From Polynucleobacter rarus (GTDB lineage: Bacteria; Pseudomonadota; Gammaproteobacteria; Burkholderiales; Burkholderiaceae), in assembly GCF_003072505.1 (NCBI RefSeq), contig NZ_NTGB01000001.1:2793622-2857621 (forward strand): DNA of 64,000 nucleotides, read 5' to 3'. This document shows positions 1 to 64,000 of the stretch, in pieces (positions within the stretch are counted from its first letter, which is position 1; each line of letters starts with the position of its first letter). The position numbers were made by a program, and so were the translations under genes. A model generated the notes under the pieces. The model was not told where the DNA came from, did no database searches, and worked only from the letters and a program-made list of their open reading frames with translations.

Positions 1-626
1 TGTAATTGCGCCACATGATTACCAACGGCAGCAATCATTCTTTTAACTTGATGATAACGACCTTCGACAATCGTCATGTTGATTTGAAAATCACTGATTT
101 GTTCACAAGCTACTGCATTACAAGGGCTTGGATCATCATCGAGAACCACTCCAGTTAATAAATGTTCAATTTGTGCAGACTTAAGCTGTTCAGAAGTTGT
201 AATTTGATAAACCTTCCCAATATTTTTCTTAGGAGAGGTCATTTTATGAATAAATTGACCATCATCGGAGATCAGTAAAAGCCCAGTAGTATCTTGATCT
301 AAGCGACCAACACATTGCACACCTCTTTCAACAAAAGGGGCAGGTAAAAGACCGTATACACTGGGATGATGTTTGGTTTTATGAGAACACTCATAGCCGG
401 TAGGCTTATTAAAAACAATATAGGCTTTTTCATGAAACTCCCAATCTAGACCATCGATTGTAAGTTTGAGGTCAATTGGACTGAACAATTCTTGAGGATC
501 TTCAATTAGTACATCATTTACTTTCACTAAATCAGCTAATACTAGGTTATTACAATGCCGACGTGTGCCAAAGCCTTGACTGAACAAAATCTTATCTAAA
601 GGAAGCTTTTTGATAGAAGTAGCCAT
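1..626 (-). CDS. rsuA: RsuA-family 16S rRNA pseudouridine synthase, 3' end cut by the window edge
   Basis: Pseudouridine synthase of the RsuA/RluB/E/F family, which isomerises uridine in rRNA (RsuA itself acts on 16S U516). The reading frame opens at an ATG at 624-626 on the minus strand and stays open to base 1. An S4-like N-terminal segment (residues 8-55) precedes the catalytic domain. The signature GRLDQDTTGLL lies at about residues 107-117, with the catalytic Asp at 110, followed by an SDDGQ stretch. Near the cut end is the family motif VEGRYHQVKRMI. RsuA is the closest match because of the S4 domain and the spacing. A relative such as RluE cannot be excluded from a partial protein. It is transcribed divergently from the ECF unit at 808. 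Confidence 0.85.
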   Translation of the reverse strand, partial: MATSIKKLPLDKILFSQGFGTRRHCNNLVLADLVKVNDVLIEDPQELFSPIDLKLTIDGLDWEFHEKAYIVFNKPTGYECSHKTKHHPSVYGLLPAPFVERGVQCVGRLDQDTTGLLLISDDGQFIHKMTSPKKNIGKVYQITTSEQLKSAQIEHLLTGVVLDDDPSPCNAVACEQISDFQINMTIVEGRYHQVKRMIAAVGNHVAQL

Positions 627-733
627 TTGAAATTGTGTATAAAAAAGATATTGTAAGTCACTGACTACTCCCCATAACTAAATCAAGGGGCTTTACGCTG
701 CTTTTGGTAAGCTTGTACGAAATTAAAAATAGA

Positions 734-757
734 GGAATCAGGTTAAATACCGTAAGT
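734..757 (+). promoter_or_regulatory. candidate ECF-type promoter motif upstream of the ECF unit
   Basis: The stretch GGAATC, then TTAAATAC, then CGTAAG lies 51-74 bases before the ATG at 808. It resembles the GGAA and CG elements of ECF promoters, but the two are about 4 bp closer than in well-known ECF promoters. A similar arrangement occurs before the peroxidase operon (18123-18147, minus strand). This is a weak inference from two sites only. Confidence 0.25.
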
Positions 758-807
758 AATTACACAAAAACTAGTCTAAATAAAAAACCTAACAAAAGGA
801 TTGAAAA

Positions 808-1251
808 ATGAAACATCTTATTTACAAGCTATTACAAATTACTGCGATTACTTTCTCTATCAGTGGCACGACTTTCGCAGCACTCCCTGATCCATTAGAT
901 CCTCGGGAAGTTGCAAATATGCCCTTTGAACAAAGACAAGCGCGAGCAAAAGAGATACATGAGTTAATGAAACAAGCAACTCCGGAAGAGCGCAAAGAGT
1001 TTCATCAAAAACTACGTTTAAAAATGCAGGCGCTATCTCCGGAAGAAAGAAAAGCAATGCATGAAAAAATGAGAGAAGATTGGAAAACTTTAACACCTGA
1101 ACAAAGGGAACAAGTAAAAAAACAGCGACATGCTTACTTAAGATCACTTACACCAGAACAAAGGGAAGAGATGAAAAAAGAAAGACATAGGCTCCTCGAA
1201 AAATTTCCACCAAAAGAACGGGAAGGCTGGAATAACGAATTAACAAAATAA
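808..1251 (+). CDS. secreted repeat protein, DUF3106/LTxxQ-like, probable periplasmic partner of an ECF sigma factor
   Basis: A 147-residue exported protein. Residues 1-24 form a signal peptide ending at TTFA. The rest is very hydrophilic and helical, built of tandem repeats starting with [T/S]PE[E/Q]R at residues 58, 77, 96 and 115, with a degenerate unit at 134. The period is exactly 19 residues. The repeats recall DUF3106 proteins and the LTxxQ motif of CpxP/Spy/ZraP-type periplasmic chaperones. The start has a good ribosome site (AAAGGA at 795-800). Four bases separate it from the ECF sigma gene, so co-transcription is likely. A sensing or chaperone role is inferred from context. The family assignment is by eye. 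Confidence 0.6.
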   Translation: MKHLIYKLLQITAITFSISGTTFAALPDPLDPREVANMPFEQRQARAKEIHELMKQATPEERKEFHQKLRLKMQALSPEERKAMHEKMREDWKTLTPEQREQVKKQRHAYLRSLTPEQREEMKKERHRLLEKFPPKEREGWNNELTK

Positions 1252-1255
1252 TTAA

Positions 1256-1822
1256 ATGAGTCTTTATTTGAAAAAAAGAAGATGGGAAAACGATAAAGAA
1301 TTACTTGCCACTGCTGTAGGTGGTAATTCTTTAGCAACAACTGAGCTATTGCAGATGCTGAGTAATGATGCAATTGCCCTCGCCTGGCGCCTTATGGGAA
1401 CAATGTCAGACGCAGAAGATGTAGTGCAAGAGTCATACTTAAAACTATGGAAGAATTATCTACACTTTCAGGGGGAAGCAAAACTTAAAACGTATTTTTA
1501 TACAATTGTACAAAGACAGTGTTTTGATCAGCTCAAAAAGAATCACAAACAATGGAGTCAAGTTGATATTGATTTGGACACAATCGTTTCAGAGGTATCA
1601 CTGATAGATTCAAAGATAGAAGAAACCAATAAAATGAAATCTGCAATCCACATTTTGCCCCCAAAGCAAAGGATTGCTATTGTGATGTGGGCTTATTATG
1701 ACAATACATCTGAAGAAATTGCGACAAAATTAGAGATGAATAAGAACGCAGTAGATCAATTGTTGTTTAGGGCGAAGGCAAATTTAAAAAAATATTTCGA
1801 GAGTGAACAAAATGAAAGATGA
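1256..1822 (+). CDS. RNA polymerase ECF-type sigma factor
   Basis: A 188-residue sigma-70 family factor of the extracytoplasmic-function type, with only regions 2 and 4. Region 2 covers about residues 30-95 and contains the typical DAEDVVQESYLKLW segment at 52-65. Region 4 covers about 125-180 and has the helix-turn-helix NTSEEIATKLEMNKNAVDQ followed by a basic tail. It lies between a secreted repeat protein and a small single-span membrane protein, the layout expected for a sigma factor controlled across the membrane. The next gene overlaps its 3' end. The regulon is not known from sequence. The six-gene oxidative-stress operon ending at 18087 is one candidate target. Confidence 0.88.
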   Translation: MSLYLKKRRWENDKELLATAVGGNSLATTELLQMLSNDAIALAWRLMGTMSDAEDVVQESYLKLWKNYLHFQGEAKLKTYFYTIVQRQCFDQLKKNHKQWSQVDIDLDTIVSEVSLIDSKIEETNKMKSAIHILPPKQRIAIVMWAYYDNTSEEIATKLEMNKNAVDQLLFRAKANLKKYFESEQNER

Positions 1823-2108
1823 ACAATTAAAGCTAATACTTTTAAATGAGCCGTCACCGAAAATAAGTAAAAAATTTTCTGACCATCTACAAAGTCGGTT
1901 AGAGATGTTGCAAGCGGATGTTCCCCAATTAAACTCTTCGAAAAGTATGGCGATATCTTTGAAAAAGAATTATTGGCAATATCTGATTATGAGTTTTATG
2001 ATTATTACAGCCTTGACGATCTTAAACTTACACCATAAAAACGATCATCTTGATGACGAGCTTTCTAGAATTGACCCGATGACAGAGTTGACGTTATCGA
2101 CCCTCTAA
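1812..2108 (+). CDS. small single-span membrane protein, putative anti-sigma factor (DUF3619-like)
   Basis: About 98 residues. The ATG at 1812 is preferred over a GTG at 1803 because a GAG-rich ribosome site sits about 8 bases upstream. Both overlap the end of the sigma gene, which suggests translational coupling. A soluble N-terminal part of about 52 residues is followed by one membrane helix (YWQYLIMSFMIITALTIL) and a short tail ending in an acidic DDELSRIDP segment. That topology and position fit a small anti-sigma factor. I do not see a zinc HxxxCxxC motif, so it is not a ZAS-type anti-sigma. The tail resembles DUF3619 proteins, but this is a weak match by eye. Its stop codon shares bases with that of the convergent hydrolase gene. 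Confidence 0.55.
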   Translation: MKDEQLKLILLNEPSPKISKKFSDHLQSRLEMLQADVPQLNSSKSMAISLKKNYWQYLIMSFMIITALTILNLHHKNDHLDDELSRIDPMTELTLSTL

Positions 2109-3028
2109 GTGTTCAATAACAGACCATCTTTAAGTCTGATTGCATTGGCTTTAATTAAAGAGTTCACAACTTGTTGATATAAATCATGGATAGAAAGGTT
2201 TAGGATCGTTGCAATTTTTTGCAACATCAAGGTATTTTGAAACCAATCGAGAGCGAGCATATTTTGACAGCTCTGCCACTCCAAAAGTTTAAACTTCAAA
2301 AGTACATTTGCAACATGTATTAAGTTTCTATCTGGATTACTTCGCAGATAAGAAAGACGGTTTTGGGCAAAAGCAAGTGCTGCGGAAACATCACTGAAAA
2401 CACCACCATGCCCTGGTACAACAACTTCGGGTTGAAGTTCAGTAATTAACTCTAAAGTGGACAGTGCTCCCTCAAAATTGGAAAAACCTTGATCATTTGG
2501 AAACAGTGCACCAAAGCCCTTCTCCCAAAGGGCATCACCAGAAATAAGAATTTTATATTCAGGATTAAACAGTAATTGTGCTTCATCCTCATGTCCCGGC
2601 GCTTGATGTATTTCCCAGTCTAGGTCGCCTAAAGTTAAAACTGTTTCTGGCTGGTAAGAACCAAAGGCACTAAAAATTGGACATGGTTGGCCTAAGTCAG
2701 AAAAACCTAATTTAGCAAGGTCCCAATCTTGTACAGCATCAAATTCAGCAAATGGGACCAATAATTTAAATCCATAAGCATCCAATAAGGCAGCATTTCC
2801 CCCACAATGATCGGAATGTAAATGGGTATTAATTAAGAATCGAGGAGAAATGTCAGGTAGTGACTTCATCTGCAGATTTAATAAATCAACAGTTTGCGCT
2901 TGATGAGTGCAAAAGCCACTATCAATTACATCTAAAAAACCATTTGACCACAGGTAAATTTGGTTTGCAGACAACCACCCCCGCTCAATGACATGAAAAT
3001 TGGCAGGGAGGTGCAAGTTGTTAGCCAA
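2105..3028 (-). CDS. metallo-beta-lactamase-fold hydrolase (glyoxalase II-like)
   Basis: A 307-residue MBL-fold protein. The metal motif THLHSDH is at about residues 68-74 (His69, His71, Asp73, His74), with further ligands in APGHEDE, ISGDALW and VPGHGG. The C-terminal part is a helical region of the winged-helix type found in MBL enzymes such as those acting on thioesters or nucleotides. No substrate can be named. The start is uncertain: the frame begins with TTG at 3028, inside the end of the carbonic anhydrase gene (8-base overlap), and has no clear ribosome site, so translation is probably coupled. It forms an apparent operon with the carbonic anhydrase and the short gene before it. Confidence 0.85.
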   Translation of the reverse strand: MANNLHLPANFHVIERGWLSANQIYLWSNGFLDVIDSGFCTHQAQTVDLLNLQMKSLPDISPRFLINTHLHSDHCGGNAALLDAYGFKLLVPFAEFDAVQDWDLAKLGFSDLGQPCPIFSAFGSYQPETVLTLGDLDWEIHQAPGHEDEAQLLFNPEYKILISGDALWEKGFGALFPNDQGFSNFEGALSTLELITELQPEVVVPGHGGVFSDVSAALAFAQNRLSYLRSNPDRNLIHVANVLLKFKLLEWQSCQNMLALDWFQNTLMLQKIATILNLSIHDLYQQVVNSLIKANAIRLKDGLLLNT

Positions 3029-3701
3029 CGATGTTTTGAAATTTAGTGATCACGGAACGATACCTACTTTCCAAATCGGTAATATTTTGAATACTCATCC
3101 CCAAATCGCGTGCATAACCATCATGTAAGCCATAAATCCAGCCATGTACTGTCAAGGATTGTCCACGTTGCCAAGCATCCTGGACAATAGTGGATTGGCA
3201 AACATTGCTGACTTGCTCAATCACATTTAACTCACAGAGATAGTCTAGTTTTTCTTGACTATCCAGAACTTTACCTAAATAGGGGCCATGTTTGTCTTCC
3301 ACATCTTTGACGTGACGAATCCAATTATCAGCAAGACCAACACGAACATTTTCCATTGCCGCCCGAACACCAGAACACCCATAGTGACCCACAACAATAA
3401 TATGTTTTACTTTTAATAAGTCGGTTGCGAATTGAATAACCGAGAGAGCGTTCAGATCGGTGTGTGCAATTACATTAGCAATATTCCGATGGACAAAAAT
3501 CTCGCCTGGAGCAAGACCTATAACTTGGTTTGCAGGTACTCGAGAATCAGAACAACCAATCCACAAATACTCTGGAGATTGCTGATTGGCTAGACGCTGA
3601 AAAAACTCTGGATCTTCTTTGATGTTTTTTTGTACCCAAGCTTGATTATTTTTAAATAATTCAGTTAAGTGATGGGGATTATCAGAAGTTACGTTTGTCA
3701 C
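3021..3701 (-). CDS. can: beta-class carbonic anhydrase
   Basis: Zinc enzyme interconverting CO2 and bicarbonate, 226 residues, the usual size for the E. coli Can type. Zinc ligands and active-site residues are visible: Cys50, Asp52 and Arg54 in GCSDSRVPA, then His106 and Cys109 in GHYGCSGV. The dimer-forming APGEIFVHRNIAN segment follows the first motif. Translation starts at a GTG whose first bases overlap the TGA of the preceding gene (GTGA), with AAAGGA 7 bases upstream. In other Burkholderiales this gene is often near aceK, which agrees with the aceK-like remnant just upstream here. Confidence 0.95.
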   Translation of the reverse strand: MTNVTSDNPHHLTELFKNNQAWVQKNIKEDPEFFQRLANQQSPEYLWIGCSDSRVPANQVIGLAPGEIFVHRNIANVIAHTDLNALSVIQFATDLLKVKHIIVVGHYGCSGVRAAMENVRVGLADNWIRHVKDVEDKHGPYLGKVLDSQEKLDYLCELNVIEQVSNVCQSTIVQDAWQRGQSLTVHGWIYGLHDGYARDLGMSIQNITDLESRYRSVITKFQNIVG

Positions 3702-3985
3702 GTGGAAATCCTTTCGTCCGAAGATGGTAAGTCTGTGATGATAAATCTTAAATGTTGAGGATAACTAAATAAATCGTGAAAGATACCTTGATTCATTTGG
3801 TTTTGAATAATTCGCCAACTTTTTTTTACCAAATACTTGGCGCGCTTAACTCCCAATAACAACATATCCTTAGCTTCTAAGTCTGCTTTTCGAAATGTTC
3901 GATAATAAAGTTTAAATACATCTAAAATAACCTGAGCCAGATCATAGGCAAATTGAGAAGATAAACTTTTTGGGAATGTAAACAT
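3698..3985 (-). pseudogene. short ORF resembling the N-terminus of isocitrate dehydrogenase kinase/phosphatase (AceK), probable remnant
   Basis: A 95-residue product. Its first 40 residues (SSQFAYDLAQVILDVF, then YYRTFRKADLEAK) resemble the AceK N-terminus, where a conserved AYDIA-x-LDGF-x-HYRLFR pattern occurs. After about residue 42 the similarity is lost, whereas AceK is normally near 600 residues. I checked the other two frames after the run of eight A residues near 3823-3830; neither continues AceK, so this is a deletion remnant rather than a single frameshift. The frame is still open and its stop overlaps the carbonic anhydrase start, so it may still serve as a translated leader. The assignment is tentative. 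It could be an unrelated small protein. Confidence 0.4.
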
Positions 3986-4023
3986 TCAAATATCTTAATA
4001 TAAAAACGAACTAAACTTCATTT

Positions 4024-5085
4024 ATGAACCAAATCCACTATCCATTTGAGGATAATATGCCTCTTCCCGGTCAATTGATGCCTGTAGCTGAGGGTATCTA
4101 CTGGTTGAGAATGAAGCTTCCATTTGCTCTAAATCATATTAATTTATGGTTATTGCGCGATTGTTTAAATGGTGTTGAGGGGTGGACTGCAGTGGATTGT
4201 GGCATTACATCTCAGGACACGAAAGAATCTTGGGAGCAAATTTTTTCAAATCACTTAGAAGGCCTTCCAATCGTACGTGTTTTAGTAACGCATATGCATC
4301 CCGATCACGTTGGATTGGCGCATTGGATCTGTGAGCGATTTAAAGCGCCACTTTGGATGTCAATGACGGATTTTCTAATGGCTCGTTGGTTAAGCTCTAA
4401 AGAAGGTGGGATGGCAATTGGATCTGTTTCAGGCGGTGGTGGTTCAGCAGATCATTTTGCAAGGCATGGCCTAACAAGTGAAGAAGACTTGGCGAAGGTC
4501 AGAGCTAGATCTGATTACTACAGTAATTTAGTACCAGCTGTACCGCAGAGATTTAACCGTATACAAGATCAAGACATCATTGAGATTGGGGGGCGCCAAT
4601 GGCGAGCGATTAGTGGATTTGGCCACGCTCCAGAACATATGTCATTAGTTTGTGAAGACAGTAAAATCATGATTACAGGGGATATGCTGCTACCTAGAAT
4701 ATCTACTAACGTAAGTGTTTATGATGGTGAGCCCGATGCAGACCCATTAGGCTTATTTTTAGATTCACTAAAAAAATATCTGCCCCTAGACCCAATGACA
4801 CTTTTACTCCCGTCTCATGGTAAACCTTTTCAAGGGATGCATTTTAGAATTGATGAATTAGTAAAACATCATGATGATCGCCTCGCAGAAACTTTTGAAG
4901 CCTGTAAAGAACCAGCGACAGCAAGAGAAATAGTGCCAGTTCTGTTTAAAAGGGAGTTAGATATCCATCAATTAACTTTTGCTATGGGAGAAACCATTGC
5001 CCATCTCAATTATTTGATGAAACGAGGTAAATTGAACCGGATTAGCGACTCCGAGGGGATCTGGCGGTTTTCGCAGAAGGTTTAG
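4024..5085 (+). CDS. metallo-beta-lactamase-fold hydrolase
   Basis: A 353-residue MBL-fold protein, larger than its neighbour at 2105. The metal motif THMHPDHVG is at residues 89-97. Other ligand motifs are GFGHAPEH near 200 and ITGDMLLP near 220, plus LPSHGKPF. The C-terminal 90 residues form a helical domain (ATAREIVPVLFKRELD) found in the LACTB2/acyl-CoA-thioesterase-like branch. The natural substrate cannot be named. It starts 38 bases from the divergent aceK-like remnant. Its last 44 bases overlap the end of the convergent phaM gene, so the two 3' ends are coded on both strands. Confidence 0.88.
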   Translation: MNQIHYPFEDNMPLPGQLMPVAEGIYWLRMKLPFALNHINLWLLRDCLNGVEGWTAVDCGITSQDTKESWEQIFSNHLEGLPIVRVLVTHMHPDHVGLAHWICERFKAPLWMSMTDFLMARWLSSKEGGMAIGSVSGGGGSADHFARHGLTSEEDLAKVRARSDYYSNLVPAVPQRFNRIQDQDIIEIGGRQWRAISGFGHAPEHMSLVCEDSKIMITGDMLLPRISTNVSVYDGEPDADPLGLFLDSLKKYLPLDPMTLLLPSHGKPFQGMHFRIDELVKHHDDRLAETFEACKEPATAREIVPVLFKRELDIHQLTFAMGETIAHLNYLMKRGKLNRISDSEGIWRFSQKV

Positions 5086-5608
5086 CCGCAGTTTTACGAG
5101 CCCGTGGTTTAGCTGGAGCTTTTTTGGCAGCAGTTCCAGTCGTAGCCTGATGAAAACCTTGCATCATGTCCGTGGTAGATTTTGCCATTTGCTCCATTAA
5201 TTCTTGTGCTAGTTTGCCACTAGCTCCAGCAAATTCCGCCGCTTGTGCGAAACCTTCATTTGCTTTTGCTTTGCTTTGCTCATTAGAGTTTGCTGAAGTG
5301 TTTGATTTCATCGTTTCAGCAATTCCCTGTAGGGTTGCTAAAGTAGCTCTTTGAACTTCTAGTCCCTGAACGGTAGTTTGTAAAACATTTAAATTGAGAG
5401 TAAGCCACGCCTCTACACTTTTTAAATCTTTGATTCTTTTGTCCAGTTCTTCAATGTCAATGGTCGGAATACCAAAAGGGTTTAAGTTGGACATGCCCGG
5501 AATACCAAAATTCGGCAACCCACTCTCCGAATTACCTGTAGAGGCTTTTGACCACATGTTTTTCATCATTTCTACGCTTTGTTCAAAGTCAGGCATTGGA
5601 TTAAACAT
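5042..5608 (-). CDS. phaM: PhaM-like polyhydroxyalkanoate granule protein
   Basis: A 188-residue protein matching PhaM, which in Cupriavidus activates PHA synthase and tethers granules to DNA. The core segment PTIDIEELDKRIKDLKSVEAW with the following NVLQTTVQGLEVQRATLATL is characteristic. The C-terminus is a histone-like tail rich in Ala, Lys, Pro and Arg (AAKKAPAKPRARKTAAK), fitting DNA binding. The ATG at 5608 is chosen over the in-frame GTG at 5620 because GGAG lies 7 bases upstream of the ATG. No PHA synthase gene is in this window. The 3' end overlaps the hydrolase gene by 44 bases, so the basic tail is read antisense to the hydrolase C-terminus. Confidence 0.85.
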   Translation of the reverse strand: MFNPMPDFEQSVEMMKNMWSKASTGNSESGLPNFGIPGMSNLNPFGIPTIDIEELDKRIKDLKSVEAWLTLNLNVLQTTVQGLEVQRATLATLQGIAETMKSNTSANSNEQSKAKANEGFAQAAEFAGASGKLAQELMEQMAKSTTDMMQGFHQATTGTAAKKAPAKPRARKTAAKPSAKTARSPRSR

Positions 5609-5688
5609 TTTAAGCTCCACTAAATTTATTAACTAACTGTAAAATATAAGACTTTACTAACTAAATCAATCTTTATTTAGATCCATTT

Positions 5689-6765
5689 ATGCCTTCTGCT
5701 CCAACACAAGAATTGAATCATTACACTAAAGGCCAACTTTTACCTGAGTTGCTCAGCCAGCGAATTTTGATTTTGGACGGAGCAATGGGGACGATGATTC
5801 AACAATATAAATTACAAGAAGACGATTTTCGTGGGGATACTCACCGTTTTGATAATCATCCTATTGATTTAAAAGGTAATAATGAATTACTCTCCATTAC
5901 AAAACCAGAAGTAATTTTAGAAATTCATCAAAAATATTTAGCTGCTGGTGCTGATATTATTGAAACGAACACCTTTGGGGCAACAACTGTTGCTCAGGAT
6001 GATTACCATTTAGCCGAATTCGCGCGAGAAATGAATCTTGCTTCAGCAAAACTAGCGAGACAAGCATGCGACGAATACTCAACCCCTGACAAACCAAGAT
6101 TTGTTGCTGGAGCGCTTGGACCTACGCCAAAAACAGCTAGTATTTCTCCAGATGTAAATGATCCTGGAGCAAGAAATGTTGATTTTGAAACCTTAAGAAA
6201 AGCGTATTACGAACAGGTAGAAAGTTTGGTAGAGGGTGGTATTGATCTCCTCTTAGTAGAAACTATTTTTGATACGCTCAACGCTAAAGCTGCACTATTT
6301 GCAATTGATGAGTATTTCGAAAATTCAGGTGAACGACTCCCCATTATGATTTCAGGAACTGTTACGGACGCGTCGGGTAGAATTTTATCTGGTCAAACCG
6401 TTTCCGCTTTTTGGAATAGCTTACGACATGCAAAGCCCTTAACCTTTGGATTGAATTGCGCATTAGGCGCCACCCTGATGAAACCTTATATCGCGGAGTT
6501 AGCGAAGATTTGTGATGTGGCAATTTCTTGCTATCCGAATGCAGGACTCCCTAATCCTATGAGTGATACAGGCTTTGATGAAACTCCAGAGATTACTTCC
6601 AGACTGATTGAGGATTTTTCCAAGGATGGTCTAGTCAATTTAGTCGGTGGTTGTTGTGGCACAACCCCAGAACATATTGCGGCAATTGCTAAAAAAGTAG
6701 CAAATTACAAACCGCGCAAGATAACAGATATTTGGAATTCTTATAGGTCAAATGGTAATGACTAA
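5689..6765 (+). CDS. metH: methionine synthase, homocysteine-binding part (split MetH)
   Basis: The N-terminal homocysteine S-methyltransferase module of cobalamin-dependent methionine synthase, coded as a separate 358-residue protein. The module start [14 protein letters not shown] is at about 30-43. The zinc-binding cysteines are in FGLNCALGA and in the [10 protein letters not shown] pair near residue 325. It binds and activates homocysteine for methyl transfer from methylcobalamin. It overlaps the second metH gene by 14 bases, so the two halves are made together and must associate. A split of this kind is common in Burkholderiales, so it is not a fresh mutation. No riboswitch is apparent in the short leader. 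Confidence 0.94.
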
Positions 6766-9508
6766 AACTAATAACTTACCTCCCCTAAGGCTCTCTGGTT
6801 TAGAAGCTTTTAATCTTGAGTCCCATATTCGATTCGTCAATATTGGAGAGCGCACCAATGTAACGGGATCTAAGGTATTTGCGCGACTCATTTTGAATAA
6901 TCTGTTTGATGATGCTTTGAAAGTTGCTAGACAGCAAGTTGAAAATGGAGCACAAATAATTGATATCAACATGGATGAGGCAATGTTGGATTCAAAAGCA
7001 GCGATGGTTCGTTTTTTGAACCTGATTGCTTCAGAACCAGATATTGCAAGAGTACCCATGATGATTGACTCCTCCAAATGGGACGTCATTGAAGCTGGAC
7101 TGAGATGTGTTCAAGGCAAAGCAATCGTCAATTCAATTTCTTTAAAAGAAGGGGTTGAGCCTTTTGCTTTCCAAGCTAAGAAAATTAAACGTTACGGTGC
7201 TGCGGCTGTTGTCATGGCATTCGATGAACAAGGTCAAGCTGATACTTACGAAAGAAAAATTGAAATCTGTAAAAGGTCTTATGACTATTTAGTAGATGAA
7301 ATTGGCTTTGCAGCAGAGGATATTATTTTCGATCCAAATATTTTTGCGATCGCTACAGGGATTGAAGAGCACGATAATTACGCAGTCGATTTCATTAACG
7401 CAACAAGATGGATAAAAGAGAATTTACCTGGTGCAAAAGTAAGTGGTGGTGTTTCTAATGTGAGTTTCTCTTTCCGCGGAAATGACCATGTACGAGAAGC
7501 GATCCATACTGTTTTCTTGTATCACGCGATTGCAGCTGGCATGGACATGGGGATTGTGAATGCTGGACAGCTTGGCGTTTATGCAGACTTAGATCCCGAG
7601 TTACGTGAACGCGTTGAAGACGTGGTACTCAATCGCTTCAAAGAAAAAGATGGTAAAACGACCACAGAGCGCCTACTCGAGATTGCCGATAACTATAAAG
7701 GTGGTGGTACTAAACAATTACAAACACTCGCCTGGCGAGAAGATCCTGTTAGAGCTAGACTTTCCCATGCCCTAGTAATGGGTATTACTGACTTTATTGT
7801 TGAAGATACAGAGGAAGTTCGTGCTGAAATCGAAAAGGCAGGTGGACGTCCAATTGAGGTCATTGAAGGACCGCTGATGGATGGAATGAATGTGGTTGGC
7901 GAGTTATTTGGCGCAGGCAAAATGTTTTTACCTCAAGTGGTAAAGAGCGCCAGAGTAATGAAGCAAGCTGTAGCACATTTGATTCCTTATATCGAAGAAG
8001 AAAAACGTCAATATGAAGCCGCAGGAAGAGACGTACGTTCTAAAGGCAAGATTATTATGGCCACCGTTAAAGGTGATGTGCATGATATTGGTAAAAATAT
8101 CGTAACAGTCGTTTTGCAGTGTAATAACTTTGATGTGGTGAACATGGGTGTTATGGTGCCTTGTAATCAAATTTTGCAAAAAGCAAAAGATGAAAATGCA
8201 GACATCATTGGCTTATCTGGGTTAATTACGCCGTCCCTAGAAGAAATGACTTATGTTGCGCAAGAAATGCAAAAGGATGATTATTTTAGGTCTAGAAATA
8301 TTCCATTGATGATTGGCGGCGCAACTACTTCGAAAGTGCATACTGCAGTGAAGATAGCGCCTCACTACGATGGCCCGGTCATTTATGTACCAGATGCTTC
8401 AAGATCAGTCTCAGTGGCGTCTAGTTTGCTATCTGATGAATCAGCGAAACAGTACTTGCAGTCGATTAAAGACGACTATGAAAAAACACGTCAATTACAC
8501 GCCAGTAGAAAAGCAACCCCATTAATCACTTTTGATGCGGCCAACCAAAATGCCGAGAAATTAGACTGGGATAATTTTGCTATACCAAGCCCTAAATTTA
8601 TTGGTAGACGCGTGTTTAAAAATTTCGATTTAAGTGAAATTGCGAAATTTATTGACTGGACACCATTTTTTCAAACTTGGGATTTGGCTGGGAAGTTTCC
8701 AAAAATTTTGGATGATGAAATTGTTGGAGAGTCTGCGACGAAGGTTTTTGCTGATGGTCAAAAAATGCTCGAACGCCTGGTTCAAGGACGCTGGCTCACT
8801 GCGAATGCTGTCGTTGGCTTTTATCCCGCAGGCAGCGTTGGTGAGGATATCGTCTTATTTAAAGATGAATCTAGAACTGAAAAAATATTGACTTGGCATC
8901 AATTAAGACAACAAACTGATCGTCCCGTCGTGGATGGTATCAAACGGCCGAATCGTTGCTTAGCAGATTATGTGGCGCCAATTGATAGTGGTAAGAAAGA
9001 TTATGTTGGTATGTTCGCGGTAACTACGGGTCATGGTGTCGACGCTAAAGTGGATGAATTCATTCGAGAACATGATGATTACAATGCGATCTTACTGAAA
9101 GCCCTTGCTGACCGATTAGCGGAAGCTTTTGCTGAGTATATGCATTATCGGGTTCGAACTGATTTATGGGGATATGCAGCAAACGAATCTCTCAGTAATG
9201 ATGAGATGATTGATGAAAAATACCAAGGAATTCGACCTGCTCCTGGATATCCTGCCTGCCCAGAACATAGTGTGAAATTGGGGATGTTTGAAGTGTTGCA
9301 AGCGGATGAAATAGGGATGGAATTGACTGAATCTCTCGCGATGAATCCCGCTTCTAGTGTTTCAGGTTTCTACCTTGCAAACCCTAGCGCTCAATATTTC
9401 AATGTTGGACAAATTGGTTTAGATCAAGTGAATGATTTAGCTGATCGGTCTGCTAGGAATGTTGAAGACACGATTCGAGCAGTATCGAGTAATTTTGATT
9501 CAAACTAA
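6752..9508 (+). CDS. metH: methionine synthase, folate-, cobalamin- and SAM-binding part (split MetH)
   Basis: The remaining three modules of MetH in 918 residues. A pterin-binding TIM barrel begins with [14 protein letters not shown] (about 30-43). A cap and B12-binding domain carries GDVHDIGKN near residue 445, where His is the lower cobalt ligand. The C-terminal reactivation domain contains the [13 protein letters not shown] motif for S-adenosylmethionine binding. It transfers the methyl group of methyltetrahydrofolate via cobalamin to homocysteine held by the first gene's product. Two start codons, 6752 and 6758, both lie within the end of the upstream gene. Presence of this enzyme implies a cobalamin supply. 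Confidence 0.95.
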
Positions 9509-9514
9509 ATAGAA

Positions 9515-9535
9515 GGGGATGTCTTTAGACACCCC
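9515..9535. terminator. hairpin between convergent metH and the DUF1840 gene
   Basis: GGGG, one bulged A, TGTC, loop TTTA, GACA, CCCC forms an 8-bp stem. It lies directly after metH and covers the last codons of the convergent DUF1840 gene. No clear run of T follows on either strand, so action as an intrinsic terminator is uncertain. Confidence 0.35.
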
Positions 9536-9824
9536 AAACAATATGATCTTGATATTGATGTGCAGACTTAAGTAATGTCAGAAAAGGAAAAGCTCTTTGA
9601 CCTAGTCGGTCTGAGGTAGCGAGTTGTTCTTTAGACATCTTCGATCTAGCAATCACATCTTGTTCAATTGCTGATTCAAGTAGATTAATGAAGTGCGGTA
9701 ACTCATCAACCGTTAAAATACCTTTAGGCTCTAAATTTTTGCCGATTTTTTGAAAAATCTTTTTAGTAAGATCTTCTAACATCAGGCAATTTGCAGAATT
9801 TTTAGATTGAAATTTATATAGCAT
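9525..9824 (-). CDS. DUF1840 family protein
   Basis: A 99-residue cytoplasmic protein of unknown function found across betaproteobacteria. Recognisable features are the start MLYKFQSK, the central [19 protein letters not shown] and the conserved end [13 protein letters not shown] followed by VWGV. The start at 9824 is chosen because family members begin with ML-x-x-F at this point. The frame could extend upstream over the beginning of argS, but that longer version is not supported. It sits between metH (convergent) and argS (divergent), 34 bases from the argS start. Nothing in the sequence points to a reaction or partner. Confidence 0.85.
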
Positions 9825-9858
9825 TTTTTTAGCATACACTACGGAATCCATTTTTGTC

Positions 9859-11625
9859 ATGCTTTTACAAACACAACGACAGTTAGAACGCTTAATCCAT
9901 GAAGGGTTAATGCAAGTTGCACAAAATAAACAATTAGATGGCCAATCTTTGCCGATCCCTCGTCTTGAAAGACCAAAAGTTGCTGAGCACGGGGATGTTG
10001 CGACCAACATTGCCATGCAAATCGCCAAGTCTTGGAAGATGAATCCAAAAGAGTTAGCTGGTGAATTAGTAAAAAAAATTGAACAGCTTGATATGCAAAA
10101 AGAGGTGATTAGTAGCCTCGAAATTGCTGGTCCAGGCTTTATTAACATTCGGCTCAGCAGTGTGGTTAAGCAAGCAGTCATTCAGCAAATCTTAGAACAG
10201 GGTCCTTTATTCGGTATAGAGCAAGCTAAAGATGAGCCTCCAGTATTAATCGAATTTGTCTCAGCTAATCCAACCGGACCACTGCACGTCGGTCATGGTA
10301 GACAAGCGGCACTGGGCGATATCTTAGCCAGTGTCATTCAAACTCAAGGCAGAAAAGTCCACCGGGAGTTTTATTACAACGACGCTGGTGTTCAGATTCA
10401 GAATTTAGCTATCTCAACTCAAGCCAGAATCAATGGTCTTGAGCCTGGCATGGATGGGTGGCCTGAAAATGCTTACAACGGTTTATATATTAAAGATATC
10501 GCTGATGCCTATCTGAATGGTCAGACGATTTCAGCCGCAGATTTAGCTCCTGTTATTGCCTCCAAAGATCCACAAGACTTAGAAAATATCAAACGATTTG
10601 CAGTTGCTTATTTACGTCAAGAGCAAGATATCGATCTGAAAGCACTTGGCGTTCATTTTGATGAGTACTATCTTGAGTCCTCCCTCTATTTGGATGGTGG
10701 TGTTGAGAGTATTGTTGCTGACTTAACTAAACAGGGAAAGACGTACGACCTTGATGGTGCCTTGTGGCTAAGAACTACAGATGATGGCGACGATAAAGAC
10801 CGAGTCATGAAAAAAAGTGATGGTACTTTTACATACTTTGTACCAGACGTGGCGTATCACGCCAGTAAATGGGCGCGTGGCTATCATGAGGTGATTAATA
10901 TTCAAGGTAGCGATCACCACGGGACTATTGCTCGGGTTCGTTCTGGAGTTCAAGGTGTCGCTGCGCAAAGAGGTTGGGAAATCCCAAAAGACTACCCGCA
11001 TTATGTACTACATAAAATGGTCACTGTATTAAAAAATGGTGAAGAAGTAAAAATCTCTAAAAGGGCTGGTTCTTATGTCACTGTTCGAGATTTAATTGAG
11101 TGGTCGGGTGGCGTTCAGGAGGGGTTATCTGAAACAGAACGACTCGCCGCATTACAAAAAGGTAAAGATGCAGTTCGGTTTTTCTTGATTTCTCGTAAAG
11201 CAGACACAGAGTTTGTTTTTGATATTGACTTAGCACTGCAACAAAACGATGAAAATCCTATTTTTTATGTGCAATATGCCCACGCCAGGATTTGCTCCAT
11301 CTTGCGTCAATGGGCGGGAGATGAAGCAACACTCAAGACTGCTCAGTTGGAAAAATTAGAAGGTAGAGCTGCGGACGACTTAATGAGAAGATTAAGTGAG
11401 TATCCACAGATGTTGACGGATGCCGCCCGGGATCTTACCCCACATAGTGTGGCATTTTATTTGCGAGATTTAGCGGCTGATTTTCACTCTTTTTACAATT
11501 CAGACCGAGTATTAGTGGATGATGAAGTATTAAAATCTGCACGTTTAGCTTTACTCTTAGCGACCAAACAAGTTATTGCAAATGGCTTAGGAATTTTAGG
11601 GGTTAATGCACCTGAGCAAATGTAA
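9859..11625 (+). CDS. argS: arginine-tRNA ligase
   Basis: Class I aminoacyl-tRNA synthetase that charges tRNA-Arg, 588 residues. An N-terminal tRNA-recognition domain is followed by [20 protein letters not shown], containing the HIGH-type HVGH motif near residue 145. The KMSKS counterpart is degenerate ([12 protein letters not shown]), as is usual for ArgRS. The C-terminal anticodon-binding helical domain ends with the ALRLL-like segment [22 protein letters not shown]. There is no strong ribosome site before the ATG at 9859. It is followed after 28 bases by the SPOR gene, likely in one operon with dsbA, an order common in Burkholderiales. Confidence 0.97.
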
Positions 11626-11653
11626 ATTGCAGAAGTAAATTTTAGGAGTTATG

Positions 11654-12244
11654 ATGGAAATAACGAAGAAAAATATGAATCAAAAACCATTGTTTAATCA
11701 AAAGGGAAACACCTTCATCGGCATTGTGATTGGGCTTATTCTTGGCTTAGGTATTGCCCTTGGTGTTGCATACGTTATCTCTAAAAATTCTCCCGAAGAA
11801 AAAACAAATCTACGCCCACCTGAAATTAGTTTGTCCCCTAAGTCATCTAATTTAAATGACTCAGGTCAAATCCCGGATGTAAATGAACCTTTGAGAAAAA
11901 ATAAATCTAGTGACGAAGTCAGTAATGATGCTGTTGCTTCCGTTGTGAAAAGTAATCAAGATACGAGTCCTGCGATTGTTCCACCTGTTGAGGTATCGAA
12001 ATCTGAGGTAATCTACTGGGTACAATTGGGTGCCTACGGCGATAAAAGTACTGCAGAAAGTGAAAAAGCTTCCTTTGCATTACAGGGGGTTCAAACAAAA
12101 TTGATTGAGGGTAAAAATGATGGCCAAACGATTTGGCGTCTAAGACTCGGTCCCTTTAAAACCGAAAGTGAAGTTCAAACCTCCAAAACAGCATTAGAAA
12201 CCATCGGCATCTCTTATACAGTCATAAAAGCGGGCAAATCATGA
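11654..12244 (+). CDS. SPOR-domain membrane protein (FtsN-like topology)
   Basis: About 196 residues. A short cytoplasmic start is followed by one membrane helix (TFIGIVIGLILGLGIALGVA, residues 19-38), a Pro/Ser-rich linker, and a C-terminal SPOR domain starting at YWVQLGAYGDKSTAESE and ending near SYTVIK. SPOR domains bind denuded peptidoglycan at the division septum, so a cell-division or envelope role is likely. The second of two adjacent ATGs (11654) is preferred because AGGAG at 11644-11648 is better spaced for it. It overlaps dsbA by four bases (ATGA), so translation is coupled. Confidence 0.85.
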   Translation: MEITKKNMNQKPLFNQKGNTFIGIVIGLILGLGIALGVAYVISKNSPEEKTNLRPPEISLSPKSSNLNDSGQIPDVNEPLRKNKSSDEVSNDAVASVVKSNQDTSPAIVPPVEVSKSEVIYWVQLGAYGDKSTAESEKASFALQGVQTKLIEGKNDGQTIWRLRLGPFKTESEVQTSKTALETIGISYTVIKAGKS

Positions 12245-12939
12245 AAAGACATATTGTAAAAAGTTTAATTAGTATCTCTTTGTTTTTTATTGGATCTATT
12301 GTAAGTGCTCAATTACTTCCACCTGGTGCTAAATCAAATATAGCACCATCACCTGCGCCCAGCACTCAAGCAGGCGGCTTTATTGAGGGAATGGATTTCC
12401 GTAAATTACCTTCACCCCAGCCAACGGAGTCTAAAGGGAAAATAGAGATCGTTGAATTTTTTTGGTACGGATGTCCACATTGCTATGATTTAGAGCCCGA
12501 ATTACAAGCCTGGATAAAAAGGCAAAAAAAGGATGTGGTAGTAAAGAAAATCCCAGTTGCTTTTAGAGATGACTTTTTAGCGCATAGCCAAATTTTTTAT
12601 GCCCTTGAGTCGATGGGTAAAGAAGCTGAATTTACGCCTAAAGTATTTGAGGCTATCCATAAGGAACGTAAATCTTTATTAAAAGAAGAGGAAATTTCTA
12701 ATTGGGTCGCAGCACAAGGACTCGATCAGAAAGCGTTCATGACAGCTTATAAATCCTTTACCGTCATTACTAAAGCAAAGACTGCAAATACCACTTCACA
12801 ATCTTACCGTGTTGATGGTGTGCCAACTATTGCAGTACAAGGTAAATACATGACTTCACCATCCATTGCTGGCACAAAGCAAAGAGCAATTGAAACATTA
12901 GACTATTTGGTAGAACAAAATAGAGCTGGAAAGCTTTAA
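12241..12939 (+). CDS. dsbA: periplasmic thiol:disulfide oxidoreductase DsbA
   Basis: Thioredoxin-fold oxidase that introduces disulfides into secreted proteins, 232 residues. Residues 1-23 are a signal peptide ending VSA. The active site CPHC is at 78-81 in FFWYGCPHCYDLEP, and the cis-proline loop is VDGVPTIAV near 192. The region between the signal peptide and the thioredoxin core has a Pro/Ala-rich linker. Placement after argS and a SPOR protein is the common Burkholderiales order. Re-oxidation would need DsbB, which is not in this window. Confidence 0.94.
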   Translation: MKRHIVKSLISISLFFIGSIVSAQLLPPGAKSNIAPSPAPSTQAGGFIEGMDFRKLPSPQPTESKGKIEIVEFFWYGCPHCYDLEPELQAWIKRQKKDVVVKKIPVAFRDDFLAHSQIFYALESMGKEAEFTPKVFEAIHKERKSLLKEEEISNWVAAQGLDQKAFMTAYKSFTVITKAKTANTTSQSYRVDGVPTIAVQGKYMTSPSIAGTKQRAIETLDYLVEQNRAGKL

Positions 12940-12975
12940 GCTAGTTGCCTAGCCAAACTACAAAGTGATATTAAT

Positions 12976-13413
12976 TTAAGCAAGCTTTTTAAGACCTCTC
13001 ATCAGAGAACCGATGAGGGGTAAGTGCTCGTAGATACCTTCTGCAGGATCCCAATAATCAGTGTGAGAAGACACTAGGTTAGTGTGGTCAAACTGTAACC
13101 AGCTCACGCCAGTCAAACTTTTTTCACTAGTATCCCAGCATTTAAATTTGAATTTAAACTCCCACAATAAACAGGCAGAACTCTCTTGTTGTAGGACTTC
13201 TCGAATGACAAACTGGGGAGAGTCTACCTGCTCAAACATCTTTAAAAAAATATCCCTTATCGCATCTCTACCAAATACGAGATTAAAAGGATCTTTAAAA
13301 CGAGCATCAGGAGAATAAAGTTGAATGAGCTGATCCACCGATTCAACTGAAATTTGCTCGTACTGAATTTTTAGAGATTCAATGGTGAGTTGGATCGAGT
13401 TTTCCACAGTCAA
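12976..13413 (-). CDS. SnoaL/NTF2-like protein of the oxidative-stress operon
   Basis: A 145-residue protein with the NTF2-like fold pattern: an N-terminal helix, the segment LYSPDARFKDPFNLVFGRDAI near residues 28-48, then strands ending SHTDYWDPAEGIYEHLP. Family members are small cone-shaped proteins that bind or isomerise hydrophobic ligands. No reaction can be assigned. It is the last gene of a minus-strand operon with a short-chain dehydrogenase, a cyclopropane-synthase-like methyltransferase, DUF1365, a flavin oxidoreductase and a glutathione peroxidase. In other proteobacteria the same set includes such a SnoaL-like protein. Confidence 0.75.
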   Translation of the reverse strand: MTVENSIQLTIESLKIQYEQISVESVDQLIQLYSPDARFKDPFNLVFGRDAIRDIFLKMFEQVDSPQFVIREVLQQESSACLLWEFKFKFKCWDTSEKSLTGVSWLQFDHTNLVSSHTDYWDPAEGIYEHLPLIGSLMRGLKKLA

Positions 13414-13422
13414 AATCCGACT

Positions 13423-14211
13423 TTATTGAACAATAAATTTTTTAACAAGCCAAAAATAGATTGGGTAAGGTAGTATTCGCAAAAATTTGAGAAAGAAAGA
13501 AAACTCTTTTGGAAAATGGGTCTCAAACTCACCATTTTTTAAACCTTTACCAATTTCTTCTGCGGCTCTTTCAGGGGTGATAAGAGAGGGCATTTTGAAA
13601 TCATTAATTGCGGTCGCAGGAGTTTGTACAAAACCTGGACAAATAATGTGAACGCCAATTCCCTTCGGGCTCAAATCCTCATATAAGGACTCTGCAAAAT
13701 TGAGGAGAGCTGCTTTAGTTGGTCCGTAAATCAAAGACTTGGGCAAGCCACTGTAGCCGGCCACACTTCCCACCAAAGCAATGTGCCCATTACCTTGCTT
13801 TAGAAACTGAGGAATCAGATAGTTAAGTACCCGAATTGGACCTAATAAGTTGGTCGATATCATGGATTGGGCATCTTGCATATTCAAGGTTTCAGCTTGA
13901 ATTGGGGTGTATACCCCTGAAACAAATAATAAAAGATCAATGGTTGGGAAATGATCTAAAACTCGCGCTTGAGCAGCCTCAACACTTTGATCTGACATAA
14001 CATCTAGTGGAATTATCTTACTTTGAATAGAAAATTCCTTGATGAGTAATTCATTCAAATCAATTAACGATTCTTCACGCCTAGAGGAGATGATTAAGTT
14101 AGCACCCTCTTTAGCTAACCATCTAGCACATGCATGTCCAATTCCGGAGGAAGCACCGATCAACCAAACATTCTTATTTTTAAAATCCGACAGCGGTGGA
14201 TTAAGACTCAT
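13423..14211 (-). CDS. short-chain dehydrogenase/reductase
   Basis: A 262-residue classical SDR. The cofactor site GASSGIGHACARWLAKEG is at about 19-36. The catalytic Tyr and Lys are in SLIYGPTKAALLNFAE (YxxxK) and the catalytic Ser lies just before in VGSVAGYSG. Arginines after the second strand (SRREESL) suggest NADP preference. The C-terminal 40 residues are hydrophobic (FFLKFLRILPYPIYFWLVKK), pointing to membrane association. It overlaps the methyltransferase gene upstream by 11 bases. The substrate is probably a lipid or a lipid oxidation product, inferred from the operon only. Confidence 0.9.
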   Translation of the reverse strand: MSLNPPLSDFKNKNVWLIGASSGIGHACARWLAKEGANLIISSRREESLIDLNELLIKEFSIQSKIIPLDVMSDQSVEAAQARVLDHFPTIDLLLFVSGVYTPIQAETLNMQDAQSMISTNLLGPIRVLNYLIPQFLKQGNGHIALVGSVAGYSGLPKSLIYGPTKAALLNFAESLYEDLSPKGIGVHIICPGFVQTPATAINDFKMPSLITPERAAEEIGKGLKNGEFETHFPKEFSFFLKFLRILPYPIYFWLVKKFIVQ

Positions 14212-15409
14212 GTAATGGCTTTTCTATAGTAAATTGAACTACTTCTAAAGTTTTTTCAGCAAAACCAGCGGCGCAATAAAATAAATAAAAGTTCCATAAG
14301 CGAATGAATTCATCTTTAAATCCCAAAGTTTTAATAGCGTCAACTTGTTGATTAAATGAATCTGCCCAAATTCGAAGGGTTTGGGCGTAGTCTTGTCCAA
14401 AATAAAAGCGATCTTTTACTTTTAATCCAGCGGCTTTGACTTGGGTTTCAAACACACTCACCGAGGGTAGCATTCCACCCGGGAAAATATATTGCTGAAT
14501 AAAATCAGTCCCTGTTCTATATTCAGGAAAAAGCGCATCATCAATAACAATGGTTTGAATAACAGCTTTTTTTCCAGGCTTTAAACAGCGATCAATTGTT
14601 TTAAAAAACGATGGCCAAAAAGCTTCACCAACCGCCTCAAACATTTCAATGGAAACAATACCGTCATACTGGCGATTACAGTCACGGTAGTCTTGTAAAA
14701 CTGCTGCGCTATTGATCTGTGCAAGGCTTGTATTGGGACCTTTTACTTGTAGTTCCTGTTGCACGTAATTTAGCTGTTCGGTAGAAATCGTAATACCATC
14801 CACAGCAACATTGCGCTCATTGGCGCGTTTGATAAAGTTACCCCAGCCACAACCAATCTCTAAAATTTTATCGCCTTTGCTAGCATTTAAATTACTTAAA
14901 ATATTTTCACATTTAGCATTTTGAGCATCTTGTAACGCTTGCTGGTAGTTGCCATTAAATAGCGCGCTTGAGTACATCATGCTCGGATCAAGCCATAAGC
15001 CATAAAATTGATTGCCAAGATCGTAATGGGCGTGAATATTTTTTTTACTTTGAGCTTTTGTGTTTCGATGTAGAAAATGCTTAATTTTATAAATTAGAGA
15101 ACCAAACCAAGTGCCGTAAATGAGTTTATTGAAATAAGCCCTATTTTGTAGAGCTAGACGTAACATTTTCTCTAACTCATCCGTATGCCAATAATTTTTG
15201 AAATAGCCCTCAGCAACACCAATATCACCACTCGAGATAGCAAGAGAAAAAGCTCTCAGATCATTGATTTGAACTTGTATTGGAGTATCAACTTCACTCG
15301 CTAGTTGACCAAAGGTTTCTTGTGAACCATCGGGTAAAACAAAAATAAACTGTCCACCTTGAATTTTTTTGAAACAACCGAAAACAATTTTTTTTGAAAA
15401 TAGTGACAT
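14201..15409 (-). CDS. cyclopropane-fatty-acyl-phospholipid synthase family methyltransferase
   Basis: A 402-residue SAM-dependent methyltransferase of the Cfa family, which acts on double bases of acyl chains in phospholipids. An N-terminal domain is followed by HYDLGNQFYGLWLDPSMMYS near residues 128-147 and the SAM motif ILEIGCGWGNF near 180. The later family segment IFPGGMLPSVS is present. Grouping with a flavin oxidoreductase and DUF1365 suggests it may not be an ordinary Cfa but the methyltransferase of a modified-lipid pathway, as in the furan fatty acid genes described in Rhodobacter. That specific product is an inference. Confidence 0.9.
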   Translation of the reverse strand: MSLFSKKIVFGCFKKIQGGQFIFVLPDGSQETFGQLASEVDTPIQVQINDLRAFSLAISSGDIGVAEGYFKNYWHTDELEKMLRLALQNRAYFNKLIYGTWFGSLIYKIKHFLHRNTKAQSKKNIHAHYDLGNQFYGLWLDPSMMYSSALFNGNYQQALQDAQNAKCENILSNLNASKGDKILEIGCGWGNFIKRANERNVAVDGITISTEQLNYVQQELQVKGPNTSLAQINSAAVLQDYRDCNRQYDGIVSIEMFEAVGEAFWPSFFKTIDRCLKPGKKAVIQTIVIDDALFPEYRTGTDFIQQYIFPGGMLPSVSVFETQVKAAGLKVKDRFYFGQDYAQTLRIWADSFNQQVDAIKTLGFKDEFIRLWNFYLFYCAAGFAEKTLEVVQFTIEKPLHES

Positions 15410-15422
15410 AAGATTAATTTGC

Positions 15423-16187
15423 TTAAATATTTGTTGTGACAGGTTTTTTGTAAAATTTCGCGCCTTTAATCAACAACTTTAAAGCTTGCCAATGAATTTT
15501 AACAATAACTCCAAAAGTGAGCATAGGATAATTAAAGAAGGCATGTAATTTACTTCTAAAATTAATCGGACGCTCTTGACCACTAATACTTGTCATGAGA
15601 GCACAGGTTTCTTCTTCAAAATATTCAATTCTACTAACTTGACGATGGACTGACTCTTGCTCTTGACGCATGAATCGAAATTGGTAACGCCCTTTAACAT
15701 CGAAAAAGGGTGAAACATAAAATTGTTTAGCAGAGTGAAATGTCTTACCCCAGGGTAATACTTGATGCTGATCATGCAGAAGATAAGCATGACGATCACC
15801 AAAAGTATTGTTTACTTCCGCAATAATGGCGACAAGACGATTTTCTTGATCATGACAAAACCAAAAACTAACTGGATTAAAAACATATCCAAAGAACCGT
15901 GGGAAAGTATGTAGCCAAATCTCCCCAGTCGCATTTTGAATCTGATGGTCTTCTAAAACTTTTTCTACCCAATTTAAGGAAGTTAGTTGATTTAAACCAT
16001 GGTCTTTGTCATAAAAAGAGAAGATTGAAAATCGATTATCCCCAATGCCTAATTTTGATAATAAGGCGGGATCTTTTTGGCGTGAGCGCATGGGAATGCG
16101 AAGATAAAAAACTCGATAAGAAAATCGATTATCTGGTTGGTAACGATGATGAATAACTTTGCCAAAATGAAAAGAAGCATCCATCAT
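15423..16187 (-). CDS. DUF1365 family protein
   Basis: A 254-residue protein of the DUF1365 family. The hallmark start FHFGKVIHHRYQPDNRFSYR is at about residues 6-25, and the segment HTFPRFFGYVFNPVSFWFCH is near 92-111. The end of the protein is hydrophobic. The family almost always occurs with a flavin amine-oxidase-like protein and a cyclopropane-synthase-like enzyme, as it does here. Its biochemical role is not established. Its ATG shares one base with the TAA of the upstream flavin gene (TAATG), so the genes are translationally coupled. Confidence 0.9.
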   Translation of the reverse strand: MMDASFHFGKVIHHRYQPDNRFSYRVFYLRIPMRSRQKDPALLSKLGIGDNRFSIFSFYDKDHGLNQLTSLNWVEKVLEDHQIQNATGEIWLHTFPRFFGYVFNPVSFWFCHDQENRLVAIIAEVNNTFGDRHAYLLHDQHQVLPWGKTFHSAKQFYVSPFFDVKGRYQFRFMRQEQESVHRQVSRIEYFEEETCALMTSISGQERPINFRSKLHAFFNYPMLTFGVIVKIHWQALKLLIKGAKFYKKPVTTNI

Positions 16188-17518
16188 TATGTAAAGGAAG
16201 CATTTTGAATAATTTGATTTGCAACCAACTCGCCAGATTTAAAACCATCTTCATGAAAGCCATATCCAGTCCAAGCCCCACAATACCAAATTTTATTTTT
16301 CCCCTGAATATTAGGGAGAAGATTTTGAGCCGCAATGGCCTTGGTATCAAACATCGGATGTGAATATTCAATAGTCTGAAAAATAGTATCTTGTTTAGGC
16401 AAAGTATGTGGGTTTAACGTGACAATCACTTGATGTTGATGAAGATCTACTGGAATTGGCTGTAATTTATTAATTAAATAATGAACACACACAGCACTTG
16501 AATCATCTAGACCCTGCCCTACTGGAGTATTAGAGGCATAATTCCATGCCGCCCAGACCTTTTTCTCTCTAGGTAATTGGGTTTGGTCACAATGCACATA
16601 AGCGATATTTTTTTTGTAAGGAATAGAACCTAGTATTTCTTGCTCATCGATACTTGGATCTTGAATAATCGATAGAGATTCGTCACTATGGCAAGCTAAT
16701 ACTACTTCGTCAAAGGTTCTAATTTGGCCGCTATTTAAATGCAAATCAACACTATTAGCATGTCTAGTTAAGTAGTGAATCCCGTCCATTAAAACCGGAA
16801 TTTCTTTTTCTTTCAATTTATCCAAAACACGACTTACATACTCTCTAGAACCACCTTGAACGGTGAACCACTGTGGACGATTAATAATATCGAGTAAGCC
16901 ATGATTCTCACAGAACTGGGCTAAAGTAACAATTGGAAACTTCAACATTTCCTGCGTTGTACAGGACCAAATAGCACCGACCATCGGCAAAAGATACCAA
17001 TCCCTAAAGGGTAAGCCAAGGCGATACTTTTTTAGAAAATCCTCAACGCTGATTTCAGGAATATTCTCTGTAAGGCTAGCCTTTGCTAATTTTTTACAAA
17101 GCGCATTAAAACGGAAAATATCAAACACCATCCCCCAAAATTTCCAACTAACCAAATTACTTCTTTGCGCAAACAAGGTGTTTATCGTATCTCCAGCCCA
17201 CTCTAAAGGAGCTTTATTCTTTCTAGGGATGGATACAGCAAAAGACATTTCCGATTTAGCAACTGGAACTTTTAAAGCATCAAAAAATTGAATCAATCTT
17301 GGATAGGTACGTTCATTAAATACTAAAAAGCCCGTATCAATCCAGAAAGATTTGTCACTATTCTTCGGAGTGTAAGAAATTGAATGGCTATGACCGCCAA
17401 TACGTCCTTCTTTCTCAAACAAAACCACTTCAAGATTTGCCTCATTACGAAGTGCATAGGCACAACTTAACCCAGATATACCACCGCCAACGATGGCAAT
17501 TCGTTTTTTTTGAGACAT
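16187..17518 (-). CDS. FAD-dependent amine-oxidase-like oxidoreductase (COG2907 type)
   Basis: A 443-residue flavoprotein. The FAD-binding Rossmann motif IAIVGGGISGLSCAYALRN begins at residue 7, followed by the second-strand acidic end LFEKEGRIGGHSHS. The C-terminal FAD contact IWYCGAWTGYGFHEDGF is intact. This branch is linked to lipid modification because of its steady pairing with DUF1365 and Cfa-like genes. A desaturase-type role has been described for related genes of the furan fatty acid pathway. The start ATG shares one base with the stop of the peroxidase gene, so it belongs to the same operon. Confidence 0.88.
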   Translation of the reverse strand: MSQKKRIAIVGGGISGLSCAYALRNEANLEVVLFEKEGRIGGHSHSISYTPKNSDKSFWIDTGFLVFNERTYPRLIQFFDALKVPVAKSEMSFAVSIPRKNKAPLEWAGDTINTLFAQRSNLVSWKFWGMVFDIFRFNALCKKLAKASLTENIPEISVEDFLKKYRLGLPFRDWYLLPMVGAIWSCTTQEMLKFPIVTLAQFCENHGLLDIINRPQWFTVQGGSREYVSRVLDKLKEKEIPVLMDGIHYLTRHANSVDLHLNSGQIRTFDEVVLACHSDESLSIIQDPSIDEQEILGSIPYKKNIAYVHCDQTQLPREKKVWAAWNYASNTPVGQGLDDSSAVCVHYLINKLQPIPVDLHQHQVIVTLNPHTLPKQDTIFQTIEYSHPMFDTKAIAAQNLLPNIQGKNKIWYCGAWTGYGFHEDGFKSGELVANQIIQNASFT

Positions 17519-18087
17519 TATTTTTTACCGGCTAATAGTTTTTCGATTTCAGAGGTAACGGTTCTACTGTCAGGGTTGGCCATACTGCTAAAGGACTTAA
17601 CAACATTGCCATCACGATCGATAAGATATTTATAAAAATTCCACTTCGGTGAAGTTTTGGTTTTTTCTAAAAGTAATTTGAACAAAGGGTTTGCACTTGA
17701 ACCACTCACTGAGGTTTTTGCAAACATAGGGAATTTTACATCATAGGTATTTTTACAAAAATCAGCAATTTCTTTGTTGGAGCCAGGCTCTTGTTGGCCG
17801 AAATCATTGGATGGAAAACCTAAAACAACAAAGCCTTTTGGTGCATAGGTGGCGTAAATTTTCTCTAAACCTTCATATTGAGATGTAAAACCACAGTAAC
17901 TCGCGGTGTTAACAACTAATACTACCTTACCTTTGTATTGACATAAGTCTTGAGATACTTCATCTTGCAAACGAGGAAACTTAAAGTCTAAAGCAACAGG
18001 GCAGGATTCTGCGCTAAAGCTAAATGCAGGCAAAAATATCGCCCAACATATCGAAATTTTGATAAAAATTTTTGTAATCTTTTGCAT
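17518..18087 (-). CDS. exported glutathione peroxidase, cysteine type
   Basis: About 189 residues. I choose the ATG at 18087, since the product then starts with a clear signal peptide (MQKITKIFIK followed by ISICWAIFLPAFSFSA). The ATG at 18117 has no ribosome site and adds a 10-residue extension. The peroxidatic Cys65 is in NTASYCGFTSQ, with conserved LGFPSNDFGQQEPG and KWNFYKYLIDRDG motifs for the catalytic tetrad. The expected role is reduction of lipid or hydrogen peroxide in the periplasm, probably using thioredoxin-like donors. It is the first gene of the six-gene stress operon. Confidence 0.9.
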   Translation of the reverse strand: MQKITKIFIKISICWAIFLPAFSFSAESCPVALDFKFPRLQDEVSQDLCQYKGKVVLVVNTASYCGFTSQYEGLEKIYATYAPKGFVVLGFPSNDFGQQEPGSNKEIADFCKNTYDVKFPMFAKTSVSGSSANPLFKLLLEKTKTSPKWNFYKYLIDRDGNVVKSFSSMANPDSRTVTSEIEKLLAGKK

Positions 18088-18122
18088 ACTCAATTTTCCA
18101 AATTTTATAAGTAACATAGAGT

Positions 18123-18147
18123 CTAAGCGATATTTACAACAATTTCC
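18123..18147 (-). promoter_or_regulatory. candidate promoter motif of the oxidative-stress operon
   Basis: On the minus strand GGAAAT, then TAAATAT, then CGCTTAG lies 36-60 bases before the peroxidase ATG at 18087. It resembles the motif at 734-757 before the ECF sigma unit (GGAA, then TAAATA, then CG). Spacing is about 4 bp shorter than known ECF promoters, so this is only a lead. Confidence 0.25.
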
Positions 18148-18182
18148 TAAAAGTATATTTTAAAATAATTTAGAATCATAGT

Positions 18183-18689
18183 ATGAACCCAGACAGTTAC
18201 CCCATTCCTATCTTTGAAAGTAAAGTTTTAGCTCTAAATTTTACAGAAGATCAACTTACCAAGGCACTTCAAGCCCTTGAAAAGCCTATAGTTTTTACAA
18301 ACGGAGTATTCGATATCCTCCATCGAGGTCACGTAACCTATCTTGCCCAAGCCAAAAGTTTAGGTGCGAGTTTGGTCGTTGGAGTAAATGCTGATGTTTC
18401 TGTTCGAATGTTAGGTAAGGGTGAGGATAGACCTATTAATCCTGAAATAGATCGGATGTCACTCTTAGCCTCATTGGAAAGTGTTGATTTAGTTGTACCT
18501 TTTTCTGAAAAAACACCGGTATCGTTGATTGCTCAAATTAGACCCGATATTTATGTCAAAGGTGGTGATTACGATATTGAAACTCTAGCTGAAACGGCCC
18601 TCGTTCGAACCTGGGGTGGCCTAGCGTATGCAATCCCATTTATTCATTTCAGTTCAACTACAAAACTATTAGAAAAAATTAGAATTTAG
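18183..18689 (+). CDS. rfaE2: D-glycero-beta-D-manno-heptose 1-phosphate adenylyltransferase
   Basis: A 168-residue nucleotidyltransferase corresponding to the C-terminal half of E. coli HldE, here as a separate protein. It makes ADP-heptose for the lipopolysaccharide inner core. The HxGH motif is in NGVFDILHRGHVTYLAQAK near residues 40-58, and GGDYDIETL precedes the end as in the family. The separate kinase (rfaE1) is not in this window. The TAG stop shares four bases (TTAG) with the convergent small gene. Confidence 0.93.
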   Translation: MNPDSYPIPIFESKVLALNFTEDQLTKALQALEKPIVFTNGVFDILHRGHVTYLAQAKSLGASLVVGVNADVSVRMLGKGEDRPINPEIDRMSLLASLESVDLVVPFSEKTPVSLIAQIRPDIYVKGGDYDIETLAETALVRTWGGLAYAIPFIHFSSTTKLLEKIRI

Positions 18690-18916
18690 TTTTTCTGTGG
18701 TGTTTGTGTCTCAACCACTGCGCTTACTTCTCCCCCTAAAGTAATTGCCGGAGTAATTTTGATCACATCCTGATTCAGTAGACGATTAGAAGGGTGGGGC
18801 GATTCCACCAACCGATTTATCTGACTGACAGCCCAGGAAGGATTGATAACATTCGCAAATACTAAAAAAATATTGATCAAAATAAAGAGAACGAGTGAGT
18901 ACTTAACGAATTTCAA
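18686..18916 (-). CDS. small single-span membrane protein, possibly a shortened SPOR protein
   Basis: About 76 residues with one N-terminal membrane helix (VKYSLVLFILINIFLVFANV) and a short soluble tail without recognisable domain. I choose the TTG at 18916, which overlaps the coaX stop as TTGA, because AAGGAG lies 7 bases before it. The TTG at 18922 is too close to that site. In several Burkholderiales the gene after coaX codes for a membrane-anchored SPOR-domain protein, so this may be a version that has lost the SPOR domain. That is inference from position only. The protein itself has no sequence match I recognise. Confidence 0.55.
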   Translation of the reverse strand: MKFVKYSLVLFILINIFLVFANVINPSWAVSQINRLVESPHPSNRLLNQDVIKITPAITLGGEVSAVVETQTPQKN

Positions 18917-19749
18917 AGGCAAGACTCCTTTTTATTTAGGCGCCATGAGTTGATGCCAATCAAGATTAAATTCGGCTCACTCTTCACTTTGTAGCCATTT
19001 AATATGGGCAATAAATACGATTCTAAGAGCGGCGCATTTCCACCAGTTAGAAGAATCATTTCAATCTGATTTATTTGATTAATTGCTAATTGAATAGCGC
19101 CAAGTGTAGATAGAATCACACCCATTTCAATCGCATCTTTGGTAGATTTACCCAGCGCTAATTGAGAAATTCGTTGCGCTTTAGCAGAAGGATTGTTGGA
19201 AGATTCTTTTAATAATTGATTAGCTTCTAAGAGTGGTAAATTAGCAGTGGATTTTCCTAGGGACTTTAACATCAGATCAAAGCCTGGAATAATCCATCCA
19301 CCCATAAAGATCGAACCACTCTGAAGGTAATCAATGGTGGTGGCAGTTCCTGAAGCCACAATTAAGATATTTTTATTAGGGTGTAAGGTACTAGCCCCAA
19401 TCATTCCTGCTAAACGATCGGTACCTAGTTCTGCAGGATTTAGATAGTTATTTTGTAATGAGGGGACTATAGTATCCCCTCTTAAAAGATTGAAATTGGT
19501 ATTCGGAAAATGATTTTTCCAAGTTTTTAAAAGTTCTGATGGACCTACGCAAGTACAGTAAATATTTTTGATTATCTGCTGTTGATTCAACACGAAAGAA
19601 GGGCTGAACTGAACTGGAATTTGCTCAACCAATTCAGCATTGTTGATTATTCCCTCTTGAACAATGGTGAATGAATCTAATGTATTGGCTAGCGTAGTAA
19701 TCCATTTACTACGGGTATTACCAATATCAAGAAGTAAATCTAATTCCAT
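18913..19749 (-). CDS. coaX: type III pantothenate kinase
   Basis: Catalyses the first step of coenzyme A synthesis, 278 residues. ASKHA-fold motifs are visible: LLDIGNTRSKW at 5-15, the NPAELGTDRLAGMIGA motif near 121-136, VASGTATTIDYL near 145 with the catalytic Asp, and MGGWIIPG. The protein is slightly longer than many family members. It directly follows birA with a 3-base gap, an arrangement conserved in betaproteobacteria. Confidence 0.94.
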   Translation of the reverse strand: MELDLLLDIGNTRSKWITTLANTLDSFTIVQEGIINNAELVEQIPVQFSPSFVLNQQQIIKNIYCTCVGPSELLKTWKNHFPNTNFNLLRGDTIVPSLQNNYLNPAELGTDRLAGMIGASTLHPNKNILIVASGTATTIDYLQSGSIFMGGWIIPGFDLMLKSLGKSTANLPLLEANQLLKESSNNPSAKAQRISQLALGKSTKDAIEMGVILSTLGAIQLAINQINQIEMILLTGGNAPLLESYLLPILNGYKVKSEPNLILIGINSWRLNKKESCL

Positions 19750-19752
19750 AAC

Positions 19753-20541
19753 TTAATCAAGAGCGTTTCGTATTGAGATATTGCCATTATGAACGGTTTG
19801 AATTCCGATTGGTGTCTCCAATAGTAAAGCGCCCTGAGCATCAACCCCAATTATTTTCCCACGTTGAACTATTTTTTGATTTTCCGTAACGATTACATCC
19901 TGTTCATGATAAATGTGGAATTCATTCCAATTTAAAGCTTCAAAAGTAAAACCCCTGTTGGTAAAGTCTTCTAAATCCTGGATGAGTTGATTGGTAATAA
20001 CTTTCCATAAAGAAAGTTTATCTAGGGCTTTTTTATTAGGGAGATTGACCTGATCTAAAGAACTCACTAAATAGGCACTTTCAACTGGAGTGTTTAAATG
20101 ATTTAAATTAAGACCAATCCCAATGATGGTCCAAATGGGTTCGTCCCCTGTTTTTTGTCCACTTTCGATTAGTACTCCACCTAGCTTAGCGTTCCCAAGG
20201 TAAAGGTCATTTGGCCACTTTAGACCAAGACCTAAAGATTTTAGGTTCCCTAAATCAGTCTTCCAATAAAGGGCAATACTTTTTAAAATGGCTAAACCAA
20301 CTACTAAACTTAATGGTTGTAATGTCCGTAAATTTGTTTTTGCGTCAAAAAAATAAGCTAGTGAGAAGGTTAATGAGTTATTCTTTTCTGAAATCCAAGC
20401 ATTTCCACGACGACCTCGTCCTGCAGTTTGATGATTTGCTAGGCGACTTACAGGAAGAAGTAAGTCGTTACTCCGCCAACGATTCATTAAATCTTGGTTA
20501 GTAGAAAGTGTTTCATTAACTTCTTCAAATAGGCATTCCAT
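19753..20541 (-). CDS. birA: biotin-[acetyl-CoA-carboxylase] ligase
   Basis: Attaches biotin to carrier proteins such as AccB, 262 residues. The biotinyl-AMP loop GRGRRGNAWISEKNNSL and the substrate motif LKWPNDLYLGNAKLGGVLIE are clear. A C-terminal SH3-like cap follows (GKIIGVDAQGALLLETPIG). The N-terminal DNA-binding helix-turn-helix of E. coli BirA is absent, so this is a monofunctional ligase without repressor function. It is divergent from the VanZ-like gene with only 6 bases between the start codons, so both promoters must lie inside the opposite genes. Confidence 0.95.
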   Translation of the reverse strand: MECLFEEVNETLSTNQDLMNRWRSNDLLLPVSRLANHQTAGRGRRGNAWISEKNNSLTFSLAYFFDAKTNLRTLQPLSLVVGLAILKSIALYWKTDLGNLKSLGLGLKWPNDLYLGNAKLGGVLIESGQKTGDEPIWTIIGIGLNLNHLNTPVESAYLVSSLDQVNLPNKKALDKLSLWKVITNQLIQDLEDFTNRGFTFEALNWNEFHIYHEQDVIVTENQKIVQRGKIIGVDAQGALLLETPIGIQTVHNGNISIRNALD

Positions 20542-20547
20542 GTATGA

Positions 20548-21669
20548 ATGATAATGTTACAAATTAAAATGTTCAAAAATATAACCAGTTTCCCTGACGA
20601 AAAGAAAGCACCAACACCTTTTTCATTGGCGAGACTCACTCTATGCGTGACCATTGCGCTGATTATTTTTGCTAGCTTAACCCCTTTTAATTTTGAATAT
20701 GTCTCTTTAGATCCATTGTCATGGATCACCGCACCACTACCCAAATATATCCCTCTTTTTGATGTGGAAGTGAATATTTTGGGTTATTTACCATTTGGCT
20801 TTTTAGCTGTTTTGGCACTATATCCAAGATGGGTCAAATGGCCTGCATTTCTACTTAGTTTGCTCTTTGGATTATTAGTGTCTGCAAGCTTGGAGTCTGC
20901 ACAATCCTTTTTATCCACTAGGGTTGCTAGCCTAACTGATTTTTATGCGAATGGTTTAGGTACCTTTATCGGCGCCCTTCTCGCCATTACAATCAATCCT
21001 GTTGCGCTATCAAAGCATTGGACAAGTCGTTTTAGGAATGTTTTTTTTGGAAAAAACCAAGAATTTTTTTTGTTACTGGCTATTTTTCCTTTAGCCCAAA
21101 TTTTTCCTCAAAATGTCTGGTTGGGAATGGGCGACTGGCAAATCAATTTCTTAAGAATCTCGCCTTACTGGACAAGAATTCTTAGCAATGCGACGCAGGA
21201 AATTCTAATCGCAACACTTGCAGTTGTTAGTACAAGCGCATTTATGATGACGGGAATTCGTCGCCAAGCACCTAAATTGAAAGTGATCTTTAGTGTTATT
21301 GCGTTTAGTGCGTTCTTAAAATTTGCAATGTCAGAGCTTCAATATGGCTCTTTTGATGTGAAACATTGGATTAGCGTCGCTAATGGTTTTGGGATTGCGC
21401 TGGGTTTTATCGTCGTGATAATCATCAGGAATTACTCAAGAAGCACTCATTGGGTGATTGCTATCATCGGTTTTATTTTGCTTTTAATTGTCGTCAATAT
21501 CTTGCCTCAAAATCCTTATTATTTGTCACAAGTTCAACTGCTTCCACAGGGGCGTCTTAAGCACTTTAATGGCTTGCTTGAATGGTTAACGATGGTTTGG
21601 CCTCTAATCGGAATCGTGGTTTTAATCAAACAATACAAAATTACACAGACATCCTTTTCTGAGTATTAA
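20548..21669 (+). CDS. VanZ-like multi-span membrane protein
   Basis: A 373-residue membrane protein with roughly nine hydrophobic segments. The VanZ-type N-terminal half includes ASLTPFNFEYVSLDP and VNILGYLPFGFLAVLAL, then SASLESAQSFLSTRVASLTD, which matches the conserved ExxQ-x-F-x-x-R-x-x-D family pattern. The C-terminal half adds further spans. The function is unknown. The family name comes from teicoplanin resistance, but chromosomal proteobacterial members are not shown to confer it. Several ATGs (20548, 20554, 20569) could be the start, and none has a clear ribosome site. Confidence 0.82.
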   Translation: MIMLQIKMFKNITSFPDEKKAPTPFSLARLTLCVTIALIIFASLTPFNFEYVSLDPLSWITAPLPKYIPLFDVEVNILGYLPFGFLAVLALYPRWVKWPAFLLSLLFGLLVSASLESAQSFLSTRVASLTDFYANGLGTFIGALLAITINPVALSKHWTSRFRNVFFGKNQEFFLLLAIFPLAQIFPQNVWLGMGDWQINFLRISPYWTRILSNATQEILIATLAVVSTSAFMMTGIRRQAPKLKVIFSVIAFSAFLKFAMSELQYGSFDVKHWISVANGFGIALGFIVVIIIRNYSRSTHWVIAIIGFILLLIVVNILPQNPYYLSQVQLLPQGRLKHFNGLLEWLTMVWPLIGIVVLIKQYKITQTSFSEY

Positions 21670-21700
21670 GTTTGAGAGATATAAGGGATATAATTTATCT

Positions 21701-22024
21701 ATGAGTCAATTCCAATTCCATGCCTTTTTTTGTTTGAATCTTCGTAAGAACGGTGAAAATTCTTGTGAAAATCATTGTGCAACCGATATGTTTGATTACG
21801 CTAAAAGCGAATGTAAGCGTTTAAACCTCAATGGAGTTGGCAAGGTTCGAGTTAATCGCGCAGGTTGCCTTGATCGATGTGACCTAGGTCCGGTAATGGT
21901 GGTTTATCCAGAAGGCATTTGGTATCAATTTGTAGATAAAGAAGATATCGATGAAATTATTCAAAGCCATTTTATTGATGGTAAACCAGTGACAAGATTG
22001 ATCCTTAGGGATACCTTGGCATGA
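21701..22024 (+). CDS. thioredoxin-like [2Fe-2S] ferredoxin
   Basis: A 107-residue protein of the thioredoxin-like 2Fe-2S ferredoxin family. Likely cluster ligands are Cys11 and Cys22 (or Cys26) in the N-terminal half and Cys56 and Cys60 in AGCLDRCDLGPVMVVYPEG. It is probably a soluble electron carrier, but its partner cannot be deduced. The stop overlaps the hydrolase start by four bases (ATGA). The ferredoxin-hydrolase pair before lipB is common in Burkholderiales. Confidence 0.88.
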   Translation: MSQFQFHAFFCLNLRKNGENSCENHCATDMFDYAKSECKRLNLNGVGKVRVNRAGCLDRCDLGPVMVVYPEGIWYQFVDKEDIDEIIQSHFIDGKPVTRLILRDTLA

Positions 22025-22734
22025 CTTTGCGTTCCTTGGACCTTCAGATTCCAATTACGATTGGCTTTGCCCAGTCTAAGATAGAACTTCCTGAACGCTT
22101 AATGACGGACCCTGATTTCCCAATAAAAGGCATTGCCATTGTGGCGCATCCACATCCCCTAATGGGTGGAACAATGGATAATAAGGTGGCCGTAACACTT
22201 GCAAAAACACTTAATCAGTTGGGTTTCATAACGATTCGGTTTAATTTTCGGGGTGTTGGGCAGTCGACAGGAGTTCATGATCACGGCATCGGTGAAACAC
22301 AGGATCTTGAAGAGATCCTTGCACAAGCAAGAAGCTCAGTATTTTGGGGGGCGATTCCAGAAATTCAGTCTTACCCTTGGGTAAGTCAAATCTCTAAATT
22401 ACCTTATGTACTAGCCGGTTTTTCTTTTGGTACCTATGTCAGTAGCCGACTGGTAGCAAAGCTACAGGAGGATTTACCACAGCGGTTAATTTTAGTAGGG
22501 ACTGCTTGTGGCAAATGGGATGTACCCAATGTGCCAGCTAATTCCATCATAATTCATGGTGAATTAGATGAAACAATTTTATTAAATGATGTGTTTGAAT
22601 GGGCCAGGCCGCAAGAATTACTAGTTCAGGTCGTTCCCGGAGCAGATCATTTTTTTCATCGCAAATTACATTGCATTAGACAGGCAATTATTTCAGCCTG
22701 GTATGGAGTAGAAAATGGATATGACAATACATAA
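22021..22734 (+). CDS. alpha/beta hydrolase
   Basis: A 237-residue alpha/beta-hydrolase-fold protein. The oxyanion-hole segment AHPHPLMGGTMDN is at about 40-52 and the nucleophile elbow is GFSFGTYVSS with Ser near residue 138. The acidic residue is in HGELDETILL and the terminal His in PGADHFFHRKL. It resembles small hydrolases of the COG2945 type. The substrate is unknown. It is translationally coupled to the ferredoxin upstream and overlaps the DUF493 gene by 20 bases. Confidence 0.88.
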   Translation: MTLRSLDLQIPITIGFAQSKIELPERLMTDPDFPIKGIAIVAHPHPLMGGTMDNKVAVTLAKTLNQLGFITIRFNFRGVGQSTGVHDHGIGETQDLEEILAQARSSVFWGAIPEIQSYPWVSQISKLPYVLAGFSFGTYVSSRLVAKLQEDLPQRLILVGTACGKWDVPNVPANSIIIHGELDETILLNDVFEWARPQELLVQVVPGADHFFHRKLHCIRQAIISAWYGVENGYDNT

Positions 22735-22990
22735 TGAGTCTTTAATAAAGTACCCTTGTAACTTTCCTATTAAGGTAATGGGGAAAAATCATCCCGATTT
22801 TAAACAGGCTGTTGCGATGGTTTGTAAGCAGTTTGATCCACAATTTAATTATTCTGAAATAGAAGAGCGTATTTCTAAAGCGAATAATTATTTAGGATTG
22901 ACAGTGAACATTAACGCAACTAGTCGAGAGCAATTAGATGAAATTTATCGAACTTTATCGACACATCCATTGGTTAGTGTAGTTTTATAA
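22715..22990 (+). CDS. DUF493 (YbeD-like) protein
   Basis: A 91-residue protein of the YbeD/DUF493 family, with the conserved start YPCNFPIKVMG and the ACT-like beta-alpha-beta end STHPLVSVVL. The family is typically placed just upstream of lipB, as here, and a link to lipoate or lipid metabolism has been suggested from that context. The start ATG at 22715 lies inside the end of the hydrolase gene and has GGAG 6 bases upstream. Confidence 0.9.
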   Translation: MDMTIHNESLIKYPCNFPIKVMGKNHPDFKQAVAMVCKQFDPQFNYSEIEERISKANNYLGLTVNINATSREQLDEIYRTLSTHPLVSVVL

Positions 22991-22993
22991 GCT

Positions 22994-23650
22994 ATGGCAA
23001 GTGATGTCATAGAAGTGATACATCTTGGTTTACAAGATTATTTAACTACCTATGAGAAGATGAAGATATTTACGCAGCAGCGTACAGAATCTACCAAAGA
23101 TCAAATCTGGATATTGGAGCATCCACCCGTTTTTACTTTAGGTTTAGCGGGCGAAAATAAGCACTTACTAGTTCAGAATTCTGGCATCCCTTTGGTGCCA
23201 GTTGACCGCGGCGGCCAAATTACTTATCACGGACCTGGTCAATTAGTAGTTTATTTATTATTAAATTTAAAGCGAAAAAACCTTTACGTTCGTGAATTCG
23301 TTAACAAAATTGAGCAGGCCATCATCGATACTTTAACGCAATTAGAAGTATGTGCAGAGAGAAAATCAGGGGCACCAGGTATTTATTTAAATGATAAAAA
23401 TAGTGGGAATGAACATTTATCGGGAGCCAAAATTGCGGCTTTAGGCTTGAAAATTACAAAACAATGTTCATATCATGGCCTTTCCCTCAATGTGAAGATG
23501 GATTTAAAGCCCTTTGAAATGATTAATCCTTGTGGTTCTAAGGGTTTACAAACCGTTGATTTAGCGACATTAAATAAGAATTGCACTGTTTTGGAAGTGT
23601 CTGATAAATTGATTCATCAACTTAAAAGACAATTGCAACAACACGCTTAA
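22994..23650 (+). CDS. lipB: lipoyl(octanoyl) transferase
   Basis: Transfers octanoyl from acyl carrier protein to the lipoyl domains of 2-oxoacid dehydrogenases, 218 residues. The motif [19 protein letters not shown] is at about 71-89. The catalytic Cys is at 180 in [10 protein letters not shown], and the catalytic Lys is at 146 in [11 protein letters not shown]. It forms an operon with DUF493 upstream and lipA downstream. Confidence 0.96.
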
Positions 23651-23673
23651 GGCGTAAAGAATAGAATACTGTT

Positions 23674-24657
23674 ATGAGTGAAAAAATAAATACTGAACTT
23701 GCCTACGATCCCTCCAAAAAGCAAAAATCTGCTGAGAAGACATCCCGTATTCCAATTAAGATCATTCCAATTGATCAGGTATTAAAAAAACCTGATTGGA
23801 TTCGAGTTCGTGCAAGCTCTGGAAACTCTAGATTTTCTGAGATTAAAAAAATCCTGAGAGAAAATCAATTAGTAACAGTTTGTGAAGAAGCGAGTTGCCC
23901 CAACATTGGTGAATGCTTTGGTAAAGGTACTGCTACTTTTATGATTATGGGCGAAAAATGTACTAGAAGATGCCCATTTTGCGATGTTGGCCATGGCAGA
24001 CCGGATCCACTCGATGAAAATGAGCCCATGAACTTGGCGAAAACCATTGCAGCGTTAAAACTCAGTTATGTCGTGATAACCAGCGTTGATCGAGACGATT
24101 TACGCGATGGTGGTGCAATGCACTTTGTATCATGCATACAAAATACAAAAGAACTATCCCCAAGTACCAAAGTAGAAGTTTTAGTCCCTGACTTCAGGGG
24201 GCGTTTAGAAAAAGCTTTAGAAATTTTTGGCTCAAATAATGGTATGGGTTTACCTGATGTCATGAACCATAATTTAGAGACGGTTCCACGTCTTTATAAA
24301 GAAGCTAGACCTGGGGCAGATTATTTACACTCCCTAAAGTTATTAAAAGACTTTAAAGAGATGTATCCCAACATCCCAACTAAGAGTGGATTGATGGTTG
24401 GACTTGGTGAGACTGATGAGGAAATTTTAGAAGTGATGCGCGATATGAGAGAGCATCAAATTGATATGTTAACTATAGGACAATATCTCTCTCCATCAAG
24501 TCATCACTTGCCTGTTAGAAGATATGTACATCCTGATACTTTCAAGATGTTTGAGCAAGAGGCGATCAAAATGGGCTTTAGTCATGCTGCAGTTGGGGCG
24601 ATGGTCAGATCAAGTTATCACGCTGATCAACAAGCTCATGAGGCTGGCATTATCTAA
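23674..24657 (+). CDS. lipA: lipoyl synthase
   Basis: Radical SAM enzyme inserting two sulfurs into octanoyl groups, 327 residues. The radical-SAM cluster motif [12 protein letters not shown] has Cys96, Cys100 and Cys103. The auxiliary cluster ligands Cys70, Cys75 and Cys81 are in [12 protein letters not shown]. The conserved end [12 protein letters not shown] contains the auxiliary-cluster serine. An N-terminal extension of about 40 residues precedes the core, as in other Burkholderiales. Confidence 0.97.
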
Positions 24658-24668
24658 TACCAAGTTCT

Positions 24669-25241
24669 ATGAAAAAACTGTCCGCTTTATTAATCATTAG
24701 CTTTTTATTTGCTTGCACAGCTACTTTTAACTGGCGAGAAATACGATCTGATGAGCAGGGTTTTTCGGCATTATTTCCAGCCAAAACAACCTTTGAACAA
24801 AAGCAGTTCCCTTTTAAAGATCGTCCCATCGATATTTCGTTGGAAGCATCCAATGCGGGTGATGCAGTATTTGCTATTAGCACCCTTAAATTAGATGAAA
24901 AAAATATTTCTAGTGATGAGTTACTGGCTGCGATGCAGAACAACGCCCAAAAGAGTATTGCCAATCCGACTTCGCCAGAGCTTTTGAAAACAAACTTTAC
25001 ATTAGCTGGCGAGGGTAATTCCAAAGTTGGCGGTGAAGGATATCAGTTGAATGGAGTGAGTCTCGATGGATTACATCGCATTTACTGGGTGTATTGGGTG
25101 AAGCGGTCTGATAGTAATCAAATGACGCGTCTATATCAGTTAACTGCCATTAAATCTTTTAAACAAAAACCGACGGATAAAGAATCAAATGAAGTCACCG
25201 AGCAATTTTCAACATTCCTCGGTGGCTTTAGGCCTTATTGA
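24669..25241 (+). CDS. putative outer-membrane lipoprotein
   Basis: A 190-residue protein with a lipoprotein signal peptide: lipobox LFAC with Cys16. The mature part begins TATFNWREIRSDEQGFSALF and resembles a domain found in uncharacterised Burkholderiales lipoproteins beside lipA. No catalytic motif is visible. It starts 11 bases after lipA, so it is probably in the same transcript. Function unknown. Confidence 0.75.
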   Translation: MKKLSALLIISFLFACTATFNWREIRSDEQGFSALFPAKTTFEQKQFPFKDRPIDISLEASNAGDAVFAISTLKLDEKNISSDELLAAMQNNAQKSIANPTSPELLKTNFTLAGEGNSKVGGEGYQLNGVSLDGLHRIYWVYWVKRSDSNQMTRLYQLTAIKSFKQKPTDKESNEVTEQFSTFLGGFRPY

Positions 25242-25292
25242 AATCCTACTCATCGATCGAACAAAGAGTATTAAAAAGAGGCAAAAAAAGTT

Positions 25293-25556
25293 TTAGTTAG
25301 AGAGTAACTTGGCTTCTAAAGCAGCAATCTTCGCTTCTAACTCTTCCAGTTTTGCACGTGTCTTTGCTAGCACTTGAACTTGGATATCAAATTCTTCACG
25401 AGTCACCAAATCCATCTTCTGAAAACCCTGCTGCATTAAGCCTTTAACATTTTTTTCAATATCTTTTGCAGGTGACTGAGCAACGGCGTTTGAAACCTTT
25501 TTTTGGACATCTTCAGCCATTGATTGGAATTTTTTAAAGAAATCTGTATTGCTCAT
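25293..25556 (-). CDS. ubiK: ubiquinone biosynthesis accessory factor UbiK
   Basis: An 87-residue protein of the UbiK/YqiC family (BMFP). The C-terminal coiled coil LVTREEFDIQVQVLAKTRAK with the following LEELEAKIAALEAKL is diagnostic. UbiK assists the late hydroxylation steps of ubiquinone synthesis with UbiJ. The product fits an aerobic organism with an aa3 oxidase. It is divergent from the nitrogen-uptake operon, with about 218 bases between them. Confidence 0.9.
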   Translation of the reverse strand: MSNTDFFKKFQSMAEDVQKKVSNAVAQSPAKDIEKNVKGLMQQGFQKMDLVTREEFDIQVQVLAKTRAKLEELEAKIAALEAKLLSN

Positions 25557-25625
25557 AAGAACTTTCCAAGGAATTGAGAATTTCTAATCATAAACTGATT
25601 ACGCGACTTTTGTGTGAAGCATAAA

Positions 25626-25642
25626 TTCACCATTTTGGTGCT
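25626..25642. promoter_or_regulatory. glnK: candidate NtrC-binding site 1
   Basis: TTCACCA, TTT, TGGTGCT matches the enterobacterial NtrC (NRI) box TGCACCA-N3-TGGTGCA at 12 of 14 defined positions. It lies about 140 bp upstream of the porin-glnK-amtB operon, a usual enhancer distance. I found no convincing sigma-54 promoter (GG-N10-GC) between it and the start codon, so the mode of action is open. Confidence 0.5.
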
Positions 25643-25655
25643 TAATTTATTGTCT

Positions 25656-25672
25656 TGCAATATATTGGTGAA
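25656..25672. promoter_or_regulatory. glnK: candidate NtrC-binding site 2
   Basis: TGCAATA, TAT, TGGTGAA matches the same box at 11 of 14 positions. Its centre is exactly 30 bp from site 1, close to three helical turns, so both could be bound on one face. Tandem NtrC sites at such spacing are typical of enhancers such as that of glnA. Confidence 0.4.
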
Positions 25673-25774
25673 TAGGGTTAGTGGCAGGAGTCATAGTTTT
25701 GTAAGAATAGAGTCAAGAAAAGTAGTAACTCTTTATTTGTAATTTTTTTAACTTAACTGAACTGGAATTATTTT

Positions 25775-26566
25775 ATGAAAAACAAACTTTTAGCTTTAAG
25801 CGCAATCACCGCAGCATGTTTAATGACAATGTCTTCAGCAATGGCTGAAGATGCTCCTGCCGCTGCCGCAGCTGAGCCAGGTCCTATAACAGCAAACGTA
25901 ACCTTAGCAAGCGAGTATCGTTACCGCGGTATTGCTCAAACAAATTCATTGCCAGCAGTTCAAGGTGGTTTTGATTATGCTCACGAAAGTGGTTTTTATG
26001 TTGGTAACTGGAATTCAACTATTAGCTGGATTGGTGATACATATGCGGGCGCATCAGCACCTATCGAGATGGATCTTTATGCTGGATTTAAAAAAGAAGT
26101 TTCTGAGGGTTTAACTTTAGACGGTGGTGTACTTCAATACTACTATCCAACATCTAACTTAAAAATACCTACTACTGCTTCTAATCCTAATACAACAGAA
26201 TTGTATGTAGCTGCTACTTATAGCTTTGCAACATTAAAGTACTCTTACTCTCTTACAGATTTATTCGGACAAATAGGTAGTAAAGGCTCTAGCTATGTGG
26301 ATTTAGCTTTGAATTACGATACAGGTGTTGAAGGTATCATTTTAAATGGTCACGTTGGTTACCAAAATGTAACAGGTACTGCAAACGCAAACTCTTCTTA
26401 CACAGATTGGAAATTGGGCTTAACAAAAGACTTAGGTAATGGTATGAACGTTGCAGTAGCCTATATTGGAACCAATGCAAATGGATCTGTAGCTTTTTAT
26501 CAGTCACCAACTGGTCAAAACCTTGGTCGTGGTACTGGCTTCATTTCTTTCACAAAAGCATTTTAA
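25775..26566 (+). CDS. TorF-family outer-membrane porin
   Basis: A 263-residue beta-barrel protein. A signal peptide of about 24 residues ends SSAMA. An Ala-rich stretch follows, then the family start TANVTLASEYRYRGIAQTNS. The C-terminus ends FISFTKAF with a terminal Phe, the outer-membrane insertion signal. TorF-type putative porins commonly precede glnK-amtB in Burkholderiales, suggesting passage of ammonium or other nitrogen compounds. Thirty bases separate it from glnK. Confidence 0.88.
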   Translation: MKNKLLALSAITAACLMTMSSAMAEDAPAAAAAEPGPITANVTLASEYRYRGIAQTNSLPAVQGGFDYAHESGFYVGNWNSTISWIGDTYAGASAPIEMDLYAGFKKEVSEGLTLDGGVLQYYYPTSNLKIPTTASNPNTTELYVAATYSFATLKYSYSLTDLFGQIGSKGSSYVDLALNYDTGVEGIILNGHVGYQNVTGTANANSSYTDWKLGLTKDLGNGMNVAVAYIGTNANGSVAFYQSPTGQNLGRGTGFISFTKAF

Positions 26567-26571
26567 TTTAA

Positions 26572-26934
<363 letters not shown>

Positions 26935-26946
26935 CAGGAGTTTATT

Positions 26947-28434
26947 ATGACAAATTGGATTAAAAAAATCGTAGCTGTAAGCGCGGTATTAGTAAGTTTG
27001 GGAGCTGCTTCATTATTTCCTACTACTAACGTGTTTGCAGAAGAAAAAGCTGCTGTTGCCGCAGCCCCTGCCGCTGCAGCAGCTGCTGCACCTGCAGCGG
27101 CTGAGCCAGCTGCTCCTGCACCTGTTCCTAATAAAGGTGATACTGCATGGTTATTAGTATGTACTGCACTAGTAATTATGATGACCGTTCCTGCACTTGG
27201 ACTTTTTTACGGTGGTTTAGTACGTAAGAAAAATATGCTATCTGTATTAATGCAGTGTTTAGTTGTATTTTCATTAATCATGGTTCTTTGGGCTATATAT
27301 GGATACAGCTTAGCATTTACAGAAGGAAATGCATTTTTTGGTGGATTTGATCGTCTCTTCTTATCAGGTATGACTCCTGACTCAGTTGCAGCGACTTTCT
27401 CCAAAGGTGTAGTTGTTCCAGAATTAGCATATATGGTGTTCCAAGCTGCGTTTGCTGCCATTACAGTATGTTTGATCATCGGTGCGTTTGTAGAGCGTAT
27501 TAAGTTTTCTGCAGTGTTACTCTTTGCAGTTCTCTGGTTTACATTCAGCTATTTACCTATCGCTCACATGGTATGGTTCTGGTCTGGTCCTGATGCCTAT
27601 ACTGACGCTGCTGCTGCTGAAAAAGCAACTGCTGTGGCTGGTTGGTTGTTCCAAAAAGGCGCTTTAGACTTTGCTGGTGGTACTGTGGTTCACATCAACG
27701 CAGCGGTTGCTGGATTGGTAGGAGCCTTTGTAGTTGGTAAGAGAATTGGTTACGGCAAAGAAGCATTTAAGCCGCACAGCCTTACTTTGACCATGGTTGG
27801 TGCTTCATTATTGTGGGTAGGTTGGTTTGGATTTAATGCTGGATCAGCATTAGAGGCAAACGGTAGTGCAGCCTTAGCTTTTGCAAACACTTTGATGGCA
27901 ACAGCTGCAGCAGTAATGTCTTGGATTCTTGCTGAGTGGGCATTAAAGGGTAAGCCATCTATGTTAGGTGGTGCTTCCGGTGCGGTTGCAGGTCTAGTTG
28001 CGATTACTCCAGCTGCTGGTTATGTTGGTGTTATGGGTGCTCTCATCATTGGATTAATTGCTGGTGTAATCTGCTTGTGGGGTGTAACTGGTCTCAAGAA
28101 GTTGATTGGTGCTGACGATAGTTTAGATGTATTTGGTGTGCACGGTGTTGGTGGTGTTACAGGTGCATTGTTAACTGGCGTATTTTGTTCACCTTCACTC
28201 GGCGGTACTGGTATTTATGACTACGTCGCTAATGCAGTTGCTCCTGATTATTCGATTATTGATCAAGTAATTATTCAGGCTACTGCGGTAGGTACCACGA
28301 TTGTTGTATCAGGGGTTGTTGCATTCCTTAGCTACAAGATTGTTGATATGCTCGTTGGTCTTCGCGTAACTGAAGAAGAAGAACGTGAAGGTTTAGATAT
28401 TAGTTCACACGGCGAAACTGCTTACGAAATGTAA
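26947..28434 (+). CDS. amtB: ammonium transporter
   Basis: A 495-residue ammonium channel with 11 expected membrane helices. The N-terminus is a signal peptide (ending NVFA) plus an Ala/Pro-rich linker of about 30 residues, then GDTAWLLVCTALVIMMTVPA. The conserved pore residues are visible in DFAGGTVVHINAAVAGL (first pore His) and in VFGVHGVGGVTGALLTG (second pore His). The long Ala/Pro linker is common in Burkholderiales homologues. AGGAG lies 5 bases before the ATG region. A strong terminator follows. Confidence 0.97.
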   Translation: MTNWIKKIVAVSAVLVSLGAASLFPTTNVFAEEKAAVAAAPAAAAAAAPAAAEPAAPAPVPNKGDTAWLLVCTALVIMMTVPALGLFYGGLVRKKNMLSVLMQCLVVFSLIMVLWAIYGYSLAFTEGNAFFGGFDRLFLSGMTPDSVAATFSKGVVVPELAYMVFQAAFAAITVCLIIGAFVERIKFSAVLLFAVLWFTFSYLPIAHMVWFWSGPDAYTDAAAAEKATAVAGWLFQKGALDFAGGTVVHINAAVAGLVGAFVVGKRIGYGKEAFKPHSLTLTMVGASLLWVGWFGFNAGSALEANGSAALAFANTLMATAAAVMSWILAEWALKGKPSMLGGASGAVAGLVAITPAAGYVGVMGALIIGLIAGVICLWGVTGLKKLIGADDSLDVFGVHGVGGVTGALLTGVFCSPSLGGTGIYDYVANAVAPDYSIIDQVIIQATAVGTTIVVSGVVAFLSYKIVDMLVGLRVTEEEEREGLDISSHGETAYEM

Positions 28435-28462
28435 TTTTTTAGAAGTTTTAGTAAGTAATTTG

Positions 28463-28496
28463 ATAGGGTACTAACGAAAGTTAGTACCCTATTTTC
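28463..28496 (+). terminator. intrinsic terminator after amtB
   Basis: A perfect 13-bp stem (ATAGGGTACTAAC with its complement) closed by a GAAA tetraloop, then TTTT and a further T-rich stretch. It begins 28 bases after the amtB stop and ends the porin-glnK-amtB transcript. Confidence 0.93.
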
Positions 28497-28500
28497 ATTT

Positions 28501-28558
28501 TAAATATAAAAATTACTTAAAATGGACAATTAAATATCAAAAATTACTTACAATAGGA
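28501..28558 (+). repeat. imperfect tandem direct repeat in the gshA leader
   Basis: TAAATAT-AAAAATTACTT-A-AAT-GGA at 28501-28526 recurs as TAAATATCAAAAATTACTTACAATAGGA at 28531-28558, period 30 bp, with two one-base indels and one substitution. The second copy supplies the AGGA ribosome site of gshA. It may be a local duplication or a double regulator site. Confidence 0.7.
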
Positions 28559-28560
28559 TT

Positions 28561-29853
28561 ATGGTTCCACATTTAATTACTGCATTAAACGGTCCTCTAC
28601 TTGAACTGGAAAGAAAAGTTTTAGAGGCTACTCCCACGATTGAGCGTTGGTTCCGCCTTGAATGGCAGGAGCACACTCCACCCTTTTATTGCTCCGTCGA
28701 CTTAAGAAATTCGGGTTTTAAATTAGCCCCTGTTGATACGAATTTATTTCCGGGTGGGTTTAATAATCTTTCTCCTGAAATGCTTCCTCTTGCAGTTCAA
28801 GCGGCGATGGCTGCAATCGAGAAAATTTGCCCTGAGGCTAGAAACTTACTCTTAATTCCTGAGCGTCATACAAGAAACGTCTTTTATTTGCAAAATGTGG
28901 CAAGACTTGTTTCGATTTTGCGCCAAACAGGCCTGAATGTCAGACTTGGAACGCTGTCTGATGAAATAAAAAAAACAACGATTGTCGATTTACCTGATGG
29001 ACAGCGTTTAACCCTAGAGCCTCTAGCGCGTATTGGTCTCAAAGGAAGAAGGTTGGGGCTCAAAGATTTTGATCCTTGTTCCATCCTGTTGAATAACGAT
29101 TTATCAGCTGGTGTACCAGACATCTTAAAAAATATTCACGAACAGTATGTGTTGCCACCACTTCATGCAGGTTGGGGTACCCGTAGAAAATCTCAACATT
29201 TTGCTTGTTATGATGATGTAGTGAAGAAATTTGCAAAAGCGATCGATATTGATCCATGGGTATTAAATCCTTATTTTGCATCAGTAAAAAATGTCGACTT
29301 TAATGCTAGGGTCGGCGAAGAAGAGTTGCAAGAAACTGCCGCGGCACTTCTTAAGAAAGTCGCAAAAAAATATAAACAAATGGGGATTAAAGAAAAGCCC
29401 TATTTAGTAGTCAAGCCAGATGCCGGAACCTACGGAATGGGGATTATGACGATTCATGATGCGAGTGAGTTAAAAGACCTCAATCGTCGTGAACGCAATA
29501 AAATGAGTGTCATTAAAGAAGGTCTTGAAGTCTCTGACGTGATTATTCAAGAAGGTGTCCACACCTTTGAGAAAGTCAATGAAGCAGTGGCTGAACCTGT
29601 GGTGTACATGATTGATCGATATGTGATTGGTGGTTTTTACCGAGTACATACTGGTAGAGGCCCCAATGAAAGTTTAAACGCGCCTGGTATGCATTTTGTA
29701 CCTTTAGCCTTTGAACAAAATGCGATTCCTGACATTACAGCAAAACCTGGATGCGCAGTCCCCAATCGATTTTATTTATATGGAGTTGTGGCAAGACTAG
29801 CCTTACTCGCTGCCTCGCTTGAATTAGAACGAACTGATCCAGATAGAGAATAA
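28561..29853 (+). CDS. gshA: glutamate-cysteine ligase (betaproteobacterial type)
   Basis: First enzyme of glutathione synthesis, 430 residues. It belongs to the GshA type found in Burkholderiales and Acidithiobacillus rather than the E. coli type. Recognisable parts are SVDLRNSGFKLAPVDTNLFP near residues 46-65, LKGRRLGLKDFDPCSILLNN, and the ATP-binding VVKPDAGTYGMGIMTIHDA. It is directly followed by gshB (3-base gap). This order gshA-gshB-EIIA-ptsH-ptsI is characteristic of the group. Confidence 0.93.
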   Translation: MVPHLITALNGPLLELERKVLEATPTIERWFRLEWQEHTPPFYCSVDLRNSGFKLAPVDTNLFPGGFNNLSPEMLPLAVQAAMAAIEKICPEARNLLLIPERHTRNVFYLQNVARLVSILRQTGLNVRLGTLSDEIKKTTIVDLPDGQRLTLEPLARIGLKGRRLGLKDFDPCSILLNNDLSAGVPDILKNIHEQYVLPPLHAGWGTRRKSQHFACYDDVVKKFAKAIDIDPWVLNPYFASVKNVDFNARVGEEELQETAAALLKKVAKKYKQMGIKEKPYLVVKPDAGTYGMGIMTIHDASELKDLNRRERNKMSVIKEGLEVSDVIIQEGVHTFEKVNEAVAEPVVYMIDRYVIGGFYRVHTGRGPNESLNAPGMHFVPLAFEQNAIPDITAKPGCAVPNRFYLYGVVARLALLAASLELERTDPDRE

Positions 29854-29855
29854 AA

Positions 29856-30803
29856 ATGAGATTTTTATTCATTGCTGACCCATTAGAGTCTTTTAAGCCG
29901 AAGAAGGACTCTACTTTAGCAATGATGGTTGCAGCACAAAAAGCTGGACATGAAATTTATTATGCGTGGTCGGAGTCTCTTGTCTCGAATGATGCAATAG
30001 TTACTGCTCAAGTTGTAAAAATCAGCGTTGATAAATCAGCCACAACTTGGTTTACAAAGCATCATGAGAGTCGAGAAAGTCTTTGTAATTTTGACGCTGT
30101 ACTAATGCGTCAAGATCCCCCCTTTTCTTCAGAGTATCTAGCCAATACTTTACTACTCTCTCAAGCAGCTCGATTAGGTGCTAAGGTGTTTAATGCGCCA
30201 AATGCTTTAAGAGACCACTCTGAAAAAATTGCAATACTGGAATTTCCTGAATTAATCGCACCAACGACCATTACTAGGGATCTTGCTTTGATTCGGGAGT
30301 TTCATCAACTTCATCAAGACATCATTATTAAGCCACTCGACGGCATGGGTGGCATGGGCGTTTTTAGGGTCGGTATGGATGGGGTAAATCTGGGTAGTAT
30401 TGTCGAAACTTTAGGGAACAACGGTACCCGCGCACTCATGGTACAAAAGTATATTCCCGAAATTAAGGATGGTGATAACCGAATATTAATTATTGATGGG
30501 GAGCCAATTCCGTATTTACTGGCAAGAATTCCTCAAGATGGTGATATTCGGGGAAATTTAGCTGCTGGTGGTAAAGGAGTAGCTAGACCATTGAATGATA
30601 ATGAAATATCAATTGCAAAAAAAATCGGTGGCAAATTAGCCAGTCGAGGATTATTTTTAATAGGTATAGACATGATTGGGTCTTACTTAACTGAAATCAA
30701 TGTAACAAGTCCTACCTGTTTTGTCGAAATCTTTGACCAAACTGGTTATGATGTCGCTTCAACTTTTATTGGAGCTTTAGAAAAGCGAATTTTGGAAAGC
30801 TAA
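29856..30803 (+). CDS. gshB: glutathione synthetase
   Basis: ATP-grasp enzyme joining gamma-glutamylcysteine and glycine, 315 residues. The N-terminal FIADPLESFKPKKDSTLAMM is the family start. ATP-grasp elements are IIKPLDGMGGMGVFRV and EIKDGDNRILIIDGEPIPY, followed by the glycine loop region RGNLAAGGKGV. The C-terminal EINVTSPTCFVE contributes metal ligands. It gives the cell glutathione for the glutaredoxin found at 36608. Confidence 0.96.
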   Translation: MRFLFIADPLESFKPKKDSTLAMMVAAQKAGHEIYYAWSESLVSNDAIVTAQVVKISVDKSATTWFTKHHESRESLCNFDAVLMRQDPPFSSEYLANTLLLSQAARLGAKVFNAPNALRDHSEKIAILEFPELIAPTTITRDLALIREFHQLHQDIIIKPLDGMGGMGVFRVGMDGVNLGSIVETLGNNGTRALMVQKYIPEIKDGDNRILIIDGEPIPYLLARIPQDGDIRGNLAAGGKGVARPLNDNEISIAKKIGGKLASRGLFLIGIDMIGSYLTEINVTSPTCFVEIFDQTGYDVASTFIGALEKRILES

Positions 30804-30804
30804 T

Positions 30805-31218
30805 ATGGCTGGTATTTTAATCGTCGCTCACACACCAATTGCTTCGGCAATGTTAGATTTTTTGGACCATATTTATGGCTCCATCCCAGATAAAATCCAA
30901 GCGCTGGATATTCCTGCGCACGAAGATACTAAAATTTCTACGCAAAGATTAAAAGTCGCTGTAGAGACGGTATCTGATAATAAGCAAGTCTTAATCATTA
31001 CTGATATATTAGGCGCAACCCCTGCCAATGTGGCTGGTAAATTTGCGCTAAACGATACTGACAATCAAGTGATGGTAATTACAGGACTAAATCTTTCGAT
31101 GTTACTGAGAGCCGTTAGTCATCGCCATGAGCCCCTTGAACAAATTGTGGAAAAAGCAATTCAAGGCGGCAATCAAGGAGTTGTGAAGATTCGAACCACA
31201 TCGAAGATGACTATTTAA
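30805..31218 (+). CDS. PTS EIIA component, mannose/fructose type
   Basis: A 137-residue EIIA-Man domain protein. The phosphorylated His9 is in GILIVAHTPIASAML, followed by TDILGATPANVAGKFA and the end VVKIRTTSKM. No EIIB, EIIC or EIID gene follows. With HPr and EI downstream this makes a phosphorelay without a sugar permease, so a regulatory role is likely, as proposed for similar PTS modules in other betaproteobacteria. It starts one base after the gshB stop. Confidence 0.93.
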   Translation: MAGILIVAHTPIASAMLDFLDHIYGSIPDKIQALDIPAHEDTKISTQRLKVAVETVSDNKQVLIITDILGATPANVAGKFALNDTDNQVMVITGLNLSMLLRAVSHRHEPLEQIVEKAIQGGNQGVVKIRTTSKMTI

Positions 31219-31234
31219 ATTTATATTTAAAAAT

Positions 31235-31504
31235 ATGCAATCACAAACGATAAAAATCATTAATCAATTAGGCCTTCACGCAAGAGCATCAGCTAAATTG
31301 ACTAAATTAGCTAGTGAATTCCCCTGCGATATTTTTATTGAAAGAAAAGGACGAAAAGTTAACGCCAAAAGTATTATGGGTGTGATGATGTTAGCGGCGG
31401 GAATTGGCAGCGAGGTTCAACTAGAAACAGTTGGAGATCAAGAACAAGAAGCAATGGATGCGCTTGTGGCACTGATTAACGATAAGTTTGGCGAGGGCCA
31501 ATAA
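31235..31504 (+). CDS. ptsH: phosphocarrier protein HPr
   Basis: An 89-residue HPr. The active-site His15 is in LGLHARASAKLTKLASEFPC. The regulatory Ser46 in NAKSIMGVMML is conserved, so regulation by HPr kinase (HprK, not in this window) is plausible. The stop TAA shares one base with the ptsI start (TAATG), which couples translation. Confidence 0.97.
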   Translation: MQSQTIKIINQLGLHARASAKLTKLASEFPCDIFIERKGRKVNAKSIMGVMMLAAGIGSEVQLETVGDQEQEAMDALVALINDKFGEGQ

Positions 31505-33243
31505 TGAGTTTTACATTGCATGGTTTATCCGTCTCCCAGGGAGTAGCAATTGGCCGTGCTTTAACGATTTCTGCAGCTTCTTTAGAAGTAAATCACCAAT
31601 TTATTCAAGAAGACCAATGTGAGCTAGAAGTTGATCGACTGAAAAAGGCATTTTCTAAAGCACTAGAAGAGTTAAAAAAACTAAAAGATAGCTTACCCGA
31701 GAATTCCCCAGAAGAGATGGCGGCATTTTTGGATGTGCATCGATTTATTCTTGAAGATAAAGATTTACAGAAAAAACCAACTGAACTTATATTAAAAAGA
31801 AAATATAACGCAGCTTGGGCATTAACTACTGCTCTAGATGAACTATTGGCAGAATTTGATGAAATTGATGATCCCTACTTAAAAGAACGAGGGGCAGATT
31901 TTCGACAAGTAATTGAACGCGTATTGGTTGCATTACAAGAAGATACAAGACCCACAAACACGGATCATGTAGACCTAGATAGATCTAATTCGGAGGTCAT
32001 TATTGTTGCGCAGGATATTGCGCCACATGACATGATGCATTTTAAGGAATTTAATTTTTGTGGTTTCGTTACTGATTTCGGCGGACGTAATTCACATACC
32101 GCTATTGTTGCTAGAAGTTTGGACATTCCAGCTGCAGTAGGAGTTAAATTAGCAAGTCAAATAATCAAAGAGGATGAATGGATTATTGTCGACGGAGACC
32201 GTGGCATCGTTATCGTGAATCCGTCCGAGATTATATTAGATGAATACCGTCACCGTCAGGCTGAATTAAAACTCGCCAAGGATAAGCTCGAGCAATTAAA
32301 GTACACACAAACAAAAACTTTAGATGGCGTACAAATCAATTTGATGGCAAATATCGAGATGCCTGAAGATGCACCAGAGGCATTGGAGAGGGGAGCTCTC
32401 GGGATTGGTTTATTCCGATCAGAGTTTTTGTTTATGAATCGTGGTGGCAAATTGCCAAATGAAGAAGAACAATATATCGCTTACTCCCAAACTATTGAAG
32501 CGATGCAGGGTCTGCCAGTCAATATTAGGACAATTGATATTGGCGCTGATAAAAATCTAGGGAATGATGAAAATAATGTAACTAGTGATATTTCTCCATT
32601 AGGCCTAAGGGGTATTCGTTGGTCATTATCAGAGCCAGAGATTTTTCTCACACAGTTAAGAGCTATTCTTAGAGCTTCTGCTCATGGCAAAACGCAAATA
32701 ATGATTCCAATGCTAGCCCAAACGCACGAAATCGATTTGACTCTTAATTTGGTTGCGCAAGCAAAAAAGCAATTAGAGGAACGTGGAATTGCCTTTGATC
32801 CTGATATTAAGATCGGGGCAATGATTGAATTACCAGCCGCTGCTTTAACCATGCCAATCTTTTTAAGCCGTTTTGATTTTTTATCGATTGGGACTAATGA
32901 TTTAATTCAATACACCTTGGGCATTGATCGAACAGATAATGCGGTGGCTAATTTGTATGACCCTCTACACCCTGCGATTATTCAATTAATCGCTAAAATT
33001 ATTAGTGAGGCAAACGCATCCAACATCTCTATCTCAGTTTGTGGCGAGATGGCAGGGGATGCAAAATTGACGAAATTACTGTTAGCAATGGGCCTCAAAG
33101 ATTTTTCGATGCATGCTAATCAAATATTAATTGTAAAAAGAGAAATCTTAAAGTCGAATACGCTGAAATTAAAAAAGTTGTTACCGAAAATTTTGCAAAC
33201 TTATCATCCAGAAACAATCAAAGAACTGATAGAAAAGCTTTAA
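31504..33243 (+). CDS. ptsI: phosphoenolpyruvate-protein phosphotransferase (enzyme I)
   Basis: Enzyme I of the PTS, 579 residues. It takes phosphate from PEP to His198 (FGGRNSHTAIVARSLDIP) and passes it to HPr. The C-terminal PEP-binding barrel carries GLFRSEFLFMNR, the signature DFLSIGTNDLIQYTLGIDR and a CGEMAGD segment with the catalytic Cys. The stop shares four bases (TTAA) with the convergent moeB gene. It is the last gene of the gshA operon. Confidence 0.96.
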   Translation: MSFTLHGLSVSQGVAIGRALTISAASLEVNHQFIQEDQCELEVDRLKKAFSKALEELKKLKDSLPENSPEEMAAFLDVHRFILEDKDLQKKPTELILKRKYNAAWALTTALDELLAEFDEIDDPYLKERGADFRQVIERVLVALQEDTRPTNTDHVDLDRSNSEVIIVAQDIAPHDMMHFKEFNFCGFVTDFGGRNSHTAIVARSLDIPAAVGVKLASQIIKEDEWIIVDGDRGIVIVNPSEIILDEYRHRQAELKLAKDKLEQLKYTQTKTLDGVQINLMANIEMPEDAPEALERGALGIGLFRSEFLFMNRGGKLPNEEEQYIAYSQTIEAMQGLPVNIRTIDIGADKNLGNDENNVTSDISPLGLRGIRWSLSEPEIFLTQLRAILRASAHGKTQIMIPMLAQTHEIDLTLNLVAQAKKQLEERGIAFDPDIKIGAMIELPAAALTMPIFLSRFDFLSIGTNDLIQYTLGIDRTDNAVANLYDPLHPAIIQLIAKIISEANASNISISVCGEMAGDAKLTKLLLAMGLKDFSMHANQILIVKREILKSNTLKLKKLLPKILQTYHPETIKELIEKL

Positions 33244-34001
33244 CTCTTTTTGGCATTACAAACTTTACAAGAAGCATTACGTGGAATTTTGATTTGAGAA
33301 AACTCAGACCGCTTCGCATCCCACAGGCCTAATTTACCAACCATAGTATTGCCAAAACCGATTAATAATTGCAAAGCATTAGCAGCCTGAATTGATCCGA
33401 TGATCCCTACTAAAGGAGAAAAAACGCCCATTTGGGAACAACGTACTTCTTCAAAAACCTCATCAGGAGAAAAAAGGCAAGCGTAACATGGCGAATGCTC
33501 TAAACGGCTATCAAACACACTAAATTGACCATCAAATTGGAGAGCAGCGCCGAACACGAGGGGTTTTTTTGCAGCAACGCAAACTTGATTGACTAACTGC
33601 CTAGTTTGGAAATTATCAGAGCAGTCTATCACTACATCTACCTGATCAATCATCTGACTAAGAAATGTTTCATCAGCCCGAAAAGCGTAAGTATAGACTT
33701 GAGTGGATGGGTTTAATTGACTTAAAAAAGATTTTGTAGCATCGACTTTAGGACTTCCGATGTTTTGAGAGGAGTAAATAACTTGTCGTTGTAAGTTTGT
33801 CAAGTCAACAGTATCGTCATCTACAATGGAGAGGGTACCAACTCCTGATGCCGCCAAATATGGGACACAGGCTGCGCCAAGGCCACCGGCACCAATTATC
33901 AGTACATGGGAGTTCTTAAGTGCTTCAACTCCCTCTATACCTATATCCTCTAGCAGAATATGCCTTGAATACCTCAGTAACTCTTGGTCATCCATCATCA
34001 A
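33240..34001 (-). CDS. moeB: MoeB/ThiF-type sulfur-carrier adenylyltransferase
   Basis: An E1-like enzyme of 253 residues that adenylates the C-terminal glycine of a sulfur carrier such as MoaD or ThiS. The nucleotide loop is VLIIGAGGLGAACVPYLAAS near 30-48, with the conserved DDDTVDLTNLQRQVIY. Structural zinc Cys pairs are CYAC and, at the end, CKVC. No rhodanese domain is fused. Which carrier it serves cannot be told from the sequence. It is third in the minus-strand order gpmA-ctpA-moeB. Confidence 0.9.
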   Translation of the reverse strand: MMMDDQELLRYSRHILLEDIGIEGVEALKNSHVLIIGAGGLGAACVPYLAASGVGTLSIVDDDTVDLTNLQRQVIYSSQNIGSPKVDATKSFLSQLNPSTQVYTYAFRADETFLSQMIDQVDVVIDCSDNFQTRQLVNQVCVAAKKPLVFGAALQFDGQFSVFDSRLEHSPCYACLFSPDEVFEEVRCSQMGVFSPLVGIIGSIQAANALQLLIGFGNTMVGKLGLWDAKRSEFSQIKIPRNASCKVCNAKKS

Positions 34002-34013
34002 GCTTTACAAAGA

Positions 34014-35447
34014 TTATTCTAGCTTTGATTTAGATTTAATTACTTCACGACCGGTGAGGAATGCTCTAGCTTGGGAAAGCATGAAATCTTCCTCTGAACC
34101 AAATTCTGGAAGCTTTTTAGCCTTTTCACGAGCACGATCTTCAGGAGTCATATTGGCATTTTTTTCTTCTAATGCCTGCAACTCAGCCATCCGACGCTTT
34201 TCACGTTCACTCATTAATTGATCTTCAGCTTTTTGTTTGTTCTTAAGATGATTTTCACTATCAATTTCACGCGTTACTAAAACATCAAATGGATCACCCT
34301 CGGGATTTTGATCAACTGCTATGTCAGGTTTAATACCATATGCTTGAATAGATTTACCATTTGGCGTGTAGTAGTAGGCCGTAGTAATTTTTAAAGCGGT
34401 ATCTGCTGTGATCTGACGAACGGTTTGTACGGACCCTTTACCAAAGGTAGTTTTACCCATAATCGTAGCCCGTTTGTAATCCTGTAAAGCACCAGAAACG
34501 ATTTCGGAGGCAGAAGCAGAGTAGGCATTCGTTAAAACCACTAAAGGAATTTTCTTGTAAATAGCTGGTACGTTTGCTAACGCATCATTTGGCTCTGAGA
34601 GACGATAATTATCAGGTTCTGCTTTGTAAACTAATTTACTTGATTGAGATTGACCTTTGGTAGATACAATTTCTACACCGGTTGGTAAAAAGGCGGCTGA
34701 CACACCCACAGCACCTTGTAAAATACCGCCGCCATTGTTTCTTAGGTCTAGAACTACACCTTTAATATTAGGGTTTTTCTGATAGGATTCTGTTAGTCTT
34801 CTTGCTAAATCAGGAACAGTTCTTTCTTGAAAACTAGTTATTCTGATCCATAAAATATTGTCATCAAAAATCTTAGCTTTGACAGACTGAACTTTGATTT
34901 CTGCACGGGTCAGGGTTACAGGAAATGATCTATCTTCCGATTTTCTTAAAATCATTAATGTGATTTTTGTACCAGGTTCACCACGCATTTTGCGCACTGC
35001 TTGGTCTAGTGTCATGCCACGCACGGGCTTGTCATCTAGGCGAGTAATCAAGTCACCGGCTTGTAAGCCTGCTTTCGCAGCAGGAGTATCTTCAATCGGA
35101 TTCATCACTTTAACTAAACCATCTTCTGAAGAGATCTCTATCCCTAAGCCCGCAAATCGACCTTGAGTTTGCTCTTGCATATCTGAGAAGTCTTTGGTGT
35201 CTAAAAATGCTGAGTGAGGATCCAAACTACCGACCATACCTTTTACTGCATCGGTAAGTAACTTTTTATCATCAATCGGTTCAACGTATTCTCTCTTGAT
35301 GCTACCAAACACTGTTGAAAGTAATCGTAGCTCTTCAAGCGGGAGTGATGCACTTTGCTGAGCCGTTGCAGTTAATTGCCAAGTTATGACTACCCCTGTT
35401 AAAACACCGCTAACAATCAGAAGACAATTTTTAAAAGTTTGTTGCAT
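34014..35447 (-). CDS. ctpA: S41 C-terminal processing peptidase
   Basis: A periplasmic serine protease of 477 residues. An N-terminal signal/anchor helix (NCLLIVSGVLTGVVITWQL) is followed by a PDZ domain around residues 95-180 (DLITRLDDKPVRGMTLDQAV). The catalytic core has NAYSASASEIVSGALQDY with the nucleophilic Ser, and the catalytic Lys in KTTFGKGSVQTV. A charged C-terminal tail is rich in Glu, Lys and Arg. It is 5 bases from the gpmA stop. Such proteases trim envelope proteins and peptidoglycan enzymes. Confidence 0.95.
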   Translation of the reverse strand: MQQTFKNCLLIVSGVLTGVVITWQLTATAQQSASLPLEELRLLSTVFGSIKREYVEPIDDKKLLTDAVKGMVGSLDPHSAFLDTKDFSDMQEQTQGRFAGLGIEISSEDGLVKVMNPIEDTPAAKAGLQAGDLITRLDDKPVRGMTLDQAVRKMRGEPGTKITLMILRKSEDRSFPVTLTRAEIKVQSVKAKIFDDNILWIRITSFQERTVPDLARRLTESYQKNPNIKGVVLDLRNNGGGILQGAVGVSAAFLPTGVEIVSTKGQSQSSKLVYKAEPDNYRLSEPNDALANVPAIYKKIPLVVLTNAYSASASEIVSGALQDYKRATIMGKTTFGKGSVQTVRQITADTALKITTAYYYTPNGKSIQAYGIKPDIAVDQNPEGDPFDVLVTREIDSENHLKNKQKAEDQLMSEREKRRMAELQALEEKNANMTPEDRAREKAKKLPEFGSEEDFMLSQARAFLTGREVIKSKSKLE

Positions 35448-35452
35448 ATGGT

Positions 35453-36142
35453 TTAGTCCAAGAAGTAATGACGAATAGGTTTTAAATTATCGTCTAATTC
35501 ATAAATAAGCGGTTTGCCATTAGGAATATTAATTTCCATAATATCCTCATCTGAGATTTCACTCAAATATTTCATCAAAGCACGAATACTATTGCCATGG
35601 GCGGCAATGATTGGTCTCTTCCCAGCCAACAATGCAGGTGCAATTGACTCATTCCATAAAGGAAGCACACGATGTACCGTATCCTTTAAACACTCACCTC
35701 TTGGAATATCTTCTTTATTCAGTTTCGCGTATCTTGGATCATTAAATGAGTTCCTCTCATCATCGAGTGCTAACTCAGGTGGTCGGACATCATAGGATCT
35801 ACGCCAAATATGAACTTGTTCAGCGCCGTACTGCTCAGCTGTTTCAGCTTTGTTAAGGCCAGCTAAAGCTCCGTAGTGACGCTCATTCAAACGCCAACTG
35901 TGAACTGTAGGTATCCACATCAAATCCATTTCTTTTTGAACTAACCATAATGTTTCAATCGCTCTTCTAAGCACAGAGGTATAGGCTAGATCAAAAGTAA
36001 ACCCAGCATCCAGTAGTTTCTTACCAGATTCTAATGCTTGAGTAACTCCAGTTGGAGTTAAATCGACATCTACCCAACCAGTAAAACGATTTTCAAGATT
36101 CCAGGCAGATTCACCATGACGAATAAGTACTAACTGTTTCAT
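35453..36142 (-). CDS. gpmA: 2,3-bisphosphoglycerate-dependent phosphoglycerate mutase
   Basis: Glycolytic enzyme interconverting 3- and 2-phosphoglycerate, 229 residues with the start at 36142, the point where family members begin ([15 protein letters not shown]). The frame runs 31 codons further upstream, but that extension has no match and would overlap the divergent rhodanese gene. The catalytic His is in RHGES, the second in [14 protein letters not shown], and the acid in [11 protein letters not shown]. The dPGM type is chosen from length and motifs. Confidence 0.96.
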
Positions 36143-36170
36143 ATACACACTCTTTATATATAATTGACGA

Positions 36171-36587
36171 ATGGAATTCATTTTAAATACAAACAACCTC
36201 ATTTTACTATCCATGATGCTCGTTAGTGGAGGCATGCTTCTTGCGCCTCTCCTACCAGGACTTATTCATGGTGGTAATTCTGTCAACCCAACCGCAGCTA
36301 CTCTTCTCATTAATCGTAGTAAAGCAATAGTGATTGATGTTAGAACAGCTGAAGAATTTGCTAAAGGACATTTGGCAAGATCAAAAAATATTGTTATAAA
36401 TCAGCTACCTAGTGGTTTAGAAGCCTTGAAACTTGCAAAAAACTTACCTATAATCTTAGTCTGTGACTCTGGTACTCGTTCATCCAACATGATCCAAAAA
36501 ATCAAGGGTGCAGGATATGCCGAGGTATTTAATTTAGAGGGTGGTATTAAAGCTTGGAATCTAGCTGGTTTGCCTCTTGTTAAATAA
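36171..36587 (+). CDS. membrane-anchored rhodanese-like protein
   Basis: A 138-residue protein with an N-terminal membrane helix ([20 protein letters not shown]) and one rhodanese domain. The active-site Cys98 is in [11 protein letters not shown], and the CDC25-like start [16 protein letters not shown] is at 54-69. The end [15 protein letters not shown] is the family end. It is likely a sulfurtransferase at the inner membrane. It heads the conserved block rhodanese-grxC-secB-gpsA. Confidence 0.93.
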
Positions 36588-36607
36588 TTTCACAATTGGA
36601 GTAGAAA

Positions 36608-36865
36608 ATGGCTAATGTTTTAATGTATAGTTCGCAAGTTTGCCCTTATTGCAGAATGGCTGAAAAGTTACTTGCAACTAAAGGTATAACTGAAATTGAA
36701 AAAGTCATGATTGATCTTGACCCTACAAAACGGGAAGAGATGATGCAAAGAACTGGCCGTCGTACAGTTCCACAGATATATATTGGCGACGTGCATGTAG
36801 GCGGTTTTGACGATTTGTCAGCTTTGGATAAACTTGGCGGTCTTGATAAGTTACTTCAACAATAA
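36608..36865 (+). CDS. grxC: glutaredoxin 3
   Basis: An 85-residue dithiol glutaredoxin that reduces disulfides using glutathione. The active site CPYC is at 13-16 in SSQVCPYCRMAEKLL. The glutathione-binding TVPQIYIGDVHVGGFDDL segment is complete. The GSH it uses would be made by gshA and gshB at 28561-30803. Confidence 0.96.
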   Translation: MANVLMYSSQVCPYCRMAEKLLATKGITEIEKVMIDLDPTKREEMMQRTGRRTVPQIYIGDVHVGGFDDLSALDKLGGLDKLLQQ

Positions 36866-36886
36866 CAACCCTAATTGGAAATTAAA

Positions 36887-37396
36887 ATGGCAGAAAATCA
36901 AGCAAATAGTACACAAAATGCAGCAGAAGCAAATAGTCCAGTTTTTCAAATTCAACGCGTTTATTTAAAAGACATCTCTTTAGAGCAGCCTAACGCCCCA
37001 CAAATTTTCTTGGCTCAGGGTGAACCTCAAGTTCAGATTCAGATCGATATCCAAACTACGGCGTTAAATGAAGGTGTATTTCAAGTCGTTGTAATCGGCA
37101 ACGTTACAACAACTGTTGATGAAAAAGTACTTTTCTTAATTGAAGCACAACAGGCAGGTATTTTTGAACTCAGAAATATTCCAGCTGAGCAACTAGACCC
37201 AATGCTTGGTATTGCATGCCCAACAATTTTGTATCCTTATTTAAGATCGAACATCGCTGATTTAATTGGTCGTGGGGGATTCCAGCCGATTCATTTGACT
37301 GAAATTAACTTCCATCAGTTATACGAACAGCGTATGCAAAGAATTGCAGAAGCCGAAAAAGCTGCTACGGCAACTGGAAACGCACTACCTAATTAA
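36887..37396 (+). CDS. secB: protein-export chaperone SecB
   Basis: Tetrameric export chaperone of 169 residues that keeps preproteins unfolded and hands them to SecA. The start MAENQ at 36887 is preferred over a TTG four codons earlier. Family segments [19 protein letters not shown] (about residues 24-42) and [20 protein letters not shown] with [13 protein letters not shown] are clear. It lies between grxC and gpsA as in most betaproteobacteria. Confidence 0.96.
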
Positions 37397-37432
37397 TTCC
37401 TAAACGGAATATAAAAAGAATAACCCAGGCAG

Positions 37433-38476
37433 ATGAACGTAACTATTCTTGGTGGCGGTGCCTGGGGAACTGCTATTGCAATCCATTTAGCAAAATACCA
37501 AAGCCAAATCCCGAACTCGAAGATTACTCTTTGGGTTCGTGATGCTATCAAAGCTCAAGAGATGTTTGATACGCGTATTAACGCACAATATCTACCAAGC
37601 ATTGAATTACCTCCCAATTTAAACATTACTAGCAATTGGGATTTTGCTTTAGGTCAAGTAATGACAAGTGAAGATTTAGTCGTCATTGCGACCCCTTTGG
37701 CAGCTTTGGGAGAAATTGCTGAGCAGTTATGCAGGCGAAATTTAGAAAATAATCAAGTTATCCAACATTGGCTATGGTTGTGTAAGGGAATTGAAGCGAA
37801 TTCTGGCATGCTGCCCCATGAAATCGTGGAGAAAGCACTACAGACTCAAGGGATGACAAGTGCTATCCATTATGGTGTTTTATCAGGGCCAAGCTTCGCC
37901 AAAGAGGTGGCTCAAGGTTTGCCATGCGCATTAACAGTGGCAAGTCAATTTAATGACCTTAATGAAATGACCCAAACACTCTTTCATCAAAAATCAATGC
38001 GAATTTATGTTACTGATGACATTACAGGAGTTGAGTTGGGTGGTGCCATTAAAAATGTTTTAGCAATCGCAACTGGCATAGCAGATGGATTAGAGCTGGG
38101 GTTAAATGCTAGAGCCGCTTTGATTACTCGTGGAATGAATGAGATGAGTCGCATAGGAATTGCTATGGGCGCGAAACTGGAAACCTTTTTAGGCCTAGCC
38201 GGGCTTGGTGACTTGATCTTAACTGCTACTGGCGAACTATCTAGAAACCGAAAGGTCGGGATTGAATTAGCAAAAAATCATTCCTTAGAGGAAATTCTCA
38301 ATCAGCTTGGTCACGTTGCTGAAGGAGTTCGATGTGCACAAGCAATCGAGCGACTTGCCCAAAGATTTCATGTCGAAACCCCTATTATTAGTGCAGTATG
38401 CGATATTTTATTTAGAGATGTAAAGCCTTTAGATGCCGTACATAAAATGATGTCGAGAGAGCCAAAGCCTAAATAG
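37433..38476 (+). CDS. gpsA: glycerol-3-phosphate dehydrogenase [NAD(P)+]
   Basis: Makes sn-glycerol 3-phosphate for phospholipids, 347 residues. The cofactor motif TILGGGAWGTAIAIHLA is at 4-20. The substrate-binding and catalytic segments GPSFAKEVAQGLPCALTVAS and GVELGGAIKNVLAIATGIAD (Lys in KNV) are intact, as is LAGLGDLILTATGELSRNR. It ends 19 bases before the convergent trmL. Confidence 0.96.
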   Translation: MNVTILGGGAWGTAIAIHLAKYQSQIPNSKITLWVRDAIKAQEMFDTRINAQYLPSIELPPNLNITSNWDFALGQVMTSEDLVVIATPLAALGEIAEQLCRRNLENNQVIQHWLWLCKGIEANSGMLPHEIVEKALQTQGMTSAIHYGVLSGPSFAKEVAQGLPCALTVASQFNDLNEMTQTLFHQKSMRIYVTDDITGVELGGAIKNVLAIATGIADGLELGLNARAALITRGMNEMSRIGIAMGAKLETFLGLAGLGDLILTATGELSRNRKVGIELAKNHSLEEILNQLGHVAEGVRCAQAIERLAQRFHVETPIISAVCDILFRDVKPLDAVHKMMSREPKPK

Positions 38477-38495
38477 ATTTTAAAAATCGAACGTT

Positions 38496-38966
38496 TTAAA
38501 CCCCATTTTGAAATCCATTTTGACGCCAAGCTTCATAAGTGACAACCGCTACAGAGTTAGAAAGATTCAGGCTCCGGCTGTCCGGCATCATTGGTAAACG
38601 CCAACGATTAGTAAGAGAAATCTGGCTCCGTACCTCTTCAGGCAAGCCACTAGTTTCATTACCAAAAATTAAAAAATCACCTATCTTAAAAGTGGCATTA
38701 GAAATAGAGTGGCTGGATTTGGTGGTTAAAGCATGCATTTGTTCAGGCTGTGGGAGCGCACTACTCATGAAATCCAGCCAGCTTTTATGAACTTTGAGAT
38801 TTGAAAATTCATGATAATCAAGACCAGCGCGCTTTAATTTTGAACTTTCTAATTCGAAGCCGAGTGGTTCAATTAGATGAAGCGTGCACCCCGTATTCGC
38901 ACTAAGGCGAATGATATTGCCAGTATTGGCTGGAATTTCAGGATGAACTAGGACAATATTGAACAT
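38496..38966 (-). CDS. trmL: tRNA (cytidine(34)-2'-O)-methyltransferase
   Basis: A SPOUT methyltransferase of 156 residues that methylates position 34 of some tRNA-Leu. The TrmL signature is complete: VHPEIPANTGNIIRLSANTG, LIFGNETSGLPEEV, and the knot end IPMM-type LPMMPDSRSLNLSNSVAVV. It overlaps the comF-like gene by 19 bases. Confidence 0.94.
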   Translation of the reverse strand: MFNIVLVHPEIPANTGNIIRLSANTGCTLHLIEPLGFELESSKLKRAGLDYHEFSNLKVHKSWLDFMSSALPQPEQMHALTTKSSHSISNATFKIGDFLIFGNETSGLPEEVRSQISLTNRWRLPMMPDSRSLNLSNSVAVVTYEAWRQNGFQNGV

Positions 38967-39664
38967 GTTTGTGTTTTTTTGTTAGGCACTCGTATCATAA
39001 TCCAATTACTAACCCAAAGTGCTCCTAGTGACTTTAACTCCTTGGCAAAATGATGATAAATATATTCGGATTGCATAAGGTTACCGACCACGCCAACCCT
39101 TAAATTAGTAATAGATCGGATGATTTCTTCCCTTGAATTAATTTGAAATGGACTATTAGTAGGTGTGAGGGTGTTTTCATCAGGATAAGAATCTAATAAG
39201 GATAGAAGTAACGGTAATTTTCTTTGTTTAGAAAGTAATTTAGCAATTTCTAAATTACTTTGATATCCACGTGATTGCGTTATCGCAAGTGGTTCCGGAA
39301 GGGGAATAAGCAGGTCTACTGGCAAGAATTCTTTAGACTTTAATTGATCCCAAATTAAAAAAATACCACGGGATTGTTTTAGGTTGCCATGTAAATGAAA
39401 TTTCTTAACTAAGGGCACTAGTCGAGAGTTTTCGGAACTGAGAGAGTGGGTTGTATCAAACGCCCACTTTGCCACCATACAACGTTTACAGACCCATGTC
39501 CTGTTTGGATTTGCGCAAATGACGCAATTTTTTGAAGGAACCTCCGAATAAAGACGGCTCAAACAAAATCTACAAATAACACTTTTTTGCCTTTGATTGC
39601 AGATAAGACAAGCACAAGGCGCAAAGATTTTTAAAAACTCGAAAATCAGAGGATAATTCAACAT
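38948..39664 (-). CDS. ComF-like phosphoribosyltransferase-fold protein, PRPP motif lost
   Basis: A 238-residue protein at the usual comF position. Cys pairs of the N-terminal zinc region are kept (CACLIC near 17-22, CRFC at 31-34, CVIC at 47-50, CKRC at 59-62), as is SRGYQSN. The PRPP-binding loop, normally VDDVxTTGxT, reads VVGNLMQSEYI at about 192-202, so the two acidic residues and the TTG are gone. Phosphoribosyl transfer is therefore unlikely. ComF supports DNA uptake in naturally competent bacteria. This copy appears to be decaying or to have another role. Confidence 0.75.
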   Translation of the reverse strand: MLNYPLIFEFLKIFAPCACLICNQRQKSVICRFCLSRLYSEVPSKNCVICANPNRTWVCKRCMVAKWAFDTTHSLSSENSRLVPLVKKFHLHGNLKQSRGIFLIWDQLKSKEFLPVDLLIPLPEPLAITQSRGYQSNLEIAKLLSKQRKLPLLLSLLDSYPDENTLTPTNSPFQINSREEIIRSITNLRVGVVGNLMQSEYIYHHFAKELKSLGALWVSNWIMIRVPNKKTQTCSILS

Positions 39665-39687
39665 TTGTTAAGTAAAACTTTGATGAT

Positions 39688-40461
39688 ATGGGCAAACCAA
39701 AAACCAAAATAATAGAAAACCCATTCTTATTATGGATAAAGACTGAACTATCCGAGCGCATGGCTCAAAACTTAACATTTATTAAGATCGATCCTAAAAG
39801 AATATTTCTTGAAAATAAAATAGAACTAAAAGCAGTCAAGGAATTAAAGAGTATCTACCCTAAGGCAAACTTTGTAGCTAGTTTTTCACTACCGAAATCT
39901 CCCCTTGAGGCATTTCTTCAAATCAAAAAAGCATTCACTAAAAATACAGACACCTTAAATTTAGTAAAGAACTTTGATTTAATTTGGACCTGTAATTTAG
40001 CTATTCCGAAGGGAGAAAAAACGGAATCGCAAATAAAAACCTGGAATGAGTTGAATGCAACAGACGGGTTACTAATGCTGACTTATTTAGGTCCGGACAC
40101 AGCGAAGGAGTATCAAGCACTTTTTTCAACTAAACCTGATATCGTTGATATGCATGATTTTGGGGATTTATTGGTGCACTGTGGGTATTCTGACCCTGTG
40201 ATGACAATGGAGTACCTCAAATTAGAATATGAAGATATTGATGTTTTGTTAAAAGAACTAAAAGCCTTAAATCTTTTTCAAGAATTAACAGAGCTCGAAT
40301 CTAATACTGAATTTCTTGAGAGATTAAACAATTTAAAAAGTGATAACGGCCAATGGTATTTAACCCTAGAAATCGTCTATGGACATGCTTGGAAAGTGGC
40401 AAAAAGAAGCAAATACATCGCCACAGTTGATGCAAATTCTATTTTGGTAAAGAAAAAATAA
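39688..40461 (+). CDS. BioC-like methyltransferase homologue lacking the SAM-binding motif
   Basis: A 257-residue protein. Its second half resembles the BioC-like methyltransferases that lie beside comF and coxB in Burkholderiales: DGLLMLTYLGPDTAKEY near 126-142, then DMHDFGDLLVHCGYSDPVMT near 154-173 and the following LLKELKALN. The first half should carry a glycine-rich SAM motif (D-x-G-x-G), but the equivalent place (residues 39-47) reads IFLENKIEL. SAM binding is therefore doubtful. It is probably a degenerate paralogue, maybe reduced to a structural role. Confidence 0.6.
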   Translation: MGKPKTKIIENPFLLWIKTELSERMAQNLTFIKIDPKRIFLENKIELKAVKELKSIYPKANFVASFSLPKSPLEAFLQIKKAFTKNTDTLNLVKNFDLIWTCNLAIPKGEKTESQIKTWNELNATDGLLMLTYLGPDTAKEYQALFSTKPDIVDMHDFGDLLVHCGYSDPVMTMEYLKLEYEDIDVLLKELKALNLFQELTELESNTEFLERLNNLKSDNGQWYLTLEIVYGHAWKVAKRSKYIATVDANSILVKKK

Positions 40462-40490
40462 TTTTTTACTTACGATTCATGTAAAAAATT
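40460..40490. repeat. AT-rich inverted repeat after the BioC-like gene
   Basis: AATTTTTTAC and its exact complement GTAAAAAATT are separated by 11 bases. The hairpin overlaps the stop codon of the upstream gene. It has no GC core, so it would be a poor intrinsic terminator. It could be a regulator site before the cox operon. Confidence 0.5.
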
Positions 40491-40533
40491 AGATTATTTC
40501 CCTAAATTGGACATATAAATAATAAAAACAGCA

Positions 40534-40562
40534 TTGTCAGCGAGATATCAAAAATAAATAAT
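40534..40562 (+). promoter_or_regulatory. coxB: candidate sigma-70 promoter of the cox operon
   Basis: TTGTCA (40534-40539), a 17-bp spacer and AATAAT (40557-40562) precede coxB by about 45 bp. A better TATAAT occurs at 40562-40567, but with no -35 at a proper distance. Reading by eye only. Confidence 0.35.
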
Positions 40563-40608
40563 ATAATATGAATCTAAATTATAAAAATCTTCAATTTTTA
40601 GGAAGAAA

Positions 40609-41769
40609 ATGAACACTACAACAAAACGCCTCTTCACTGCGGCAAGTGTAACTATGGTCGGTTTATCAGCATCATTTAGTTCACTTGCTTATAACGACAT
40701 GCCTGGTGGCCCTGCCGTAAGACAGTTAAATTTTGCTGCACCTGTGACCAAAATAATGGAAGACATCCATTGGTTGCATTGGTTCATGATGATCATTTGT
40801 ACTTTAATTTTCATTGCAGTCTTCGGAGCAATGTTCTACTCAATTTTTAAACATAGAAAATCAAAAGGTAACAAGCCTGCTGATTTCCATGAAAGTACTA
40901 CGGTAGAAATTATCTGGACAATCATTCCTTTAATCATCGTTATTGGTATGGCTCTTCCTGCAACCAAGACAGTTGTGGCAATGAAAGATACGACCAACGC
41001 TGATATCACGATAAAAGCAACTGGATATCAATGGAAATGGGGCTATGACTATATTAAGGGTGAGGGAGAAGGTATTGCTTTCCTTTCGACTTTGTCAACA
41101 CCACGTGAACAAATTAATAACTTAGCTGAGAAATCTGACACTTACTTGATGGAAGTGGACAACGAAGTTGTTGTACCTGTAAACAAAAAGATTCGCGTCA
41201 TTACTACAGCTAATGATGTGATTCATTCATGGACAGTACAAGGTTTCGGGGTCAAGCAAGATGCAATACCTGGTTTTGTTCGGGATACTTGGTTTAAGGC
41301 AGAAAAAATCGGTACATATCGCGGTCAATGCTCAGAGCTTTGTGGAAAAGAACATGCCTTCATGCCGATTGTTGTAAGAGTTGTCTCTGATGAAGACTAT
41401 TCAGCATGGGTTTCAAGCAAGAAAAAAGAGATGGCATCCATGGCAGATGATCCAAGTAAGACTTATACCCTTGAAGAAGCAAAAGCTCGAGGTGCGAAAG
41501 TTTATGCAGCGAATTGCCAAGTTTGTCACCAACCTAATGGTAAGGGTGGTGGAGCATTCCCAGCCTTGGATGGTTCAATGGTTGTCAATGGATCAAAAGA
41601 AGGTCAGTACAAAATTTTGTTAAATGGCAAAAATGCAATGCCTAAATGGAGTGCATTGTCTGATACAGAGCTAGCTGCAGTGATGACTTACACAAGAAAT
41701 TCTTGGGGTAATCATACTGGTGAAGTAATTCAGCCAAGTGATTTTGTAACAGCCCGAGCTGCTAAATAA
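40609..41769 (+). CDS. coxB: cytochrome c oxidase subunit II with fused cytochrome c domain
   Basis: A 386-residue subunit of the aa3 oxidase. A signal peptide and two membrane helices are followed by the CuA domain, whose ligands are in GQCSELCGKEHAFM, with an upstream His in IHSWTVQGFGVK. A C-terminal cytochrome c domain carries the heme motif CQVCH near residue 305 and a distal Met in NGKNAMPKW. It takes electrons from a c-type cytochrome. AGGA lies just before the ATG. It opens the operon coxB-coxA-small protein-ctaG-DUF2970-coxC. Confidence 0.97.
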   Translation: MNTTTKRLFTAASVTMVGLSASFSSLAYNDMPGGPAVRQLNFAAPVTKIMEDIHWLHWFMMIICTLIFIAVFGAMFYSIFKHRKSKGNKPADFHESTTVEIIWTIIPLIIVIGMALPATKTVVAMKDTTNADITIKATGYQWKWGYDYIKGEGEGIAFLSTLSTPREQINNLAEKSDTYLMEVDNEVVVPVNKKIRVITTANDVIHSWTVQGFGVKQDAIPGFVRDTWFKAEKIGTYRGQCSELCGKEHAFMPIVVRVVSDEDYSAWVSSKKKEMASMADDPSKTYTLEEAKARGAKVYAANCQVCHQPNGKGGGAFPALDGSMVVNGSKEGQYKILLNGKNAMPKWSALSDTELAAVMTYTRNSWGNHTGEVIQPSDFVTARAAK

Positions 41770-41817
41770 TAATTCAATTTATTGATAACCAATATAAATA
41801 CTAAGTTTGGAGAATTC

Positions 41818-43425
41818 ATGAGCAATGTAACTACCCACGATACGATGCATGATCACAGTCACGACCACGATCATGCACATGCGATGCCAACAGGATGGAG
41901 AAGATGGTTATTCGCAACGAATCATAAAGATATTGGAACTATGTATCTTATTTTTGCCATGATGAATTTGTTTGCTGGCGGAACAATGGCATTATTAATT
42001 CGTTTGGAATTATTCCAACCGGGACTACAGTTTCTTCGCCCAGAGTTTTTTAATCAGCTCACTACATTGCATGGATTGGTGATGGTTTTTGGTGCCATCA
42101 TGCCAGCTTTCGTAGGATTTGCAAATTTGATGATTCCATTACAAATTGGAGCATCAGATATGGCGTTTGCTCGTATGAATAACTTTAGTTTCTGGATTAT
42201 GCCAGTTGCTGCAAGTTTATTACTTGGCTCATTCTTGGCACCAGGTGGTGCAGCAGCAGCTGGATGGACGCTTTATGCGCCATTATCGGTGCAAATGGGC
42301 CCAGGAATGGATATGGCAATTTTTGCTATCCATTTGATGGGTGCATCATCAATTATGGGATCAATTAACATTGTCGTTACGATTCTAAATATGCGTGCTC
42401 CTGGTATGTCTTTAATGAAGATGCCAATGTTTTGCTGGACTTGGTTAATTACTGCTTATTTATTGATTGCCGTGATGCCAGTTTTGGCTGGTGCGATTAC
42501 GATGGTTTTAACTGATCGTCATTTTGGCACTAGTTTCTTTGCTGCAGCAGGCGGTGGTGACCCGGTAATGTACCAGCATATTTTTTGGTTCTTCGGTCAT
42601 CCTGAAGTTTATATTATGATTTTGCCTGCATTTGGTATTGTCAGTGAAGTTATTCCAACCTTTGCTCGTAAGAAATTGTTTGGCTACAGCTCAATGGTAT
42701 ATGCGACTTCCTCTATTGCGATCTTGTCATTCATTGTTTGGGCTCACCATATGTTTGCAACTGGAATGCCAGTTACGGGCCAGTTGTTCTTCATGTATGC
42801 AACGATGTTAATTGCTGTTCCAACGGGTGTGAAAATTTTCAACTGGATCGCAACGATGTGGCAAGGTTCAATGACTTTTGAGACACCAATGCTTTGGGCT
42901 GTTGGATTTATTTTCGTCTTCACGGTTGGTGGCTTTACTGGTCTGATTCTTGCAATGGCTCCGATTGATATTGGTCTCCAAGATACTTATTATGTTGTAG
43001 CGCACTTCCATTACGTATTAGTTGCAGGCTCATTATTTGCGATGTTCTCCGGTTTTTATTACTGGGCACCAAAATGGACTGGCTTTATGGTGAACGAAAC
43101 ACGTGGCAAGATCCATTTTTGGTGCTCAATGATTTTCTTTAATGTGACATTCTTCCCAATGCACTTTTTAGGACTTGCGGGTATGCCAAGACGTTATGCT
43201 GATTATCCAGTTCAATTTGCTGATTTTAATGTGATCGCATCTATCGGCGCACTTGGGTTTGGTCTTTCACAGCTCTATTTCCTGTTGTTTGTTGCGTTAC
43301 CAACTTACCGCGGTGGTAAGAAAGCAGAAGCACAATCTTGGGAAGGCGCTGAGGGCTTAGAATGGACTGTTCCATCACCTGCACCATTCCACACTTTTGA
43401 AACTCCACCAGTTTTGACTAAATAA
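41818..43425 (+). CDS. coxA: cytochrome c oxidase subunit I
   Basis: The heme a/a3-CuB subunit, 535 residues and 12 membrane helices. The ATG at 41818 follows GGAG at 41809-41812; an ATG 12 codons upstream has no ribosome site. The low-spin heme His is in [16 protein letters not shown]. The CuB/Tyr motif is [10 protein letters not shown], CuB histidines are in [10 protein letters not shown], and heme a3 ligands are in [10 protein letters not shown]. The N-terminus has a His/Asp-rich stretch ([12 protein letters not shown]) before the family start [18 protein letters not shown]. Confidence 0.97.
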
Positions 43426-43436
43426 GAATCGATACT

Positions 43437-43571
43437 ATGAATTCGGATGTTAGTAAAAATGTAAAAGATCAAAAAATCACATCCGCTAATAAGCGGATGG
43501 GTTTGACCTTACTTAGTATTGCAGTAGTATTTTTTGCTTCGGTAATAGTAAAAAAACTCTTCATAGGATAG
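43437..43571 (+). CDS. cytochrome oxidase small assembly protein (44 residues)
   Basis: A short gene between coxA and ctaG. The product begins MNSDVSKNVKDQK, has a basic stretch (SANKRMG) and one membrane helix (LTLLSIAVVFFASVIV), then ends KKLFIG. Small single-span proteins of this size and position are annotated as cytochrome oxidase small assembly proteins in Burkholderiales. The ctaG ribosome site AGGATAGG overlaps its stop, which supports that it is translated. Confidence 0.75.
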   Translation: MNSDVSKNVKDQKITSANKRMGLTLLSIAVVFFASVIVKKLFIG

Positions 43572-43580
43572 GCTTAAGAG

Positions 43581-44171
43581 GTGTTAACTTTAGCAAATCT
43601 AAATCGAAAAATGTCATTGAAGTTGGTGGTTGTAACAGTAATGATGTTTGGTTTTGGTTTCGCTTTGGTTCCAGCTTACCGTGCTATTTGTGAATTAACG
43701 GGTATCAATGTAGTAACAAATAAAAATGAGTATGGTATCAGGGCTTTTGGTTCTAAAGCAGTCAAAGAGAATACTCAAGTTCAAAGTGACAGAATAGTAA
43801 CGGTAGAGTTTGACTCGAATGTTAAAGGACTTTTAAGATTTAAGCCGGTGAAAAGCTATTTAGAAGTTCACCCAGGAGAGATAACTCAGATTGTGTACGA
43901 AGTTGTAAATGAACAAAATAGAGCAATCGTTGCCCAGGCTATACCGAGCTTTGCACCTAAAGTTGCTACCCAACACTTTACGAAGTTGGAGTGTTTTTGT
44001 TTTGAGCAACAAACATTGCAGCCGAAAGAATCTAAGCAAATGCCGGTAGTTTTTGTTATTGACAAGGATCTTCCGAAAGACGTCAAAACGATTACTTTGT
44101 CTTATACGTTTTTTGAAATTCTAGGGGCAGCTCCTGTGATTCGTAATGAAGTTAAACCTTCGAAAATTTAA
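43581..44171 (+). CDS. ctaG: cytochrome c oxidase assembly protein CtaG (Cox11)
   Basis: Copper chaperone delivering copper to the CuB site of subunit I, 196 residues. It has one membrane helix (VVVTVMMFGFGFALVPAYR) and a periplasmic beta domain with the copper motif CFCFEQQTL. The GTG start at 43581 is supported by AGGATAGG 8 bases upstream (43565-43572). An ATG at 43611 would cut the helix short and lacks a ribosome site. Confidence 0.94.
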   Translation: MLTLANLNRKMSLKLVVVTVMMFGFGFALVPAYRAICELTGINVVTNKNEYGIRAFGSKAVKENTQVQSDRIVTVEFDSNVKGLLRFKPVKSYLEVHPGEITQIVYEVVNEQNRAIVAQAIPSFAPKVATQHFTKLECFCFEQQTLQPKESKQMPVVFVIDKDLPKDVKTITLSYTFFEILGAAPVIRNEVKPSKI

Positions 44172-44182
44172 AGTATTAAATA

Positions 44183-44386
44183 ATGTCTGAAAATAAAACA
44201 CGCTCAACATTTTTACAGTCAATGGTGGCAATATTGTGGGCGTTTTTAGGCGTTAGAAAAGGTAAGGGCCAAGAGCAAGATATGGCCTCTTTGTCGTTTG
44301 TTCATGTAATAATTGCAGCAGTTGTTGGGGTAATCATTTTTATGGGACTCCTACTGTTAATTGTTAAATTAGTTTTATTAAAATAG
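44183..44386 (+). CDS. DUF2970 family small membrane protein
   Basis: A 67-residue protein. A first half with QSMVAILWAFLGVRKGK is followed by a membrane helix (VHVIIAAVVGVIIFMGLLLLIV). The pattern and place between ctaG and coxC fit DUF2970, a family seen with cytochrome oxidase genes in betaproteobacteria. Its role is unknown but is presumably in oxidase assembly. Confidence 0.88.
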   Translation: MSENKTRSTFLQSMVAILWAFLGVRKGKGQEQDMASLSFVHVIIAAVVGVIIFMGLLLLIVKLVLLK

Positions 44387-44416
44387 CTTATCAATATTTG
44401 TTTTTAGGAGCACTTT

Positions 44417-45277
44417 ATGTCGTCAATACCTACTCAAGCCCCATATTACTATGTGCCTGAGCCATCACGCCATCCAGTCATGGCTTGCCTTGGCTTACTA
44501 TCCTTTGGATTCGGAATGTCCCAATGGGTCAATGGTCACCAATGGGGTGCCTACCTTACAGGCTTTGGAATTCTTTGGCTATTGTTTGTTTTATACCAGT
44601 GGTTTGGCGATGCAATTGCTGAATCTGAAGGCGGTCTAAACAGTGTAAACGTTGATATTTCATATCGCTGGTCAATGAGTTGGTTTATTTTTTCTGAGAT
44701 TATGTTCTTCGCTGCGTTTTTCTCAGCATTGTTCTATGCTAGAAATATCGCAATGCCTTGGTTGGGTGACATTGATAGCCGCTTAATTTGGCCTAATTTT
44801 TCTGCTGTTTGGCCAAATGCTGGTCCTGGTGGATTAGTCGATAAATTCGAAACTATGGGTCCATGGCCTATTCCTACAATTAATACCGCAATTTTGTTGA
44901 CCTCAGGCTTAACAGTTACTTGGGCTCATCACGCCCTTAGAGAAAATCACCGTAAACAAGCTATTCAAGGTTTAGCCTTAACAGTTGGCCTTGGTTTTCT
45001 CTTTGTATGTTTACAAGTTTTTGAATATGTTCATGCTTATTCTGAACTGAACTTAAAGTTATCATCAGGCATTTATGGCTCAACATTCTTTATGCTCACA
45101 GGGTTTCATGGTTTCCATGTAACTTTAGGTGCAATAATGTTATCAGTCGTTCTTCGTCGTATGATTAAAGGACACTTTACTGCAGATAATCATTTCGGAT
45201 TTGAAGGAGCTGCTTGGTATTGGCACTTTGTCGACGTTGTTTGGCTCGGCTTATATTTGCTAGTTTATTGGATGTAA
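44417..45277 (+). CDS. coxC: cytochrome c oxidase subunit III
   Basis: A 286-residue seven-helix subunit. Family motifs are WSMSWFIFSEIMFFAAFFSA, LTVTWAHHALRE, the FHGFHVTLGA segment and the end AAWYWHFVDVVWLGLYLLVY. It stabilises subunit I and supports proton uptake. AGGAG lies 8 bases before the ATG. A bidirectional terminator follows. Confidence 0.96.
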   Translation: MSSIPTQAPYYYVPEPSRHPVMACLGLLSFGFGMSQWVNGHQWGAYLTGFGILWLLFVLYQWFGDAIAESEGGLNSVNVDISYRWSMSWFIFSEIMFFAAFFSALFYARNIAMPWLGDIDSRLIWPNFSAVWPNAGPGGLVDKFETMGPWPIPTINTAILLTSGLTVTWAHHALRENHRKQAIQGLALTVGLGFLFVCLQVFEYVHAYSELNLKLSSGIYGSTFFMLTGFHGFHVTLGAIMLSVVLRRMIKGHFTADNHFGFEGAAWYWHFVDVVWLGLYLLVYWM

Positions 45278-45290
45278 AAAGTATCGTTAA

Positions 45291-45317
45291 AAACCGCTGC
45301 ATAGTCAGCGGTTTTTT
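45291..45317. terminator. bidirectional intrinsic terminator after coxC
   Basis: AAACCGCTG, a 6-base loop and CAGCGGTTT form a 9-bp stem followed by TTT; on the other strand the stem is followed by TTTT from the upstream A run. It lies between the coxC stop and the convergent DUF2909 gene and can serve both. Confidence 0.92.
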
Positions 45318-45335
45318 TAACACCTAAATAATCAA

Positions 45336-45545
45336 TCAACTACCGACTCGTATTCCTGTACTTTGAATCCAGCCCATGTAATGGGAAAACCAAACAGCCG
45401 CAAACAAAAAAATGGATAAACCAATCCTTAGAAATAAGGACCTGACCATATTTGAACTTGAACCCTTATCACGCATCATAAAAAATAATGCGGACCCAAG
45501 ACTTAATAAAATGCAAACAAAAATTATTGGAATTAGTATTTTCAT
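45336..45545 (-). CDS. DUF2909 twin-transmembrane protein
   Basis: A 69-residue protein starting at the ATG at 45545 (MKILIPIIFVCILLSLGSAL). Two membrane helices are separated by the conserved loop FFMMRDKGSSSNMVRSLFLR, and the end is HYMGWIQSTGIRVGS. This matches DUF2909, which lies between coxC and SURF1 in many Burkholderiales. It is divergent from the SURF1 gene with 27 bases between starts. Confidence 0.88.
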   Translation of the reverse strand: MKILIPIIFVCILLSLGSALFFMMRDKGSSSNMVRSLFLRIGLSIFLFAAVWFSHYMGWIQSTGIRVGS

Positions 45546-45572
45546 ATAACAATTATCGCTTGAAATAAATTT

Positions 45573-46352
45573 ATGAACCAATACTCCTTTCGAAAAGACG
45601 TTCTCCAGAGAAAAACTGCATTTATATCGATGTTGTTTTTAGTTATCTTAGGTATACAGTTAGGTAATTGGCAACTACGAAGAGCTGAATATAAAGAAAA
45701 TTTAGCTAATACGATTACTGCCAAGGAGAGTTTGTCCCCATTGTCAGCATCAGAAAAAAGGTGGTCGTTAAATGAAGCAATTTATCACCAGATGGTTGCA
45801 GATGGTGAGTGGTTGACCTCTGATGGTGTTTGGTTAGATAACCGACCACACCCTAATGGCCGTGACCCAAAGACAGGTATTACCACTGGATTTAATTTAT
45901 TGATGCCATTAAAAATAAAAGTTCAGCAACAGGATTTCATTATTTGGGTGAATCGAGGTTGGGCGCCGAGAAGTTTTACGCAAAGAGATTTAGTACCTCA
46001 GATTTTAGAGGTGAACACCACTGTTCGGATTAAGGGCGTTGTATTAGCTGATGCAGGTAAAACTTACAACATTGGGGAAGAAAACAATTCCACTGCAAGT
46101 GATGGTAAAAAATTAGTTCAAAATCTCAATATAGAAAATTTATCAAATAAATTGAACTTACCTTATCAACCATTTGTTCTGCGACAAGTGAACTCTAAGG
46201 ATTCAGATGGATTGGATCGCAATTGGCCAAGAATGGACTCAGGAGCATCTAAACACAATGCCTATGCATTGCAATGGTATGCATTATCACTAATGACCTT
46301 TTTATTTTGGTTATTTACCGGAATCCGCAAACAATCGAAAAGATTGGGATAA
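45573..46352 (+). CDS. SURF1 family cytochrome oxidase assembly protein
   Basis: A 259-residue protein with two membrane helices flanking a periplasmic domain. Family motifs are LGNWQLRRAEYK near 32-43, DGVWLDNRPHPNGRDPKTG, FIIWVNRGWAPRS and the C-terminal HNAYALQWYALSLMTFLFW. SURF1 proteins help insert heme a into subunit I. It is followed by other heme a and copper assembly genes. Confidence 0.94.
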   Translation: MNQYSFRKDVLQRKTAFISMLFLVILGIQLGNWQLRRAEYKENLANTITAKESLSPLSASEKRWSLNEAIYHQMVADGEWLTSDGVWLDNRPHPNGRDPKTGITTGFNLLMPLKIKVQQQDFIIWVNRGWAPRSFTQRDLVPQILEVNTTVRIKGVVLADAGKTYNIGEENNSTASDGKKLVQNLNIENLSNKLNLPYQPFVLRQVNSKDSDGLDRNWPRMDSGASKHNAYALQWYALSLMTFLFWLFTGIRKQSKRLG

Positions 46353-46379
46353 TAGAAGATTGCCAAAAATTATGAATTT

Positions 46380-47036
46380 ATGAACGAAGATACTCCACTC
46401 ATACCAGCGTCCAAAATAAACTCAATGCCAATGTCGAATGTAAGAAAAGGTCGTTGGCAGATGTTTTTACTGTTAATGGTCTGCGCGGCCCCTGTCATTG
46501 CTTCATATGTCACCTTTTATTTAATAAAGCCAAGAGGTGGACAAACTAACTATGGCGAATTGGTATTTCCAGTTGAACCAGTTCCTGCCGAATTTCTTTT
46601 ACCAAAAGTTCAAGGTAAATGGACGCTATTGATGGCAAGACCTGCACAAAACTGTGAAACTGATGAAGAGAATTGTATAAAACAATTATATTTAATGAGG
46701 CAAGTTCGTGCTGCAATGGGTAAGGAAAAATCAAGATTGCAAATTGTTTGGCTAGTTAGTGATCAGGGAACTGTTAGTGACAAAATTCTAAAAGCTTATG
46801 ATCCAGAAATTGCTGGGGTCAATATTATTCAGATGCCACAAGCCGGGATTGATCGTGAGCAACTCGATACTTGGTTAAATTTGCAGCACAATCCTAATGC
46901 ATTACAACTATTGGATCCAAGCGGTGCAAGAATGATGCAATATCCAGTCAGTAAAGATGGACCAGTATTCAATAAGATGCGTAAAGATATCGAAAAGCTA
47001 TTGAAGTGGAATCCAACGGGTAAGACAGGTTCGTAA
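46380..47036 (+). CDS. thioredoxin-like membrane protein of the cytochrome oxidase cluster
   Basis: A 218-residue protein with one N-terminal membrane helix (MFLLLMVCAAPVIASYVTFY) and a periplasmic domain. The domain holds two cysteines 7 apart (NCETDEENC), and the end LDPSGARMMQYPV is typical of thioredoxin-like folds. It has no CxxC motif. The position between SURF1 and ctaA is conserved in Burkholderiales, where it is usually left unnamed. A role in oxidase maturation is an inference from context. The stop shares one base with the ctaA start. Confidence 0.75.
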   Translation: MNEDTPLIPASKINSMPMSNVRKGRWQMFLLLMVCAAPVIASYVTFYLIKPRGGQTNYGELVFPVEPVPAEFLLPKVQGKWTLLMARPAQNCETDEENCIKQLYLMRQVRAAMGKEKSRLQIVWLVSDQGTVSDKILKAYDPEIAGVNIIQMPQAGIDREQLDTWLNLQHNPNALQLLDPSGARMMQYPVSKDGPVFNKMRKDIEKLLKWNPTGKTGS

Positions 47037-48145
47037 TGATGTCCTTGAAGTTGATCATTCAGCTAGCAGCTATCGCCTTATTTATGGGGGCGATTCCACT
47101 TATCATCAACGCTTATAGGGGTAATAAGTTGGGGCTTCACCACTTGAGCTCCATTACATTGTTTATTACCTTTGATTTAGTCTTATTTGGGGCCTTTACT
47201 CGCTTAACTGATTCGGGCTTAGGTTGCCCAGACTGGCCAGGATGTTATGGACACTCGAACCCTTTATTGGCTTCAGAGCAAATATCGCTCGCACAATCTC
47301 AAATGCCTTTTGGCCCCGTAACAGAAAGTAAAGCTTGGATAGAAATGTTACATCGTTACTTCGCTAGCGGGGTCGGTTTTTTGATTTTAAGTATTGCCAT
47401 ACTTTCATGGACTAATCGAAAAAAAATAGAAAAATGGATTACAAACTTAGCCATAGGATTATTTTTTTTGGTTTGCCTACAAGGTGCGTTCGGTGCATTT
47501 ACTGTAACACTCAAATTACAACCCATCATCGTGACAATACATTTGCTATTGGCACTTTTGCTGTTAATGGGATTAGTTGTTTTTAATCATGCGACTCACT
47601 TAAATTACCGTGAATTAAAGAAAGATCCTAAATATTTGAGGGTCCATACAATTGGACTTTTAATGGTGTGTAGCATACAAATATTTTTAGGAGCGTGGGT
47701 AAGTACCAACTACGCCGTTTTAGCTTGCCAAGATTTTCCGAGCTGTAATGGGAGTTTCATGCCACCTATGGATTTTCAAAATGGCTTTACATTCTGGCGT
47801 GAACTGGGTAAGACTGTAACAGGTGATTACTTACCAATACAGGCTTTAATAGCGATTCATTGGCTTCATCGTGTTTTTGCAGCAATTGTTTTTCTGTCGG
47901 TCATTACTTTTTACTTTAACTACCGAAAGCTCAGTTTATCGGGATCTTCGAATTGGCATTTGATCCTTAGAAAGTGGTTAAAAATTTTAGTGGGATTGGT
48001 CGTATTACAATTTGTAACTGGAATTTCTAACGTAGTGCTAAATTGGCCATTAATCGCAGCTTTAATTCATACTGGCGGTGCTGCACTTTTAATCATCACT
48101 GCAACAAAGTTACTATTGTTGGCTTCACCAAAACCTAATTATTAA
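47036..48145 (+). CDS. ctaA: heme A synthase (COX15/CtaA)
   Basis: Oxidises heme O to heme A, 369 residues with eight membrane helices. The conserved GAFTRLTDSGLGCPDWPGCYG is at about 57-77, the heme histidines are in EMLHRYFASGVGF and IHWLHRVFAAIVF, and the second Cys pair is ACQDFPSCNG. Two ATGs in a row start the gene at 47036, overlapping the previous stop. Confidence 0.95.
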   Translation: MMSLKLIIQLAAIALFMGAIPLIINAYRGNKLGLHHLSSITLFITFDLVLFGAFTRLTDSGLGCPDWPGCYGHSNPLLASEQISLAQSQMPFGPVTESKAWIEMLHRYFASGVGFLILSIAILSWTNRKKIEKWITNLAIGLFFLVCLQGAFGAFTVTLKLQPIIVTIHLLLALLLLMGLVVFNHATHLNYRELKKDPKYLRVHTIGLLMVCSIQIFLGAWVSTNYAVLACQDFPSCNGSFMPPMDFQNGFTFWRELGKTVTGDYLPIQALIAIHWLHRVFAAIVFLSVITFYFNYRKLSLSGSSNWHLILRKWLKILVGLVVLQFVTGISNVVLNWPLIAALIHTGGAALLIITATKLLLLASPKPNY

Positions 48146-48148
48146 TTA

Positions 48149-49030
48149 ATGAGTAATTCAACTTCTTTACCTATCCCTAAATGGCGTCAATATTATTTAT
48201 TGACGAAACCTAGAGTCACTCAGTTAGCGGTCTTTTGCGCCATCATTGGGATGTTTTTAGCTGTTCCTGGCATGGTGCCCTTAAAACCATTAATTGGCGG
48301 TTCAATTGGAATTTGGTTATTGGCAAGTGCGGCGTTCAGTGTGAATTGTTTAATTGAACAAAAGGTAGATGCCAAAATGAAGAGAACTTCTTGGCGTCCA
48401 TCTGCCACTGGCGATGTAACGGTTAATCAAATATTAATCTTTTCAGCGATTCTAGGTTGTCTAGGAATGGTGATCTTATGGTATTTTGCCAATCCCTTAA
48501 CCATGTGGTTAACTTTTGTAACTTTCGTTGGTTACGCGGTTATTTACACTTGGATTTTGAAGCCCGCTACTCCTCAAAACATTGTCATTGGTGGCCTGTC
48601 TGGTGCAATGCCACCTGCTTTGGGATGGGCGGCTGTTGCTAATGATTTATCGCCTGAGGCTTGGCTTCTAGTATTGATTATTTTTGCTTGGACGCCACCG
48701 CATTTTTGGGCTTTAGCCCTTTATCGACGAGAAGATTACGAAAAGTCTGGCCTGCCGATGTTACCCAACACCCATGGTGAAAAATTCACACTATTGCATA
48801 TCATTCTCTATACATTGATTCTTTTGGCAGCCTCAATATTGCCCTACGTTTATCAAATGAGCGGTTATTTATATTTGGCGAGTGCGCTTATTTTAGGTGG
48901 AGTATTCTTGTGGTATTCCATCAAACTATATTACAACTACTCCGATCAATTGGCTAAAAAGACATTTAAGTATTCAATTATCTACTTGTCTGTCTTATTT
49001 TTAGCTTTACTAGCAGACCATTATGTTTAA
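48149..49030 (+). CDS. ctaB: protoheme IX farnesyltransferase (heme O synthase)
   Basis: Prenyltransferase converting heme B to heme O, 293 residues and about eight membrane helices. The first Asp-rich motif is [20 protein letters not shown] near 66-85. The second region is [20 protein letters not shown]. It supplies ctaA with substrate. It overlaps the sco gene by 8 bases. Confidence 0.96.
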
Positions 49031-49631
49031 AAAACTCCTCTCTACCAAGGCTATAAAATTTTCTATCGCCTTATGCCTACTCTCTGCTTTATTTGCCTGT
49101 GATAATGTTCCCCCAAAATTCTTAAATACGGATATCACTGGCTCAACGGCATTTAACCCTAACTTTGAACTAGTCGACCATCTAGGCAACGTCAGGCACT
49201 TAGCTGACTTCAAAGGAAAAGTTGCCATTATTTTCTTTGGATTTACCCAGTGCCCGGATGTCTGCCCGACGACATTAAATGAAATTAAAGAAGTAAAAGA
49301 GTTATTGGGTAAAGATAAAGATAAACTTCAGGTCATTTTTATTACAGTCGATCCTGATAGAGATACTCAAGAAATCTTAGCGCAATATGTACCGAGTTTC
49401 GACCCTAGTTTCTTAGGTTTAAGACCAGCAACTCCTGAAGCATTGGAACAAGTTGTGAAAGGTTATAAGATATTTGTCCAAAAAGATTATTCAAAGGACG
49501 GTAAAAACTACACAATCAACCATACCGCCGGCAGCTATGTAGTGGATAAAGAGGGTAAATTACGTTTGTTTATTAAGCACAATCAAGGTGCCATAGGACT
49601 AGTGAATGATTTAAAGCAGTTAATGAATTAG
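49023..49631 (+). CDS. SCO1/SenC-type copper chaperone lipoprotein
   Basis: A 202-residue lipoprotein (lipobox LFAC, Cys26) with a thioredoxin fold. The copper motif CPDVC is at 77-81 in [14 protein letters not shown], with the third ligand His near residue 164 in [11 protein letters not shown]. It delivers copper to the CuA site of coxB. The TAG stop shares four bases (TTAG) with the convergent rpoH stop. Confidence 0.94.
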
Positions 49632-50548
49632 GCGCTTAGAGCGGATTTCATTTTCTTAAGAGCAGCTGCCTCGATTTGACGCACTCTTTCAGCAGAAATT
49701 TGCAACTCATCCGCTAAATCATGTAATGTTAAAGCAGTACCACCAACAAGGTTAGGCAACCAACGAGATTCAATAATTCTGCGTGAGCGTTCGTCCAAAG
49801 AGGCAAGAGCTATCTGCAGACCATCCACTTCTTGATTCATATCCTCTTGCTTCATGAGTACATGAGTCGGTTCAAGACTGGAATCTGACATCCAACTACC
49901 TTGCTCACGAACTTCACCATCTTCATTTTCTGGCTCTAAGGCAATGTCAGCAGCAGAGAGACGGATTTCCATTTCTCGCACATCGTGTTGATTAACGTCT
50001 AAAGCCTTGGCTAGATTTGTGATTTCATCAGAGCTAAGAGCATTTAAAGTAGGCTTATTACTTCTTAAATTAAAAAATAATTTTCTTTGCGGTTTGGTTG
50101 TAGCAACCCTGACAAGACGCCAATTTTTTAAAATAAACTCATGAATTTCAGCTTTTATCCAAAAAATAGCATAAGAAACTAAACGAACACCTTGATTCAC
50201 ATCAAAACGCTTAACAGCTTTCATTAAGCCAATATTTCCTTCTTGAATCAGGTCAGCATGCGGCAAACCATAACCAAGGTACTGCCGAGAAACAGAAACC
50301 ACTAAGCGTAAATGACTGAGAATAAGCTTTCTTGCTGATTCCAAATCATTTTCTTCTTGTAGTTTTTTTGCGTACTCAATTTCTTCCGAAGCAGTCAACA
50401 TCGGCATTTGATTCACTGCTGAAATGTAAGAGTCTAAGGAGCCAACTCCACCTGAGGGTAACACTGGCATTTGAGGTATGAGTGAAGCCCCCTTCTTCTT
50501 TGAAGGAATAACGTCAGAAGTTAAATGAACTAAATTTGCACTCATCAT
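49628..50548 (-). CDS. rpoH: RNA polymerase heat-shock sigma factor (sigma-32)
   Basis: Directs transcription of heat-shock genes, 306 residues. Region 2 holds DLIQEGNIGLMKAVKRFD and SYAIFWIKAEIHEFILKNW. The RpoH box QRKLFFNLRSNK, typical of sigma-32, is at about 155-166. Region 4 ends with LADELQISAERVRQIEAAAL. Two ATGs (50548 and 50545) begin the gene. The only strong ribosome site, GAGGAG, is about 15 bases upstream and is better placed for a three-codon ORF whose stop overlaps this start. A CIRCE operator lies 10 bases upstream. Confidence 0.96.
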   Translation of the reverse strand: MMSANLVHLTSDVIPSKKKGASLIPQMPVLPSGGVGSLDSYISAVNQMPMLTASEEIEYAKKLQEENDLESARKLILSHLRLVVSVSRQYLGYGLPHADLIQEGNIGLMKAVKRFDVNQGVRLVSYAIFWIKAEIHEFILKNWRLVRVATTKPQRKLFFNLRSNKPTLNALSSDEITNLAKALDVNQHDVREMEIRLSAADIALEPENEDGEVREQGSWMSDSSLEPTHVLMKQEDMNQEVDGLQIALASLDERSRRIIESRWLPNLVGGTALTLHDLADELQISAERVRQIEAAALKKMKSALSA

Positions 50549-50556
50549 ATGTTCAT
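50545..50556 (-). CDS. three-codon leader ORF overlapping the rpoH start
   Basis: ATG AAC ATA TGA on the minus strand, with GAGGAG 7 bases before its ATG. Its TGA overlaps the rpoH ATG at 50548. Translation of this minimal ORF could place ribosomes onto rpoH by re-initiation. The sequence is clear, but the role is inferred. Confidence 0.4.
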   Translation of the reverse strand: MNI

Positions 50557-50557
50557 T

Positions 50558-50584
50558 TTAGCACTCCTCTTTAAAGAGTGCCAA
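50558..50584. promoter_or_regulatory. rpoH: CIRCE operator (HrcA-binding site) upstream of rpoH
   Basis: TTAGCACTC, nine bases, GAGTGCCAA. It matches the CIRCE consensus TTAGCACTC-N9-GAGTGCTAA at 17 of 18 positions. It lies 10 bases before the rpoH start, in the untranslated leader, where HrcA repressor normally binds. The GAGGAG ribosome site lies in the loop and 3' arm of the hairpin it would form in RNA. No hrcA gene is in this window. Confidence 0.92.
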
Positions 50585-50781
50585 TCTTTTTCAATGATTT
50601 ATTAAAGGGTAAATTGATCAATATGGATATAAAAAATCGAGTTTGATTGGAGACAAAAAACTTAAAGAAGCCTTAAAAAATTAACGTCATTGAATTCCAT
50701 AGGAATAGTAAGGACTTATAAAATGAAGGTTAATATCATACTTGTTGCCCAAAAAGTTTTTTCTCATCATAATTAAACAAT

Positions 50782-51129
50782 ATGAAATCGACTTCCACAA
50801 TTGAACTCAATACTCAAAAGGCAGCCCATGCTTTTTGGAAAAAAATAGCTCTTCATTACGATGTAAGAAGGATAATTTTGTTTGGTAGTCGCGCCCGTAA
50901 TACGCACGAAAGTGATAGTGATGCGGATATTGCCGTACTCTTAAATGGAACTGCTGGACGTTTTATTACAACTAAGTTTGCCATGGATGACTTAGCCTAC
51001 GATGTACTTTTAGAAACTGGTATTCGGATTCAGCCATTACCCATTTGGCAAACAGAATGGGACCATCCTGAAAAATACTCTAATCCAGAGTTGCTGAAAA
51101 ACATTCAAGTAGAAGGTATTGTTCTTTGA
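50782..51129 (+). CDS. MNT-type nucleotidyltransferase, probable partner/antitoxin of the HEPN protein
   Basis: A 115-residue minimal nucleotidyltransferase. The motif GSRARNTHESDSDAD at 35-49 fits GS-x10-D-x-D, with metal ligands Asp47 and Asp49, and a possible third acid follows in YDVLLE. In characterised MNT/HEPN pairs such as MntA-HepT the MNT protein adenylylates and neutralises the HEPN toxin. It overlaps the HEPN gene by four bases. Most of the surrounding genes are housekeeping, so this pair is likely accessory. Confidence 0.85.
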   Translation: MKSTSTIELNTQKAAHAFWKKIALHYDVRRIILFGSRARNTHESDSDADIAVLLNGTAGRFITTKFAMDDLAYDVLLETGIRIQPLPIWQTEWDHPEKYSNPELLKNIQVEGIVL

Positions 51130-51515
51130 AAGCTAAAGAACTATTTGTAAAGGCTCAGACTGCTGCATCGTCAGCGAAAATACTGCTTGATTCAAAAGAT
51201 CTAGATGGTGCTTGTAACCGCGCTTATTACGCCATGTTTGATGCTGCTCGAGCCGCTCTTATAGCTACAGGCCACGAACAGGAAATTATTTTTACGAAAA
51301 CTCATAGTGGTCTAATTTCAAATTTCAGTCTTAAACTGGTCAAGACAGGTCAGGTTTCAGTTAGTTTAGGTAAATCTTTGAATAAGGTTGAAGATCTTCG
51401 TTTAATGGCGGACTATAAAGGCGATACAGTTGAGTATGAAGATGCGGCCTGGGCAGTTGAGCAAGCAAATATTTTCGTAATTGAACTTATCAATAGCTTT
51501 GGATTAAAGGCGTAG
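51126..51515 (+). CDS. HEPN-domain protein (COG1895 type)
   Basis: A 129-residue all-helical HEPN protein. The signature NRAYYAMFDAARAAL is at about 32-46, and the C-terminal EDLRLMADYKGD is the arginine-plus-ADY pattern of the COG1895 branch. The RNase motif R-x4-6-H of HepT-type toxins is not present, so RNase activity is uncertain. The start is TTG at 51126, overlapping the MNT stop as TTGA, with AGAAGG upstream. Together with the MNT gene it forms a possible two-gene toxin-antitoxin or nucleotide-transfer module. Confidence 0.82.
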   Translation: MKAKELFVKAQTAASSAKILLDSKDLDGACNRAYYAMFDAARAALIATGHEQEIIFTKTHSGLISNFSLKLVKTGQVSVSLGKSLNKVEDLRLMADYKGDTVEYEDAAWAVEQANIFVIELINSFGLKA

Positions 51516-51562
51516 TTTAAATGAAAAAATAGGATATAAAAATTGTGCAGGAATTTAGTAAG

Positions 51563-52459
51563 TTAATCACCAACTAATTCTTTTGCAAAAGCACCAGCAT
51601 CAAAAGGAATTAACTGATCTACTCCTTCACCAATACCGATTGCCATAATTTGAGGCAGAATGTGACTTGAAGATAAAACGTGGGAGATGGCGCATAAAAC
51701 TCCACCTTTAGCCGTTCCATCCATTTTGGTGATGATGAGACTTGAGAGATCAAGAGCCTCATGAAAGGCTTTCACTTGTGAAACCCCGTTTTGACCTGTA
51801 TTTCCATCTAATACCAAAACCGTATGATGAGGCGCAGACGGAATGAGTTTCTGAATAATTCGCTTAACCTTTTTGAGTTCTTCCATCAGATGGTTCTGAG
51901 TAGCCAGCCTACCTGCAGTATCAATCACTAAAACATCGACATTCCTAGCGATTGCAGCACCAATAGCATCATGTGCTACTGTGGCAGCATCACCTGTTGT
52001 TTGATTTATCACCTCAACCTGATTACGTTTACCCCACTCTGCAAGTTGTTCCCGGGCAGCCGCTCTGAATGTATCCCCAGCTGCAAGCAATACTTTCTTA
52101 TTCTGACGTTGTAAGGCATAACAAATCTTACCGATTGAAGTGGTTTTGCCTGCGCCATTGACACCTACAATTAGCCAAATTTCAGGATGATTTGTAGGGG
52201 TATGTGAAATTAGTGGATTATTAGTAAACTCTAAGGGTTGGAGAAGTTTAATAATTAACTTTTCAAGAGCTGATTTTAAAACTTCACCATTATCAATTTT
52301 TTCTTTTTTTGCAACAACTCGAAGTTGAGAAATAAGTTCGTTACTAGCATGAATACCAACATCGGCCATTAGTAATGATTCTTCTAAGGATTCAAAGAGT
52401 TCCTCATCAACACGAGTACGTTTGAAAATAGAAGAAAGAGATTTGCGCAGTCCGAACAT
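51563..52459 (-). CDS. ftsY: signal recognition particle receptor FtsY
   Basis: GTPase that docks SRP-ribosome complexes at the membrane, 298 residues. An N domain is followed by the G domain: GVNGAGKTTSIGKICYAL (P-loop), DTFRAAAREQL, DTAGR and TKMDGTAKGG. The acidic N-terminal A domain of E. coli FtsY is nearly absent, as in many betaproteobacteria. It is divergent from the M16 peptidase genes, its usual neighbours. Confidence 0.96.
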   Translation of the reverse strand: MFGLRKSLSSIFKRTRVDEELFESLEESLLMADVGIHASNELISQLRVVAKKEKIDNGEVLKSALEKLIIKLLQPLEFTNNPLISHTPTNHPEIWLIVGVNGAGKTTSIGKICYALQRQNKKVLLAAGDTFRAAAREQLAEWGKRNQVEVINQTTGDAATVAHDAIGAAIARNVDVLVIDTAGRLATQNHLMEELKKVKRIIQKLIPSAPHHTVLVLDGNTGQNGVSQVKAFHEALDLSSLIITKMDGTAKGGVLCAISHVLSSSHILPQIMAIGIGEGVDQLIPFDAGAFAKELVGD

Positions 52460-52499
52460 AGATTAATATTTTAAGCGAAGATATAGGGGAATACAAAGA

Positions 52500-53879
52500 A
52501 TGACTATGAGCATGAATAATCGACAAATTTTCAAATGTATCTTATTGAGCATAACTCTAATTTATCAGAGCTTTGCGTTTGCTGAGCAAAATCAGGGAAA
52601 GTATATCCATGAAAAGCAATTAAGTAATGGTTTGCGCGTTATCGTGAAGGAAGATCACCGGTCCCCAACTGTAGCGCATATGGTTTGGTATAAAACTGGT
52701 TCGGTCGACGAAGATATAGGCGTTACAGGCGTAGCCCATGTTTTAGAACATATGATGTTCAAGGGTACAAAAACGATTGGTCCTGGTGAGTTTTCAAAAA
52801 GAGTGGCTGCTCTAGGTGGTCGTGAAAATGCTTTTACTTCAAATGATTACACAGCCTATTTTCAACAAATCGAAAAATCCCATCTAGCCAAAGTCATGCA
52901 ACTCGAAGCAGATCGTATGCATAATCTAGAACTTTCTGAAGAGGAATTTAAAAAAGAAATTCAAGTCATTATGGAAGAAAGAAGACTTCGCACTGATGAT
53001 AAGGCACCCAGTTTGTTATATGAGCAGTTTATGGCAACAGCACTAAACTCTGCACCGAATAGACACCCAGTGATTGGATGGATGAATGATTTAAAAAATA
53101 TGTCCTACAAAGATGCCAGAGATTGGTACGACAGTTGGTATACCCCAAAAAATGCGGTACTACTGGTGGTTGGTGATGTGAATCCTAATGAAGTGTTCGC
53201 AATGGCTGAAAGTATTTATGGAAAAATTCCAGCTAAAGAAATTAAAGAAAGAAAATTAAAGTTAGAGCCTGTACAACAGGGTCGAAAATATTTTGAATTA
53301 AGCGCACCAGCAGAAAACTCTGTTGTTATGCTGGGCTGGAAAGTCCCAAAGATTGAAAATGGTCAATTTAATAATAATGATCCATTTGCAATTGATGTTC
53401 TAACGGGAATATTAGACGGAAACCAAAATTCCAGATTAAATCGTCAACTCGTGATAGATAAAAAAATTGTGAGTTCTATTGGGACAAGCTATGACGGATT
53501 TTCAAGAGGTCAGAGTATGTTGAATATTTCTGGAGTCCTTCTACCTGGTAAAACCCCAGAAATGTTTGAGTCAGAAGTGAAAAGAATTCTAAAAGAAATT
53601 GCTCAAAATGGGGTGAAGCCAGAGGAATTGAAACGAGTAAAAATTGCTGTAAATGCCGCCCAGGTTTACAAAAAAGATTCAGTATTTGGTCAAGCAATGG
53701 AGATTGGTGAATTAGAGATGCATGATATTTCATGGCGGCAAATAGATACAATTGATGAAAAACTGCAATCAATCACTTCCGAGCAAGTTCAAGAAGTAGT
53801 AAAGAAATTTATTAACGATAGCCAGTTAACCGTTGGTGTATTGAAACCAATTACGCTTAAAAAAGCGTCTTCAAACTGA
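52500..53879 (+). CDS. M16 zinc peptidase, catalytic subunit
   Basis: A 459-residue secreted peptidase of the pitrilysin/processing-peptidase family. A signal peptide ends at FAFA. The inverted zinc motif HxxEH is at 80-84 (AHVLEHMMFKGT), with the third ligand Glu in EIQVIMEERR. It probably works as a heterodimer with the next gene product, which lacks the zinc motif. Substrates are unknown. Confidence 0.93.
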   Translation: MTMSMNNRQIFKCILLSITLIYQSFAFAEQNQGKYIHEKQLSNGLRVIVKEDHRSPTVAHMVWYKTGSVDEDIGVTGVAHVLEHMMFKGTKTIGPGEFSKRVAALGGRENAFTSNDYTAYFQQIEKSHLAKVMQLEADRMHNLELSEEEFKKEIQVIMEERRLRTDDKAPSLLYEQFMATALNSAPNRHPVIGWMNDLKNMSYKDARDWYDSWYTPKNAVLLVVGDVNPNEVFAMAESIYGKIPAKEIKERKLKLEPVQQGRKYFELSAPAENSVVMLGWKVPKIENGQFNNNDPFAIDVLTGILDGNQNSRLNRQLVIDKKIVSSIGTSYDGFSRGQSMLNISGVLLPGKTPEMFESEVKRILKEIAQNGVKPEELKRVKIAVNAAQVYKKDSVFGQAMEIGELEMHDISWRQIDTIDEKLQSITSEQVQEVVKKFINDSQLTVGVLKPITLKKASSN

Positions 53880-53898
53880 TTACTAGAGAAGATTTAAT

Positions 53899-55239
53899 AT
53901 GAAAACAATTCTAAAAAGATCGTGCATAACTATATTAACCCTGATTTCATTAATGGTTACTAGTTTCACTTATGCCGCTTTACCTATTCAAAAAATCCTA
54001 CTTGATTCAGGGGCAACATTATTCTTCGTAGAAGCAAGAACTATTCCAATGATCAATATCGGGATGGATATTAATGCAGGTTCTGTCTTTGATCAAAAAG
54101 GAAAAAAAGGCATAGCAGAAATGACGGCCAATCTTTTGAACAAGGGAGCAATGGTAGACGGTGGCAAAAAAGATGAAGCATTTTTATCTGACAAAATCTC
54201 TGATCTAGGTGCAGTTTTTAACGCCAGTGCTAGCAATGAGTTAACCTCAATTCGTATTAAATCATTAAGTAAGAAAGTAATCTTGGATGATGTTATTAAT
54301 TTAACAGCGCAGATGATAGCTAATCCTAGTTTTGACCAAAAAGTATTATCTAGAGAAAAATCTTTAGAAATTAGTGGCTTGTTGGAAAGTCAGACAAGAC
54401 CAGAGTACATAATGAGTGAGCAATTTACTAAAATGTTGTACCAAGGTAATCCACTTGGTTCAATTGCATCAGTTGCAGAATTGAAAAAAATCGAAGTAGA
54501 TGATTTAAGAAAATTCCATCAAACTTATTACAGAGCAAAAAATACGAATGTAGTGATAGTAGGGGATGTAAGTACGCAAGATGCCGTCCAAATTGCTAAT
54601 CGTTTAACTCAAAAATTGCCAAAAGGCGCCAACGTTGATTTAACAATTCCAGCATTTAAACCATTACCCATTAAGCCAGCTAATCAAAGGGAAGTTCATA
54701 TTTCTCATCCTTCTACGCAAGCACATATTCAAATGGGCATCGATTCTGTTCCGCGAAACCATCCCGATTATTTCCCTTTATTAGTTGGTAATTACATCCT
54801 CGGCGGTGGCGGATTTGTATCACGCCTCATGAATGAAATACGTGAAAAACGAGGTTTAGCCTACAGCGTATCTAGTTACTTTATGCCTTCTAAATACATG
54901 GGATTCTTTTCTGCGAGTATGCAAACAAAAAAAGATCAGTCAGAGAAGTCAGTTGAACTTTTAAATCAAACAATTCAACAGTTCGTTGTGAATGGTCCTA
55001 GCGATGATGAAATCACGGCTGCTAAAAATAATCTGATGAATGGTTTTGCACTACGCATTGATAGCAATAGTAAATTACTTGCAAATGTTGCTGGAATAGC
55101 ATGGAACGACTTACCATTGGATACTTTAGATACTTGGACAACTCAAGTAGATAAAGTAAGTAAAGAGGATATTCAAAGAGTATTTAAAAAATACTTAGAT
55201 CCTGAAAGAATGATTACCGTGGTGGTTGGCGGCAATTGA
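53899..55239 (+). CDS. M16 peptidase homologue, non-catalytic subunit
   Basis: A 446-residue secreted protein with signal peptide ending SFTYA. At the place of HxxEH it reads GIAEMTANLLNKGA, so zinc is not bound. The C-terminal substrate-binding motif EIREKRGLAYSVSS (the R/Y pair) is intact. This division of tasks, one subunit with HxxEH and one with the R/Y pair, is the known design of this family. It overlaps rsmD by four bases (TTGA). Confidence 0.93.
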   Translation: MKTILKRSCITILTLISLMVTSFTYAALPIQKILLDSGATLFFVEARTIPMINIGMDINAGSVFDQKGKKGIAEMTANLLNKGAMVDGGKKDEAFLSDKISDLGAVFNASASNELTSIRIKSLSKKVILDDVINLTAQMIANPSFDQKVLSREKSLEISGLLESQTRPEYIMSEQFTKMLYQGNPLGSIASVAELKKIEVDDLRKFHQTYYRAKNTNVVIVGDVSTQDAVQIANRLTQKLPKGANVDLTIPAFKPLPIKPANQREVHISHPSTQAHIQMGIDSVPRNHPDYFPLLVGNYILGGGGFVSRLMNEIREKRGLAYSVSSYFMPSKYMGFFSASMQTKKDQSEKSVELLNQTIQQFVVNGPSDDEITAAKNNLMNGFALRIDSNSKLLANVAGIAWNDLPLDTLDTWTTQVDKVSKEDIQRVFKKYLDPERMITVVVGGN

Positions 55240-55835
55240 AGAAAAATTTACCACTTTCCAACAAAGTCAGGATCATTGGTGGTCATTGGCGCAGTAGACA
55301 AGTTCAAGTTGTTGACCAACAAGGACTGCGACCAACGACGGATCGTGTGAGAGAAACCCTCTTCAATTGGATTAATCCTTATTTAAATGGTTCTAGGTGT
55401 TTAGATTTATTTGCTGGTTCCGGTGTATTAGGGTTTGAGGCTGCATCGCGAGGAGCCAAATTTGTTCAATTAGTGGAGCACAACCAAAAAGTTTATGTAA
55501 ACTTACAAAATAATTTGCAAACACTGCAGCCGGGTCCAGTTAACTGTCAAATTGAGATAACTCGTGCAGAAGCACTTTATTGGTTAGCGAGTCATCAAAT
55601 TTTGGACTTTGACATTATTTTCTTAGACCCACCGTTTGATGACGTAAATTTGTTACAAAATTCTCTAAAAACTATTGGAAACTATCAGTTTCAAACTAAA
55701 ACTCCAATAATTTATGTAGAATCCACAACTAAGATTGAAAATGAAGTAATTTTAGAAAATTTGAATAATTGGCAGATTGAACGCCAATTAGTTGCTGGTG
55801 CTGTAAAGGCAAGCCTTCTAAAAGTAAAAATATAG
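55236..55835 (+). CDS. rsmD: 16S rRNA (guanine(966)-N2)-methyltransferase
   Basis: A 199-residue SAM-dependent rRNA methyltransferase. The start segment [14 protein letters not shown] is followed by [16 protein letters not shown], the SAM motif [19 protein letters not shown] and the catalytic [11 protein letters not shown]. The start is TTG at 55236 within the stop of the peptidase gene. Order rsmD-coaD-fdx is usual in Burkholderiales. Confidence 0.94.
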
Positions 55836-55854
55836 AGCCATTTTAGGATTAATT

Positions 55855-57172
<1,318 letters not shown>

Positions 57173-57227
57173 TGATGTTAAATATATTTCAAATAAATTG
57201 ATGAGAGTAGAAGCTACAACTTAGAAA

Positions 57228-57249
57228 AAAACCCGCAACAGCGGGTTTT
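57228..57249 (-). terminator. intrinsic terminator after rplY
   Basis: On the minus strand AAAACCCGC, loop TGTT, GCGGGTTTT followed by TTT gives a 9-bp stem with a T run. It lies 22 bases after the rplY stop and closes the prs-rplY transcript, so pth needs its own promoter or read-through. Confidence 0.88.
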
Positions 57250-57271
57250 CTCGCAAAAGAACAATTAAAAA

Positions 57272-57922
57272 TTATTCTTTACCTTCTTTATCTTTTAATT
57301 TAGTAGCAACCGGCGCTGCTGGAGCTTCTGGCGCACCAGTTGGTAATACTCCAGAAGACACTAAAGGCATACGTGCCACAACAATAGCTGGGTTTTCATG
57401 TTCAACATGCAAACTTAATGTAACACCCGCTGATAAAGTTAAATCTTTAGCATGGAGAGTTTGACCAACTACCATTGCACTTAAATCAACTTCAATAAAT
57501 TCAGGCAAGTTTGCAGGTAAGCACTCGATTTCAACTTCATTTGCAATATGGTTAATTACACCACCACCAGTTTTCACTGCTGGACATGTATCTTCACCTT
57601 TAAAGTGAAGTGGAACTTTCATGTGAACTTTATGGGTTGCATCAATGCGTTGAAAATCAATGTGTAATACGAGCGGCTTAAACGGATGCATTTGGAAATC
57701 ACGTAAAAGAGCTTGTGTAACCTTACCAGAAATTTCAATGTCTAAAATTGAAGAATGGAAGGCTTCTTTTTTTAAAGCGTGGAAGAGTGCATTGTGATCT
57801 AATTCCACTGCTTGCGGTAAATCTGTTCCACCATAAATAATACCTGGTGTTTTTCCAGAATTGCGCAGGCGGCGGCTCGCACCAGTGCCCTGTACGCTAC
57901 GTTCGTAGGCTGTAACTTTCAT
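57272..57922 (-). CDS. rplY: 50S ribosomal protein L25 (CTC form)
   Basis: A 216-residue L25/Ctc protein, longer than the 94-residue E. coli L25 because of the C-terminal TL5 domain. The 5S rRNA-binding start is [20 protein letters not shown]. The C-terminal tail is Ala/Pro-rich and ends in Lys/Glu (KLKDKEGKE). GAGG lies before the ATG. It is in the conserved order prs-rplY-pth. Confidence 0.95.
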
Positions 57923-57954
57923 GAGTAATCCTCTAATAAATTTCGATAATAATT

Positions 57955-57975
57955 TGCCTTATCAAAGATAAGGCA
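57955..57975. other. perfect hairpin in the prs-rplY intergenic leader
   Basis: TGCCTTATC and its complement GATAAGGCA flank a three-base loop, giving a 9-bp stem. It lies between the prs stop and the rplY start, 33 bases from the latter. No T run follows on the minus strand, so attenuation or processing is more likely than full termination. Confidence 0.5.
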
Positions 57976-58038
57976 CTTATTCCTGTTCGCGACCAAACAG
58001 AAAAGATTGCTATTATAACTTGAATTTGTTCTAGAAGG

Positions 58039-58998
58039 CTAGTCTGTATCGGTAAACATCGACATAACTGAATCACCACGGCTAATTCTTTGCAGAGTTT
58101 CTCCAAGTAATGGTGCAATCGATAAAACACGTATTTTAGAACTTGCCTTTGCCTCATCACTGAGGGGAATTGTGTCAGTAACTACCACCTCATCTAAGTG
58201 AGACTCTAAGATCCTACTTACAGCAGACCCTGAAAACACAGGGTGCGTACAATAGGCCATGACACTTTTAGCACCTCTTTGTTTTAATACTTCAGCAGCT
58301 TTACATAAAGTGCCACCAGTATCAATCATGTCATCCATAATGATGCAACGACGACCTTCTACTTCACCAATGACATGCATTACTTCTGAAACATTCGCTT
58401 TAGGGCGGCGTTTATCAATAATTGCTAAATCACAACCTAACTGTTTTGCAAGTGCTCTTGCTCGCACTACACCACCAATATCAGGAGAAACTACTAATAA
58501 ATCTCCGCCTTTTTTGCTATGTAAGTCGTCTAATAAGACTGGTGAGGCGTAAATGTTATCCACTGGAATATCAAAAAAGCCTTGAATTTGGTCAGCATGA
58601 AGATCCATTGTCAGAACACGTTCTACGCCAGCAACAGATTGCAACATATTTGCCACGAGCCTAGCTGAAATGGCAACCCTTGCCGATCGGGGGCGACGGT
58701 CTTGTCTGGCATAGCCAAAATAGGGGATTACTGCTGTGATGGTTCCCGCGGAGGCTCTTTTGAGCGCGTCCACCATAATCATCAGCTCCATCAAATGATC
58801 ATTGGTCGGCGCACAAGTGGATTGCAAGACAACCACATGCTTACTACGAACGTTTTCTTGAATCTCAACTTGAATTTCACCATCTGAGAATTTACCTACC
58901 ATCGCTTTGCCAAGCTCTAATCCCAAATAATCAGAAACAGCTTTTGCTAAATCTGGATTGGCATTTCCAGTAAAAATAACCATGGATTCATTGCTCAT
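58039..58998 (-). CDS. prs: ribose-phosphate pyrophosphokinase
   Basis: Makes PRPP for nucleotide, histidine and tryptophan synthesis, 319 residues. Motifs: [15 protein letters not shown] near 98-112, [17 protein letters not shown] near 133-149, and the PRPP-binding loop [22 protein letters not shown] lies 7 bases before the ATG at 58998. The gene is next to tRNA-Gln and ispE, as usual in betaproteobacteria. Confidence 0.97.
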
Positions 58999-59102
58999 AT
59001 TGGCTCCAATAGGAAAAAGGATGTGAAATAGTTGAAAACAGAGGATTTTTCAAGAAAGAGAGAGAGGAGAAGAATGTGAAATTTTTATGAAAACACGCAA
59101 TG

Positions 59103-59179
59103 TGGCAGAGGAGGAAGGATTCGAACCTTCGCATGCTGGAATCAAAATCCAGTGCCTTAACCAACTTGGCGACTCCCCT
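59103..59179 (-). tRNA. tRNA-Gln (anticodon TTG)
   Basis: A 77-base cloverleaf ending in an encoded CCA. The acceptor stem pairs AGGGGAG with CTCCTCT (one G-U). The anticodon stem is CTGGA/TCCAG with loop TTTTGAT, giving anticodon TTG. The T arm is AAGGTTCGAATCCTT. The first 23 bases overlap the 3' end of ispE on the same strand. Confidence 0.96.
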
Positions 59180-60083
59180 GTTGCGGTTTACTAAACAACA
59201 ATTTATTACTTAAGTTGCTATTTGGAATTAAATTATAAGCCGAGTGACGCATTAAACTCTTAACTTTAAAAAATTTCCATTCGTGCGGTAGTTCAGAAAT
59301 ACAAGAATCCGTATCAAAACTGTCGGGAATTTTACAAAAAACTGAACTCCCAGAACCGCTCATTATCGGTTGAGTATTTGGAAATGTACATTTCAGCCAC
59401 TCAATTGCGTTCTTAACTGCTACATATTTTTGCTCGGCAATTTCCTGTAAATCATTTTGAAACATAGTTAAATTGGATTTTTGCTCTGCGAAGTCAGTTA
59501 TTGTAATCTGACTGTGATTTCTAGTCAATTCAGGAGATGAAAAAATTTCCTTAGTTGGTATGGAAACACCGGGATAAACGACGGCGTATTCATGAATTGG
59601 CAAATCGATAGGGGTGATGATCTCGCCAATACCCTCTACAAATGCGTTATGCCCTTGAATGAAAAATGGCACATCAGCACCTAACTGTATACCAATATCC
59701 ATTAAATCCCACTTTGAGAGGTTTAAATTCCAGAGTTGATTAAGACCAAGCAAAGTACTTGCTGCATCGGAGGAGCCCCCGCCTAAACCTGCACCCATTG
59801 GGATATTTTTTTCTAAATCGATATCTACACCTTGAGAAACCCCGCAAGTTTTTTGTAATAAAACCGCGGCTTTAACTACCAAGTCATCTTTGGCGGCAAC
59901 ATTTGCTAAGGGGTTAATTCGATGAATTTCAGAATCTTGACGACTATTTAATATGACTTGGTCCGATAAATTAATCAGTTGGAAAACACTCTGTAAGAGA
60001 TGGTAGCCATCAGGACGTTGTCCAACGACGTGTAAAAATAGGTTGATTTTTGCGGGCGCAAGAATACTTAACTGATTACTCAT
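59157..60083 (-). CDS. ispE: 4-diphosphocytidyl-2-C-methyl-D-erythritol kinase
   Basis: GHMP kinase of the MEP isoprenoid pathway, 308 residues. Substrate motif APAKINLFLHVVGQRPDGYH at 9-28, ATP-binding NIPMGAGLGGGSSDAAS near 90-106 and the end motif PIMSGSGSSVFCKI. The last eight codons and the stop (QQGSRQVG plus TAA) are read from the 5' part of the tRNA-Gln gene. The start overlaps the stop of the TPR-LolB gene by 8 bases. Confidence 0.95.
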   Translation of the reverse strand: MSNQLSILAPAKINLFLHVVGQRPDGYHLLQSVFQLINLSDQVILNSRQDSEIHRINPLANVAAKDDLVVKAAVLLQKTCGVSQGVDIDLEKNIPMGAGLGGGSSDAASTLLGLNQLWNLNLSKWDLMDIGIQLGADVPFFIQGHNAFVEGIGEIITPIDLPIHEYAVVYPGVSIPTKEIFSSPELTRNHSQITITDFAEQKSNLTMFQNDLQEIAEQKYVAVKNAIEWLKCTFPNTQPIMSGSGSSVFCKIPDSFDTDSCISELPHEWKFFKVKSLMRHSAYNLIPNSNLSNKLLFSKPQQGSRQVG

Positions 60084-61584
60084 TGATAAGGTTAAAAATT
60101 AAACGAATATCAATCTCTGTGCCTCTATCTGATCGATTCATCTGTAATTTTTGTAATTTATTGTCATTCGTCCAAGTATATTTTAAAGTCCAATTGTCTT
60201 GAATAATTTCCTCAACTTGCCCCGTTGTATTTCTCTTTAAAGTGCTTTGGCTGCCCGCTCTTGGAAAACCTGATAGCCATTCAGTTAAACCTCTTGCTGG
60301 AATGGGTAAACCTAAAGTTTGAGCCATTAATTGATCAGCATCGATAGCATTAATGATCTTTCCATTTTGTTCTAAAGAGGCACTACCTGGTTTGATTTGA
60401 AGTTTGGCAATAGAAGTCCCGATGGGTGATCTAATCTCTAAATCATCAATAAAGTCAGCATGAACCAGTGTAAATGCCCCACTACCACCATCTTGTGATT
60501 TGGCATCATTGATTTTTACAGAAAACCGACCATCCCATTTTCTACTCTTGGTTTGATCAAAAACTTCGGGACTTGACCAAGTTGGACGAAGTCTGCGTAA
60601 CGTTTCTTTAAGAGTTGGATTATTGGCATTAATAGATTCTGCTTTACGCCAAACGGTATCTGCATCTGCCTCTTTCCCGGCCTTAAACAAGACTTCCCCA
60701 AGGTGAGCACCAACCTCTGCTTCGGCAAGTTGGTTAAAAGAATCCTGAAGATACTTAAGCGCTAAGTCGTTATTGCCTAAGCGGTAATTAACCCAACCTA
60801 AGCTATCCAAAATAAAGGGGTTATTAGGATTTAATTGATTGGCCTTATTAATTAGATAAAGAGCTTCAGTTAATCTTATATTGCGGTCCGCAAACGCATA
60901 TCCTAATGCATTGAGGGCGTTTGCATCGTCAGGATTGCTCTTTAACATGGACTGTAAGACGTCTTCCATCTTTTCAAGATTGCCTGCTTTTTCTAGACCT
61001 AATGCATACAAAAACAAGATTTCATTGTCTTTAGTTAAAGGCTTTAAATCACCGACAATTTTTGCAAACGCTAGCATTGCCTCATCTTGATTGTCCGCTT
61101 TATTAAAAAGGGGTAAGACTTGTTTTAAAAATGCATCTCGCTTCTTGACAGATTCATACTTTAGAAATTTAATTGTAGGTTCGACGGCATCGCTCCAATA
61201 TTGATTAATCATCAATAAAGTAAGGTAGACCTCTCTAGATGTATTGTCAGTCGGTGGAGTTAGTTCATCCCAAAGTTTTGCAGCCTCTAGCGAGGATTTG
61301 GGGGATTTAGCCATTAAGGCAATCTCCATTGCCCTTTGAGCAATTCTTGGATCTTTGGTAGATTTCGCCAAAGTAAACAAAGTTTGGTAGGCTGCAGCGA
61401 CTTCTCCGCGTTGCAAAGCAATCTCTGAAGTTAAAAATAAATAAATATTTTCAACATATTTCTCAGTATCCTGATCTGATTGGGCAGATTGTGCAAAAAT
61501 ATTAGCACTGAGCAGAGTGGTAAAAATTACAAACAGCGAATTAAACGCTATTTGACGAAAAGAAGATAAATTGTGTTTTTCCAT
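60076..61584 (-). CDS. fusion of a periplasmic TPR protein with a LolB domain
   Basis: A 502-residue exported protein. A signal peptide ends near residue 31 (SANIFAQ), without a lipobox Cys. Residues about 40-330 are TPR-like helical repeats, e.g. DANALNALGYAFADRNIRL and NPFILDSLGWVNYRLGNNDL. Residues about 349-500 form a LolB domain: KWDGRFSVKIND, RSPIGTSIAKL and ADQLMAQTLGLPIPARGLTE. LolB is normally a separate outer-membrane lipoprotein that receives lipoproteins from LolA. Related bacteria have a TPR gene followed by lolB, so an in-frame fusion is likely. It precedes ispE, the usual lolB neighbour. Confidence 0.85.
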   Translation of the reverse strand: MEKHNLSSFRQIAFNSLFVIFTTLLSANIFAQSAQSDQDTEKYVENIYLFLTSEIALQRGEVAAAYQTLFTLAKSTKDPRIAQRAMEIALMAKSPKSSLEAAKLWDELTPPTDNTSREVYLTLLMINQYWSDAVEPTIKFLKYESVKKRDAFLKQVLPLFNKADNQDEAMLAFAKIVGDLKPLTKDNEILFLYALGLEKAGNLEKMEDVLQSMLKSNPDDANALNALGYAFADRNIRLTEALYLINKANQLNPNNPFILDSLGWVNYRLGNNDLALKYLQDSFNQLAEAEVGAHLGEVLFKAGKEADADTVWRKAESINANNPTLKETLRRLRPTWSSPEVFDQTKSRKWDGRFSVKINDAKSQDGGSGAFTLVHADFIDDLEIRSPIGTSIAKLQIKPGSASLEQNGKIINAIDADQLMAQTLGLPIPARGLTEWLSGFPRAGSQSTLKRNTTGQVEEIIQDNWTLKYTWTNDNKLQKLQMNRSDRGTEIDIRLIFNLINE

Positions 61585-61622
61585 TTGCTTATTCTATATA
61601 ACATTCAATATTATTTCTAAAA

Positions 61623-62456
61623 ATGCCAGAATTACCAGAGGTTGAAGTCACCAAACAGGGTATTGCGCCAATTATTGAGGGAAAAAGTATTTCAGATGTC
61701 GTGATATACGACGGTAGATTACGATGGCCAGTACCCATAAATTTAAAAAATATTTTGTGCGATCAAAAAGTGCGTTTACTAAGGCGTAGAGGAAAGTACA
61801 TTTTATTTGAATTTGACCATGGCACCATGATTATTCATTTGGGGATGACGGGTGTTTTAAGGATTCAAGAAAAGACGGAACCTGCTCGAAAACATGATCG
61901 AGTTGAGTTTCATTTCGGTAAAAAAGTTTTAAGATTGCACGATCCACGTAAGTTTGGATCAATTCATTGGCATCCACTTTCAGAAACACCTGTTGACGAA
62001 ATCCCAATGTTAAAACGTTTAGGGGTAGAACCCTTTGGACCCGCTTTTGAAGGCGCTTTAGGGGCTGAGTTACTTTTTAAAAAATCAAGGTCAAGAACAG
62101 TCTCAGTTAAAGAGTTTTTATTAGCAGGACAATGTGTGGTTGGAGTGGGAAATATTTATTGCTCAGAAAGCTTATTTACTGCCGGCATCAATCCAAAAAC
62201 CCCAGCTGGTAAAGTTAGCTTCAAGCGCTATGAATTATTGGCTGAGTCGATTCGGGTGACCTTAGAAAAAGCGATTGAAGCAGGCGGAAGCAGCTTAAAA
62301 GATTTCGTGAACAGCCAGGGAGAACCCGGTCACTTCATGGTCCAAACAAAGGTTTATGACCGCACTGGGGAGCCTTGCCATCAATGCCAAAGCTTAATTA
62401 AACAAATTAAACAAGGTCAGAGATCCACTTTTTATTGTTCAAACTGTCAGAAATGA
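61623..62456 (+). CDS. mutM: formamidopyrimidine-DNA glycosylase
   Basis: Removes 8-oxoguanine from DNA, 277 residues. The catalytic start PELPEVEV (Pro after Met) is intact. The H2TH region contains VVGVGNIYCSESLFTAGINP. The C-terminal zinc finger is CHQC, then CSNC near the end. It is translationally coupled to mutY (ATGA), a natural pairing as both act against 8-oxoguanine damage. Confidence 0.97.
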   Translation: MPELPEVEVTKQGIAPIIEGKSISDVVIYDGRLRWPVPINLKNILCDQKVRLLRRRGKYILFEFDHGTMIIHLGMTGVLRIQEKTEPARKHDRVEFHFGKKVLRLHDPRKFGSIHWHPLSETPVDEIPMLKRLGVEPFGPAFEGALGAELLFKKSRSRTVSVKEFLLAGQCVVGVGNIYCSESLFTAGINPKTPAGKVSFKRYELLAESIRVTLEKAIEAGGSSLKDFVNSQGEPGHFMVQTKVYDRTGEPCHQCQSLIKQIKQGQRSTFYCSNCQK

Positions 62457-63565
62457 AGGACTTTGCAAAAAAACTCATTGATTGGCATCAACAACATGGG
62501 CGTAAAGGATTGCCTTGGCAAGGCCTCAAAGACCCCTATAAAGTTTGGTTATCTGAAATTATGTTGCAACAAACACAGGTTGCCACAGTCATCGATCGCT
62601 ATCAAACTTTTTTAGTAAAGTTCCCGAATGTACAAACCTTGGCGCAGGCCCCTTTAGATGAAGTAATGGCTTTGTGGGCTGGCCTCGGTTACTACACCAG
62701 AGCTAGAAATTTACATGCCTGTGCCAAGATGATTTTGGCTCAATATGCTGGTCAATTTCCTCAGTTACCCGAACAGTTAAATCAACTACCTGGCATCGGT
62801 CAGTCAACAGCCAGAGCTATAGCCGCTTTTTGCTTTAATCATCCGGCAAGTATATTAGATGCCAATGTTCAACGCTTAATAGCCAGAACGCATGGTATCC
62901 AGGGATCTTTAAAGACCCGTGCTGAGAATCAAAAGTTATGGATCTTAGCAGATAACTTATTACCTAAAGATGCTCAATTAATGCCCACCTATACCCAAGC
63001 TTTGATGGATTTTGGAGCCACAGTTTGTAAACCTACTTCTCCCGCATGTCAAAACAAGTTCTCTTCGAGCTGTATTTATTTAGCAGATTGTTTGGCCTTT
63101 AAAGACCAAACTGTGCTTCAAATCCCTTTAAAAATCAAAAAGGTTCCCTCTAAAATTGTTGTGAGTGAAATGCTTTTGATGATGGATGAGGAAAATATTC
63201 TCCTAGAAAAAAGACCGCATTCTGGTATTTGGGGAGGATTATGGACTTTACCGGAAACCCCTTGGGTAGAAATAAAAAGTGAGAAAGAGGTGTCTCAAGT
63301 TGAGTTTAAGATTGATCAGTTCCGTCATTTGATCAGTTTGGCCAACCCAGCAGCATACCAACAGGGGAGAGTTTTGGCTCCTCATAAGCACGTTTTTACA
63401 CATAGAACTTTATACTTTTCCACACGGATTGTGAAAGTTTCCAAAACTGAGGTCGAATGGAACGATGCGTGTCATTGGATCAAACTCTCTGAGTTAGCTA
63501 GTATCGGTTTACCCACACCAGTAAAAAAATTATTGGAAGACTTTCAACTATTAGACCGAGTTTAG
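62453..63565 (+). CDS. mutY: A/G-specific adenine glycosylase
   Basis: Removes adenine opposite 8-oxoguanine, 370 residues. Catalytic Glu35 is in SEIMLQQTQV, the helix-hairpin-helix is LPGIGQSTARAIAAFC and catalytic Asp136 is in ILDANVQRLIART. The C-terminal half is the MutT-like 8-oxoG recognition domain. The iron-sulfur cysteines are at 192, 199, 207 and 213, spaced 6-7-5 instead of the usual 6-2-5. The ATG at 62453 overlaps the mutM stop. The 3' end overlaps rapZ by 15 bases. Confidence 0.94.
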   Translation: MKDFAKKLIDWHQQHGRKGLPWQGLKDPYKVWLSEIMLQQTQVATVIDRYQTFLVKFPNVQTLAQAPLDEVMALWAGLGYYTRARNLHACAKMILAQYAGQFPQLPEQLNQLPGIGQSTARAIAAFCFNHPASILDANVQRLIARTHGIQGSLKTRAENQKLWILADNLLPKDAQLMPTYTQALMDFGATVCKPTSPACQNKFSSSCIYLADCLAFKDQTVLQIPLKIKKVPSKIVVSEMLLMMDEENILLEKRPHSGIWGGLWTLPETPWVEIKSEKEVSQVEFKIDQFRHLISLANPAAYQQGRVLAPHKHVFTHRTLYFSTRIVKVSKTEVEWNDACHWIKLSELASIGLPTPVKKLLEDFQLLDRV

Positions 63566-64000
63566 GGCAATAGCAACAATGTCGCGATGACGTTTTAGAG
63601 ATGCGAGATCTGCAAATTCAGGGTTATTTTTAAATGCTTCATACAACTTATTGACTAATGCTACAGAGCGATGTTGCCCGCCAGTACAACCGACGGCAAC
63701 CGTGAGGTAACTTCTTCCATCCTTTTGGTATTTGGGCAACCAATATTTTACAAAAGCATGGATATCTTCAAACATCTTATTAAAGTCTTCTGAAAGTAAC
63801 AGAAAATCAATCACCGCTTGGTCATTGCCAGTTAAATGTTTCAAAGCATTTTCATAATAGGGATTGGGAATACACCTGGCATCAAATACGATATCTGCAT
63901 CGTGAGGAACGCCATTTTTAAAGCCAAAAGATTCAAATAAAACCGTAATATCAGATTTTTTTTCATGAACTAGCTCTAAGAGCCAACTGCGCAAAGTGTT
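63551..64000 (-). CDS. rapZ: RapZ family RNase adapter protein, 5' end cut by the window edge
   Basis: The C-terminal part (about 150 residues) of RapZ/YvcJ, a nucleotide-binding protein that in E. coli guides RNase E to the GlmZ small RNA. Visible motifs are FGFKNGVPHDADIVFDARCI, PNPYYENALKHLTG and the conserved end VAVGCTGGQHRSVALVNKL. The frame is open to base 64000, so the N-terminal P-loop lies outside. In betaproteobacteria rapZ usually follows hprK, which would suit the PTS genes in this window. Confidence 0.93.
   Translation of the reverse strand, partial: NTLRSWLLELVHEKKSDITVLFESFGFKNGVPHDADIVFDARCIPNPYYENALKHLTGNDQAVIDFLLLSEDFNKMFEDIHAFVKYWLPKYQKDGRSYLTVAVGCTGGQHRSVALVNKLYEAFKNNPEFADLASLKRHRDIVAIALNSV

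Follow-up and report, generated by a model that had tools for sequence, protein, structure and literature searches.

A CIRCE operator predicted to overlie the rpoH core promoter in Polynucleobacter rarus and its Burkholderiales relatives

Analysis of a 64,000-nucleotide stretch of the Polynucleobacter rarus genome (the window) revealed a near-consensus CIRCE element, the site of the repressor HrcA, directly in front of rpoH, the gene for the heat-shock sigma factor sigma-32. Sequence comparison makes it very likely that HrcA controls rpoH. That the element is a true HrcA operator overlying the rpoH core promoter, with HrcA repressing rpoH and heat relieving the repression, we regard as highly probable. 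The features concerned are given below in window coordinates.

50558..50584, minus strand: CIRCE operator (HrcA site), TTGGCACTC-N9-GAGTGCTAA on the rpoH strand, one mismatch in 18
49628..50548, minus strand: rpoH, gene of the heat-shock sigma factor sigma-32 (306 aa; NF005143 384.3 bits, TIGR02392 369.5 bits, above the cut-off in each case)
50579..50584, minus strand: predicted -35, TTGGCA, within the left CIRCE arm (consensus scan and left-arm A3>G bias)
50555..50563, minus strand: predicted extended -10, TGC-TAAAAT, formed by the right CIRCE arm and the next three bases (consensus scan and conservation of T at +3)
50548, minus strand: predicted transcription start, at the seventh base past the -10, where the first rpoH ATG has its A
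50594..50599, minus strand: place of a sigma-E-type -35, here AATCAT and not recognisable as such, with GAACTT within a base or two of it in 71 of 106 genomes of the order

Read on the rpoH strand from 50584 to 50558, the element is TTGGCACTC-TTTAAAGAG-GAGTGCTAA and agrees with the CIRCE consensus TTAGCACTC-N9-GAGTGCTAA at 17 of the 18 arm positions; it is followed by AATGAACAT and then by ATGATG. A scan of the whole window returned it as the sole match at three or fewer mismatches, and no match appeared in 100 shuffled windows. The first in-frame ATG of rpoH begins at 50548, a second one follows immediately, and 9 bp (50549–50557) lie between the first and the CIRCE. A preliminary description of this DNA had reported a near-consensus CIRCE directly before the sigma-32 gene; both the match and the gene (369.5 bits against the TIGR02392 RpoH cut-off of 323.1) were confirmed, as was the close adjacency.

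Between rpoH and ftsY (50782–51515), the window also carries a gene for a nucleotidyltransferase (PF01909) overlapping one for a HEPN-domain protein (PF05168), a pair that resembles MNT/HEPN toxin-antitoxin systems by its domains; the nucleotidyltransferase scored 36.9 bits with the MntA antitoxin model, below the cut-off of 60. A search with the motif GSRAR found a similar gene between ftsY and rpoH in loci L008 and L009 and none in L010–L028.

The genome (3.16 Mb, two contigs) harbors one intact hrcA gene outside the window, as the preliminary description had suggested checking. Its product of 339 aa revealed PF01628 (214.5 bits, cut-off 22.2) and PF03444 (24.8 bits, cut-off 21), so that the C-terminal and winged-helix domains of HrcA are both present in the same genome as the operator; downstream follow ferrochelatase, grpE, dnaK, and dnaJ (names assigned by eye). 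Scanning the whole genome at up to three mismatches resulted in three CIRCE matches, one at rpoH, one at groESL, and a third with three mismatches inside a predicted TonB-type receptor ORF (C1:1710085, name by eye). Only the first two have at most two mismatches and, since the second of them lies before groES, the predicted HrcA regulon consists of groESL and rpoH and not of dnaK. The usual HrcA control of dnaK, on which the preliminary description had drawn, is not predicted here, the genome scan having found no CIRCE at three or fewer mismatches at dnaK. The genome's own groES region (L005, 2357–2536) displayed a perfect TATAAT directly before the CIRCE and, differing in this from most groES regions compared, no CCCC-type sigma-32 -10; judged from these motifs, its groESL may rely on sigma-70 plus HrcA.

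A CIRCE with at most two mismatches was found before rpoH in 80/80 of the nearest loci (the best 80 of 149 RpoH loci found), with Polynucleobacter kasalickyi as the closest species that bears a name (RpoH identity 88%). For the order, we sampled 120 genomes of 78 genera. The rpoH search exceeded its cut-off in 118 of them and the hrcA search in 109, among which G083 has an hrcA broken by an internal stop. G029 and G044, in which rpoH was not over cut-off, were excluded, leaving 118 rpoH upstream regions from 117 genomes besides that of the window, one with two copies. Wherever hrcA was intact, a CIRCE at up to four mismatches preceded rpoH (106/106 copies; 44 perfect, 38 with one mismatch, 20 with two, 2 with three, and 2 with four); where hrcA was absent (11) or broken (1), it did so in 0/12, the best matches having 5–8 mismatches. 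The reversed motif, run as a control on the same 118 regions, gave four mismatches in two, five in one, and six to nine in the others. Co-occurrence of site and gene is significant at 1e-16 (Fisher, uncorrected for phylogeny). The 12 cases span seven families, and in three, family relatives retain both gene and site. In G033, which lacks hrcA, the operator is eroded where its sister G118 retains it, with GGAACTTT and TGATAAAAT still there. Two single cases were also seen: G112 without hrcA (L168) has a CIRCE-like inverted repeat with a shortened spacer before rpoH, AGGCACTCTTATTAGAAGTGCCT, either a relic or a new element, and G046 possesses two rpoH copies (L163, L170), each preceded by a separate CIRCE.

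Genome-wide, exactly two CIRCEs at up to two mismatches were counted in 93 of the 120 order genomes, three in 6, one in 8, and none in 13, namely the 12 without working hrcA and G029, where rpoH was not found and groES lies at a contig end; the reversed pattern matched once in each of 7 genomes among the 120 scanned. Among 75 sites listed from 38 genomes and compared by eye, 36 were at rpoH and 39 at groES. Outside the order, 60 of 92 eligible genomes of the class were sampled (46 of 66 with hrcA, 14 of 26 without), and rpoH was preceded by a CIRCE in 42/46 with hrcA, the exceptions being G130, G143, G153, and G181, against 1/14 without. The latter, G133 (L256), has an rpoH CIRCE with one mismatch in a genome where hrcA was not found, which would reflect recent loss or an assembly gap. 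Altogether, site presence tracks repressor presence within the order and outside it, which strongly supports the idea of the preliminary description that sigma-32 stands under HrcA; the scan of related Burkholderiales that it proposed also showed that this wiring is not peculiar to this genome but general in the order sample and in most class genomes with hrcA.

With regard to the promoter, a consensus scan placed TTGGCA-18-TAAAAT with TG before the -10 (10/12 matches) exactly on the CIRCE arms, in agreement with the pattern of sigma-70 extended -10 promoters (TGN, then a -10 with A2 and T6, and a -35 at 16–18 bp). This match is weak when taken alone, since chance would yield about 1.8 promoter-like matches over that stretch. 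The base at CIRCE +3 is T in 105/106 order, 41/43 class (a set including G133), and 81/81 nearest rpoH sites (the window and 80 loci, best of 149), and A occupies +2 in 87/106 and +1 in 69/106 of the order sites; the right-arm TAA and this conserved flank together give TAA-NAT, a -10 with TG in front. As a control we used 27 groES sites, those of 26 out of 30 loci and of the window's own genome, after dropping L268 and L293 (neither hrcA nor CIRCE), L270 (contig end), and L277 (motif not found). There, +3 is T in only 3/27, and the promoter lies upstream, abutting the CIRCE, with a TTGAAA-type -35 and a TATTAT-type -10. Scoring with a weight matrix of E. coli sigma-70 frequencies, the best -10 ended at CIRCE +3 in 99/106 order, 36/43 class, and 77/81 nearest rpoH regions (best of 149), the best promoter lying elsewhere in 7/106, and in 1/27 groES regions; this score partly counts bases fixed by the CIRCE itself, an overlap addressed by the groES control and by base +3. 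The left-arm change A3>G, yielding the TTG of the -35, occurred in 38/106 order sites and its mirror T25>C, which would spoil the -10, in 0/106 (class 11 and 1 of 43; groES 3 and 3 of 27; order plus class against groES, Fisher 0.003). An extended operator as the cause of the conserved AAT behind the CIRCE was ruled out, because the left flank shows no mirror image of it; AAT is also missing at groES. The -35 part of the prediction is weakened by a survey of transcription start sites, in whose available text betaproteobacterial sigma-70 promoters have no conserved TTG in the -35 (PMC8407463). The preliminary description had regarded a transcript start downstream of the element as evidence against HrcA control; a downstream start is what is predicted here, and it does not speak against such control because the operator covers the promoter itself.

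In E. coli, rpoH is controlled by the sigma-E promoter P3, by sigma-70 promoters, and by an mRNA thermometer; this species is not among the control genomes matched by the HrcA profile. Many genomes of the order resemble it in having a sigma-E-type word before rpoH, judged by the sigma-E consensus (GAACTT-type -35, about 16 bp, TCTNA-type -10). GAACTT with at most one mismatch starts 16–13 bases before the CIRCE in 71/106 order and 24/43 class genomes, over a background of 0.7 and 0.4 per offset, respectively, and in 0/27 groES regions; TCTNA falls on CIRCE positions 8–12 in 57/106 order genomes, and the -35 word at -15 together with T10 and A12 was seen in 30/106. HrcA would thus not be the sole input to rpoH in many genomes of the order. 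The window differs from E. coli in lacking the sigma-E word, its expected place reading AATCAT, in a genome without rpoE over cut-off (best 39.1 bits against 236.15), and probably in lacking a 5' leader. Its two sampled genus mates likewise gave no rpoE over the cut-off of 236 (39 bits or less), and all 7 other genomes tested carried it. By these searches the window shows neither the sigma-E factor nor its site, the absence of the site being wider than that of the factor. Only L015 has GAACTT in the usual register among 81 nearest loci (window and best 80 of 149), and G116, from the window's own family and with rpoE, has it at -30, so that a single joint loss of promoter and rpoE in the window's lineage was rejected, as was also indicated by 20 Bordetella- or Achromobacter-type loci (L055, L060, L064–L067, L071, L074, L076–L087) in which the word, at up to one mismatch, stands 12 bp further up, starting 27 bases before the CIRCE, as a shifted sigma-E-type promoter or some other element. 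For Burkholderia pseudomallei, a heat-inducible rpoH promoter under the control of RpoE is described in the available text of a review (PMC5994319).

That word in 71/106 genomes, a better-scoring promoter ending at -31 in L026, and the position of the own groES CIRCE downstream of its promoter are what might be expected if the working rpoH promoter lay further upstream and the CIRCE were a bystander or a road-block at which HrcA stops elongation or hardly matters. We regard this as unlikely, since the CIRCE-embedded promoter ranks first of 120 window positions by weight matrix and is the only minus-strand match of the consensus scan, and since T at +3, which is not an operator base, separates rpoH (105/106) from groES (3/27).

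For an operator fused to the promoter, the predicted start falls on the first rpoH ATG of the window, and a leaderless mRNA is therefore predicted. In the window, 9 bases separate the CIRCE from this ATG, which begins at +10; of 20 relatives (L008–L026, L039), 17 have the same spacing, and the other three have 11 bases (ATG at +12). Across the order sample, an in-frame start with a Shine-Dalgarno of at least 4 nt was found in 101/106, 97 of these lying 22–80 bases after the CIRCE (median 31), and the three genomes with ATG exactly at +10 each have a later start led by a Shine-Dalgarno. Two observations count against a leaderless mRNA, namely the ATG at 35–39 bases in the close kin L027, L028, G030, and G074, and an alternative start in L021–L025, whose second in-frame ATG, 9 nt on, has GAGGT at a good distance. 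A missing Shine-Dalgarno was given little weight as proof, since its use in the window is low overall (4 nt before 9 of 46 ATG-started ORFs of at least 200 aa, with naive starts, against 11.6% of random positions), so that the argument turns on the spacing. Selection on the N-terminal extension was likewise dropped as proof of the first ATG, the synonymous/non-synonymous changes against L008, L009, and L010 (4/2, 3/3, 9/9) being too few, and a mini-ORF overlapping the rpoH ATG (ATG AAC ATA TGA) was discarded, because L008 and L009 do not have its ATG. Predicted from spacing only, the rpoH mRNA of the window is probably leaderless. The wider proposition, that in this lineage (the window, P. kasalickyi, and relatives) rpoH has no promoter other than the HrcA operator and its mRNA is leaderless as well, has in our estimate an even chance of being right.

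An inverted repeat in an rpoH leader could also act mainly as an RNA hairpin, a thermometer or stability element hiding the right-arm AGGAG until heat, like the thermometer of E. coli rpoH. In a 55-nt RNA beginning at 50584, the element does form a 12-bp stem, with a folding energy of -15.1 kcal/mol and a z of -3.8 relative to shuffled sequences, and the frequent A>G at position 3 (38/106) keeps a G-U pair with position 25. Yet all 12 sampled genomes of the order that lack an intact hrcA also lack the element (12/12), a pattern not expected of an RNA switch acting on its own. In 21/106 the outermost bases do not pair, the promoter with the best score would have transcription begin past the element, and GAG, about 15 nt from the ATG, is far for a ribosome site; such a role is very improbable. 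A chance match or decaying relic without HrcA function, as the one arm base off consensus might suggest, has next to no probability in view of the 0 matches in 100 shuffles and of a site present in 80/80 nearest loci (best 80 of 149) and tied to hrcA.

The HrcA/CIRCE regulon of groESL and dnaK is known from Bacillus subtilis and many other bacteria. Compared with it, repressor family, 9-9-9 operator, and groESL as a target are the same here; in contrast, rpoH is the second target, no CIRCE at three or fewer mismatches stands at dnaK, and the rpoH operator contains the promoter instead of lying downstream of it. In the available text of the open literature on rpoH and CIRCE, a CIRCE before rpoH was reported for Geobacter sulfurreducens only, as a predicted perfect site at -51 from the translation start (Rodionov et al. 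2004, PMC545781), whose promoter anatomy is not given there as far as that text goes. That concerns one deltaproteobacterium, whereas the site described here is general in hrcA-bearing members of the order sample, linked to hrcA, and fused to a promoter. Permina and Gelfand (2003), the source of PMC545781 for the beta, gamma, and epsilon groups, may already list rpoH sites of betaproteobacteria. Among titles and abstract openings of the open literature, there was no report of a promoter-operator fusion or of a leaderless rpoH. A CIRCE before rpoH was predicted for Geobacter in 2004, and the new part would be its anatomy here, the predicted fusion of operator and core promoter.

The operator, hrcA, their co-occurrence, the embedded promoter signals, and the two sites with at most two mismatches are read from the DNA; HrcA binding, repression, start site, direction of the heat response, and sigma-32 targets we infer. 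In the proposed mechanism, the left arm would serve as the -35 and the right arm plus AAT as the extended -10 of a sigma-70 promoter, and HrcA bound there at normal temperature would therefore exclude RNA polymerase. In other bacteria, HrcA activity is lost when misfolded protein titrates GroEL. By analogy with this behaviour, rpoH would be transcribed on heating once HrcA is inactive, sigma-32 would then activate dnaK, grpE, and other genes without CIRCE, and groESL would be de-repressed directly via its own CIRCE.

HrcA repression and activation by sigma-32 are usually treated as separate ways of heat-shock control. Here, they appear to form one chain in which HrcA stands over sigma-32, and this is the usual arrangement in the order sample, where no genome without working hrcA retains the rpoH site. 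Since the operator encloses the promoter, the entire sigma-32 regulon would be switched through HrcA, even dnaK, a gene that lacks an HrcA site here. Should the proposition for the window's lineage be right, there would be no sigma-E input, start codon and transcription start would coincide, control through a 5' leader would be gone, and sigma-32 synthesis would respond to heat purely through a repressor switch, the two operator arms evolving unequally because they double as -35 and -10. This lineage, in which rpoE is lacking and rpoH probably has no leader, would make it possible to test whether repression of transcription is enough by itself for the induction of sigma-32.
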